A DNA stretch of 64,000 nt from an uncultured Pelagibacteraceae bacterium (GTDB taxonomy: Bacteria > Pseudomonadota > Alphaproteobacteria > Pelagibacterales > Pelagibacteraceae): NCBI GenBank assembly GCA_902610975.1, contig CACLXL010000001.1, forward strand, positions 62,001 through 126,000, in the 5' to 3' direction. A program made the position numbers and the translations under genes. Within the stretch, counting starts at the first letter, position 1. Each line of letters begins with the position of its first letter. Under the pieces are notes generated by a model. The model was not told where the DNA came from, made no database searches, and saw nothing but the letters and a program-made list of their open reading frames with translations. Below are positions 1-64,000 of this stretch, piece after piece.

Positions 1-577
1 TTACCATAATTTGAATTAAAGAAAATTGAGACAACTCAAATTTATTTTTTTTAAGTAAAGTCGAATATAACGACCAGCTCATAACACAAACTAGCATCCA
101 TATATCTCCTTTATTAAAACTTAAAGAAATTATTTTTTGAATATCCGCATTCGAAATAATTGTTGCAACTCCAAATATTGATAAAAACAATCCAGATAAT
201 TGAAATAAATTTGTTTTTTCAATTTTCATAAGTGACGAAAAAATTATTATCATGGGTGGAATAGCAGCTAACATTAAAACTGCATTAATTACTTGAGTAA
301 AATTTAAAGCAAAATAAACTACAGAATTAAAGGTGCTAATGGATAATATCCCCATTATACCAATGACAAAAAAGTTTTCTTTAATATAGTTTTTCTTTGC
401 TAAAATTTCTTTTATTGTGAATGGAATTAAAATAAACCATACCATAACCCATCTTAAAAAGTTTAAAGTTAGTGGTGGAACTTCAAATAAAGTAGCGAAT
501 TTTCCAATTATAAAATTTCCTGACCAGAATAAAGCCGCGAACGTAAGAAATATATAAGCTATATAATTTTTTGACAA
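1..577 (-). CDS. EamA/DMT-family permease (C-terminus cut by the window edge)
   Basis: Minus-strand reading frame open to position 1. Translation includes LSKNYIAYIFLTFAALFWSGNFIIGKFATLFEVPPLTLNFLRWVMVWF and later FFVIGIMGILSISTFNSVVYFALNFTQVINAVLMLAAIPPMIIIFSSLMKIEKTNLFQLSGLFLSIFGVATI, typical of EamA. Probable TTG start near 577. Confidence 0.75.
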   Translation of the reverse strand, partial: MSKNYIAYIFLTFAALFWSGNFIIGKFATLFEVPPLTLNFLRWVMVWFILIPFTIKEILAKKNYIKENFFVIGIMGILSISTFNSVVYFALNFTQVINAVLMLAAIPPMIIIFSSLMKIEKTNLFQLSGLFLSIFGVATIISNADIQKIISLSFNKGDIWMLVCVMSWSLYSTLLKKNKFELSQFSLIQIMV

Positions 578-584
578 AAAAATC

Positions 585-1862
585 CTAATTAAATCTTTTA
601 GAGCTGTAAGGAGATAAATCTAAATTAGTTTTTTCCCCTGCAACTACACCAGAAATAATTTTGCCTGTTACTGCACCTAAAGTCCAGCCTAAATGCTGAT
701 GACCAAACGCGTAAATTATATTTTTATTTTTTAGCGAAGGGCCAAGAATGGGTAAAAAATCTGGTAAAGTAGGTCTAAACCCAAGCCATTCATCATCATG
801 CTTGCCGAGTTGTGGTAATAATTCTTTTGCGCAATTAATAATATATTCAATTCTTTTTTTCGAAGGAGGGTTTTTTAATCCTCCTAATTCAACTGTTCCT
901 ACGGCTCGTAAACCTTGGTTCATTGGTGTCATGCCAAATCCTCTATCTAAGAAAATTACAGGTCTAGAGATTAATTTATCCTTGTCTTTAAAATGCACAT
1001 GATATCCTCTCTCGGTATCTAAGGGAATATTTTCACCAAGTTGATCAGTCAATTTTTTTGAAAACGCTCCTGATGCAATCACTGTCTTTTCAAATCTATA
1101 CACATCATTTGCCGATTTGATTATTGTCTCATTAGCTGTTTTTTGTTCTATGCTATTTATATCTGATTGAATAAATTTACCACCTCTTTTTATATATAAT
1201 TTAAAAATTTCTTTAAGAATTCCATGAGGGTCTCTGGCATGCATAGCGTTTTCAAATATAACACCAGCATCAAATACTGGGTTTAAGTTTGGCTCTAAGT
1301 GAAGTATCTCTTCACGAGTTAATAATTTTTGTTTCACACCAAGGTCATCTCGAACTTTAATTTCAAGTTTTCTGCTTTTTAAGTTTTTATTTGTCCACAC
1401 ATAAATTATTCCTTTTTTTTCAACTAATCCATCTACATTTATTTCTTGAAATATTTCTTCATAGGCGTCATTCGATAAACTTAAAATTTGATGCATGTAC
1501 TTAGCTGTATGTAACATAGATTTTTTATTACAGTTTTTTAAATAATATAAAAACCAATTAATCATTTTTAGTATATAATTCCATTTTAAAGCTAGAGGTC
1601 CATAGGAACTAAAAAGCATTTTCGGAACATCGTATAAAATATCTGGGCGATTAAATTGTAAAACTGCGTAAGGTGAAAAATGACCAGCGTTACCATATGA
1701 TGCTGGTTTATATTCTGGTGATAAAGGATCTTGTCGGTCAAAAATTGTAACTGGTATGCCTTTTTTTATAAGTTGAAGACCTGTGCACACTCCCTGAATA
1801 CCTGATCCTACTATCCCTACAGATTTACATTTATAATTTTCCACTAAGAAATTATATTGCAA
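585..1862 (-). CDS. FAD-dependent oxidoreductase, D-amino-acid dehydrogenase (DadA) family
   Basis: N-terminal VGIVGSGIQGVCTGLQLIKKG dinucleotide-binding motif; C-terminal NIIYAFGHQHLGWTLGAVTGKIISGVVAGE typical of DadA-like enzymes. Confidence 0.85.
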   Translation of the reverse strand: MQYNFLVENYKCKSVGIVGSGIQGVCTGLQLIKKGIPVTIFDRQDPLSPEYKPASYGNAGHFSPYAVLQFNRPDILYDVPKMLFSSYGPLALKWNYILKMINWFLYYLKNCNKKSMLHTAKYMHQILSLSNDAYEEIFQEINVDGLVEKKGIIYVWTNKNLKSRKLEIKVRDDLGVKQKLLTREEILHLEPNLNPVFDAGVIFENAMHARDPHGILKEIFKLYIKRGGKFIQSDINSIEQKTANETIIKSANDVYRFEKTVIASGAFSKKLTDQLGENIPLDTERGYHVHFKDKDKLISRPVIFLDRGFGMTPMNQGLRAVGTVELGGLKNPPSKKRIEYIINCAKELLPQLGKHDDEWLGFRPTLPDFLPILGPSLKNKNIIYAFGHQHLGWTLGAVTGKIISGVVAGEKTNLDLSPYSSKRFN

Positions 1863-1889
1863 TGTTTGTGAAAATAGTAGTGCGGTAGA

Positions 1890-2345
1890 TTAGGCTAAAG
1901 CTTCTTTGTTTACAACTTCAGGTCTGTCTTCTGAACTTTCTGAAGACTCTTTCTTTTCTTTTTTCTTAAACAGGAAGTCACCAGTTAGTGTTGATTTAGA
2001 TTTATTTGTTTTTTTAATGTATCCGTCAATATCGGCTCCATTTTCAGTCTTAAGATTATTTCCAAATTCTATATCTCCTTTGACTGTGCCTGTGCTTCCT
2101 ATCACAACATCTTGACCAGAAACTTTTCCGTCTAAATGACCGTGAATTTCTACTCGATCCCCTTCTATTGATCCGGTTATCGAACCTGTTTCTCTAATTA
2201 TAATCTCTTTTGAGTAAACTGGACCTTTAACTAGCCCAGCAACATCAATAGCCCCTGAGCTATTTATAGTTCCTTCAATACTTACAGTCTCACTTATTAA
2301 TGATCTTTCTGAGTCAGTAAGTTTTTTTTTCTTATCTCCAAACAT
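1890..2345 (-). CDS. bactofilin (polymer-forming cytoskeletal protein)
   Basis: Beta-helical repeat pattern IEGTINSSGAIDVAGLVKGPVYSKEIIIRETGSITGSIEGDRVEIHGHLDGKVSGQDVVIGSTGTVKGDIEF. Start MFGDKKKK at 2345 preferred over the upstream ATG at 2366. Confidence 0.85.
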   Translation of the reverse strand: MFGDKKKKLTDSERSLISETVSIEGTINSSGAIDVAGLVKGPVYSKEIIIRETGSITGSIEGDRVEIHGHLDGKVSGQDVVIGSTGTVKGDIEFGNNLKTENGADIDGYIKKTNKSKSTLTGDFLFKKKEKKESSESSEDRPEVVNKEALA

Positions 2346-2420
2346 ATTATTTCTTAAATTAACCATCTATTCTAATAATATACAAGTGCCAAAAAAAATC
2401 AAATTTGACCAAAATAGGTT

Positions 2421-3548
2421 TTAATTTACTGGGGTATCTTTATAAACTTTACATGACATTACTATTCCTAAACCTAGCATAATTGCCATCATTGAGGAAC
2501 CTCCATACGACATAATTGGAAGAGGAGAGCCTACAATAGGCAGTAGTCCAAGAACCATCATCATATTTACCACGACATAAATAAAAAAAGCTGTAGCAAA
2601 GCTAAAACAATATAATTTACCAAAATTACTTCGTGTTAAATTTCCAATTTTCACTATTCTCCAAACTATAAGAGCATAAAGTAGTAAAATAAATAGAGAT
2701 CCAAAAAATCCAAACTCTTCTGAAAATAAGGTAAAAATAAAATCAGTATGTTTCTCAGGCAAATAGTCCAAGTAACTTTGAGATCCTTGTAAAAAACCTT
2801 TGCCAAATAATCCTCCTGAGCCTATTGCAATCTTGGATTGGATAATTTGGTAACCTGCTCCAAGTGGATCTCTTTCAGGATTTAGAAAGGTAAGTATTCG
2901 AGATTTTTGGTAAGGTTTTAAAAAAGAAATAGCAATTGGCAATAGAGCCAAAAAAGCCAAACCTGAAAAAGCAAAAAACTTTATACGAACACCTGCTAAC
3001 CAAGCTACTGTTATTCCTCCTGCAGCAATTAATAGTGCTGTTCCTAGATCTGGTTGAGTTGCTACTAGTATTATTGGTGAAATAAGTACAACAATTGGTA
3101 AAAATAAATATCTTATTTGATTTATATTCTCGATAGATATTCGATGATAATACTTTGCTAAAAATAATATTAATCCAACTTTCATAAGTTCTGAGGGTTG
3201 TAAATTCATAAAATAAAGATCTAACCATCTTTTTGAACCTGATGATGTAAGACCAAAATATTTTACACCGAGTAATAAAATAAAAAAAATAATGTAGATA
3301 AAATAACTTTGGGAGTGCCAAAAACGTATTTGTATCATTGAAAGGACCAAGAACATTATGAAAAAAATTGAAAATCTTAAAATATGACTTTTTGTATGGT
3401 ACTTAAATTCACCGCCATCAGTAGAGTACATGGCCAGAATACTTATTAATCCAAGAATAAAAATTGAAAATATTAATATAAAGTCTAAAGATAAAACCTT
3501 ATCTTTAAAGCTTAAAGATGATTGAATTGATCTTGCTCTAAACATCAA
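2421..3548 (-). CDS. rodA: rod shape-determining protein RodA (SEDS family)
   Basis: SEDS motifs including GSKRWLDLYFMNLQPSELMKVGLILFLAKYYHR, LPEKHTDFIFTLFSEEFGFFG and GLLPIVGSPLPIMSYGGSSM; adjacent to the PBP2 gene. Confidence 0.95.
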   Translation of the reverse strand: MMFRARSIQSSLSFKDKVLSLDFILIFSIFILGLISILAMYSTDGGEFKYHTKSHILRFSIFFIMFLVLSMIQIRFWHSQSYFIYIIFFILLLGVKYFGLTSSGSKRWLDLYFMNLQPSELMKVGLILFLAKYYHRISIENINQIRYLFLPIVVLISPIILVATQPDLGTALLIAAGGITVAWLAGVRIKFFAFSGLAFLALLPIAISFLKPYQKSRILTFLNPERDPLGAGYQIIQSKIAIGSGGLFGKGFLQGSQSYLDYLPEKHTDFIFTLFSEEFGFFGSLFILLLYALIVWRIVKIGNLTRSNFGKLYCFSFATAFFIYVVVNMMMVLGLLPIVGSPLPIMSYGGSSMMAIMLGLGIVMSCKVYKDTPVN

Positions 3549-5479
3549 GCTGTTTCTCCTGTTAAGTTATTAGCCCGCTCTCTGAGTTCGTGTCTTTCAA
3601 GAACTTTTTTAATTACTTTCTTAGCTATCGGGGCTGCAGCTTTTCCTCCAGAACCGCCGTGCTCGACTAGAACACTAATTGCATATTTTGGATCACTATA
3701 TGGCGCAAAAGCTACGAACAAGGCATGATCTCTATCTTTGTAGGGTAAGCTTTCTTGTTTGACTTCTGCTTCACGTTGCTCCTCTGTAAATCTTTTAATT
3801 TGTGAAGAACCAGTTTTTCCTGCGAATGTGAATTTCTTATTTTCCAATCTATGTCGATATGATGTTCCTCCAGGTTCATTAGAAGAGGAGTACATTGCAT
3901 CTTTAATAAGGTTAATATGCTCCTGATTTTTAAAAAGTGGTTTCAAATCAAAATTTGAAACAAGCAAATCTGTTGGCAAAGGATCATTTGGATTATTGTT
4001 TTTATATTTAATATATTCTCTTAGATTATTATTCTTTTCATCAAAGATTATTCTTGGTTGTATTTCAAAACCCCCATTAGCTATTTGTGCGGTCATTAAA
4101 CATAATTGTAAAGGCGTGCTTTGAAAATAGCCTTGGCCTATACCTGAGTGTAGTGTTTCACCTAAATACCAGTTTTGACCAATAAACTTTTTCTTCCATT
4201 TAGTATTAGGTACAACACCTGATCTTTCTTCAATAAATCCACTTAAAACTTTTTTACCTAAACCAAATTTTTTTGCTGTTATTGATAACCTATCGACACC
4301 TAATTTTCTTGCAACTTCATAAAAGTAAACGTCACAAGATCTTTGAATGCCTCTTCTTAAATTTACAATCCCATGACCTTTTTTCTCCCAACAATGAAAT
4401 TTTTCTCCATAAAGTTCAATTTTGCCTGTACATTTAAAAGTGTCTAATGGTTTTATAATTCCATTTTCTAAAGCACTTAACGCAACTAAAGTTTTTATTG
4501 TAGATCCTGGGGGATAAAGTCCTGAAATAGTTTTATTAGTTAATGGTCTCATTTCATTTTTAATTAAACTATTCCAATATTTTTTTTCTAAACCATGGAC
4601 AAATTCATTTGGTTCAAATGTAGGGGAAGAAACCATAGATACAATATCTCCGTTATAAATGTCCATCACACAAACGGAGGCCGCTTTATCCTTCAAAAGT
4701 TCACTTGTAAATTTTTGAACCTCAAAATCTAGTGTTGTTTTAAAACTTTTTCCAGCTTGTCCTTCATTAATTTGAATTTGTTTAATTCTCTTTCCGTAAG
4801 CGTTTACCTCGTATCTTTGAAATCCAATTTGACCAATAATTTCTTCGTCTAGTTTCCGTTCTAGTCCAGTTTTTCCAATGCTCATACCAGGCACATGTAA
4901 ATCTTTTAAATATTTTTTATTTTGTAAATCTTTTTCACTAACTTGTGACACATATCCTAATATATGTGCAGAAGAATTATCAGGATACATTCTTGCTACT
5001 GAAACAACTGGCTTTACTCCCTCAAGTTCATGTAAAAATAAATTTAATCTAGAAAATTCCGACCAAGTAATATTATCAGAAATAATTATTGGTTCCCAAG
5101 GTTTTTGTTTTGTAATTTTTCTTTTTAAATAAAACAATTTTTTTTCAGAAATATTTAAAATAGTTTTTAGCCTTACAAATAATTTCTCAATATCTTCAGA
5201 ATTTTCAGGAATTAGATGCACCTGATATACTTGTTCATTAGATGCTATTTCTTTATCAAAGAAATCTTTGATAACTCCTCTTTCAGGCGCAAGTTTCCAT
5301 TCTCTGAATCTATTTTTATCGGATAAAGATTTATATTTTGTTCTCTCATTAATTTGAAGTGAGACCAGTCGACCAACAATGCCAAACATAACAACTGCTT
5401 TAGCGGCTGTAAGCAAAAACATTCTTCTACCAATCAATTTAGATTTTATAACAGTATTTCCAGAGCTGGGGCTAAACAT
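3545..5479 (-). CDS. mrdA: penicillin-binding protein 2
   Basis: Transpeptidase motifs STIK, SCD and KTGSS; dimerization domain with HILGYVSQVSEKDL; position between rodA and mreD. Confidence 0.95.
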   Translation of the reverse strand: MFSPSSGNTVIKSKLIGRRMFLLTAAKAVVMFGIVGRLVSLQINERTKYKSLSDKNRFREWKLAPERGVIKDFFDKEIASNEQVYQVHLIPENSEDIEKLFVRLKTILNISEKKLFYLKRKITKQKPWEPIIISDNITWSEFSRLNLFLHELEGVKPVVSVARMYPDNSSAHILGYVSQVSEKDLQNKKYLKDLHVPGMSIGKTGLERKLDEEIIGQIGFQRYEVNAYGKRIKQIQINEGQAGKSFKTTLDFEVQKFTSELLKDKAASVCVMDIYNGDIVSMVSSPTFEPNEFVHGLEKKYWNSLIKNEMRPLTNKTISGLYPPGSTIKTLVALSALENGIIKPLDTFKCTGKIELYGEKFHCWEKKGHGIVNLRRGIQRSCDVYFYEVARKLGVDRLSITAKKFGLGKKVLSGFIEERSGVVPNTKWKKKFIGQNWYLGETLHSGIGQGYFQSTPLQLCLMTAQIANGGFEIQPRIIFDEKNNNLREYIKYKNNNPNDPLPTDLLVSNFDLKPLFKNQEHINLIKDAMYSSSNEPGGTSYRHRLENKKFTFAGKTGSSQIKRFTEEQREAEVKQESLPYKDRDHALFVAFAPYSDPKYAISVLVEHGGSGGKAAAPIAKKVIKKVLERHELRERANNLTGETA

Positions 5480-5984
5480 CTCGCGGTCCTACAAATGTAA
5501 TTTGATAAAGATTAAAAAGTAACCAAAATATTGGAAACATAAATAAAGTGAAAAACATATTGTACCCAATTTTTGTTAAAGGGAAAGATAAGTCAGAAAA
5601 ATTATTAAGTAATGAAAAAAATAAAATACTTGAAAGGACCATTGCCATTAAGAATGTAAACCAGTCTGATGCGATTGTTGTGTTAACACTTTTGTTTCTT
5701 ACATAAGTTCCTACAAAAATAATAATTAGATATGACAATGAGCTTATTCCAAGTGGAAATCCCATTACAACATCATTTATCAAACCAGCTAAAAATATAT
5801 GCCCATTAGCCATTACTTCCGGTTTTTTTAAAACCCAAAAATAAATTATTATTATTTGAAAATTTAATGTGAATATTTCAAAAACATTTTCCAAATTTGT
5901 ATCGACCTCGCTGATACATAGGTAATAAAGAAGAATTAAAGGGCCAGTATTATAAATTTTATTTAAAATAGAGTTTTTAGCCAT
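5472..5984 (-). CDS. mreD: rod shape-determining protein MreD
   Basis: Small multi-pass membrane protein between mrdA and mreC; GHIFLAGLINDVVMGFPLGISSLSYL is MreD-like. Confidence 0.8.
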   Translation of the reverse strand: MAKNSILNKIYNTGPLILLYYLCISEVDTNLENVFEIFTLNFQIIIIYFWVLKKPEVMANGHIFLAGLINDVVMGFPLGISSLSYLIIIFVGTYVRNKSVNTTIASDWFTFLMAMVLSSILFFSLLNNFSDLSFPLTKIGYNMFFTLFMFPIFWLLFNLYQITFVGPRDV

Positions 5985-6829
5985 TAAAAATTTCCTTTTT
6001 CTTGAATATTCAGATTTACTGTTACAAATGAAAGTTGATTTGGATCAATAAATAATTCTACTTCGCCCTCGTTATTGGTCTTTCCGATTGGAGTGCCTGG
6101 AGTAAATATTCCATCCTTTCCAGATGCAAAAATATTTATTCCTTCAGTAATTTCGAAATCCTCAGGCAAATATTCTAAGACTGGTTTGCTTGTTCCTCCT
6201 CCTGATAAAATTGCTTGCGCTCCTTGGTTAAGTGTCACAGGAATTCTACTATTTAAATCATTTAGCAGTAAAACTCTTGAGGATAAATAGTTAGTTTCAA
6301 CAATTCTTCCAACTAAATAATTGTCTTTAGTGACGGGCATTCCTTTAAGTATACCTGTGCTAGTCCCTTTGTTTATAATTATTGATTTTAAAAAAGGACT
6401 ATTTTTATCAACTAAAACTTTTGCAAGAATAATGTTGCTTAGATTTTGATTAAAGTACTCTGTCTCTAAAATTTTTTGAAGATTTTTGTTTTCATCTTTT
6501 AAAAACTCTACATTTAACTCAAGTAATTTATATTTTTCAATTTCAGCTTTAAGTCTTTCATTTTCCCCTTTTACATTTAGGAAATTTGAGAAATCTTTTC
6601 CAATTTCAGGAAAGAATCTTGTTGGGGCAGAAGCTAGAAATGTAACTCTATAAACTACATCATTAATAAAACCTCTTACAGGTTTAGTAAACTTTACTCC
6701 ATAAACATCTAAAAAAAATATAATTAGAGCTAAAAGTATTAAAGAAAGAACTGAAAATTTTTGGGCTCCTCCTCTTTGAAGGAGAGCAGAACGGAAAGCT
6801 ATACTAAAATCATCTCTACTAACTGACAT
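5984..6829 (-). CDS. mreC: rod shape-determining protein MreC
   Basis: TM segment and coiled coil, then SIIINKGTSTGILKGMPVTKDNYLVGRIVETNYLSSRVLLLNDLNSRIPV, MreC core. Confidence 0.93.
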   Translation of the reverse strand: MSVSRDDFSIAFRSALLQRGGAQKFSVLSLILLALIIFFLDVYGVKFTKPVRGFINDVVYRVTFLASAPTRFFPEIGKDFSNFLNVKGENERLKAEIEKYKLLELNVEFLKDENKNLQKILETEYFNQNLSNIILAKVLVDKNSPFLKSIIINKGTSTGILKGMPVTKDNYLVGRIVETNYLSSRVLLLNDLNSRIPVTLNQGAQAILSGGGTSKPVLEYLPEDFEITEGINIFASGKDGIFTPGTPIGKTNNEGEVELFIDPNQLSFVTVNLNIQEKGNF

Positions 6830-6847
6830 TTGTACATTTAAAATAAA

Positions 6848-9455
<2,608 letters not shown>

Positions 9456-9488
9456 AGCCTAATAATTTTAAAAAATTAAAAACATCTT

Positions 9489-9516
9489 ATATTACAATCA
9501 AAGCTAGAATTTGCAA
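9489..9516 (-). promoter_or_regulatory. possible sigma70-type promoter for leuA
   Basis: Minus strand TTGCAA - 16 bp - TAATAT within the 103-bp gap upstream of leuA. Confidence 0.35.
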
Positions 9517-9558
9517 ATAATTATGTACTTTAACTTTAGGATTTAGACTCAGATTGGG

Positions 9559-11128
<1,570 letters not shown>

Positions 11129-11129
<1 letters not shown>

Positions 11130-12895
11130 TAGACTAATATTTTCCCTTCATCAGAAATTTCTTCTTCTTCTTCGGGCCCTAGGATCATCTGATTATGGGG
11201 CTTACCAGACGGTATCATAGGAAAGCAGTTTTCTGCTTTGTCAACAACGCAATCAAATATCACTGGTTTATCGATATTAATCATTTCTTCAATTTTGTTA
11301 TCTAACTCATCAGGTGTTTTTGCTCTTATACCAACACAACCATAAGACTCTGCAAGCTTAACAAAGTCTGGTAATGCTGCTGTATAACTTTCAGAATAAT
11401 TTTTTTCATGTAAGAGTTCTTGCCATTGACGTACCATCCCCATGTATTCATTGTTTAAAATAAATATTTTTATTGGTAGTCTGTATTGAACTGCTGTAGA
11501 CATTTCTTGCATTGTCATTAAAACAGATGCTTCTCCAGCAATATCAATTACTAATTTTCCAGGATTGGCGATTTGCACACCTATTGCAGCTGGTAGTCCG
11601 TACCCCATGGTCCCAAGACCTCCAGAGGTCATCCATCTATTAGGCTTATTAAATTTATAGTGTTGAGCTGCCCACATTTGATGCTGGCCAACTTCGGTAG
11701 TAATGAAAGTGTCTTGTTTTTTCGTTAACTCATATAATCTTTGCACAGCGTGTTGGGGTTTTATTATTTTATTGCTATTAATGAAATTTAAAGATTTTTT
11801 TTCTCTCCATTTTTCAATTTGCTCCCACCATTTTGAAGTTTTTTGTTTATTTGAATTTAAAAAATTTTTATTTTTTTCTTTAAATCTTTTTATTAAAGAT
11901 TTTAACAGCACTGTTACATCGCTTACTATTGCAAGATCAACTTTAATATTTTTACCGATAGAAGACGGGTCAATATCAACATGAATTTTTTTAGAACCAG
12001 GTGAAAATTCGTCAACTTTTCCTGTAATTCTATCATCAAACCTTGCGCCAATGTTTATCATTAAGTCGCAATCATGCATTGCATTATTTGCTTCGTAGGT
12101 TCCGTGCATACCAAGCATACCTAAAAATTGTGGATCGTCTCCAGGATATGCTCCGAGCCCTTGTAATGTTGAAGTTATTGGGAAACCAGTTAATGAAACA
12201 AGTTCTCTTAAATGTTTACTTGCCTCGGGCCCTGAATTAATAACACCTCCACCTGTATAAAAAATAGGCTTTGAAGATTTTTTAATAAGATCAATAAATT
12301 TATCAAGTTCTAAATTAGAAATTTTATGTGTAGCTTTCCCATTAAGTTTTTTTTTAAGCGTATTCTTAAAAAATTTATATTTACCTTTTTTAAATTGTAT
12401 ATCTTTTGGAATGTCTACTAAAACGGGACCAGGTCTTCCAGTGGTTGCTACCTCGAAAGCTAAATGTAATACTCTTGAGAGATCATTAACGTCTTTTACT
12501 AACCAATTATGTTTCGTACATGGCCTTGTAATTCCTGTTGTATCGCACTCTTGAAAAGCATCAGTTCCGATTAAGTGTGTTGGTACTTGTCCTGAGATAC
12601 AAACAAGAGGTATGGAGTCCATGTAAGCATCTGTCAAAGCCGTCACAGCATTAGTGGCGCCTGGTCCAGATGTAACTAATAAAACTCCTGGCTTGCCGCT
12701 TGACCTCGCGTAACCTTCTGCAGAATGACCTGCGCCTTGTTCGTGTCTGGCCAAAATATGTTTTATTGATTTATGATTTTTCAGTTCATCATAAATTGGC
12801 AAAACTGCACCTCCGGGATAACCAAAAATATATTCTACTTTCTGATCCTCCAGTGCTTTAAATACAATTTCTGCTCCGCTCAATAATTTTGGCAT
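11129..12895 (-). CDS. ilvB: acetolactate synthase large subunit
   Basis: TPP enzyme: VEYIFGYPGGAVLPIYDEL, HEQGAGHSAEGYARSSGKPGVLLVTSGPGATN, TSGGLGTMGYGLPAAIG. Confidence 0.97.
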
Positions 12896-12932
12896 ACATA
12901 CAATCTAGCCTAGAAATGATTTGCGTCAAGTT

Positions 12933-13850
12933 TTAGCTTACGACTTTTAATGATTTTTTCAGAAGAATTGAGAAATTTTTTGAATAAAGCTTATTCCAGT
13001 TCTTCATATGTCCTCTAGCCCAAGTATTTTGTCTCTTTGCGTATTGTCTAGTCTTTATATTTATGAGCTCTTTACATTGATCTAATGAAATTGTTCCTTT
13101 TAAAAATTCATTGATTTCTTGAACACCTATCAATTTATTTGCCGATAAATTTTTTTTAACCTTAAGTTTGTTGAATTTTTTCACCTCATTTGTGCATTTT
13201 TTTTTAATCATTATATCTGTTCTTTTATAAATTTTTTTAAGCAATTCATCCCTAGGAATATCAATAAAAATTTTTTTTATTTCAAAATCCAAAAATTCAG
13301 ATTTAGTATTTGCAAACCAATCAAACAGAGATTTTTTTGTTTTTAGCTTTACTTCATAAGCCCTTTGTAATCTTTGTGAGTCAGTGGGAATTATTCTACC
13401 TTTAATTTTAGGATCAAGTTTTATAAGCAAATTGTAGAATTTTTTAGTACCAATTTTTTCGTATAAATTTCTGACTTTATTTCTTGTTTTAGAGTCTAAG
13501 TCCGGAATTTTGCTAATACCTTTTGTAATTGAATTGAAATAAAGTCCAGTGCCTCCAACAACTATTGGTATTTTTTTCCTTTTTAGAATATCATCTATTT
13601 TATTTTTTGCCTCTTTTAACCAATCTCCTACAGAAAAATATCTTTTAATTGAAATAAATCCATAAAGATGATGTTTTATTCCTTTAGTTTCGCTTATGTC
13701 AGGACGAGATGATAAAATTTTAAATTCTTTAAATATTTGCATACTATCAGCATTAATAATTTCTCCATTTAGTCTTTTTGCTAAACCAATTGCTAGTTTT
13801 GATTTTCCAGATGCTGTTGGGCCAGCCAATAGAATAATTTTTTTAGACAA
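12933..13850 (-). CDS. miaA: tRNA dimethylallyltransferase
   Basis: LLAGPTASGKSKLAIGLAKRLNGEIINADSMQIFKEF, VVGGTGLYFNSI, TRQYAKRQNTWAR. Confidence 0.96.
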   Translation of the reverse strand: MSKKIILLAGPTASGKSKLAIGLAKRLNGEIINADSMQIFKEFKILSSRPDISETKGIKHHLYGFISIKRYFSVGDWLKEAKNKIDDILKRKKIPIVVGGTGLYFNSITKGISKIPDLDSKTRNKVRNLYEKIGTKKFYNLLIKLDPKIKGRIIPTDSQRLQRAYEVKLKTKKSLFDWFANTKSEFLDFEIKKIFIDIPRDELLKKIYKRTDIMIKKKCTNEVKKFNKLKVKKNLSANKLIGVQEINEFLKGTISLDQCKELINIKTRQYAKRQNTWARGHMKNWNKLYSKNFSILLKKSLKVVS

Positions 13851-13851
13851 G

Positions 13852-15255
13852 CTAATTTATTTTAACACCTAAGTACCGTCTTCGATTATCTTTATTAATA
13901 ATTGTTAATAATAATGTTTTTTCACCCTTCTTAAAAATGTTATCAACCTTTCTTTTTAGATCAGTTGAATTTTTTACATTAGTTTTTTGAACTTCTATTA
14001 TTATATCATTTATACTTAACAAATTAAATAATGGACTTCTGCTAGATATTTCAGTGATCAGCACTCCTGTAGTTTTTTTATTTAAGTTTCTTGATTTAAT
14101 ATCTTCGCTTGTAATTTCTCTAACTACTATTTTTAAACTTTCAATATCAATATCTTTTCTAACTATTTTTGGTTTTGTTTCTTTAAATTCCTCAGAGGTT
14201 TCAAGCCTTCCAAGAATAAGTCTTTTAGAAATTAATTTTTTATTTCTCCAAATTTTAAGCTCAACACTTTTGCCAACCTTGGTGCTTGCTACAACATTTG
14301 GAAGTTTTTTCATTGTGTTAATTCTTTTTCCGTCAAATTCTAAAATAATATCGCCTGCTTTAATTCCTGCTTTTTCTGCTGGGCTATTTTTTCCGACACT
14401 TGCAACTAATGCTCCCTCAGGTTTTTTTAATTTTTCGACTTCAGCAATTTCTTTGCTTACCTCTTGTATTCTTACTCCTAGCCAACCTCTTTTTGTTTCT
14501 CCAAACTTAATTAATTGATCAATAACATTTGAAGCTGCGTTTGCAGGTATTGCAAACCCTATACCGATTGAACCTGACTGACCGGGAGCTATAATTGCTG
14601 TATTAATTCCAATTACTTCACCGTTTAAATTAAACAAAGGGCCCCCTGAGTTACCTTGATTGATTGATGCATCAGTTTGTATAAAATCTTCATATCTTGT
14701 TAATCCAATTTGCCTATTTCTTGCAGAGATAATACCTGAAGTTACAGTACCGCCTAAACCAAAGGGGTTACCTATTGCAACAACCCAATCACCAACTCTT
14801 GCCTTGCTAGAGTCGCCAAAAGTTACAGGTTCAAACTTGTCATTAGTTTGCATTTTAATTACTGCAATATCCATATAAGGATCAGCGCCAATTATTTTTG
14901 CATCATATTCCTTATCACCAACTCTGACTAAAATATCCTCTGCGTTTGCTACTACATGATTATTAGTAATTACGATTCCGTTTTCCTCTATAATAAAACC
15001 TGATCCAAGAGAAGAGGCTTTTCTTTCAGTTGGTCTATCAAAGTCTTTAAACATTTCACCAAATGGTGATCCTGGAGGGAATTGAAAAGGAAACTGATTG
15101 GTAGTTGTTCTCACGGTTTGAGTTGTAGATATATTGACAACTGAGGGCATAAGTTTAGATGCCAAATCTGCAAAAGAACCAGGAATAGGTTTTGAGTTAA
15201 CAGAAGAAAAGCTTAAAATGATTAAAAAAAATAATATTTTCTTAAAAAATTTCAT
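13852..15255 (-). CDS. degP: DegP/HtrA-family periplasmic serine protease
   Basis: Signal peptide; catalytic GNSGGPLFN, TNNHVVANA, MDIAVIKM; PDZ domains. Confidence 0.93.
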   Translation of the reverse strand: MKFFKKILFFLIILSFSSVNSKPIPGSFADLASKLMPSVVNISTTQTVRTTTNQFPFQFPPGSPFGEMFKDFDRPTERKASSLGSGFIIEENGIVITNNHVVANAEDILVRVGDKEYDAKIIGADPYMDIAVIKMQTNDKFEPVTFGDSSKARVGDWVVAIGNPFGLGGTVTSGIISARNRQIGLTRYEDFIQTDASINQGNSGGPLFNLNGEVIGINTAIIAPGQSGSIGIGFAIPANAASNVIDQLIKFGETKRGWLGVRIQEVSKEIAEVEKLKKPEGALVASVGKNSPAEKAGIKAGDIILEFDGKRINTMKKLPNVVASTKVGKSVELKIWRNKKLISKRLILGRLETSEEFKETKPKIVRKDIDIESLKIVVREITSEDIKSRNLNKKTTGVLITEISSRSPLFNLLSINDIIIEVQKTNVKNSTDLKRKVDNIFKKGEKTLLLTIINKDNRRRYLGVKIN

Positions 15256-15441
15256 TTAACTTTTTATATACCAAATTATTAAAAAACCGATAATCAAAAA
15301 AACTACTCCTAATAATCTTAGTTTGTTTTCTGGAGTGTTTTTAATTATTTCAAGTATGCTTTTAATTCTTGACGGGAAAATGGCTAAAAACAGACCTTCC
15401 ACAAAAAAAACTAAGCCGATTGCGATAATAAACTCGTTCAC
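15256..15441 (-). CDS. DUF2065 family small membrane protein
   Basis: 61 aa, two predicted TM segments (AIGLVFFVEGLFLAIFP, LLGVVFLIIGFLIIW); position next to hflC is typical of DUF2065. Confidence 0.75.
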   Translation of the reverse strand: MNEFIIAIGLVFFVEGLFLAIFPSRIKSILEIIKNTPENKLRLLGVVFLIIGFLIIWYIKS

Positions 15442-15456
15442 GATGTTAAATTTTAT

Positions 15457-16332
15457 TTATCTTTTAATATTTGGCTTAACTGACTTACCAAAAAACTTAA
15501 AGAAATCACTGTCAGGTGATAAAACTAAAGAAGTTTCTCCACCTATTAAAGCTTTTTCGTATGCTTGCATAGCTCTATAGAAGGCAAAAAACTGTGGATC
15601 TCTTCCAAAGGCATCAGCAAATATTTTGTTTCTCTGACCATCTCCTTCACCTTTCATTATCTCAGACTTTTTATTTGCCTGAGCTAAAATGACAGTTACA
15701 TCTTTATCTGCTGTTGATCTTATTTTTTGTGCTATCTCAGCACCTTGTGCTCTAAATTCTTTTGCTTCTCTCTCTCTTTCTGTTTGCATTCTTTTGTAAA
15801 TGGCTTCACTGTTAGCTGGAGGTAGATCGGCTCTTTTAATTCTTACATCAACAATATTTATTCCAAAGTTCTTAGCTTCTTCGTTAACTTGTGATTGAAT
15901 TATTTGCATTTGCCTTGCTCTATCGGTAGATAATAAAGTAGCTAATTCCTGAGTACCTAATACCCCTCTAATTCGAGAATTAATGATTGTAGATAATCTC
16001 GATCTAGCAACTCTCTCATTTCCAACTGAAATATAAAATTTTAATGGATCTACAATTTTAAATCTTGCGAAGGCGTCTACAATTAATCTTTTTTGGTCAG
16101 CCGCAATTACTTCCTCAGGATCATTATCTAAGTTTAAAATTCTTTTATCTAAATACACCACGTTTTGTATGAATGGTAATTTAAAGTTTAATCCTGCTTT
16201 TGTAACAATTTTCTTAGGATCTCCAAATTGAAGTACAATTGCTTGACTAATTTCTTGTACAATAAATAAAGATTGGAAGATTACTACTCCAACTAATATT
16301 ACTGCTGGGACTATAAATTTAACGCCTTTCAT
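15457..16332 (-). CDS. hflC: HflC protease modulator (SPFH)
   Basis: SPFH domain, SRLSTIINSRIRGVLGTQELATLLSTDRARQM, RMQTEREREAKEFRAQGAE; adjacent hflK. Confidence 0.95.
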   Translation of the reverse strand: MKGVKFIVPAVILVGVVIFQSLFIVQEISQAIVLQFGDPKKIVTKAGLNFKLPFIQNVVYLDKRILNLDNDPEEVIAADQKRLIVDAFARFKIVDPLKFYISVGNERVARSRLSTIINSRIRGVLGTQELATLLSTDRARQMQIIQSQVNEEAKNFGINIVDVRIKRADLPPANSEAIYKRMQTEREREAKEFRAQGAEIAQKIRSTADKDVTVILAQANKKSEIMKGEGDGQRNKIFADAFGRDPQFFAFYRAMQAYEKALIGGETSLVLSPDSDFFKFFGKSVKPNIKR

Positions 16333-17447
16333 TAATTGTTACTCCCTTTTTTTAATTCCGGTAATGGTAAATACGGCACAACACCTGAACCAGACTCTTT
16401 ATCGATTATAACTTTGTCAATATCAGCTAAAACTTTTTCCATAGTTTCTAAATACATTCTTTCTTGTGTCACTTGTTTAGCATCTTTGTACTCATTATAT
16501 ATTGCTAAAAATCTGCTCGCCTCACCTTCTGCTTTTGCTACAACTTCTTTTTTATAAGCTTCTGCTTGTTGCAAAACTTGTTCGGCTTCACCTCGAGCTC
16601 TTGGGATCACATCATTTGCGTAAGCTTCTGCTTCGTTCTTCGATCTTTCTCTATCAGCTCTTGCGGCTTGCACATCTCTGAAAGCATCAATTACTTGTTC
16701 AGGTGGATCAGCTTGCTGAGTTTGTACTTGAGTCAATTGTATTCCAGATCCATATTCATCTAAAATCAATTGAGCTATTTCTTGAACTTCAACCTCTATT
16801 TTAGATCTACCTTCAGTTAATATGTTTTGAATTCTATTTTTTGCTATTACTTCCCGCATTGCAGTTTCTGACGCTGCTTTAACTGTTTCTACAGGACTTT
16901 GAATATTAAATAAAAATTTTTGTGCATCCTTAATCACCCAGAAAACTGAGTAGTTTATATCAACGATATTTTCATCACCTGTTAACATTAAGCTTTCTTC
17001 GGGCACATTTCCAACTCCAGACGATCTGCCGCTATCGCTTGCAGGTCTAAAACCAACGTCTACCCGATTAACTTTTGTAACTTTGGGTGTTAAAACTCTC
17101 TCAAAAGGTGTTGGAAAATGATAATGTAATCCAGGTTGAGTAGTGTTAACATATTTACCAAATCTTAAAACTACTCCTTGTTCATCAGGTAATACTCTGT
17201 AAAGTCCACTTGCAACGTAAAGTAATGCTACAATAATTAAGCCAATGATTATTGGTCTAGAACCTCCAGATTTTCCACCAGAAAATTTATTAATAGTTTT
17301 TTGAAAATTTTTTATAACGTCATCTAAACTAGGTGGATCTTGTCGTGAGCCAGAACCATTCCCACCAGGCGAACCTCTGCCGCCATCTCCACCTGGAGGT
17401 GTACCCCACGGTGATTGGTTCTTTAAAATCTTATCTTTAAAACTCAT
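16332..17447 (-). CDS. hflK: HflK protease modulator (SPFH)
   Basis: Gly-rich N-terminus, LYRVLPDEQGVVLRFGKYVNTTQPGLHYHFPTPFERVLTPKVTKVNRVDVGFR. Confidence 0.95.
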   Translation of the reverse strand: MSFKDKILKNQSPWGTPPGGDGGRGSPGGNGSGSRQDPPSLDDVIKNFQKTINKFSGGKSGGSRPIIIGLIIVALLYVASGLYRVLPDEQGVVLRFGKYVNTTQPGLHYHFPTPFERVLTPKVTKVNRVDVGFRPASDSGRSSGVGNVPEESLMLTGDENIVDINYSVFWVIKDAQKFLFNIQSPVETVKAASETAMREVIAKNRIQNILTEGRSKIEVEVQEIAQLILDEYGSGIQLTQVQTQQADPPEQVIDAFRDVQAARADRERSKNEAEAYANDVIPRARGEAEQVLQQAEAYKKEVVAKAEGEASRFLAIYNEYKDAKQVTQERMYLETMEKVLADIDKVIIDKESGSGVVPYLPLPELKKGSNN

Positions 17448-17530
17448 GACACTTTATATAGTGACTTTTCTCCTAAAAACAAGTTAAGAAGGAGCGCTAT
17501 AATGTCTAAAACATTTGATAAAATTGAAAC

Positions 17531-18325
17531 ATGAGCCAAAAACCACCTCCAAAACAATTTACTAAAACACCTATTAAAGGAACAAAATCAGTTATTATGA
17601 TTTCAAGTGCTAAAGGTGGGGTTGGTAAATCCACAATCGCTGTAAACCTAGCTTTTGCCTTACAAAAATTAGGATTAAAAATTGGAATACTTGATGCAGA
17701 TGTTTATGGACCGTCTCTGCCAAAACTTTTAAATTTAAAAGAAAAACCAAAAAGTGAAGATAACAAATCAATTATTCCGTTAGAAAAATTTGGAGCTCAA
17801 TGCATGTCCATGGGCTTATTGATTGACGAGCAGACGCCAATGATGTGGAGGGGACCAATGGTAATTAGCGCAATTAAAACTATGACTCAAAAAGTATTAT
17901 GGAAAGATAGAGATGTAATCATAATTGATATGCCTCCAGGGACTGGGGATACTCAATTAACTTTTGTGCAAGAGGTAAAAATAAATGGAGCAATAATTGT
18001 TTCTACTCCTCAAGATCTAGCTTTATTAGATGTAAAAAGAGGTATTCAAATGTTTGAAAAAACTGGTGTAAAAATCTTAGGGCTTATTGATAACATGAGT
18101 TTTTTTGAAGGTGATGATGGAAAAAAATATAAAATTTTTGGAGAAGGAGGTGTTGAAAAAACTGCCAAAGAATTTGATAAAGAATTCTTAGGTTTCTTAC
18201 CTTTAAATGAAGACTTAAGAGCTTCGGCTGATAATGGAGAACCTTTGACTTATTCAAAACCTGACCACAAAATTTCTAAGATATTTATAGGTATAGCTAA
18301 AGAAATTAAACAATCTTTTCTGTAA
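17531..18325 (+). CDS. mrp: Mrp/ApbC/NBP35-family P-loop ATPase (Fe-S carrier)
   Basis: [43 protein letters not shown] deviant Walker [15 protein letters not shown]. Confidence 0.92.
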
Positions 18326-19253
18326 AACCAAAAGATGTCATCAATTCGTTCCACTCTCTTTTTGAAAGACCTGAGTTTTCATGAGATACTTTTTCACCTT
18401 TTGCCATTAGTTGAATAACTTTTTTTCCCTTAGCAGAGACATGCACGGCTCCCACTCTATAGTCTAAAAAAGCTGAATGAGTAATTGGCACCCATTTTTT
18501 TACAGTATCGAGCATTGTTTCAGCATAAACTCTTATTTCGTATTGCGCATGACTATCAGCTCTTAAGAATAAAAAATTTAAAAGATTTAACAAATCTGTC
18601 TTCCAATACCATTGAGTGTAAGAATTTAAGGTTAAATTCATTCTTGCAAGTTCTCTTGCTAAGCCAGACTTGTTTTCATCTATAGTTGTCCCGTCATATC
18701 TTTCGTTAAGCATCTTTTCATAATTGTCGTAAGTTCTTGTAGCATCATCTTTCAAAATTTTTAAAACTTCATCTGCTTGATCTCCGGTTATCAAATCCCC
18801 TCTACCTTGACGATTTGAAGTGGATTGAGCTGAGAGTTGATCTTTTGCAGGAATATAAAACTCCTTATCCAAAATTGAATATCTTGCAGAATATTCATTT
18901 ACGTTTGCTGTTCTATGTCTGATCCATTGCCTTGCTATGAAGATTGGAAGTTTTACATGATATTTTATTTCACACATTTCAAAAGGCGTTGAGTGCCAAT
19001 GTCTCATTAAATATTTAATAAGGCCTTCATCTGTTGAAACTTTTTTAGTTCCTTTTCCATATGACACCCTTGCTGATTGAACTATAGAACTATCGTCTCC
19101 CATGTAATCTACCACTCTGACAAATCCATGATCTAAAACTGGTAAAGCCTCGTAAAGAATTTTTTCTAATTCCGGCGAAGTAACTCTTTTAGTCTGACTT
19201 TTTTGAGCCTGTTGGTCTGCAATTTCTTGCTTTTGTTCTTTAGTAAGTTTCAT
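18306..19253 (-). CDS. thyX: flavin-dependent thymidylate synthase ThyX
   Basis: ThyX signature [19 protein letters not shown]. Start placed at MKLTKEQ (19253); the longer ORF to 19382 runs antisense through the tmRNA acceptor piece. Confidence 0.93.
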
Positions 19254-19299
19254 TTTTGAATTATTTATTGAATCTCTTAAAAAGAGTTTTATATTAATA

Positions 19300-19562
19300 G
19301 TGTTGGTTTTCCAACTATGACGATAAACGAATTTCGTAATAAACATCACGGACGTGGGGGCAGTACCCACCACCTCCACCATTTACAACTTACGGGGGTG
19401 AATTAGGATCGACGGGTGTCTAAAGGCTGTTCTTTCGTTCGAGATGGTTCCGACGTAACGGGCTAATTTATAAATGCAAATCAAAAATTTGCACTTGCAG
19501 CTTAATTAACTTAGTTAATTAAGTTACGGGGTTTGGGGCACCTGGCAACAGAACGCCCCTTA
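19300..19562 (+). ncRNA. ssrA: two-piece (circularly permuted) alphaproteobacterial tmRNA
   Basis: Acceptor piece ends GGACGTGGGGGCAGTACCCACCACCTCCACCA (CCA at 19379-19381); about 12-nt spacer; coding piece starts GGGGGTGAATTAGGATCGACGGG (19394). Acceptor stem GGGGGUG/CACCUCC has a G3-U70 pair (Ala identity). Tag ORF GCA AAT CAA AAA TTT GCA CTT GCA GCT TAA (ANQKFALAA*, 19476-19505); hairpin TTAATTAAC-TTA-GTTAATTAA; terminal GGGGCACCTGGCAACAGAACGCCCC. Ends approximate. Confidence 0.93.
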
Positions 19563-19565
19563 AAA
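19537..19565 (+). repeat. direct repeat copy 1 (3' terminus of tmRNA coding piece)
   Basis: GGCACCTGGCAACAGAACGCCCCTTAAAA; 27/29 identical to 19946-19974. Confidence 0.9.
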
Positions 19566-19922
19566 TCTTTTAAAATTTTTAAAAATAAATCCGTATATTA
19601 AAATATTAATGACTATCAATGTTATGCCAAGATATATCTGAATGTTATTAGTTAAGCCCTCGGGATAAATTATTGGATAAAGATAGTTGTTGATAAAACC
19701 ATTAGAATAAGTTGCCAACTCAGCTTTAATTAAAAACCAATTTTCTAAATATGTTAACGGGCAAACAGAATTATTTAGTTCTATATAAATTCCCCATAAT
19801 AATGCAGGAAGATGGATATAGACTACTTTTGAAAAAATAAAGAAGAGCAATCCACCAAAAATAACAAATAAGATAAAGATTAAATGTGCAATTAATGTAA
19901 GATTTGCAAACAATTCATACAT
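19560..19922 (-). CDS. DUF2784 family membrane protein
   Basis: 120 aa, MYELFANLTLIAHLIFILFVIFGGLLFF...HLPALLWGIYIELNNSVCPLTYLENWF, DUF2784 signature (Cys-Pro-Leu-Thr-x-x-Glu); TM segments. Confidence 0.8.
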   Translation of the reverse strand: MYELFANLTLIAHLIFILFVIFGGLLFFIFSKVVYIHLPALLWGIYIELNNSVCPLTYLENWFLIKAELATYSNGFINNYLYPIIYPEGLTNNIQIYLGITLIVINILIYGFIFKNFKRF

Positions 19923-19945
19923 TTAATATATTAACTAAAATTATA

Positions 19946-19974
19946 GGCACCTGGCAACAAAACGCGCCTTAAAA
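19946..19974 (+). repeat. direct repeat copy 2 (orphan tmRNA 3'-end-like fragment)
   Basis: GGCACCTGGCAACAAAACGCGCCTTAAAA; differs from copy 1 by 2 substitutions, no tmRNA body upstream. Confidence 0.9.
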
Positions 19975-20049
19975 AATATATTTATCTATCAGGTAAAAAA
20001 CTATACCTACAGCAATCCCTAAAAGTATCCAATGATAATTATTTTTCAT
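19969..20049 (-). CDS. putative 26-aa single-TM small protein
   Basis: [29 protein letters not shown] start, one hydrophobic helix and charged C-terminal tail; fills the gap between repeat copy 2 and the MazG-like gene; absent from the supplied ORF track (too short). Confidence 0.4.
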   Translation of the reverse strand: MKNNYHWILLGIAVGIVFYLIDKYIF

Positions 20050-20420
20050 TAAGCTACAAATTTTTTTAAATTAGGTTTGAAATATTTTGGACCTTTTAAA
20101 ACTTTGCCCTTTTCATTATAAATCGGTTTTCCATCTTCACCGAGCTTGCTCATATTTGAATTTTGTACTTCTTCAAAACATTTATCCAAATCTATGCCGA
20201 AAGCATGTCCAGCTCCATAAGTAACATACAGTATATCAGTTAAAGCATCAGCAACTTCTTTTAAATCTTTTTTATCTAATGCCTCCTTAAACTCGTCAAG
20301 TTCCTCTTTTATTAAATCATATCTTAAAGAGGTAATTTTTTCATTCGGAAACCCTGCTTTTTCTTTAACTTCCTGACCAAATGTTTTCATGAATTTTCTT
20401 ACACTATCAAAGTTACTCAT
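20049..20420 (-). CDS. MazG-like / PRA-PH-fold nucleotide pyrophosphohydrolase
   Basis: [64 protein letters not shown]: EExxE and ExxD metal-binding motifs. Confidence 0.85.
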
Positions 20421-20480
20421 TTGTTATCCTTTATATTTTATAATTATTCAATAAAAGTGTATTATATCAAAGAATCAGTA

Positions 20481-21869
20481 ATGAAATACAGAACAGAATT
20501 TGACAGTATTGGAAAAATAAAAGTGCCTGGTGATAAGTATTGGGGGGCATCAACAGAAAGATCTAACAAATATTTTAATATTGGCGACTTTTTAGTAAGA
20601 CCATTAGTTATCCACTCAATTGCAATAATTAAAAAGGCTGCAGCTATTGTTAATTCAAAAAATAAGGATTTAGATCCGAAAATTTGTAAATATATAATTA
20701 AAGCTGCTAATGAAGTCATTAATGGAAAACACGACAATCATTTTCCACTTAAAGTTTGGCAAACAGGATCTGGCACTCAAACTAATATGAACGTTAATGA
20801 AGTAATAGCCAATAGGGCTATACAAATGATGGGTGGTAAAATGGGAACCAAAAAACCCATTCATCCTAATGATCACGTAAATAAGTCACAATCAACTAAT
20901 GATGTTTTTCCTACAGCTATGCATATAGCAATAGCTTTAAGATCAAAAGAAAAGCTTTTACCATCCTTAAAAATTTTAGAAAAAGAATTAGCTAATAAAT
21001 CGAAGGAGTTTAAAAAAATAGTCAAAGTTGGTAGAACTCACTTACAAGATGCAACTCCTTTAACTTTAGGACAAGAATTTTCAGGTTATCATGCTCAATT
21101 AAAAAAATGTATAATTAGAATTGAGGCAGCTCTTAAAGAAATTTTCTATTTGGCTCAAGGAGGGACTGCAGTTGGTACAGGACTAAATACAAGAAAAAAC
21201 TTTGATAAGAAAATCATAAGAGAAATTGGCAAAATAACTAAACTGCCTTTTAGACCATCAAAAAATAAATTTGCTTCTTTGGCTGCCCATGATGAAATAG
21301 TAAATTTTTCTGGCACTTTAAATACTACTGCTGTTTGTCTCATGAAAATTGCAAACGATATTAGATTCTTAGGATCAGGTCCAAGGGCAGGTTATGGTGA
21401 ATTAATATTGCCTTCTAATGAACCTGGCTCTTCGATAATGCCGGGTAAAGTAAATCCCACACAGTCAGAGGCCGTGACCATGGTTTGTGTTAAAGTTATA
21501 GGTAATCATAATGGTATTACCATGGCAGGATCCCACGGTCATTTTGAACTAAATGTTTTCAAACCTCTAATTATACATAATATTTTACAATCAATTGAGA
21601 TAATGAGTGACTCTGCAAAAACTTTTGCGCTTTACTGTGTTAAAGGCATTAAGGCAGATAAAAAAAGGATTAAACATCTCTTAAATAATTCTTTAATGTT
21701 AGTGACTGCATTAGCTCCAAAAATTGGATACGACAAAGCTGCTAGTGTTGCAAAAGCTGCTCATAAGAATGGAACTACTTTGAAACAAGAGGTTATAAAA
21801 TCAGGATTAATTAAAGAAAAGGATTATGATAAAATTATGGATCCTATCAAGATGACAAAACCAAAGTAA
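20481..21869 (+). CDS. fumC: class II fumarate hydratase
   Basis: [63 protein letters not shown] signature. Start refined to 20481. Confidence 0.97.
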
Positions 21870-21870
21870 A

Positions 21871-23271
21871 TTAATTTATTTCATAAATAAATTTTCTTAT
21901 TTTAGATAATCTAAATATTTCGTTAAAATTTCCATCAAATAAAATGCTCTCAAAAGAATTTTTAAAGAACTCTAAATCTTCTTGTGACGCATTATATTTG
22001 TTATTCATCTCAACTTTAACAAAGTTGATTTTTTTATTTAAAATATTAAGGTTACCCTTTACCTTCAAATTAAAAGGCTCATTTTGAGTTTTAAGATCAA
22101 TTTTAAGTTTTTTGTACAAACTTTTTTTATCAGAAGATTTTAACAAACAATTAAAGTAAAGTACTGGATAATCTGATATTAGATTTACTTCGTTACTACA
22201 GAAAAAATTATTACCATTAATAGAAAAAGTTTTAGATGCAGTTAATCTTCCATATGCAAGATTGGTTTGAATTTCTAGTTGACTAATTAAATCTCTACTA
22301 AACTTTTTTGATTTAAACGTTATTATATTTTCACTATTAATCCTTTTTAGGAGGTCTTTTTGATCAAAAATAATATTTAAGTCAAAATTTTTCAAAAGAT
22401 CTAAATCAATATCTTTTATTTGGGATTTTAAGTTAATTTTAAAATACGGTTTGAAATCAAAATATCCATCGCTATCTAAAGATAATTTTTTATCTCTTAA
22501 TAAGAAATTGTTAATTTTAATACTCCCTTGATTAAAAAGAAAATCTAATTTCAAATTTAATTTTAAAATTTTACCTTGCAAACTTCCTGCTAATTTTGAG
22601 TTATCGTCCTTAAAAGTATTTATGTTTGAGGAGACACTTATATCGGGTATCTTTAAATTAAATTTATTAAATTTATTTTCAAAATCTATACCAAATTTTT
22701 TATTAAAAACTAAGCCATTTATCTTATTTTTTTTATACCCGTAGTTTGAGAAATTAATTTCTTCAAAATGAATAACTGGTCTATTTTTATCTTTTATCTT
22801 TAAACTTAAATTTTTTATAGAAATTTTTTTTTCAATGTTCAATAAATATTTTGTAAAGGGAATAATTTGATAAATATTAACATTAGCATTATTATTTTTT
22901 AATTCGATCTTTCTAACTTGAAAATTCTCATAATTGAATATGCTAAATAATTTTGGGTAAATTTTCATATTATTAATCTTAAGATCTATTGATTCTTTAT
23001 GAAAATTTGTTTCTAAATTGCTTAAAAATAAATGGGGAGTCGGGAAAGATTTGAATTGAATTTTTTTGATTTTTTTTAATTCAATTTCGTAATTTTTTAA
23101 CAAATAATTAGTTATTACTTGTTCTTTTTTTTTGTAATCAAAAAATTGAGGAATTGATAAAAAGAGTACAATTGCGACAAAGAAGATTGCAATAAGGTAT
23201 CTAAGAAAAAAGATAAATTTAAAAATACTAGAAAACTTATTGTTAATTTTAATGTAAATTTTATTTATCAT
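21871..23271 (-). CDS. AsmA-like family protein
   Basis: N-terminal TM then IELKKIKKIQFKSFPTPHLFLSNLETNFHKESIDLKINNMKIYPKLFSIF, AsmA-like pattern; divergent K/N-rich remainder. Confidence 0.55.
   Translation of the reverse strand: MINKIYIKINNKFSSIFKFIFFLRYLIAIFFVAIVLFLSIPQFFDYKKKEQVITNYLLKNYEIELKKIKKIQFKSFPTPHLFLSNLETNFHKESIDLKINNMKIYPKLFSIFNYENFQVRKIELKNNNANVNIYQIIPFTKYLLNIEKKISIKNLSLKIKDKNRPVIHFEEINFSNYGYKKNKINGLVFNKKFGIDFENKFNKFNLKIPDISVSSNINTFKDDNSKLAGSLQGKILKLNLKLDFLFNQGSIKINNFLLRDKKLSLDSDGYFDFKPYFKINLKSQIKDIDLDLLKNFDLNIIFDQKDLLKRINSENIITFKSKKFSRDLISQLEIQTNLAYGRLTASKTFSINGNNFFCSNEVNLISDYPVLYFNCLLKSSDKKSLYKKLKIDLKTQNEPFNLKVKGNLNILNKKINFVKVEMNNKYNASQEDLEFFKNSFESILFDGNFNEIFRLSKIRKFIYEIN
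21873..21893. terminator. possible GC-free hairpin at a convergent gene junction
   Basis: AATTTATTT-CAT-AAATAAATT perfect 9-bp inverted repeat, immediately after fumC and inside the 3' end of the AsmA-like gene. Confidence 0.3.
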
Positions 23272-23315
23272 TTTTTTTATTTTTACAACTAGTATATAAA
23301 TTAAAATTCTAAGTT

Positions 23316-25348
23316 ATGAATAGTATAGATAAATTAATTGGAAACCTTAACAAGGAGCAAAAAGATGCGGTCCTAAGCACCGAAGGACCAAATTTAATTG
23401 TTGCTGGAGCTGGATCTGGTAAGACAAGAGTTTTAACTACTAGACTAATTCATATAATTAACCAAAAAAAAGCTTTTCCCAATCAAATTTTATGTGTGAC
23501 TTTCACAAACAAAGCAGCAAAAGAAATGCAAAACAGAGTAATGCAACATATCAAAGGAAGCTCTAATGCAGTTCCATGGCTAGGGACATTTCACTCAATA
23601 AGTGTAAAGATTTTACGGCGGCATGCCGAAGCGCTAGGTTATAAAAGTAATTTTACGATTATTGATACGGATGATCAAAAGAAACTTATTAGAAATATTG
23701 TAAAAGCTGAGGATCTAGATGCCAAAAAATTCTCACCCCAGTTAATTATGTATCACATAGATCAATGGAAAAATAAGGGTTTATTGCCTAAAGATGTAAA
23801 AGAAAATAAACTAGGTACGGTAATCAAATCTATTTTAAAAGTTTATCAAATTTATCAAAGTAAAACCAAAGATTTAAATGCTTTTGATTTTGGTGATTTA
23901 ATTTTATTTTCAGTTAAACTTTTTGAAGATCATAGTGACATAAGACAAATATACCATAATAATTTTAAATATATTTTAGTTGATGAATATCAAGACACTA
24001 ATTTCATTCAAAATAAATGGTTAAATTTATTAGTTAATGAGAAACAAAATATTTGTTGTGTAGGCGATGATGATCAGTCAATTTATAGTTGGAGAGGTGC
24101 AGAAATAAAAAATTTTTTGACTTTCGACAAAATTTATAAAGATTGTAAAGTATTCAAGTTAGAGCAAAATTACAGATCTACAAAAAATATTTTAGACACA
24201 GCTTCTCATTTAATTTCAAATAATTCAAATAGAGTTGGCAAGAAATTATGGTCATCAGCAGATCAAGGTGATTTAGTAAAACTAAATTGTTATAGAACAG
24301 GTAAAGATGAAGCACAAGGAGTCAGCGATATTATTGAAAAGAAATTGAAAAAAAAATACTCATTGAATGATGTTTCGATATTAGTAAGGGCTATCTACCA
24401 AACAAGAGAGTTTGAGGAAAGGTTTTTGCAGGTCGGAATAGGTTATCGAGTTTTAGGAGGTATTAAGTTTTACGAAAGAGCTGAAATTAAAGATGCTATT
24501 TCTTATTTAAGAATTATAAATCAGAAGTTCGATGATCTTGCCTTAGAAAGAGTCATTGGTTCACCAAAAAGAGGGATTGGGGAAAGCACTCTTAATCAAA
24601 TTTTTACTTTTGGAAAGAAAAATAAATTATGTCTTGAAGACTCTATTATTAGAATGTTAGAAAATGGAGATTTTAAACCAAAGATTAAAAATACTCTCAG
24701 CCAATTAATCAAAATGATACACAAATGGAGAAAAGATTCGCAAGAAATTAAGCATTACGACTTGTTAAAACTTATATTGGATGAGTCGGGATATTCTGCA
24801 ATGCTAAAAAACAAAAAAGATTTGGAAAACGAAAATAGACTTGAAAATTTAAAAGAATTGTTAAGAGCAATGCAAGATTACGATGGTTTACAAAGTTTTC
24901 TTGAACATGTCGCTTTAGCTACATCAATAGATCAGGAGTGGGAAGGTGCTAAAATAAATCTTATGACAATGCACGCGGCAAAAGGGCTAGAATTTGATGT
25001 TGTCTTTCTCCCAGGATGGGAAGAAGGTTTGTTCCCACATCAAAAGTCATTAGAGGAAAAGGGAGATTTTGCTTTGGAGGAAGAGAGAAGATTGGCTTAT
25101 GTAGGTATCACTAGAGCAAAAAAAGAGGCTTATTTATCTTTTGCTATGAAAAGAGCTTACCATGGAGATTGGATGGATGCTTTGCCATCTAGATTTATCA
25201 ATGAGATACCAGATGGAAGTGTCGAGAAAAATGAAATTGGTATTACTGAGACAGATGATTTTGAATTCAATCAAGATAATTCTATAGAATTCGATGAAGA
25301 ATATAGAAGCCCTGGATGGGATAGATACAGAAAAAATAAGATTCTTAA

Positions 25349-25361
<13 letters not shown>
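23316..25361 (+). CDS. uvrD: UvrD/PcrA superfamily I DNA helicase
   Basis: VAGAGSGKTRVLTTRL Walker A, VDEYQDTN, GDDDQSIYSWRGA, TMHAAKGLEFDVVFLPGWEEGLFPH. Confidence 0.96.
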
Positions 25362-29931
<4,570 letters not shown>

Positions 29932-29983
29932 TGCTAAATTAATAGCAGATTTAATTAAAAATAATATGGTTAAAATTTACGAA

Positions 29984-30925
29984 TTAAGCGTTAGCCGCAA
30001 CTCTTAATGGTTGGTGAGATCTAATTTTTTTGGAAATTACCACGTTATCTTTCAACTCAGTAATTGAATAGGCTGATTTAGTTTCTAACAGTCTTCTTAA
30101 AAAGGTATTAGTTAGTTTATGTCCTCCTTGAAAGCAATTTATTTTTCCAAGAACTCTAAATCCTGATAATAAAAAGTCACCTGCTAAATCTAAAATTTTA
30201 TGATTAACAAACTCTTTACTATTTCTTAATCCACCTTCATTTAAAACTTTGTCTTTGTCGACGACTAAGGCATTTTCTAAAGATCCACCTTGAGCAAGCC
30301 CATTCTTTTTAATTTTTTCTATATCTTCAAAAAGACAGAATGTTCTTGAAGATACAACGTCCTCAAGTGGGTCTAAGTAAAAATTAATAATATTTTTTTG
30401 ATTTCCTATAATTTTATTTTGATAATCTAATTGAAAAAATACCTCAAAAGAGTTGCTTGGCTCAATAGAAATTTTTTTGTCTTGATCAATTAATTCTAAT
30501 TTTTCTTGAACTTTTAAATATTTTCTTTTGATTTTAGTTTTTTTTATACCTGCTTTACTTATTCCATTTAAAAAATCTTTAGCAGAGCCATCCATGATTG
30601 GAACTTCTTCGTTGTTAATTTCAATTATAGCGTTATCAATTTCACATATGTAAAGTGCAGCTAATAAATGTTCCACAGTTGAAACTTTAACTCCAAATTT
30701 ATTTTCAAGTGTCGTACAAAGTTTAGCTGATGAAACGTTCTTATAATCTGCTTTTATGATATTATTTAATTTTAAATCTACTCTTTTGAAATAAATACCT
30801 TGAGTATCATCGTTTGGAATAACATTGATCTTTACTTTTTTTCCTGAGTGCAATCCTATGCCTTCAAATTTGACAGTTTTTTCCAACGTATTTTGATAAA
30901 TATTTAACATTGTCGTTTTATACAT
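29984..30925 (-). CDS. lpxC: UDP-3-O-acyl-N-acetylglucosamine deacetylase
   Basis: KFEGIGLHSGKKVKINVIP, VSTVEHLLAALYICEIDNAIIEINNEEVPIMDGSA, FVNHKILDLAGDFLLSGF. Confidence 0.97.
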   Translation of the reverse strand: MYKTTMLNIYQNTLEKTVKFEGIGLHSGKKVKINVIPNDDTQGIYFKRVDLKLNNIIKADYKNVSSAKLCTTLENKFGVKVSTVEHLLAALYICEIDNAIIEINNEEVPIMDGSAKDFLNGISKAGIKKTKIKRKYLKVQEKLELIDQDKKISIEPSNSFEVFFQLDYQNKIIGNQKNIINFYLDPLEDVVSSRTFCLFEDIEKIKKNGLAQGGSLENALVVDKDKVLNEGGLRNSKEFVNHKILDLAGDFLLSGFRVLGKINCFQGGHKLTNTFLRRLLETKSAYSITELKDNVVISKKIRSHQPLRVAANA

Positions 30926-30975
30926 AATTAATCGACTCCGCTTAAAACAACTAATGTTTCTAAAAATAACAAATG

Positions 30976-32166
30976 CTAATTAAATAAAAAATCAAATATC
31001 CTTGCTATTATTGACTTTCTTTCTTGAATAATTGGAATTGCCTCTTTTTTCCACCCAAATTGAACAAGTTCGCCTGCATTTTTAAAAAAAAACTTATTTT
31101 CAAGTTTGCTCGCAATTTTTATTTCTAGTTGTTTATAGTTTGAGAGAAATCCGATAAAGCTCTCTTTAAAAAATTGAAAATTTGTTTCATCATTCATTTG
31201 TAAAATAATTAATTTCTGTTCCTTTAAGAAGTTATCTATATTTATATTTTTGGTAAATATGACTTCACATATTTCTTGGACCCTTGCTTGAGCAATATCT
31301 AAGACCATTTTTTTTTTTATTTTCCTAAAATTTTGATCAAAGTACTCTTTCTCAATTAAATCTTTTCCTGATTTTATATTTTTAAAATCAGTACTTAAAA
31401 GCAACTTTTTAATCTTATCTTTTTCAATAGCTAAAACTTTAGATATATCATTTACGATTATATCAGTGCCAAAATTAAAACTTTGAAAAAATTTTAGTGA
31501 AGAGTTTTTGAAAAAAACAATATTAGAATTATTTTCATTAATAGAAATATTAAAAAATGAGTTAATGTCATATTCTTTTATGAAGTAAATATTTTCTAGA
31601 AAGTTTTTTGAAATAGCTTTTTTTATATTTAGATTACAATTATTAATTAAGTTTTTAAGATTTCTATAATCGTTATTATTAATTAAAAAGAAAGAAAGTT
31701 CATGCGAGTAAAAATCTCCAAATAAACCAATTGGAATATTTTCAATATTCTTTTTGTCAAGGATATGATCAGAGTTGAAAATATGTAAAATTTTTTTATT
31801 TTTTTCTGTTTTGTCAACTTGAGATTTTAAAGAGTTAATAATGTAAGTAATATTTTCTTTAGTTAATTGTGAGCCATTTAGTTTTTTATAACCCGAAAAG
31901 TTAATTACCGAACATTCAAATTTACTCAAGATAAGAATAACATCTTTAAAAGTAAAATTTAATTTTTTTTCTATTGAATAAATATTTTCTTTAATATTTT
32001 TACTGACGAGATCAAAATCTTGAATTTTACCTTTAACAATACCGGGATTTAAACTGGAGTGACGAAGCACTATTTCAAAATTTCCATTACTATCATATTC
32101 AACTATTGTATAATAAAATTCGTATTCATCAATTTCTAAAAAAAATTCTAAAGACTTAAAAGACAT
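30976..32166 (-). CDS. ftsA: highly divergent cell division protein FtsA
   Basis: Position ftsQ-[this]-lpxC; FGTDIIVNDISKVLAIEKDKIKKLL resembles the FtsA GGDHITNDIA region; C-terminal amphipathic SIIARIFDFLFN like the FtsA membrane-targeting sequence. Confidence 0.75.
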   Translation of the reverse strand: MSFKSLEFFLEIDEYEFYYTIVEYDSNGNFEIVLRHSSLNPGIVKGKIQDFDLVSKNIKENIYSIEKKLNFTFKDVILILSKFECSVINFSGYKKLNGSQLTKENITYIINSLKSQVDKTEKNKKILHIFNSDHILDKKNIENIPIGLFGDFYSHELSFFLINNNDYRNLKNLINNCNLNIKKAISKNFLENIYFIKEYDINSFFNISINENNSNIVFFKNSSLKFFQSFNFGTDIIVNDISKVLAIEKDKIKKLLLSTDFKNIKSGKDLIEKEYFDQNFRKIKKKMVLDIAQARVQEICEVIFTKNINIDNFLKEQKLIILQMNDETNFQFFKESFIGFLSNYKQLEIKIASKLENKFFFKNAGELVQFGWKKEAIPIIQERKSIIARIFDFLFN

Positions 32167-32169
32167 TTT

Positions 32170-32826
32170 CTATTTTAAAATAAGTTGATCCTTAATTCTA
32201 TAATCAAAAGTTTTATATTTTCTAAAATTTGTCTGATTTTTTAACTTAATAAAATTTTTAAGGCTCAAATCATAATTTTTAATCGGTAGTTTAATTATTT
32301 GATTCTCTAAGGTGATTATATCCCATCTTTTTGACTCAAATAGGTAAAATTTTTTTATATCACTTATTGGAAAATCAATTTTTTCAAGATCATTGTAAAA
32401 AATTTCAAAACTTTTATTGTCTCCAAAAACTACAGGTAAATCTTCAAAACCATTTAATTTTTTATAATTTATTAACCCCTTATTAGTATAATAGTTTTTT
32501 TCTTTTTTATTCTGTATAATTGCTATTAATTGCTTTTCAAAAATTTTAACTTTTATTTGGTTGGGGTAAATTTTTTTTATTTCGATACTATCTATAAAAT
32601 CAAGTTCCTGTAATTTTGATATAATTTTTTTATTATTTAAAAAAAAAAGATTTTCCTGATATAAAAATGAAATTTTTTTTTTTATTGTTTGATCATCTAG
32701 AATTTTATTGTTTTCTATAGTAATTTTCTCTATTTTGATATTTCTATCTAAGCTATTATTAATCTTTGAGGTATAAGTACTTAAAAAAATTAAAATAATT
32801 GACGCAAATAAAACTCTTTTTTTCAT
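32170..32826 (-). CDS. ftsQ: cell division protein FtsQ (POTRA)
   Basis: One TM then POTRA pattern IEKITIENNKILDDQTIKKKISFLYQENLFFLNNKKIISKLQELDFIDSIEIKKIYPNQIKVKIFEKQLIAII; between ddl and ftsA. Confidence 0.88.
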   Translation of the reverse strand: MKKRVLFASIILIFLSTYTSKINNSLDRNIKIEKITIENNKILDDQTIKKKISFLYQENLFFLNNKKIISKLQELDFIDSIEIKKIYPNQIKVKIFEKQLIAIIQNKKEKNYYTNKGLINYKKLNGFEDLPVVFGDNKSFEIFYNDLEKIDFPISDIKKFYLFESKRWDIITLENQIIKLPIKNYDLSLKNFIKLKNQTNFRKYKTFDYRIKDQLILK

Positions 32827-33761
32827 TTATTAATACTTGCATCCAAAAGAATTTTTTCTACTAAATTTTGAAAAGTTAAACCAACATAATTTCCAATTTC
32901 AGGCACTAATGAAAGATTTGTCATGCCTGGTTGAGTGTTAACTTCTAAGAGATAAAATTTATTCTCAAAAAATTTAAAATCTGCTCTTGTTACTCCCCTG
33001 CAACTAAGAATATTGTGTGCATCCTTTGCAATTTTTAAAACTTTAAGGTAGTCTTTTTTCTTTAAACGCGCTGGCATTATATGCTCTGTTTTAGCCGATT
33101 TAGAGTATTTTGCTTTATAATCATAAAATGATCTTTTTGGAATTAATTCAATAGCGCCTAGTGATTTAGAATTTAAAACTGCAGCTTGTATTTCTTGACC
33201 TCCTATAAATTTTTCAAACATTAATTGTTCATATTTTTTAAAAAGATACTTAGTAAATTTTGTTAGTTCATTTATATTTTTCGAAATTTTAACACCTAAA
33301 CTTGACCCTTCGTCAATTGGTTTTACAACTACAGGAAATTTAATGCCCTTTTTTTTTAAATTATTTTTTAAAACTTTTTTAGAAAATTGATTCTTACTAA
33401 GAGTAAAATATTGTGGTGTTAAAATTCTGTTTTTCTTAAAAATTTCTTTTGAAATTATTTTATTCATTGCATTATAAGAGCTTACAACTCCTGAGTGGGT
33501 GTAGGGTATTTTTAAGTACTCAAAGTAACTTTGAGCCACTCCATCCTCTCCGTCTTTGCCGTGAAGAGCATTAAATATTACATCAGTTTTTTTCTTATTT
33601 ATTAAATTAAAATTTTTATTTTTTGGGTCAAAAACCGAAACAATGTATTTTTTTTTTTTGAGAGCTTTAATACAAGCTTTACCGCTATCTAAACTTACCT
33701 CTCTCTCCCCAGAAGTGCCTCCTAAAACTACAAGAACTCTTTTAAATTTTTTTTTATTCAC
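32823..33761 (-). CDS. ddl: D-alanine-D-alanine ligase
   Basis: VLGGTSGEREVSLDSGKAC, FNALHGKDGEDGVAQSYFEYLKIPYTHSGV, ATP-grasp VTRADFKFF...LLEVNTQPGMT. Confidence 0.96.
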   Translation of the reverse strand: MNKKKFKRVLVVLGGTSGEREVSLDSGKACIKALKKKKYIVSVFDPKNKNFNLINKKKTDVIFNALHGKDGEDGVAQSYFEYLKIPYTHSGVVSSYNAMNKIISKEIFKKNRILTPQYFTLSKNQFSKKVLKNNLKKKGIKFPVVVKPIDEGSSLGVKISKNINELTKFTKYLFKKYEQLMFEKFIGGQEIQAAVLNSKSLGAIELIPKRSFYDYKAKYSKSAKTEHIMPARLKKKDYLKVLKIAKDAHNILSCRGVTRADFKFFENKFYLLEVNTQPGMTNLSLVPEIGNYVGLTFQNLVEKILLDASINK

Positions 33762-34659
33762 CTACTATTTTAATCTCTAATTCAAGATTAACTCCTGATC
33801 TATTGTTTACTTGTTGCTTTACTTTTTGAATCAATTTCTCAATATCTGAAGATTTAGCTTTTCCGTTGTTCACAAAAAAATTGGAGTGTTTTTCTGAAAT
33901 TGATGCGTCGCCTACTTTAAATTTATTACAGCCAGCTTCTTTGATTAATTGCCAAGCTTTTTTTTTACCCTCAATATTTTTGAATGTACTTCCGCATGTT
34001 TTTATTTGATTTGGCTGAGATAATTTTTTTTTATCAATAAAATCTTTTTGTTTCTTTTCTATTTGATCCTTAGGTTTAATTTTTCCTTTAAGTTTTACAG
34101 AGGTAATAATATATTTTTCTGGCAGGTTGGTGCCTCTATAAAAAAACTTAATATCCTGTTTACTTATTTCCCTCTCTTCACATTTTTTCATATCAATTAC
34201 GTTAATTGATGTTAATATTTTTGAAATATCGTCTCCATAGCAGCCACTATTCATTATTACTCCACCTCCAATAGACCCTGGTATGCAAGATAGAAACTCA
34301 AAATCGCCAATACCATTGTCTTTTGCAAAATTTGAAATTTTACGATCCATAGCAGAGGCTCCTGCTTGAATAGTATCTTTATCTATTAATTCAATTTTTG
34401 AAAAACTTGGGCTAAGTTTTATTACAACTCCATTTATTCCTTTATCTCTAATTAGTGTGTTTGAACCAGCTCCCAGAATGGTGATTTTTCGTTTTGTTTC
34501 TAGATTTAGTTTAAAAAACTCTAATAACTGCTCCCGGCTCTCAGGTCTAAAAAAATACTCGGCAGGTCCACCTAGATTAAACCAGCTATAGTTTGAAAGC
34601 TTAGTGTTAATACTAATATTATTTCTAAATTTTTCAAAAACTTTCAGGTCTAAATTCAT
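33754..34659 (-). CDS. murB: UDP-N-acetylenolpyruvoylglucosamine reductase
   Basis: NTKLSNYSWFNLGGPAEYFFRP, ILGAGSNTLIRDKGINGVVIKL, CIPGSIGGGVIMNSGCYG. Confidence 0.96.
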   Translation of the reverse strand: MNLDLKVFEKFRNNISINTKLSNYSWFNLGGPAEYFFRPESREQLLEFFKLNLETKRKITILGAGSNTLIRDKGINGVVIKLSPSFSKIELIDKDTIQAGASAMDRKISNFAKDNGIGDFEFLSCIPGSIGGGVIMNSGCYGDDISKILTSINVIDMKKCEEREISKQDIKFFYRGTNLPEKYIITSVKLKGKIKPKDQIEKKQKDFIDKKKLSQPNQIKTCGSTFKNIEGKKKAWQLIKEAGCNKFKVGDASISEKHSNFFVNNGKAKSSDIEKLIQKVKQQVNNRSGVNLELEIKIVGE

Positions 34660-36056
34660 AATATATTTTTGAGAGCGTTCATATGCTTAGAAATAGTTCC
34701 TGCCCCCATACCAATAATTAATTCATCGCTCATCAAATTTTTCTTAAAATATTTTCCTAATTCATTAAAATCTTTAATAATTATAACTTGTGTTTTTGAT
34801 GCTTTAGAAATTGATTTTGCAAATTCTAGAATATTAAATTTTGTATTTTTCTTTTCTCCAGCTGCATAAAGTGGGCAAAGAAGGACTAAGTTTGATTTAG
34901 AAAATGATTTTGAAAATTCATTTTTTAAAGATAAAACTCTTGAGTACCTGTGTGGTTCAAAAACTGAGATTATTTGTCTATCTTTATAAACATTTTTTAC
35001 GCCCTCCAAAATAGAACTAATTTCAGTGGGATGGTGAGCATAATCATCATAAAAATCATTTTCATTTTTAGTGAATATTTTTGTCATCCTTCTTTGAACC
35101 CCTGAAAATTTTTCCAATGATCTTTTTATTATATTTTCATTTATTCCGAGATTTAAACATAAAATTATTGCTGCTGTTGCATTTAAAACATTATGTTTCC
35201 CTAATAATTTAAGCTTTATATTTTTTATTTTTTTATTTTTTTTATTAATATTTTTAAAGTTTAAATCAAAAATTGTATAATCTATTTTATATCGTATGTT
35301 TGTAATTTTGTAGTTAGAATTTTTATTCTCTCCATATGTGATAATATTTTTATTTTTTATTTGGCCCGATATTTTTTTTATGTTTTTATTGTCAATGCAA
35401 ATTATAGATTTGCCAGTAGGGGGAGTTTTTTCTATAAATTTAAGGAATGATTTTTCTAAGTTTTGAAAGGTTTTATAGTATTCGATATGTTCATAATCAA
35501 TATTTGTCACTATAGAATAATTAATTGGGATCTTTAGAAAACTTCCGTCAGACTCGTCTGCTTCTAATATTGCCCATTCACCTTTACCTAATTTAGCATT
35601 ACTTTTTAGAGAATTTATTACACCTCCGTTTATTATTGTTGGATCAAGTTTTTGCTCTGTAAAAATTTTTGAAACTAAAGATGTCGTTGTGGTTTTGCCG
35701 TGAGATCCTGTAATGATAATATTCTTTTTAAGTGAAACCACATCCGCTAATACTTCAGCGCGAGAATATATGGGTATCTTTTTTTTTTTAGCATATTTAA
35801 TCTCGTTGTTATTATTTTTAATTGCGGAAGACCTAACTATTATAGTAGAATTTTCCAAATTTTTTTTTGAGTGACCAATAAAAACTTTGATACCTGCATT
35901 TTTACAACTTGTAGTATTTTTATTTTTATTTTGATCGCTTCCTTGTATTTGAAATCCCATATTTTTCATAATTTGTGCTAAACCACTCATTCCAATGCCC
36001 CCTATACCTACAAAATGAATTATTTCTTTTTGACCTAAATTAATTTTTTTCATCAA
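34656..36056 (-). CDS. murC: UDP-N-acetylmuramate-L-alanine ligase
   Basis: HFVGIGGIGMSGLAQIMKNMGFQIQGSD, ITGSHGKTTTTSLVSKIF, DDYAHHPTEI. Confidence 0.97.
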   Translation of the reverse strand: MMKKINLGQKEIIHFVGIGGIGMSGLAQIMKNMGFQIQGSDQNKNKNTTSCKNAGIKVFIGHSKKNLENSTIIVRSSAIKNNNNEIKYAKKKKIPIYSRAEVLADVVSLKKNIIITGSHGKTTTTSLVSKIFTEQKLDPTIINGGVINSLKSNAKLGKGEWAILEADESDGSFLKIPINYSIVTNIDYEHIEYYKTFQNLEKSFLKFIEKTPPTGKSIICIDNKNIKKISGQIKNKNIITYGENKNSNYKITNIRYKIDYTIFDLNFKNINKKNKKIKNIKLKLLGKHNVLNATAAIILCLNLGINENIIKRSLEKFSGVQRRMTKIFTKNENDFYDDYAHHPTEISSILEGVKNVYKDRQIISVFEPHRYSRVLSLKNEFSKSFSKSNLVLLCPLYAAGEKKNTKFNILEFAKSISKASKTQVIIIKDFNELGKYFKKNLMSDELIIGMGAGTISKHMNALKNIL

Positions 36057-37146
36057 TTATCTTTTTAATTAAAGCTTGGTTAATATTTTTGTAGACATTT
36101 TTGTCAGAAAATTGTCTTTGATGTTGTTTCATTTCACTCAAAATAGAATAATTCTTAAAAATATCTTTTAAAAGATTCGGCAACTCAACTTTTAAATCTT
36201 TTTCTTCAATTAAAAAAGCAAATTTGTTTTTTTTGTAAAATAAAGCATTTTTTAATTGATGATTATCAGCAGATGAAGGTAAGGGTACTGATATAAAGGG
36301 AATATTGGCATTCGTTAACTCTGATATCATTGATGAACCAGATCTAGTAATTGCTAAATCAACTTTAGAAAAATAATTTAACAAATTATCGCTAAAATTA
36401 AAAGTTTCACAATTTAAATTATTATCTTTGTAAAATAATTTAAGTTTCTCATTTTGATTAGATAAACAATGTTGATAAATTTTTAATGACAAACCATCTT
36501 TTGAACAATTTTTAAAAATATCAGGGAGAGTTTCTGCAAATATTTTAGCTGCTTGACTCCCTCCAAGAACAAGGATATTTAACGTTTTTTTGCTATCATT
36601 TTTTTTATCGTCTTCTTTTTTAAAATATTTAAAAATCTTTTCATTTATTATATTTCCAATTTCGATTGTTTTATTTTGATATTTATTTGGTATACCTTCG
36701 AGCTCTTTATTTGCGACAAGTATTTTTTTTGCAAATGGTAATAAATATTTGTTTGCTTTACCTATAATTAAATTATTTTCATAAATTACAAACTTTATTT
36801 TTAATACAGTTGCTGCTAAGCAAATAGGAAATGAAGAGTAGCCTCCCATCCCAAAAATAATTGATGGCCTATTAAAAACTAGGAAAAAGAATGAAATAAT
36901 TATTGAAAAAAAAATTATTAATAACGAAAATAATAAAGAAAATATATTTTTTAAACGAAGGGGTGATGAGGGTAAAATAGAAATATCTAAATTATTAAAT
37001 TTTTTTGAATATTTATAACCTCTCTTATCAGTAACTAATTTGATTTCACATTTCTCATTTATTAAGTGATTTGCTAAATAACACCCTGGAAACACATGAC
37101 CTCCGGTACCACCCACTGCAATTAATATTTTAATATTTTTACTCAT
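36040..37146 (-). CDS. murG: MurG undecaprenyl-PP-MurNAc-pentapeptide GlcNAc transferase
   Basis: ILIAVGGTGGHVFPGCYLANHL, IIFGMGGYSSFPICLAA, LAITRSGSSMISELTNANIPFISVPLPSSADNHQLKNA. Confidence 0.96.
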   Translation of the reverse strand: MSKNIKILIAVGGTGGHVFPGCYLANHLINEKCEIKLVTDKRGYKYSKKFNNLDISILPSSPLRLKNIFSLLFSLLIIFFSIIISFFFLVFNRPSIIFGMGGYSSFPICLAATVLKIKFVIYENNLIIGKANKYLLPFAKKILVANKELEGIPNKYQNKTIEIGNIINEKIFKYFKKEDDKKNDSKKTLNILVLGGSQAAKIFAETLPDIFKNCSKDGLSLKIYQHCLSNQNEKLKLFYKDNNLNCETFNFSDNLLNYFSKVDLAITRSGSSMISELTNANIPFISVPLPSSADNHQLKNALFYKKNKFAFLIEEKDLKVELPNLLKDIFKNYSILSEMKQHQRQFSDKNVYKNINQALIKKIIDEKN

Positions 37147-38266
37147 ATAAGTAAGTTGTATTTTTTGTATAGTTTAAAATTACCCCTGCTAAAATTGAAC
37201 TTCCTATTAAAGAAGACCCGCCATAACTCAAAAATGGTAATGTCATTCCTGTAGTAGGTATTAAACTTGTATTTACACCTAAATGAATAAAAGTTTGAAA
37301 AACTAAAAGTGTTGCGAGACCACACAATGAAATTTTTATTAATTGATCTTCTTGATTAATACAGTTTTTTATTATTCTAAAAGAAATATATAAAAATAAT
37401 AAAATTATAAATATTGAAACTATTGAACCATACTCCTCAGCAATTATTGCTATAATGTAATCTGTATGAGCTTCCGGAACACTGTCTTTTAAAATTCCCT
37501 CACCCATTCCTTGACCAGTTAACCCTCCTAGTTTAATTGCGTCTAGAGCAGATGAAGATTGAAATTCGTCACCCTTACTTGGATCAATATATGTAATTAA
37601 ACGTTTAGTGATGTAGCCAAATTTTTCTGGCATTAAAAATAAAAAAGAACTTATTGTTATAACAAATATAAATAAAAAACTTAAAATATATAATAGACTT
37701 ACTCCCGAGATAAATATTGTCACGATCCAACTACCAATTAATAATATTGATTGTCCAAGATCTGGTTGATCTATTAAAAGTACTATTACTAATACTAATA
37801 TTAAAAAACTCAATAGATAATTTATTTTAGAGTTATTAAAATTTTCTAAAGTTAAGATTTTAACTGTAGCCAAAATAAAAAATGGTTTTAATATTTCTAT
37901 TGGTTGTAATCTAAAAAAATGAAAATCTAACCATCTTTTAGCACCTTTTACTTCAACACCTATCAAAGGCACTAATGCTAAGAATAAAAAAGAGATAATA
38001 AATAATGGAATTATAAATCTTTTTAAAATTTTGGTATCAATTATTGAGATCAATATCATTATAATTAAGGCTAAAGAGGTGAAAATTAAATGTTTTGAGA
38101 AAAAAAAATAGTAATCTTTATTCAGCCTCTCTCCTGCTAATGATGAAGTTGATGAAAATGAAAAAAATAGTCCTAGAGAAAATAGAATTAAAAAACAAAA
38201 AAAAATTTTCTTATCGATATTTCTCCAATAATTTGCAAACTTAATTTTATAAATATTTTGATGCAT
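37139..38266 (-). CDS. ftsW: cell division SEDS protein FtsW
   Basis: VKGAKRWLDFHFFRLQPIEILKPFFIL, PEAHTDYIIAIIAEEYG, LIPTTGMTLPFLSYGGSS; between murD and murG. Confidence 0.95.
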   Translation of the reverse strand: MHQNIYKIKFANYWRNIDKKIFFCFLILFSLGLFFSFSSTSSLAGERLNKDYYFFFSKHLIFTSLALIIMILISIIDTKILKRFIIPLFIISFLFLALVPLIGVEVKGAKRWLDFHFFRLQPIEILKPFFILATVKILTLENFNNSKINYLLSFLILVLVIVLLIDQPDLGQSILLIGSWIVTIFISGVSLLYILSFLFIFVITISSFLFLMPEKFGYITKRLITYIDPSKGDEFQSSSALDAIKLGGLTGQGMGEGILKDSVPEAHTDYIIAIIAEEYGSIVSIFIILLFLYISFRIIKNCINQEDQLIKISLCGLATLLVFQTFIHLGVNTSLIPTTGMTLPFLSYGGSSLIGSSILAGVILNYTKNTTYLYE

Positions 38267-39533
38267 AATTTTTGCTCAATCTTTTAAATTCGTCTCCTCT
38301 TTTTTCAAAATCTGAATATTGGTCGAATGAAGCTGATGCGGGGCTTAATAAAATTGTATTTGTTTTTTTTTTAAACTTTTTTATATCTTTAAAAATTTCA
38401 ATGATTGAATTCTTTAGATTATTGGCAATAAAAAAATTTAAATCATTTCTAATTCTTATTTTAAAAAAGTTAATATTTTTTCCAATTATGTAAGTTTTAA
38501 CAATATCTTTTTTAAATTTTTTAACATTAAACTTGTCATTTTTTTTTGGTTGTCCTCCAACAATCCAAAATATATTCTTAGTGTTTTCTAACGCACATTT
38601 AGTTGCTTGAAATGATGTTGCCTTGGAGTCGTTAATAAAAATACAATTTTTTTTTTTTAGGAAAATTTCATACCTATGAGGCATTCCTTTGAAAGTTTTT
38701 AAAGACTTAAAAAAAGAATTTTGATTTATACCAAGCAGCTTTATTAAAGCAAATACAAATGACATATTTTCATTATTTATATCAGAAATTAAGTAGGAAT
38801 TTTTTATTTTTGATTTTACTTTCTGGTAATTTGATAATTTAGGTAGAATTAACTTTCCTAATAGATTTCTTTTTTTAAATTTATCTTTAAGTTTTTTATT
38901 AATTAATGAATATTGATTTTTATTTTGATGTTTGAAGATTTTAAATTTCGAATTTTCATAATCTTTCATATTTCCATGCCAATCCAAATGATCATTTGAG
39001 AGATTTAATAATAAAGCATAGTCTGGACTAATAAATTTAGAATGAGATAATTGAAAAGAAGAAGCTTCTATAATCAAAAAATGATCTTTTTTAATATTTA
39101 AATTGAGAATAGGTAATCCAATATTTCCACCCAATAATGTTTTATAGCCATTTTTTTTTAATGTATGATCTATGATTTTAGAAGTTGTAGATTTACCGTT
39201 AGTTCCAGTTATTACAATACTTTTAAAAAATTTTTTTTGTAAAAAAATTAAATCTATATCAGTTATTATTTTATTCTTGTATTTAATCAAGTGATTTCTA
39301 TTTGCTGAAGTTTTTAAACTTACACCTGGACTTAAAATTATAAAATTTGTTTCTCTCAAAGCTCTTAATAAGTTATCAGGTCTTTTATCTTTAAGAAAAT
39401 TTTTATTCTTATCATCCCAAATTTTAAAATTTCTTATTTTATTTCTTTTAAAAAAACTAATTACTGATAAACCAGTTCTGCCTAAACCATAAACTAAAAA
39501 TGAGAGTGTTTTTAATTTCTGAATTGAACTCAT
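38247..39533 (-). CDS. murD: UDP-N-acetylmuramoylalanine-D-glutamate ligase
   Basis: FLVYGLGRTGLSVISFF, VITGTNGKSTTSKIIDHTLK, FINDSKATSFQATKCALE. Confidence 0.96.
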   Translation of the reverse strand: MSSIQKLKTLSFLVYGLGRTGLSVISFFKRNKIRNFKIWDDKNKNFLKDKRPDNLLRALRETNFIILSPGVSLKTSANRNHLIKYKNKIITDIDLIFLQKKFFKSIVITGTNGKSTTSKIIDHTLKKNGYKTLLGGNIGLPILNLNIKKDHFLIIEASSFQLSHSKFISPDYALLLNLSNDHLDWHGNMKDYENSKFKIFKHQNKNQYSLINKKLKDKFKKRNLLGKLILPKLSNYQKVKSKIKNSYLISDINNENMSFVFALIKLLGINQNSFFKSLKTFKGMPHRYEIFLKKKNCIFINDSKATSFQATKCALENTKNIFWIVGGQPKKNDKFNVKKFKKDIVKTYIIGKNINFFKIRIRNDLNFFIANNLKNSIIEIFKDIKKFKKKTNTILLSPASASFDQYSDFEKRGDEFKRLSKNYASKYL

Positions 39534-39536
39534 TTT

Positions 39537-40622
39537 CTACCTGAGTTTTAATGTTGCCAATCCAACTAAAGCTAGAATTATAGCTATAATCCAAAATCGA
39601 ATTACAATAGTGGACTCGGCCCAACCTTTTTTTTCAAAATGATGATGAATTGGCGCCATTTTAAAAATTCTTTTACCAGTTAATTTAAAAGAAATGACTT
39701 GAATGATAACTGATACTGTCTCCAATACGAATAAGCCTCCAATAATTGCTAAAACTATTTCGTGTTTCACTATGATAGCAATCGCTGCTAAAGATCCGCC
39801 CAAAGAAAGTGATCCGGTATCTCCCATAAATATTTTTGCAGGGGGGGCGTTATACCACAAAAAACCTAAACATGCGCCAACGACTGACCCGCAAAAAATG
39901 GATAATTCTCCTACGTCAGGTATATATTGAATTTGAAGATACTCAGAAAAAATTGTATTTCCAACTACATATGAAATAAGTGTGAATGAAAGTGCTACTA
40001 GCATAACCGGAACTGTTGCTAATCCGTCTAGACCATCAGTTAAATTTACTGCATTTGAAGCTCCAATTATTACAAATAATCCAAAGGGAATAAAAAAAAG
40101 ACCCATGTGTAAAACCAAATTTTTAAAAAAAGGAATATATAAATCAAATAAATATTCATGATCAGAATATTCTATTAAAATAAAAAGAGCTAATACTCCA
40201 ATAATTAATTGACCTGTAAATTTATAAATTGATTTTAAACCTGTTGAATTTTTATACTTAATTTTTAAAATATCATCGGTTAGTCCTAATCCACCAAGGC
40301 TAAGTGATACAAATAATAAAGTCCAAACGTAAATATTTCTTAAATCTGCCCAAAGTAAAGTGCTTAAGACAATACCGAGTATTATTATTACCCCGCCCAT
40401 AGTCGGTGTTCCTGTTTTTTTTACTATGTGATCAATCGGTCCATCTTGTCTGATTGGACCCGTGATCATTTTTTCTGAAAAAATTTTAATTAGAGGTGCC
40501 CCTATAACAAATACTATAATAAGCGAAGTCATAACTGAGAGTCCTGTTCTAAAGGTCAAATATTTAAATACATTCAAAAAGGAGTAATGCTCGATTAAAG
40601 AAGTGAGAAAATGAAATAGCAT
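39537..40622 (-). CDS. mraY: phospho-N-acetylmuramoyl-pentapeptide transferase
   Basis: GTPTMGGVIIILGIVLSTLLWAD, NAVNLTDGLDGLATVP, MAPIHHHFEKKGWAESTIVIRFW. Confidence 0.97.
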   Translation of the reverse strand: MLFHFLTSLIEHYSFLNVFKYLTFRTGLSVMTSLIIVFVIGAPLIKIFSEKMITGPIRQDGPIDHIVKKTGTPTMGGVIIILGIVLSTLLWADLRNIYVWTLLFVSLSLGGLGLTDDILKIKYKNSTGLKSIYKFTGQLIIGVLALFILIEYSDHEYLFDLYIPFFKNLVLHMGLFFIPFGLFVIIGASNAVNLTDGLDGLATVPVMLVALSFTLISYVVGNTIFSEYLQIQYIPDVGELSIFCGSVVGACLGFLWYNAPPAKIFMGDTGSLSLGGSLAAIAIIVKHEIVLAIIGGLFVLETVSVIIQVISFKLTGKRIFKMAPIHHHFEKKGWAESTIVIRFWIIAIILALVGLATLKLR

Positions 40623-43403
40623 CTAAAAACCTTTGATTATCCTTTTGCTGAGTTTATGTAAACCGGTGGAGTTAGATCCTTTAATCATTAAATAATCATT
40701 ATTAGCTATAATATGATTTAAAGTAAAATCCATATCATCCTGATGATGAAGTATATTTCCCCGTTTTTTTATATTGATATTTTTGTAAGTTTCTAAGGTT
40801 TTTTTACCTTTAATGAATACTTTATCAATATCAGAATTGTTAATAACTTTTGATAAATTTTTATGAAGAGACTGTGATTTTTTACCTAATTCAAGCATAT
40901 CGCCGAGTAACAAATATTTCTTAAAATTTCTTTTTTTGATTAAATTAAAATTTTTTATTGCACTCTTAACTGATAAAGGGTTAGCATTATAACTTTCGTC
41001 TATTAATTTGAAATTTTTCTTATATCTTTTCACATTATAGATTTTTCCCCTTCCCTCTATTGCCTCATATTTTTTATAATGATTTAATATTTTTTTAATA
41101 TTCAAATTCAATACTTCAAGGACAGCCAAAGATGCTAAGACATTGTACAAGTTAATATTTTTAAACTGTATTTTAAAAATTTCATTTTTAATTCTTACTT
41201 TTAATTTTGTAACCATGGTCGTTCTTTTAATAGATGTTGGATAAATGTCTGATTTTTTACTCAAGCCAAAAGAGACTATTCTAATTTTTTTAATTTTCGC
41301 CAATTTTTCTAAATGAAAATAATATTTATCATCCCGATTTAAAATTAATGTTCCATTTTTTTGAATATTTTCAATAATTTCGCCCTTAGAATTTGCAATA
41401 CCTTTTAAATTTCTAAAATTCTCAATATGCGCCTCACCAATGTTTGTTATAATTCCTATATGCGGACTTATAATTTTTGATAATTTTAGAATTTCACCAG
41501 CTTTACTCATGCCAATTTCAAAAACTCCATATTTATGTTTCGTACTTAAATGAGATAAACTTAATGGTACGCCAAGATGATTATTGTATGACTTAGGAGA
41601 AAAATGCGTTGCTCCAAATTTTTGAAGTAAATTTTTTATTAAATTTTTGAGTGAGGTTTTGCCTGCACTACCAGTAATAGCTATAATTTTGGTTTGAGAA
41701 TTTTTTCTTTTTTCATTAGCATATTGATTCAGAAATTTGATCTCATTTTTAACATTTATTATTTTATTTTTATATTTTTTTATTTTTTTTGATGAAATAA
41801 TATATTTAGCGCCTCTTCTCAAAGCTTTAGGAATAAATTTATTCCCATCATTATTTTTGCCTTTAAGAGTTAAAAATAAATTATTTTTTTTAACAACTCT
41901 TGAGTCTATAGCTAATCCATGAAAATTTTGTAAGTTTTTTCTTATGTTTAAACTTTTTAATATTTTTTTATTCTGCAAATAAGTCCTATCTGTTTCTGAT
42001 AATTTTTTAATTTTAATTTTAATTTTTTTTACAATTTGTTTATCTGAGGTTTTTATAATTTTGTTTTTATATATTTGTTTATTTTCATGACCTTTGCCTG
42101 CTATCAATACGATTTCATTAGGATCAGAGTTTAAAATAGCACTTTTTATTGCTAATGCTCTATTTCCTATATCAAAAGAATTACGATTATTTAAATTTTT
42201 TAAAATATCATTTCTAATTTTTTTTGGGTTTTCATTTCTAGGGTTATCATCCGTGACATATATTTTTTTACAATGCTTGTTGGCAATTTTAGCCATAATC
42301 GGTCTTTTTTTATAATCTCTTTCTCCTCCGCAACCAAATACAACCGAGATATTTTGTTTTTTACCTTCTTTCAAAACACTTAATGTTTTATCTAACGCAT
42401 CGGGTGTGTGAGCAAAATCTACAAATACCCTTATGTTATTCGGAAATATTCTTACAAGTTCTAGTCTACCATTAACATCTTTAATTTTTCTTAATGACTT
42501 AAAGATCTTGATATCACTTACATTGCAAATTCTTGCTGCCGCAATAGCCATTGATAAGTTTTTCAATTGAATTGTGTTAAATTTTAAATCAATCTTTTCC
42601 TTTAGATTTTTTTGTATAAAGCTAGTATCTACTAATTGTAGTTGCCTATTTTTAATAATTTTTTTTAAACTAGAAAACTCATTGAGGGATTTATTTAAAA
42701 TAATTTTACTTTTTTTAGTTAATACTTTTTTAAATAACAGCATTTTAGCATTAAAATATGCTCTTATATTTTTGTGATAATCTAAATGATCTTGACTAAA
42801 ATTTGTAAAAATCCCGGCTTTCAAATTTAAATTATCTATTCTTTTTTGATGTAACCCATGACTTGATGCTTCAATAATAACGTTGTCTATATTCTGTTTT
42901 TTGAGTTTTTCTAAAACTAGATGAAGGAAAATTGTATCAGGCGAAGTTAAATCAGATTTAATAATTTTATTTTTATACTTTACCCCTAAAGTCCCAATAG
43001 ATGCTACTGGAATATTATTAAATTTTAATATTTGAAAAAATAGATCTGCTACAGATGTTTTTCCATTGGTGCCTGTAACAGCGATTATATTTTTTGGTTT
43101 AAGTGTGTAAAACTTTGTACAAATTTTACTTAAAAGGCTTCTTATATCTAAGGAATTTACGATAAATACATTTTTATGAAATTTTTTATAATTTTTTGAG
43201 CAAACGACTACTACCGCACCATTCTGAATAGCTTTGTTGATATACCTTTCCCCATTCAGTTTATTACCCCTTATGGCAAAAAATATAAAACCTTTTTTTA
43301 CTTTTCTGCTATCTACTGCTAGGCCTCTAATATTGATTTTTTTTTTGTCTTTTGGTAAATTTTTAATTAGTTTTTCCAGCAACATATTGCAGATCAAAAT
43401 CAT
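40623..43403 (-). CDS. murEF: MurE-MurF fusion (MurE ligase fused to UDP-MurNAc-tripeptide D-Ala-D-Ala ligase)
   Basis: One uninterrupted 926-aa ORF: first half AVTGTNGKTSVADLFFQIL, DFAHTPDALDKTLSVLKE, DNPRNENPKKI (MurE); second half GLAIDSRVVKKNNLFLTLKGKNNDGNKFI, AITGSAGKTSLKNLI, ESYNANPLSVKSAI (MurF). Confidence 0.92.
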   Translation of the reverse strand: MILICNMLLEKLIKNLPKDKKKINIRGLAVDSRKVKKGFIFFAIRGNKLNGERYINKAIQNGAVVVVCSKNYKKFHKNVFIVNSLDIRSLLSKICTKFYTLKPKNIIAVTGTNGKTSVADLFFQILKFNNIPVASIGTLGVKYKNKIIKSDLTSPDTIFLHLVLEKLKKQNIDNVIIEASSHGLHQKRIDNLNLKAGIFTNFSQDHLDYHKNIRAYFNAKMLLFKKVLTKKSKIILNKSLNEFSSLKKIIKNRQLQLVDTSFIQKNLKEKIDLKFNTIQLKNLSMAIAAARICNVSDIKIFKSLRKIKDVNGRLELVRIFPNNIRVFVDFAHTPDALDKTLSVLKEGKKQNISVVFGCGGERDYKKRPIMAKIANKHCKKIYVTDDNPRNENPKKIRNDILKNLNNRNSFDIGNRALAIKSAILNSDPNEIVLIAGKGHENKQIYKNKIIKTSDKQIVKKIKIKIKKLSETDRTYLQNKKILKSLNIRKNLQNFHGLAIDSRVVKKNNLFLTLKGKNNDGNKFIPKALRRGAKYIISSKKIKKYKNKIINVKNEIKFLNQYANEKRKNSQTKIIAITGSAGKTSLKNLIKNLLQKFGATHFSPKSYNNHLGVPLSLSHLSTKHKYGVFEIGMSKAGEILKLSKIISPHIGIITNIGEAHIENFRNLKGIANSKGEIIENIQKNGTLILNRDDKYYFHLEKLAKIKKIRIVSFGLSKKSDIYPTSIKRTTMVTKLKVRIKNEIFKIQFKNINLYNVLASLAVLEVLNLNIKKILNHYKKYEAIEGRGKIYNVKRYKKNFKLIDESYNANPLSVKSAIKNFNLIKKRNFKKYLLLGDMLELGKKSQSLHKNLSKVINNSDIDKVFIKGKKTLETYKNINIKKRGNILHHQDDMDFTLNHIIANNDYLMIKGSNSTGLHKLSKRIIKGF

Positions 43404-45075
43404 TATTCTTTATGGCTAAAATTGGTCCGATTCTTTTTATTATTTTGCCAGCTACATAAACGGAATTCCATCCAGCCTCATTTCTAGTGCCTTTGATCTT
43501 TACACCCCTATAGTTATAAATTAAGTTTTCTGCTACTTTTGGATTTTCTAGCATCACTAATAAAGCATATTTTGGTTTTTGTATGGGAAAAACAGATATA
43601 AAAGTGTTTAAATTTTGATTTTTATATTTATAATTTTGAGAAGTACCAGTTTTGCCCCCAACATAATATCCATCTACATCTGCTAAACTAGCAGTCCCCT
43701 CCTGATGAGTAACAACTTTTCTTAAAATACGATTTACCGTTTGACTGGTCTTTTCTGAGATTAATCTTCCATGATTTTTCTTATTATTAATCTTTACTAA
43801 AGTTGGTTTTATGATTTTACCCCCATTAACTAAGGAAGCATATACTGCTGTAGCTTGCAAAGGCGTAGTTGTAATACCATGGCCAAAAGAAATTGTTTCT
43901 AATTTACATTTATTCCAATTGAATTTTATTGGTTTGCCCACTTCTTCAAGTTGAATTTCCGGGCTATCAAGTAAATTAGTGTTTTTAATAAATGTTTTAA
44001 ATTTTTTCTCTCCAACTTTTCTTGCTACTAACAATGTGCCAACATTAGATGATCTTATTAGTATTTCTTCAACTGATAAGTTTTTTGGGAATTCTTTATT
44101 ATCTGAGATATTAAATTTCGAACAGTTTATAGACCTAGGTATATTTTTTAGAATTGTTTTCGGTGTTACAAGGTCATTATCTAATGCAATAGCGATAGTA
44201 AAAGTTTTGAAAATAGATCCTAATTCATAAACACCTTTAGTAATTTTATTCAAATATTTTTTATCTCTAATATCGGTTCTTAAATTAATGTCATAGTCAG
44301 GTAGTGATACAAGGGATAGAATCTCACCATTATTTACATTCATTAATAGTGCAGCACCTCCTGTGGCCGAAAATGTGTCTAATGACTTATTTAGTTCTTT
44401 GCTTATCAAATGTTGAATATTTGTATCCAGTGTAAGTGGCAATGGAGTGTTTATTACCTCTTGATCTTTTAATTTTGCATCATAATATTTTTCAATACCA
44501 GACACACCATAATTATCATAATCGACTTGCCCGATTAAATGACTAAATAAATTTCCATGAGTATAAATTCTTGATTGGAAAGGTTCAAAAATGATTCCCT
44601 TTTCACCTAGGTTCCATAATTTTTCTTTTTCTGATTGATTAATTCTTTTTTTTAAATAAAAGTATTTCCCTTTTTTTATATTTTCTTCAATTTCTCTAAT
44701 TGACAAATTTGGAAATTTTAATCGTATTTTTATAATAAAATTTTCTTTGTTTTTTATTAGATTTGGATTAACAGCTGCATGGTATGATCTGATATTTCTA
44801 GATAATAATTCACCATTTCTATCTATTATGTCTCTTCTCTGTGAAGAAAATAATTTAGAGGATTTGTTATTGCTAAAAATTTCAATATTGCTTAACGAAA
44901 CATGTATTATTCTTATACTAAAAATAAAAATAAGTGAAAAAAATAAAAAAAATAAAATATAAATTCTATCCTGAGAATTATTTTTTTTTTGTGAAAATTT
45001 TTTTTTATTAGTCTCTAAGTAGTCCTCAAAAAAAAAACTTGTTTGATTATTATTAATTTTTTTTCTTTTATTCAT
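43363..45075 (-). CDS. ftsI: peptidoglycan transpeptidase FtsI (PBP3)
   Basis: SIFK, SSN and KTGTSQ motifs; GQVDYDNYGVSGIEKYYD; between ftsL and murEF. Confidence 0.95.
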   Translation of the reverse strand: MNKRKKINNNQTSFFFEDYLETNKKKFSQKKNNSQDRIYILFFLFFSLIFIFSIRIIHVSLSNIEIFSNNKSSKLFSSQRRDIIDRNGELLSRNIRSYHAAVNPNLIKNKENFIIKIRLKFPNLSIREIEENIKKGKYFYLKKRINQSEKEKLWNLGEKGIIFEPFQSRIYTHGNLFSHLIGQVDYDNYGVSGIEKYYDAKLKDQEVINTPLPLTLDTNIQHLISKELNKSLDTFSATGGAALLMNVNNGEILSLVSLPDYDINLRTDIRDKKYLNKITKGVYELGSIFKTFTIAIALDNDLVTPKTILKNIPRSINCSKFNISDNKEFPKNLSVEEILIRSSNVGTLLVARKVGEKKFKTFIKNTNLLDSPEIQLEEVGKPIKFNWNKCKLETISFGHGITTTPLQATAVYASLVNGGKIIKPTLVKINNKKNHGRLISEKTSQTVNRILRKVVTHQEGTASLADVDGYYVGGKTGTSQNYKYKNQNLNTFISVFPIQKPKYALLVMLENPKVAENLIYNYRGVKIKGTRNEAGWNSVYVAGKIIKRIGPILAIKNNDFDLQYVAGKTN

Positions 45076-45388
45076 ACAAAATCTTTTTTTCCACTAATTT
45101 TTTTTTTATATTCTCGAAGTTGGATAAATTTAAAAATATTTTTGAAAAATCCATTGGGAAATATTTATTTCTATCATAATGGTCAATTTTTTTTTCAATC
45201 ATTTTAGGAGAAGTAAGGTAAGCGAAGTCTAATTCTGACTCTTTGTAATCTTTTTCTTTAAGTGAAATTTCTTTACTTAAATAATTAATTTTTTTCTCTA
45301 ATTCTCTTGTTTTGTTTTTAATAATTGATGTACCAACTAATAAAAATGAAAAAATTACAACAGAAGCAAAAATTTTTAATTTAAACAT
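45068..45388 (-). CDS. ftsL: FtsL-like cell division protein
   Basis: 106 aa: N-terminal TM, coiled coil KTRELEKKINYLSKEISLKEKDYKESELDFAYLTSPKMIEKKI; position rsmH-[this]-ftsI. Confidence 0.7.
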   Translation of the reverse strand: MFKLKIFASVVIFSFLLVGTSIIKNKTRELEKKINYLSKEISLKEKDYKESELDFAYLTSPKMIEKKIDHYDRNKYFPMDFSKIFLNLSNFENIKKKLVEKKILYE

Positions 45389-46391
45389 TAATAGCCTCGA
45401 TTTCTAAATAATTTTTATATTTTTGAGTAAGTTCAATTGGATCAAAAAAATGGTTTTTACTTCTAGTTGCAAATCTTAATTTTGCTGATCGGGATGGATT
45501 ATTTTTTTTAACTTCAATTTTTGTAGGTTTGATTAAATTATTTGAATAATTTTCAAATAAGGTTAAATCATTGGCTTCATCTTCAGGAAAATACCTAGAT
45601 GGTTTTGATTTATTTTTAGAAAAATTTCTGAAAAAATATTTAATTATTTTATCTTCAATTGAATGAAAACTTACAACTAAAATTTTACCACCAGGTTTTA
45701 AATACTTAGTAGCATTTGATATACCCTTTATAAGTTCAGATATTTCTTTATTAACAAATATTCTCAATGCCTGAAAGGTTTTAGTACTTGGATTAATCTT
45801 TGTTGAAAAATTTTTTTTTTTGCTTTTTTCTATTATTTTTACAAGTTCATCTACCCGAGTAATTTTTTTTTTAGATCTAACTTTGACAATATTTTTTGCA
45901 ATTTTTGCAGCCTCTTTTTCCTCACCAAGTATTTTGATAATTAGTTTTAACTCATTTTCACTTAAATTATTTACGACATCTTGAGCAGATATATTAGAAA
46001 GACCCATAGTCATATCTAATTTATCTTTAGATTTAAAAGAAAAACCTCTTTGCATATCATTTAATTGTATAGAGGAAATACCAAGATCGAAAATAATTCC
46101 ATCAACATGTGTTTTTAATATTTTATCAATCTGACTAAATTTAATTTGGTAAAATTGAAATCTCGAATGGAATTTTTTTTCTAATTTTGAAGCTATTGAT
46201 AACACTTTCTCGTCCCTATCTAATGCTATTACTTTGACATTGGGAAATTTTAATAGAGCTTTTGAGTATCCGCCGCCACCAAAAGTGCAGTCAACAAATA
46301 ACCCGCCTTTAATAGGAGATAAAATTTTAATTACTTCACTCAGCATCACTGGAAAATGGGAAAATTCCAGTGATGATATCAGAGTTTTCAT
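45381..46391 (-). CDS. rsmH: 16S rRNA (cytosine1402-N4)-methyltransferase
   Basis: FSHFPVMLSEVIKILSPIKGGLFVDCTFGGGGYSKALL, DGIIFDLGISSIQLNDMQRGFSF, VVSFHSIEDKIIKYFFR. Confidence 0.97.
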   Translation of the reverse strand: MKTLISSLEFSHFPVMLSEVIKILSPIKGGLFVDCTFGGGGYSKALLKFPNVKVIALDRDEKVLSIASKLEKKFHSRFQFYQIKFSQIDKILKTHVDGIIFDLGISSIQLNDMQRGFSFKSKDKLDMTMGLSNISAQDVVNNLSENELKLIIKILGEEKEAAKIAKNIVKVRSKKKITRVDELVKIIEKSKKKNFSTKINPSTKTFQALRIFVNKEISELIKGISNATKYLKPGGKILVVSFHSIEDKIIKYFFRNFSKNKSKPSRYFPEDEANDLTLFENYSNNLIKPTKIEVKKNNPSRSAKLRFATRSKNHFFDPIELTQKYKNYLEIEAINV

Positions 46392-46409
46392 TTAAACAAA
46401 TTTTAAGCA

Positions 46410-47912
46410 TTAAAATTTTTGTCTTCTCAAGAATGCTGGGATTTCAAAATCCTCTTCAGCATTTGAGTCCTGGTCAAATAATTGATCAGTAAAATTATTC
46501 TCCTCATGATCTTTTGACTTATGGCCATCGTGCTCATGCTCTTCCGAAAAAAGTTTTGGAGTGCTTTCCTGAAGAATGTTACTTTGTACTATCTCATTTT
46601 CATAAGATATACTTTCATCAATTGTGCTCCCGTTATTCTCTATATATGATGCACTTTCAATAGAAACTCCTCTAGGAATTTCCTCTGTTTTCTCTTTTCT
46701 TAATAAAGCTTCCTCCTGAATTATATTTTCCTCTTTACTCTCAAAGCTATCTATCAATGCGCTTTGTTCTTCGTTATTTTTAATTTCGTATCTTTCATCA
46801 AGTTTCAAAGCAGTAGCTCCATCAATAGAGTTAATGACGTTTTGCTCTACGTTAGATTTTGAAAATAAATTTTCTGTAAAGATATTTTTATTCCCATTAG
46901 ATCCATTTACTACGTTTAGAACTGGTCTAGAGTCAGAAATTGATGAACCTTTAAGTGAAGTAGCAACAATCGACACTCTAATTTTACCGTTCATATTTTC
47001 ATCTTTTATTGCTCCAAAAATAAGTTCGGCTTCGGGATCTACCTCAGCTCTAATTTTATTTACTGCTGCATCAACCTCAAAAAGTTTAATATCGCTACCA
47101 CCAGTTATGTTTACAAGAAGTCCTTTGGCGCCTTGTAAAGTATACTCATCAATCAATGGATTATTTAAAGCAAGTTCAGTAGCAGCCATTGCTCTATTTT
47201 CCCCTTCTGCTTCTCCTGTGCCCATCATTGCTTTTCCACTCGAACTCATAACAGTTTCAACATCAGCAAAATCTAGATTTATCATTCCGGGCCTAACCAT
47301 TAAATCAGTTATGCTTTGAACACCATGTTTTAATACATCGTTAGACAAACTGAAAGACTCTTCAAAACCAGTTGACTCATTTGCTACTTTGAAAAGATTT
47401 TGATTAGGGACTACAATTGTAGTATCTAAATGCCTCTTCAATTCTTCTAAACCAGCAGTAGCTCTTCTCATTCTTTTAGGACCTTCATAAGAAAAAGGTA
47501 AAGTTGTTACACCAACGGTCAAAATATTCATTTCTCTTGCAGCTTTTGCAATTACATGAGAAGCGCCTGTGCCTGTTCCTCCTCCCATGCCAGAAGCTAT
47601 GAAAACCATGTTGCTTCCTTGAATATAATTTATTATTTCATTTATTGACTCATCAGCAGCAGCTTGGCCAATGTCGTGTTTTGCCCCTGCTCCAAGACCT
47701 TTGGTTAAATTCATACCAATCTGAATTTTTGCATCTGCTTTGCTCATCTTAAGATCTTGGGCATCAGTATTTACGGCAACAAATTCTACTCCTTGCATCC
47801 CTGCTTCGATCATAGCATTGATTGCATTGCCTCCTGCGCCTCCTACTCCTATTACTAAAATCCTTGGTTTTAATTCTCTCAACTCTCCACCTCCAACATT
47901 AATGCTCATCAC
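46410..47912 (-). CDS. ftsZ: cell division protein FtsZ
   Basis: ILVIGVGGAGGNAINAMI, GMGGGTGTGASHVIA tubulin signature, C-terminal peptide DFEIPAFLRRQKF. Confidence 0.98.
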   Translation of the reverse strand: MMSINVGGGELRELKPRILVIGVGGAGGNAINAMIEAGMQGVEFVAVNTDAQDLKMSKADAKIQIGMNLTKGLGAGAKHDIGQAAADESINEIINYIQGSNMVFIASGMGGGTGTGASHVIAKAAREMNILTVGVTTLPFSYEGPKRMRRATAGLEELKRHLDTTIVVPNQNLFKVANESTGFEESFSLSNDVLKHGVQSITDLMVRPGMINLDFADVETVMSSSGKAMMGTGEAEGENRAMAATELALNNPLIDEYTLQGAKGLLVNITGGSDIKLFEVDAAVNKIRAEVDPEAELIFGAIKDENMNGKIRVSIVATSLKGSSISDSRPVLNVVNGSNGNKNIFTENLFSKSNVEQNVINSIDGATALKLDERYEIKNNEEQSALIDSFESKEENIIQEEALLRKEKTEEIPRGVSIESASYIENNGSTIDESISYENEIVQSNILQESTPKLFSEEHEHDGHKSKDHEENNFTDQLFDQDSNAEEDFEIPAFLRRQKF

Positions 47913-47922
47913 AGTCCCCTTT

Positions 47923-48369
47923 CTATTTATTTTCCCATTTTAGATTTGATCTATTTTGAAAAGCTTTTTTTCTAGCGAAAATTTTAAACTTTTCAAAATT
48001 CTTTGGCTCCCAAATTTGAAAAGTTTTACCCAAACCAACAAAAAGGATGCTATTTTTAATTTTTGCATGATCTAAAAGTTTTTGAGTAATTGAGACTCTT
48101 CCCTCAGGATCAAATTGAAGATTTTCACTTTCAGATAAAACTGATGTAGCAAAATAATCTCTTTTTTCCTCAAATGGATTAAGCGAGTCTATTGTGTTTG
48201 ATAATTTTTCTATTCTGTCTTGAGAACAACCTTCAAGTGCTGGGCTATTAAAAGAGGGATAACCTATAAAACCATTATATCCTAAAGAATTTAAATATGA
48301 TCTAAAAGAAGCTGGCACAGAAACTCGACCTTTCTTGTCTATTTTGTTTTCGAAACTCGATAAAAACAT
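47923..48369 (-). CDS. mraZ: transcriptional regulator MraZ
   Basis: MFLSSFENKIDKKGRVSVPASFRSYL and SENLQFDPEGRVSITQKLLDHAKI: two SpoVT/AbrB-like repeats; head of dcw. Confidence 0.95.
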   Translation of the reverse strand: MFLSSFENKIDKKGRVSVPASFRSYLNSLGYNGFIGYPSFNSPALEGCSQDRIEKLSNTIDSLNPFEEKRDYFATSVLSESENLQFDPEGRVSITQKLLDHAKIKNSILFVGLGKTFQIWEPKNFEKFKIFARKKAFQNRSNLKWENK

Positions 48370-48420
48370 TCTTCAATAAAAACCTTTTTTCCTTTATTAT
48401 TCTCAAATAATCCTCCTTAA

Positions 48421-48445
48421 TGGGATTTGATGGGATGATATGGGT
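48421..48445. promoter_or_regulatory. putative MraZ-box array: three TGGG(A/T) pentamers with exact 10-bp period
   Basis: TGGGA-TTTGA-TGGGA-TGATA-TGGGT upstream of mraZ, overlapping the predicted -10. Confidence 0.55.
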
Positions 48446-48462
48446 TTTTTTGTAATAGTCAA
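48435..48462 (-). promoter_or_regulatory. putative sigma70 promoter of the mraZ/dcw operon
   Basis: Minus strand TTGACT - 16 bp - TATCAT; downstream AAGGAGG purine-rich stretch before mraZ. Confidence 0.5.
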
Positions 48463-48512
48463 TAAGTTTCTATTTTTAGTTGAGTACAAAAGTGGAACAC
48501 ATAGGGCTCTAT

Positions 48513-48873
48513 TGCCAGATAATTTGTAAGCCGGGTTCTGTCATTGAAGATGTCATTTATCTAGGCTTAAATTCACATTCAAGCTCAAGCGGTTAACCCA
48601 GAAGACTAACTAAAGACTGTTTTTGGCAAATCAATGCAATGTCTTCTCTATTTAACCTTGCTCCCAGTGGGGTTTGCCGTGCGTTTTTTGTTACCAAAAA
48701 ACCGGTGAGCTCTTACCTCCCCGTTTCACCCTTGCCTTGATTAGGCGGTTTATTTTCTGTGGCACTATCCCTGAAGTCACCTTCGCCAGCCATTAACTGG
48801 CACTGTGTCTTTACGGAGCCCGGACTTTCCTCTGCTACATATTTTTAACAGCGACAGTCCAATTATCTGGCAA
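48513..48873 (-). ncRNA. rnpB: RNase P RNA (M1-type A)
   Basis: Minus strand contains GAGGAAAGTCCGGGCTCC (P4 5'), GGGTGAAACGGGGAGGTAAGAGCTCACCGG and ACAGAACCCGGCTTAC; closed by complementary ends GCCAGATAATT/AATTATCTGGC. Confidence 0.96.
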
Positions 48874-48901
48874 GTTCTTTTATAAAATAACAGTGATTTG
48901 A

Positions 48902-49618
48902 TCAAGTTTTATTATTAATATTAGCTAAAAAATGGCTTATTTTATAAGTTTTTTTGTCTAAATTTCCTGTAACATTTTGAGGGTAATACCTTTGTTGAAA
49001 TGCCCGAATAACTCTTCTATCTGCTCTAGTTCTTTTATTAATATTAAAATATCTATAACCGATCTTGTAGAGATTTTTAAAAAAGACGGTTTTATCTTTA
49101 GAATAATTTAACGAATTTTTCCCTATTTTATGCCAATGACCAAACTGAAATTTACTTAAATTTTTCCAAGGAAACTTTTCACCTGGATCGACTTTTCTTA
49201 AAGGAGCTATATCGGAGTGTCCCAAGAAATTTTCAGTTCTGATTTTATAATTAGATTTTAATATTTTACACAAACTTATCAGACTTTTAATTTGGCGTTT
49301 TGGAAAGCTCCTGTAACCAAATCTGTGGCCCTTATTTACTAATTCAATACCAATTGAGTGATTGTTTAGATTAGTATATTTTTTCCATTTTGATTTCCCT
49401 GCGTGCCATGCAACCTTATTTTCTTTAACCATTTGTATTACCTCCCCTTTTAAATTTATTAAAAAATGGCAGCTTACTTTTGATTTTGGGTTTTTTAATC
49501 TATTAATAGATTCAATTTCAGATTGCATTCCAGTATAATGGAAAATAACAAATTTTATCATACGTTTGGGTCGAGATTTTTTTGAATAATTTGAAGATAA
49601 ATTTGTTTTTTTTCTCAT
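48902..49618 (-). CDS. AmpD-like N-acetylmuramoyl-L-alanine amidase (amidase_2 plus peptidoglycan-binding domain)
   Basis: FVIFHYTGMQSEIESINRLKNPKSKVSCHFLINLKGEVIQMVKENKVAWHAGKSKW, NHSIGIELVNKGH, GHSDIAPLRKVDPGEKFPW. Confidence 0.9.
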   Translation of the reverse strand: MRKKTNLSSNYSKKSRPKRMIKFVIFHYTGMQSEIESINRLKNPKSKVSCHFLINLKGEVIQMVKENKVAWHAGKSKWKKYTNLNNHSIGIELVNKGHRFGYRSFPKRQIKSLISLCKILKSNYKIRTENFLGHSDIAPLRKVDPGEKFPWKNLSKFQFGHWHKIGKNSLNYSKDKTVFFKNLYKIGYRYFNINKRTRADRRVIRAFQQRYYPQNVTGNLDKKTYKISHFLANINNKT

Positions 49619-49717
49619 AAAAAAGAAAAGTTAGTCAAATTTACAACAAATTTAAACCTTTTTTGAATATATTTTATATAGCATAAATGGTAAATATATA
49701 TATATAGCGTATAAATT

Positions 49718-50461
49718 ATGAATTTAAAAAAATATACTAAAATTGTTTTACCTATTATACTGATATTGTCTTTTAACATTTCAACCGTAAAGGCTTCAGA
49801 TGAATGCTTTGAAGGTGTAAGTAGGTCAATTTTCAAGTTTAATTTAGCTTTTGATGATTATGTTCTTGAGCCGATTGCAAAAGGTTACAGCAAGCTTCCA
49901 AGTCCAATAAGGACAGGAACTGGGAATTTTACTTCAAATATTTCAACGCTTTTATCAATTCCGAATTCTTTACTCCAAGGGAACTTAAAACAAGTAGGGC
50001 ACGCAAGTGGAAGTTTTATAGTTAACACAACTGTTGGAATACTGGGCTTTTTAAATCCAGCAGAAAGACTAGGTCTAAAACCACATAAAGAAGATGTGGG
50101 TCAAACATTAGGTGCTTATGGAGTTGGACCAGGTTGTTACTTTGTTTTGCCAATTTTAGGTCCAACAACTGTTAGAGACTCTGTGGGATTAATTGCTGAT
50201 ACTTTTGTTGATCCCTTTGCGCAAATTACGCTAAGAGAAAATGAACTTCTGGGAGTTTCTGGAAATAAATTAGATTACTATTCTTTAAAAGGTGCAAACG
50301 CTGTTGATTTTAGATCAGATAATTTAACAAGTTTTGAGAGTTTAGAAAAAAATTCAATTGATTTATATTCATCTTATAAAAGTGTCTATCTCCAAGATAG
50401 AGAGAACAAGATAGAAAACTCTAATAACGATAATGAGGATTGGGGAAATTTAGATAATTAA
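49718..50461 (+). CDS. mlaA: MlaA/VacJ-family outer membrane lipid asymmetry protein
   Basis: NPAERLGLKPHKEDVGQTLGAYGVGPGCYFVLPILGPTTVRDSVGLIADTFVDP. Confidence 0.92.
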   Translation: MNLKKYTKIVLPIILILSFNISTVKASDECFEGVSRSIFKFNLAFDDYVLEPIAKGYSKLPSPIRTGTGNFTSNISTLLSIPNSLLQGNLKQVGHASGSFIVNTTVGILGFLNPAERLGLKPHKEDVGQTLGAYGVGPGCYFVLPILGPTTVRDSVGLIADTFVDPFAQITLRENELLGVSGNKLDYYSLKGANAVDFRSDNLTSFESLEKNSIDLYSSYKSVYLQDRENKIENSNNDNEDWGNLDN

Positions 50462-50469
50462 ATTTCAAA

Positions 50470-51066
50470 ATGAAAAAAATAATTATTTTTTTAATTTCCC
50501 TCAACTTTTTTATTTTTTCTCCTTTAAAGGCTTATAGTACTAACCCAGGAGATTTTGTTTCTGAATTAGTTAATGATGCTATAAGCAAGCTTTCAGATGT
50601 AAATTTAAATAAAGAACAAAAATATAAATTTATTGAAAAAATTGCTCTTGAAAACGTTGATATTAATGCACTTGGATTATATACTTTAGGAGAATTAAGA
50701 AAATCTACTGAAAAAACAACAATTTTGAAATATCAGAAAACTTTTGAAAAATATTTTTTAAAAAGTTTAACATCTAGATTATCTGATTACTCATCTAGCA
50801 AGTTTGAAGTAGTTAATGAGGATAAAAAAAGCTCTAATTACACTATTGTTAGCTCTAAAGTAATACCAAGTAAAGGTGAGCCCGAAATTAAGATTGACTG
50901 GCGAATTTACACAAAAAATCCTGAGAAGCCACTTATAAGAGATCTCATTGTTGAAGGTTTGAGTTTAGCAAGAACCCAAAAAGAAGAATTTGCGTCGATA
51001 TTAAATTCAAACAATAATGATATTAACACTTTAATTGAAAAATTAGAAGAATTTTTAAACAATTAA
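50470..51066 (+). CDS. mlaC: MlaC/Ttg2D-family phospholipid-binding ABC component
   Basis: Signal peptide; GLYTLGELRKSTEKTTILKYQKTFEKYFLKSLTSRLSDYSSSKFEV and WRIYTKNPEKPLIRDLIVEGLSLARTQKEEFASIL. Confidence 0.88.
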   Translation: MKKIIIFLISLNFFIFSPLKAYSTNPGDFVSELVNDAISKLSDVNLNKEQKYKFIEKIALENVDINALGLYTLGELRKSTEKTTILKYQKTFEKYFLKSLTSRLSDYSSSKFEVVNEDKKSSNYTIVSSKVIPSKGEPEIKIDWRIYTKNPEKPLIRDLIVEGLSLARTQKEEFASILNSNNNDINTLIEKLEEFLNN

Positions 51067-51068
51067 AA

Positions 51069-51145
51069 TGGTGGGCCCGCCAGGACTCGAACCTGGGACC
51101 AATACATTATGAGTGTACTGCTCTAACCAACTGAGCTACAGGCCC
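51069..51145 (-). tRNA. tRNA with CAU anticodon, probably tRNA-Ile2 (lysidine-modified) or elongator Met
   Basis: GGGCCTGTAGCTCAGTTGGTTAGAGCAGTACACTCATAATGTATTGGTCCCAGGTTCGAGTCCTGGCGGGCCCACCA; cloverleaf, loop CTCATAA, encoded CCA; paired 1-72 argues against initiator. Confidence 0.95.
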
Positions 51146-51189
51146 TAAAATTATTATTATATTTATTTTCAGAAAAATCTACTTTTAAA

Positions 51190-52224
51190 TTATTTTTTTA
51201 TTTTTTCCAGTCTTAAATAAGCTGGGTCATTTTGAACTAATGATGTAAATTTACATATTTGATAAAGCAAAATCTCATTGTCATAAAAAGGATACTCAAA
51301 AAATCTATTTGGTTTAACGTTTAAAAGTTCATCAGCATTGAATTTTCCATCCACAGGGATTTTTTCAACTGTATTAGTGCAAAAAAAATAGGAATTTTTT
51401 TTACCAATTTCTTGAATGAAGTCTATGTAAACTTTTATCTGCTCAGCTGTCATCTCTTGAAATGATGCTGTATTTAAAAATAAGTCAATTATATTTTCGT
51501 CAACTTGTTTTATTTGTGATGGTGTAATAAATATAAAATCGTATTTTTTTAAAGTATCCTCATCTATATTCTTTTCTATTTCATTTGGCAGAAGCATTTC
51601 AGAGTCAGGATATAGATTTTTTAGAAAAGGTATACATAGCATAAGGGTTTCCGGAATATCAATATTAATAATACAATTTGATTTTAAATGATGTTTAATT
51701 AATGAAATTAAGTTTCCATTTCCTCCTCCAATTTCAACAACATTTAAATTCTCTGAATTTTTTATATGCGAGTTAAGTATATTAAGATAATAATATGACC
51801 TTATAATATGATCATTCAATTCATACTTAAAAGGAAAAATATTTTTACATTCTTTGAAGTTTTTTGCAATTAGTCTTTTTTTATCAAAAAAAATTTTTTG
51901 ACCTTCATAAAAATTGTCTTTTAAAATTTCATCAAAAGCTTTTTTATAAGGTAAATTTAAATTTATATTATATCTAATTATTTTTTTTACTATTTGTTTA
52001 AATTTTCTGTAAAAAAAACTAAAAGAATTTTTTTTATCAGGAATATAATTACCTGAGTTTCCCTCTAAGATAATTGAATTTCCATCTATTTTTGAAGTAA
52101 TCAAATTTGAATGATGTTCCCAGTATATTGACTTGGAAAAACTTACTTGATTTTTAAATATGTTTGACTCTAAATAATTTTTATATCTTGTTATAAAAAT
52201 TTTGTTTAGTTTTATCTTAATCAT
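51190..52224 (-). CDS. putative sugar O-methyltransferase (SAM-dependent)
   Basis: LNVVEIGGGNGNLISLI SAM motif; SIYWEHHSNLITSKIDGNSIILEGNSGNYIP and FQEMTAEQIKVYIDFI resemble the putative sugar O-methyltransferase family. Confidence 0.7.
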   Translation of the reverse strand: MIKIKLNKIFITRYKNYLESNIFKNQVSFSKSIYWEHHSNLITSKIDGNSIILEGNSGNYIPDKKNSFSFFYRKFKQIVKKIIRYNINLNLPYKKAFDEILKDNFYEGQKIFFDKKRLIAKNFKECKNIFPFKYELNDHIIRSYYYLNILNSHIKNSENLNVVEIGGGNGNLISLIKHHLKSNCIINIDIPETLMLCIPFLKNLYPDSEMLLPNEIEKNIDEDTLKKYDFIFITPSQIKQVDENIIDLFLNTASFQEMTAEQIKVYIDFIQEIGKKNSYFFCTNTVEKIPVDGKFNADELLNVKPNRFFEYPFYDNEILLYQICKFTSLVQNDPAYLRLEKIKK

Positions 52225-52263
52225 TTGGTCTTTTTAATAAAAGCAAGGTAAATTAAAAATATA

Positions 52264-54120
52264 TTATTTTTCTAAAAAACTTTTAAGTTGCTTTGACCTG
52301 CTTGGATGTTTAAGTTTTCTTAATGCTTTTGCTTCGATTTGTCTAATTCTTTCCCTGGTAACTGAAAATTGTAAACCTACTTCCTCTAAAGTGTGATCCG
52401 TGTTCATTCCAATTCCAAATCTCATTCTAAGAACTCTTTCTTCTCTTGGAGTTAATGAAGCTAAAATTTTAGTAGTCGACTCACTTAAATTAGACTGAAT
52501 TGCTGTGTCTAAAGGCTGAAGAGCGTTTTTATCCTCTATAAAATCTCCTAAACTACTGTCTTCCTCATCGCCAACAGGAGTTTCTAGTGAAACTGGTTCT
52601 TTAGCTATTTTTAAAACTTTCCTAACTTTTTCAAGAGGCATTGCAAGTTTTTTTGCAAGCTCTTCTGGTGTTGGTTCTCTGCCAAACTCACTCATAATCT
52701 GTCTTTGTGTTCTTACAATCTTATTAATAGTTTCAATCATATGAACTGGTATTCTAATTGTTCTTGCCTGGTCTGCAATTGATCTTGTAATAGCTTGTCT
52801 AATCCACCAAGTAGCATAAGTTGAAAATTTATATCCTCTTCTATACTCAAATTTATCAACTGCTTTCATCAAACCTATATTTCCTTCCTGTATTAAATCT
52901 AAAAATTGAAGTCCTCTGTTAGTATATTTTTTTGCAATTGAAATAACTAATCGTAAGTTAGCTTCAACCATTTCTTTTTTAGCAATTCTAGACTCTCTTT
53001 CTCCTTTTTGGATTCTACTTACTAACTTTTTAAACTCGCCAACTGAAAGTCCTATTTTTTTACTAAATTCTACTAATCTATCCTTGATTTCTGTGAAATC
53101 TTTCTTGTATTTCTTGAAGAAGGATTTCCAAGATGGGTTTTCTTTTAGAAAAGATTCAAACTTTGGATTTATTTCGTTACCGACATAATATTTTAAAAAC
53201 TCTTCACGAGATATTTTGTTTTCCATAGCAAGTCTTAATAAAATTCCCTCTAAAGACACTATTTTTTTATTCTCTTTGTAATGTGACTGGACTAATTCTT
53301 CTACAACATGGGGTGCTAATTGTAAGTTTTTAAAATTATCTACTAAAATTTCTTGTATCTTTTTAAAATTTTTATTTTTTGAGACAGATAATTCTTTAGA
53401 TGCTAAAATACATTCTAACTTTTCTAACTGGTATTTTTGAAGTTTAGAATAATTTTTATTTAAAGAATTTAAAATATTAATAATTTTAGGCTTAATTTCT
53501 TCTTCCATTTTTGCGAGAGAAACATTAAATTCATCATCTTCAGTATTCGTTGAATTTTCATCATCTTTCTTTGTATCTTCATCTTTATCTTTTTTTGTTT
53601 TTTTATCAGCTTTTAAATCTTCGTTTTCTCCTATTGCTTCAAAGTCTTCATAAGTTGAGTCGATATCTATAATATCTCTAACTAAAAGTTGCTGGCTTTC
53701 AATTTGTTCTCGCCATTCATTAATTTTTTTACCGACTATTGGACTTTGAGTGAGAGCATTTATCATAACGTCTTTGCCTGCCTCAATTCTTTTAGCTATA
53801 GCTATTTCACCTTCTCTAGATAAAAGTTCAACGCCTCCCATTTCTCTAAGATACATTCTAATTGGGTCATCGCTTTTATCTGATGTTTTCTCCTCACTTG
53901 AAACTGATGTCTCTTTTTTCTTATTAGATTGATACTGTGATTTTTTTTCTACTAAAGTTATTTTATCATCCACAAGAACTATAAATGCTTTTTCTAAGTT
54001 TTCTTGCGTACTATTTCTTTTTCCTAAAGATTTTCCTAACTCCTCGTATGTTATAAAACCCCTATGCTTTCCTTTGTCTAGAAGTCTTTCAAAAGATTTA
54101 GTTATTAATTTCTCTGCCAT
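52264..54120 (-). CDS. rpoD: RNA polymerase sigma factor RpoD (sigma70)
   Basis: [87 protein letters not shown]. Confidence 0.98.
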
Positions 54121-54172
54121 AAGTGAAATGTTGGTTATATATAATGACTAACTTAAAAAAATCTATACTTTT

Positions 54173-55966
54173 TTAATCCCTATTTAATTGACTTTTAAGC
54201 TTAATTAATTCCGAATATGAGTTTTCATCCAAGTTGTTGATTAATTTCTGCTCAAGAGATTCTATTTTTTTTAAGTTATCTTGTTCAATATGATCCCTGA
54301 TTAGCTCATCCAATAAATTTGAGATATCTTGTTCATTTTTATTCTTAATAATAATTTGAACATTGGAATTTTCGTTGATCTCATTTATAATTTGATTATA
54401 CATTTTATTAATTTTTGAGTTTACAACGTCTTTATCACTTCCCTCAGATATTGAAGTTACTATCATATTTTTCAAACTTTCATTTTTTTCGGCTAAAAAT
54501 TTTATTTTTGATAATTCTCCATGTTTTTTTGCAGCTATTTCATAATAATTTAAAATAATAAATAAAATTGAAAATTCAATTATTTGTGTTTTGGATAAAT
54601 CTTTTGTCTTTTGATGAAGAATTTTTGTCTCTTTTAAAATTTGATAATCTTTTTGTTTTTTGAACGGAAAATAATTGTAATTATTTTTTAAATTTTGAAT
54701 AGGTGTTAATTTTTTTATCTTCTCAAGAAAATCCTCGAGGACGTATTTTTTTAATGTTTCATCTTGAATAGAAAGAGCTAATTTTTTTATATTCTTTTCA
54801 AATTTAGAAATTTCATATGGATTATTCTGATTTATTTTTCCAAGTTGATAATTCCAAATAAAAGATTGTATTATTTGTTTCTGTTTAATTAGGTTCAGAA
54901 AGCCATCTTTACCGTTTTCTTTAATGAAATCGTCTGGATCTTTACTATCAGGTATTATTGTAAAATAAATTTTCTTGCTGTCATTTATCAACGAAAACAA
55001 TCTTTCTGCAATCCTTATAGCAGCTCTTTGACCGCTCTCATCTCCATCTAAGCAAATAACTGGGTTTGAGAAGAATTTCCAAACCAGATTTATTTGATTC
55101 TCTGTTAAAGCAGTTCCAGAGTTTGCTATCACATTTTTGATACCAGATGCATAAACACTGACTACATCCATATAACCCTCAACAATCAAAATATTATCGG
55201 TTTCTGACCTTAAGCTTTTTGCTTTATCAAGGTTAAAAATTATATTTCCTTTTTTATAAAACTCTGTTTCAGGTGAGTTAATGTATTTAGCTAATTTACT
55301 ATCTTTGATAATTCTTGCGCCAAAAGCTATTGTGTCGCCTGCTATATTATTCACAGGAAAAATTATGCGAGAATTAAATCTATCAATAAATTCTCCTGTT
55401 TTATCACTTTTGTAATAAAGACCTGTTAAGGAAATTTCTTCCTCTGAATATTTTTTTAATAACTCATTATAAAAATCGTTCTTCCAAGGAACATATCCTA
55501 GCTGAAATTCTTCCATGATTTCTTTTTTAAGTCCTCTTTTTTGGAGATAATCTAATGCCTCTCGATTATTTGAAACAAATAACTGTTTGTGAAAATAATC
55601 AGAATAGTCTCTATGAATATTTTTATAATTCTGAAATCTTAAATCTTTTTTTTTATCAAAATTTGAAAATCTATAAGGTTGCATTCCAGCCTCTACGGCT
55701 AAAGTTTTGACTGCTTCTCCAAATCCAACGGATTTTGTCTTCATCAAAAAATCAAATATATTCCCGTGCTCTCCCGTACTAAAGCAGTGATAAAATTCTT
55801 TCTCATCATTAACAGTAAAGGATGGAGTCTTTTCATTTTTGAAAGGAGATAAACCTATAAATTCTTTCCCTCTTTTTTTAAGTTGAACAGTTTTTCCAAC
55901 AACTTGGGATACTTTTAGTCTTAATTTAATTTCATCTAAGTATTCTTTAGGATATTTCATTATCAA
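54173..55966 (-). CDS. dnaG: DNA primase
   Basis: EFIGLSPFKNEKTPSFTVNDEKEFYHCFSTGEHGNIFDFLM, TOPRIM ILIVEGYMDVVSVY and DGDESGQRAA. Confidence 0.96.
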   Translation of the reverse strand: MIMKYPKEYLDEIKLRLKVSQVVGKTVQLKKRGKEFIGLSPFKNEKTPSFTVNDEKEFYHCFSTGEHGNIFDFLMKTKSVGFGEAVKTLAVEAGMQPYRFSNFDKKKDLRFQNYKNIHRDYSDYFHKQLFVSNNREALDYLQKRGLKKEIMEEFQLGYVPWKNDFYNELLKKYSEEEISLTGLYYKSDKTGEFIDRFNSRIIFPVNNIAGDTIAFGARIIKDSKLAKYINSPETEFYKKGNIIFNLDKAKSLRSETDNILIVEGYMDVVSVYASGIKNVIANSGTALTENQINLVWKFFSNPVICLDGDESGQRAAIRIAERLFSLINDSKKIYFTIIPDSKDPDDFIKENGKDGFLNLIKQKQIIQSFIWNYQLGKINQNNPYEISKFEKNIKKLALSIQDETLKKYVLEDFLEKIKKLTPIQNLKNNYNYFPFKKQKDYQILKETKILHQKTKDLSKTQIIEFSILFIILNYYEIAAKKHGELSKIKFLAEKNESLKNMIVTSISEGSDKDVVNSKINKMYNQIINEINENSNVQIIIKNKNEQDISNLLDELIRDHIEQDNLKKIESLEQKLINNLDENSYSELIKLKSQLNRD

Positions 55967-56439
55967 TTTAATAATCCTTTTAAAATGGAACTTACTTTTG
56001 AAAAATCTAAATTGTCTGCATGTTTTGATTTAAGAACTCCCATGATTTTACCCATGTCCTTCATTGATGAAGCACCAACAGATTTAATTGTATCTTGGCA
56101 TATTTTTTTTGTTTCCTCGTCACTAAATTGTTTTGGTAAAAAAACATTAATTACCTCTATTTCTTTTTTTTCATTTTCTAAGAGTTCATTTCGTCCAGCT
56201 TTTTGATAAACTTCGCAAGATTCATTTCTTTGTTTTATCATTTTTTTTAATAGTGAGATAATGTCACTGTCTTTAATTTCTTTTTGACCTTTTGAGCGGC
56301 CAGCAATTTCAGCGTCCTTAATAGCTGACACAATTAGTCTTAAAGTTGGATAAGTGTTTTTATCTTTGGCTTTTAAGGCTTGGTTAAGCTTATCATCTAT
56401 CTGTTTTTTTAGAGACATATAAAGTTTTATTTTAATCAC
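55963..56439 (-). CDS. GatB/YqeY domain protein
   Basis: TYPTLRLIVSAIKDAEIAGRSKGQKEIKDSDIISLLKKMIKQRNES; C-terminal KDMGKIMGVLKSKHADNLDFSKVSSILKGLL. Confidence 0.92.
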   Translation of the reverse strand: MIKIKLYMSLKKQIDDKLNQALKAKDKNTYPTLRLIVSAIKDAEIAGRSKGQKEIKDSDIISLLKKMIKQRNESCEVYQKAGRNELLENEKKEIEVINVFLPKQFSDEETKKICQDTIKSVGASSMKDMGKIMGVLKSKHADNLDFSKVSSILKGLLN

Positions 56440-56468
56440 AATTCTAATACAAAATAAAAAGAACTTTC

Positions 56469-56497
56469 TTGACGATTTTGCTTCTATTTCATATGTT
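56469..56497 (+). promoter_or_regulatory. putative sigma70 promoter for carAB
   Basis: TTGACG - 17 bp - TATGTT in the 100-bp divergent yqeY/carA gap. Confidence 0.5.
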
Positions 56498-56539
56498 GCC
56501 CAAAATCATGTTTATAAGTTTTTTACTTTAACTTATGAG

Positions 56540-57748
56540 TTGTATTTGAAGAAGATTGGTCAAAATATAAACTCAAATAAAAATCTTAAAAAGATCGATT
56601 CCACTGCTATTTTAATTCTTCAAAACGGTCAATTTTTTAAAGGAATAGGTTTAGGCTATAAAGGAACAGTAACCGGAGAAGTATGCTTTAATACCTCAAT
56701 AACTGGCTACCAAGAAATAATTTCTGACCCTTCATATGCCCACCAGATAATTAATTTTACCTTTCCGCATGTTGGGAATGTTGGAACTAATAAAGAAGAT
56801 CATGAGTCAGATAAGGTTTGGACTAAGGGAGTAATAATAAACACAGAAATAACGAGCCCATCAAATTACAGATCTTTAAAACATTTAGATCAATGGTTAA
56901 AAAAGAATAAGATAGTTGGGATAACTGGAATTGATACTAGAAATTTAACAAATTTTATTAGAGATAGAGGTGCTCCTAAGGGGACGATATCCTTTTACAA
57001 CAAAAATAAATTAAATATAAAAAAACTTATCAAAATAACTAATAAATGGAGCGGTCTTAAAAATTTAGATTTAGCAAAACTAGTGACAACAAAGAGAAAT
57101 TATTTGTGGCAAGATTATAAAACTTGGAAAAAAGAAAATGGATATTTAAAAAATAAAAAAAAAATACTACACGTTGTTGCTATAGACTATGGGATTAAGA
57201 AAAATATTTTAAGATATTTCTCAGATTTTAATTGTAAGGTTACAATCGTGCCTTGTAAGACAAATGCAAAAAATATTCTTAAACTTAAACCTCATGGGAT
57301 CTTTTTATCAAATGGCCCAGGGGATCCTGCTGCAACCGGAAAATATGCCATACCGACAATACAAGAGTTAATCAAGAAGAAACTGCCACTATTTGGTATC
57401 TGTTTAGGTCATCAATTACTTGCTTTAGCACTTGGTGCTAAGACAGAAAAAATGAAGTTAGGCCATAGAGGCGCTAACCATCCAGTTAAAAATCTAATTG
57501 AAGGTAATGTTGAAATTACAAGCCAGAATCATGGGTTTGAAGTTGTTAAAAAAGGTTTGCCCGTAAATATAAGAGTTACTCACGAGTCTTTATTTGACAA
57601 CAGTATTGAGGGTATCGAGTTAAAAAATAAACCTGTTTTCTCAGTTCAATATCACCCAGAGTCCAACCCTGGCCCTCAAGATAGCGTTTATTTATTTGAT
57701 AAATTTGTAAAGAGTATGAAAAAAAATGCCAAAAAGAAAAGATATTAA
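56540..57748 (+). CDS. carA: carbamoyl-phosphate synthase small subunit (apparent TTG start)
   Basis: [81 protein letters not shown]. Confidence 0.97.
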
Positions 57749-60700
57749 AAAAATTTTAGTTGTTGGTGCGGGACCAATAATTATTGGTCAGGCTTGTGAA
57801 TTTGATTATTCAGGCACTCAGGCTTGTAAAGCTTTAAAAGATGAAGGTTTTAAAGTAATTCTCATTAATTCAAATCCTGCAACGATTATGACTGATCCAA
57901 ATATCGCTGATAAAACTTATATTGAACCTATAACAATAGAAGTTCTTGAAAAAATTCTTATCAAAGAAAAACCTCATGCGATTTTGCCTACTATGGGTGG
58001 TCAAACTGCATTAAATTTAGCAATGGAGGCAGAAAAAAAAGGAATTCTTAAAAAATATAAAATTGAACTCATAGGAGCTAACTCTAAAGCAATATCCAAT
58101 GCAGAAGATAGAAAAAAATTTAGAAAAAATATGAAAGAGATTGGTTTAGATCTTCCCAAATCAAAAATAGTTAATAATTTTAAACAATCTTCAAAGGTAT
58201 TAAGACAAATCGGATTGCCAGCAATTATAAGACCAGCTTTTACTCTTGGGGGTTTGGGAGGTGGTATCGCAAAAAATAAAAAAGATTTTTATAAGATAAT
58301 AAAAAGTGGACTTAACGAGTCACCTGTTAATCAAGTTTTAGTTGAAGAGTGTTTAGAGGGTTGGAAAGAATTTGAAATGGAAGTCGTCAGAGATAAAAAT
58401 GATAATTGTATTATTATTTGTTCAATAGAAAATTTGGATCCAATGGGTATTCATACTGGGGACTCAGTTACTATCGCCCCAGCACTTACTTTAACCGACA
58501 AAGAGTATCAGGTTATGAGGAATGCCTCTATAGCTTGCCTTAGAAAAATTGGTGTAGAAACTGGGGGATCAAATGTTCAATTTGCGATAAATCCGAAAAA
58601 TGGAAGAATGGTAATTATTGAGATGAACCCTAGGGTTTCAAGATCATCTGCGCTAGCTTCCAAAGCCACAGGTTTTCCAATTGCAAAAGTAGCAGCAAAG
58701 TTAGCTGTTGGTTACACTTTAGATGAACTAAAAAATGAAATTACGAAAGTAACACCTGCATCTTTTGAGCCTACAATAGACTATGTTGTCACTAAAATTC
58801 CAAGATTTACTTTTGAAAAATTCTCTTCTTCAGCTGCAGTTTTAGGAACATCAATGAAATCGGTGGGAGAAGCAATGGCTATTGGTAGAAATTTTAAAGA
58901 GTCTCTTCAAAAAGCCTTGGTTTCTCTTGAAACAGGTTTCTCAGGATTAGACCAAATATTTAATTTAAATATAAAACAAATTAAAAAAAAGCTTAAAGAA
59001 AATATTCCAAATAAGATTTTACTTGTTGGAGAGGCCATAAGAAAAAAAATAAATTTAAGGGATATAAATAAACTTTCGAAAATTGATCCTTGGTTTTTAA
59101 ATCAAATAAAAGAGATCATAGAGAATGAAATTAAAATAAAGAAGAAAGGTCTTCCGAAAAATTTCAATGAATTTAATTATATTAAGTCAATAGGGTTTTC
59201 TGACAAAAAATTATCTGAGCTTACTAATACTTCGGAGTCATTAATTAGAAAGAAAAGAACTGCTTTAAAAGTTACACCAGTTTATAAAAAAGTCGATACT
59301 TGTGCTGCAGAATTTAAATCTTTCACTCCTTATATGTATTCTACATATCAAAGAAATTTCTCCTCTAATTCAGAATGTGAGGCTGATCCCTCTAACAGAG
59401 ATAAAATTATAATTCTGGGTGGGGGGCCTAATAGAATTGGTCAGGGAATAGAGTTCGATTATTGCTGTTGCCAAGCTAGTTTTGCTCTTAAGGAAGCTAA
59501 ATATGAAACTATCATGGTGAATTGCAACCCAGAAACCGTATCAACAGATTATGATACAAGTGATAGACTATATTTCGAACCTTTAATAGATGAATATGTT
59601 TTCAATATAATAAAGAGAGAGAAATCAAAAGGTAGCGTAAAAGGTGTTATTGCTCAATTCGGAGGACAAACTCCAATTAAACTTGCAAAATTTTTACATA
59701 CAAACAAACTTCCAATTTTAGGAACTCAATATTCATCAATTGATCTTGCTGAGGATAGAGATAGATTTAGAGATCTTTTAAATAAACTTAATTTAAATCA
59801 AGCTGAAAGTGGTATCGCTAGAACTTTTCCTCAAGCAATAAAAATTGCAGATAAAATTGGTTTGCCTTTAATGGTAAGACCCTCTTATGTGTTAGGTGGA
59901 AGAGCAATGGAAATTGTTCATGAAAAAAGCCAACTTAAAAACTTTGTAAAAGAAGCATTTAAAGTTGCCGAGAAAAATCCAATCTTAATTGATAAGTTTA
60001 TTGATAATGCGATGGAGGTTGATGTTGATGCAATCTCAGACGGTAAAAATGTTTTTGTGGCCGGAATTATGCAGCACATAGAAGAAGCTGGAATACACTC
60101 AGGTGACTCAGCATGTAGTTTGCCTCCCGTATCAATAAAATCTTTTTTAATAAAAGAAATTGAAAATCAAACAAAAAAATTAGCCATAGCTCTTAAAGTT
60201 AAAGGTTTTATGAATGTTCAATACGCAATTAAAAAAGATCAAATTTATGTAATAGAGGTTAATCCAAGAGCTAGTAGAACCGTTCCATTTGTTTCTAAAG
60301 CTAAAAATTTACCACTTGCTAAGATAGCCTCTAGAGTGATGGCAGGAGAGAAATTATCTAAGTTTAATTTAAAAAGTAAAACAAAAGCTATGTTTGCAGT
60401 AAAGGAAGCAGTATTTCCTTTCAATAAATTTCCTAATAGTGATCTTTTACTTGGACCAGAAATGAAATCTACTGGTGAGGTAATGGGTTTTGATAAAAAT
60501 TTTGGAATGGCATTTGCTAAAAGCCAGATTGCAGCATCGAATTCTCTTCCAAAAAAGGGTCTAGCATTTATTTCTTTGAAAAATAGTCATAAAGAAGAGG
60601 GAGTACAATTAGCAAAACAATTAATTAAGTTAAATTTCACACTTTGTGGAACAGGAGGTACGGCGGATTACATAAGCCAGCATGGAATTAAGTGTAAAAA

Positions 60701-60950
60701 AATAAATAAAGTAAATCAGGGTTCCCCTCATATTGTAGATGTTCTAAATGCAAAAAAAATAGCCTTAGTAATAAATACTGGAGGAGGAAACAGTGAATCT
60801 CAGTTAAGCGATGCTGTTGCATTAAGAAGGGCTACTTTAGTCAATAAAGTTCCTTACTGCACTAACATGTCTACGGCTAAAGTTTGTTTGGAAGGCATAA
60901 AGTCTCTCAAACTAAGAGATATTAGTGTAACTTCTTTGCAAGATATCTAA
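57726..60950 (+). CDS. carB: carbamoyl-phosphate synthase large subunit
   Basis: Two ATP-grasp halves: [28 protein letters not shown] and [28 protein letters not shown]-terminal MGS-like domain. Confidence 0.98.
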
Positions 60951-61612
60951 CTTTTTACTTTCCAATCAGTTTTGAAAGTAACGTAATTTATCTGGATACA
61001 CCTTCTCTCTTTTTTAATTTCTTTTTTCTCCATTCCATGCCAAGTGTTTGGTCCACTTGTGAAGAAATAACCATAATTATGTTTGTAAGGAACTGTTTTA
61101 ACTTTATTTAATTTTGCGTCATAAAAATCAGTTCCTAGATTTTCTGACTCATTGTGTAAATTGACAAAAACTATTGAAGACATCAACTTTTCTTCAATAT
61201 CACAATGAGGTTTAAGCCAAAAACCTTCTCGATCACAAATTACTTCAAGTCGCACATAAGAATTACTTAAGTCTTTTCCAATTAATGATCCAATTTTTTT
61301 ATAAACTTCAGGTGATCTTAATTCTTCAATAAATTTAGTTAAGTTTGGAAATTGATCAGAGTTTTCTTTAGTAACATAACACCTTAGTTTTTTAGCTTTT
61401 CCGCCGTCTTTAATTCCAGCTCGAAAGGCACCTTCTCCTCCATCAAGAGCTCTTGTTCCATCATAATTTAAATTTTGTTTTCTAGGATCAGCTATCTCTG
61501 CACTACAGATCTCATCAATAGCGTTTTGAGTCAGTGGCTGATTGATTTCAAAATGCTTAAAAGGATCACTAAATAATTTAGTTCTTTTTTCTAATGATTT
61601 AAATAATTCCAT
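60947..61612 (-). CDS. 2OG-Fe(II) oxygenase-like protein
   Basis: [18 protein letters not shown] (HxD) ... [22 protein letters not shown] (distal His, Arg) dioxygenase pattern. Confidence 0.7.
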
Positions 61613-62552
61613 GTTTTTTCATTTTTGCTTTTACAATTGGAGCGATCCTGTTTACCTCATTTAAACTATTGTAACTCCAACTTTCAACTCTATCTTCTAG
61701 TTCTCTAGTTATACCTAAATCTTTCAATTGTGAATAAAATTTTTTAAATCTTCCTGTTGGTTTAAAAGACTTCATCATAGCAATATAAACAGGTTTTCCG
61801 GTCATTGCAGCTTCTGAAATCATTGACGTGGAGTCGCATGTTACAACTATATAATTTGAAATAGCCAATGCTGAGAGATAAGCTTTTTTATCAATGGTTT
61901 TTACTACATGGTGATTAATGCTAAAAGTATTATAAGCAATTTTTAAAATATTTTCAGGTGTTCTGTAAGAAGGAATTACAATAATTTTAAATTTATCAGG
62001 GGTAAATAAAGTCTTAACTTTGTTAAAAAGTTCATGAATTTGTTTTTCAGAATAATTGTAATATTTATTCGGTCCTCCGATTATAAATGCAACTAGTTCT
62101 CTTCTCTTGTCTTTCTCAATTCCAAGATATTTTGAATTCTCGTTAATTTCTTTTTTATTTAAATAATGAATGGCTCCTATTGTGTTGATTATATTTTCAC
62201 CTTTTAAATTATCATGCTCTGGAGTTATTATAAGATCAAAGTGTTCAAAAGAAACTTTTGGATCTTGTACGTGTATATTGAAAATTTGATTACCTAATCT
62301 TTTTTTTAAAGCTATTGATGGTATTACACTTTTTCTTCCACATGATATAATAACTTTACAATCACAAACAAATTTATTTTTTACCAAATTTTCTGATATT
62401 GGGCTTATTTTAGGAGGAATTAAATTCCAAAAAGATTTTAATTCAATTTTTTGGTGTTTATAACTTAGGCCCAAAGCTTTAGCTAATCCCTCTACTTGAC
62501 TAACCATGCCGTGCATGCCCTGTGTTAAAAGAAGTGCTTTTAATTCCAACAT
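61599..62552 (-). CDS. mitochondrial-fission ELM1-like family protein (DUF1022)
   Basis: LLLTQGMHGMVSQVEGLAKALGLSYKHQ, IISCGRKSVIPSIALKK, VTCDSTSMISEAAMTGKPVYIAMMKS. Confidence 0.8.
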   Translation of the reverse strand: MLELKALLLTQGMHGMVSQVEGLAKALGLSYKHQKIELKSFWNLIPPKISPISENLVKNKFVCDCKVIISCGRKSVIPSIALKKRLGNQIFNIHVQDPKVSFEHFDLIITPEHDNLKGENIINTIGAIHYLNKKEINENSKYLGIEKDKRRELVAFIIGGPNKYYNYSEKQIHELFNKVKTLFTPDKFKIIVIPSYRTPENILKIAYNTFSINHHVVKTIDKKAYLSALAISNYIVVTCDSTSMISEAAMTGKPVYIAMMKSFKPTGRFKKFYSQLKDLGITRELEDRVESWSYNSLNEVNRIAPIVKAKMKKHGII

Positions 62553-62575
62553 TAGTTACTATATACCTTTACATA

Positions 62576-64000
<1,425 letters not shown>

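Follow-up and report, generated by a model that had tools for sequence, protein, structure and literature searches.

The ftsA Locus and the Identity of Its Product

The window, i.e., the whole stretch of 64,000 nucleotides analyzed here, carries on its minus strand an ftsA gene (30976..32166) that starts with ATG and codes for a protein of 396 residues, identified by profile, fold and alignment as a full-length FtsA without nucleotide-binding motifs. The gene follows ftsQ (32170-32826) in the division cluster and is flanked on its other side by lpxC (29984-30925), so that the order in the window is ftsQ-ftsA-lpxC. An earlier sequence-only reading had placed the frame in the ftsA position, and the coordinates that it gave were confirmed. 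Throughout the SAR11 order, ftsQ-ftsA-lpxC recurs with ftsZ about 15 kb away from ftsA (loci L002-L081 and L114-L137). In all examined loci of the order that reach that far, ftsA is followed by lpxC, with no ftsZ, and among other Alphaproteobacteria ftsZ was detected beside ftsA in 28 of 30. The lack of ftsZ behind ftsA does not mean that the genome is without it: this gene, coding for the presumed partner of FtsA, lies at 46410..47912 on the minus strand, apart from ftsA and adjoining mraZ.

Curated models recognize the protein weakly. TIGR01174 scores 98.9 bits (E = 3.1e-28), below its cut-off of 175.85, and PF02491, which describes domain 1C, reaches 19.7 bits against a cut-off of 25.4. Such scores could suggest that the protein is not FtsA, or that a shifted alignment hides motifs located elsewhere in it, a reading that we regard as extremely improbable and that the AlphaFold model, the fold match and the profile alignment rule out. 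The TIGR01174 cut-off is ill-suited to the order, since merely 12 of its 297 genomes pass it. A profile built from relatives of the window FtsA is collinear with E. coli FtsA (7q6d), residues 5-374 aligning with 8-387 (E = 3.4e-36). The AlphaFold model (45 natural sequences; pLDDT 88, pTM 0.83) has the FtsA fold, with domain 1C instead of 1B, and its best 19 matches among PDB structures are all FtsA chains, with PilM and EutJ coming next. The synteny likewise speaks against a misassignment, as do the lack of alternative glycine loops in the protein and the lack of a second FtsA locus, the other matches of a TIGR01174 search of the genome being MreB and a separate frame of 645 aa that is probably DnaK. 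The gene at 30976-32166 codes for a true but divergent FtsA orthologue.

Replacement of the Nucleotide-Binding Loops

The sequence-only reading had claimed that all three nucleotide motifs of this FtsA are replaced and that the MreB of the same window keeps its own. Both observations stand: the three stretches that it quoted correspond to the loops for phosphate-1, phosphate-2 and adenosine, none of them with the motif, and MreB retains its motifs, including LTGGG. The phosphate-1 position (32119..32136, minus strand; residues 11-16) reads EIDEYE whereas E. coli has EIGTAK (E14-K19); the phosphate-2 position (31522..31545, minus strand; residues 208-215), within the aligned stretch NISINENNSN, reads SINENNSN instead of DIGGGTMD (D210-D217); and the adenosine position (31183..31200, minus strand; residues 323-328) reads QMNDET instead of TGGAAQ (T335-Q340), ILQMNDET standing for VLTGGAAQ. 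In the AlphaFold model, the two phosphate loops lie in strand-loop-strand elements (6-12/16-24 and 204-209/214-220), as expected for motif sites, and the adenosine site in a strand-loop-helix (319-324/327-343). All 12 glycines of the protein lie outside the three loops, and a structure-guided alignment, which the earlier reading had named as its refutation check, found no intact motif elsewhere in the protein. Binding of ATP by the window FtsA, and switching on it, are most likely both lost.

This loss extends well beyond a single protein. FtsA was sampled from the genus of the window (g1, in the Pelagibacteraceae), its sister genus g9, the SAR11 genera g5, g6, g7, g8 and g10, the family f2, and 30 other Alphaproteobacteria (one genome each). 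The clade considered below comprises 45 proteins of g1 and six of g9 (51 species) and is compared with 59 other alphaproteobacterial FtsAs, for a total of 110. All three actin-superfamily motifs, phosphate-1, phosphate-2 and adenosine, are lost at the sequence level in 51/51 clade proteins. The adenosine glycine (E. coli G336) is found in 59/59 comparison proteins and in none of the clade, which mostly has I, L or F; the G16 site is Gly in 52/59 comparison proteins and in 1/51 of the clade (mostly N, D or S); the D210 site, D or E in 59/59 comparison proteins, is mostly K, E, N or Q in the clade; and the G213 and G214 sites are there mostly charged or Asn. All 51 sampled species in the two sister genera share the loss, which excludes chance divergence of a single sequence, and motif loss is a clade trait, wider than the earlier reading had stated. 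The mean conservation percentile of the ATP-motif columns drops from 0.85 in other Alphaproteobacteria to 0.33 in the clade, below the 0.54 of other formerly conserved columns (p = 0.012).

The other SAR11 genera mostly keep the phosphate-1 and adenosine glycines and have a degenerate phosphate-2 motif. In g5, g7, g8 and the full-length proteins of g6, D-x-G-S is kept in nearly all members, and g10 has E-L-G-N; in all of these, G336 is kept and phosphate-2 is already degenerate. A tree of FtsZ (single gene) groups g1 with g9 (support 1.00) and places g10 outside g1, g9 and g6; this grouping suggests that the motifs were lost completely in a single event, in the ancestor of g1 and g9. General erosion in small AT-rich genomes was rejected as the sole cause, since the divergent FtsAs of other Alphaproteobacteria with small genomes retain the phosphate-1 and adenosine glycines. 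Family f2 (L031, L041-L043, L045-L061) mostly has Arg at the G16 site (IDIRADK), together with a degenerate phosphate-2 motif and a conserved TGxGA adenosine loop, and possibly represents a separate partial loss. Genome G066 carries a full-length degenerate FtsA (L070).

A Lysine and a Glutamate in the Former Pocket

The codon of K187 (31606..31608, minus strand) corresponds to E. coli A188, a site near Mg-ATP. Lys occupies it in 51/51 clade proteins, and the 59 comparison proteins have S, A, T, G or C, never Lys. The E. coli residue is at most 8 angstroms away from Mg, and the A188V mutant retains 19% of ATPase activity (PMC10213515). The phosphate-1 acid is Glu in 47/51 of the clade and Asp in 56/59 comparison proteins. 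Lys187 would stand near this retained acid (Glu11), and a salt bridge between the two might take the place of Mg-ATP and fix the cleft in a single state; judging from the residues, such a bridge may act as a lock of the cleft.

The same two positions also bear on whether a nucleotide or another ligand is still bound in a remodelled pocket through non-canonical loop chemistry. A Glu so common at the phosphate-1 acid, with an invariant Lys nearby, indicates that the pocket is not drifting freely, and the Glu could mark some remaining role for a ligand; other SAR11 FtsAs, in which phosphate-2 is degenerate, kept the other loops. However, substitutions have affected all glycines lining the phosphates and the adenine, with charged or bulky residues in many of their places, and the loop columns rank among the more variable columns of the clade. 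We consider continued ligand binding improbable.

The predicted structure may point to a change in shape. Against Gammaproteobacterial FtsA, the window model gives TM scores of 0.65-0.68 and rmsd values of 5.3-5.7 angstroms; L032, a SAR11 FtsA with motifs that was modelled likewise as a control, gives 0.75-0.80 and 3.3-4.3. The domain arrangement of the window model thus departs more from FtsA crystals than that of the control, which may fit an altered cleft or domain angle, prediction error being also possible.

Conserved Binding Features and the FtsZ Tail

Regions that presumably contact partners are among the most conserved. Domain 1C (SHS2; 31714..31911, minus strand; Pfam match at residues 86-151) has H128, D137 and P145 in 51/51 clade proteins, as is also the case for D240. 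The 2B helix segment from R295 to E298 (31273..31284, minus strand) is invariant in all FtsAs compared, both residues being present in 110/110 proteins (51/51 of the clade and 59/59 others). We take the corresponding E. coli residues, R300 and E303 on the 2B helix, to be the contact for the FtsZ tail. The C-terminal amphipathic helix announced by the earlier reading was recovered as well (30982..31011, minus strand): AlphaFold predicts a helix at residues 386-395, with low model confidence there, and this helix is strongly amphipathic, its moment of 0.61 being attained by only 5 of the other 384 stretches of 12 residues in the protein. This helix is the presumed membrane anchor.

The presumed ligand of FtsA is the C-terminal peptide of FtsZ, EIPAFLRRQKF (46413..46445, minus strand), which across the genus reads EIPAFLR(R/K)QKF. 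The last residue of FtsZ (compared in the window and L114-L125) is Phe (...RQKF) in the sampled members of g1 and g9 and Asn (once Ser) in the other sampled genera of family f1. The terminal Phe coincides with the clade of motif-less FtsA, and the two may have co-evolved. SepF was found in 0/41 genomes of the genus and ZipA in 0/21, the positive controls being found in both searches, and the modest completeness of the metagenome-assembled genomes means that another tether could be missed.

Maintenance of ftsA

Several lines of evidence bear on whether the gene is on its way out, with FtsZ anchored by something else and motif loss reflecting relaxed constraint. Identity of FtsA within the genus is 34-51%, vs. 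69-84% for FtsZ, and the related genus g6 has lost half of the protein (see below), as decay would predict. However, between the window and the SAR11 single-cell genome AG-917-M03, whose FtsA (L113) is 95% identical, ftsA has a dN/dS of 0.117, similar to its neighbors lpxC, bamD, ftsQ, ddl, murB and murC (0.05-0.20 in the same comparison). FtsA matches were detected in 60 of the 67 genomes of the genus that are at least 80% complete and in 14/14 of those that reach 90%; in the larger set most are full-length and none has internal stops, the partial matches being fragments, several of them at contig ends. Residues are fixed across the genus, and no other known tether was found. Decay is therefore very unlikely, and a pseudogene was rejected given the dN/dS and the open frames without stops. 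The gene is maintained under purifying selection.

A Half-Length FtsA in Genus g6

Most sampled species of g6, the largest SAR11 genus, carry in the ftsQ-lpxC interval a half-FtsA of about 233 aa (L146-L170 and L173; e.g., L152:1495-2199:+). The 35 g6 genomes were chosen for their weak match to the family model, so the share of half-FtsA among them need not be that of the whole genus. The short protein matches FtsA residues from about 3 to 186 and passes straight into the last 46 or so; domains 2A and 2B are absent from it, and domain 1C is retained along with the C-terminal amphipathic helix. Its phosphate-1 loop is mostly lost, and His129 of domain 1C is present in 26/26. No match to a separate copy of the 2A/2B half was obtained. 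Their FtsZ still ends in EIPAFLRRQKN, with single-residue variants in two, which raises the possibility that the 2B site binds something other than the FtsZ tail. One g6 genome has its ftsZ match split in two by a TAA stop (G187:C5:118302-119694, L199), probably an assembly error. Compared with the window FtsA, half-FtsA has the same locus, domain 1C His and C-terminal helix and likewise no phosphate-1 motif; it differs by the deletion of 2A and 2B. In the FtsZ tree, the full-length and the half-length proteins are intermingled, a pattern that points to repeated deletion or to recombination, two processes which one gene tree cannot separate.

Taken across the order, it is somewhat more probable than the contrary that the division actin of SAR11 was dismantled stepwise, with loss of phosphate-2, then of all motifs in g1 and g9, and separately of the 2A/2B half in most sampled species of the largest genus, leaving a membrane-linked 1A/1C remnant of about 233 aa. 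If so, many very abundant ocean bacteria would manage division with no FtsA that switches on ATP, and in the half-FtsA group a site other than 2B would have to hold the FtsZ tail.

A Probable ATP-Independent Tether for FtsZ

The loss of the ATP site and the conservation of the fold, the ring-binding face and the membrane anchor suggest that FtsA is probably a static linker here and not an ATP-driven actin. The reading that we favor, and hold to be likely, is that of a genuine and maintained, full-length ATP-independent pseudo-actin that would tether FtsZ without ATP. FtsA would act as a constitutive adaptor that neither binds ATP nor switches on it: its C-terminal helix would insert in the membrane, domain 2B would hold the FtsZ tail peptide, and other FtsA molecules or downstream division proteins would be contacted through domain 1C. 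The earlier proposal of a nucleotide-independent membrane tether for FtsZ finds support at the level of sequence, as the C-terminal helix, domain 1C and the Arg/Glu pair of 2B are among the most conserved parts, the FtsZ tail is kept, and the searches of the genus yielded neither SepF nor ZipA. In E. coli, the pocket mutants E14R and S84L remain on lipid without ATP (PMC10213515), hence membrane binding is separable from ATP. Pocket mutants of E. coli, including E14R, S84L, A188V and D210A, fail to complement (PMC10213515), which implies that ATP-free function requires compensation.

The protein might also be more than a passive tether, namely a constitutive, ATP-independent filament former that domain 1C and a Lys-Glu bridge in the cleft would keep in a state competent for polymerisation. 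FtsA filament contacts involve domain 1C (PMC7613929), in which the clade has invariant residues, Lys is fixed at the A188 site, and the domain arrangement of the model lies further from FtsA crystals than that of the motif-bearing control. On the other hand, polymerisation of Deinococcus radiodurans FtsA is ATP-dependent (PMC4281207), and the difference between the models may be prediction error; we see such a filament as rather unlikely, and the adaptor as the preferred reading.

Significance and Relation to Known Systems

What ATP contributes to FtsA is not yet settled: in E. coli, mutants of the pocket fail (PMC10213515), while the FtsA of D. radiodurans polymerises with ATP without ATPase activity (PMC4281207). 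A clade in which the loss is fixed, in very small genomes, constitutes a natural experiment that would separate the role of tether from an ATP-driven role, and it points to changes that possibly permit life without the nucleotide, i.e., the pocket Lys and the terminal Phe of FtsZ. The finding also bears on the division of streamlined and very abundant ocean bacteria. The open literature yielded no earlier report of a motif-less or pseudo FtsA in SAR11, and no paper dedicated to the division of these streamlined bacteria, subscription papers and preprints lying outside the search.

Several actin-like proteins offer parallels. The cytoplasmic domain of GspL has an actin-like fold and probably serves as a scaffold with no working nucleotide site, in type II secretion and not in division; it is not among the structure matches listed for the window model. 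PilM and EutJ (5eou, 2ych, 3h1q), the next-best fold matches after FtsA, are also actin-like scaffold proteins; unlike the window FtsA, they belong to a pilus or microcompartment context, and the structures of PilM carry ATP or ADP. Closer in function, D. radiodurans FtsA was likewise reported to be without ATPase activity, but its ATP-dependent polymerisation means that nucleotide binding is retained there (PMC4281207). With known FtsA (TIGR01174; E. coli 7q6d, T. maritima 1e4g/4a2a), the protein of the window shares the fold, domain 1C, the Arg/Glu helix of 2B, the C-terminal amphipathic helix and the place after ftsQ, and differs in its three missing nucleotide motifs, the Lys at the A188 site and an ftsZ that is not adjacent. 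It is an FtsA by fold, synteny and presumed binding residues, one whose sequence has parted with the nucleotide motifs of the actin superfamily.
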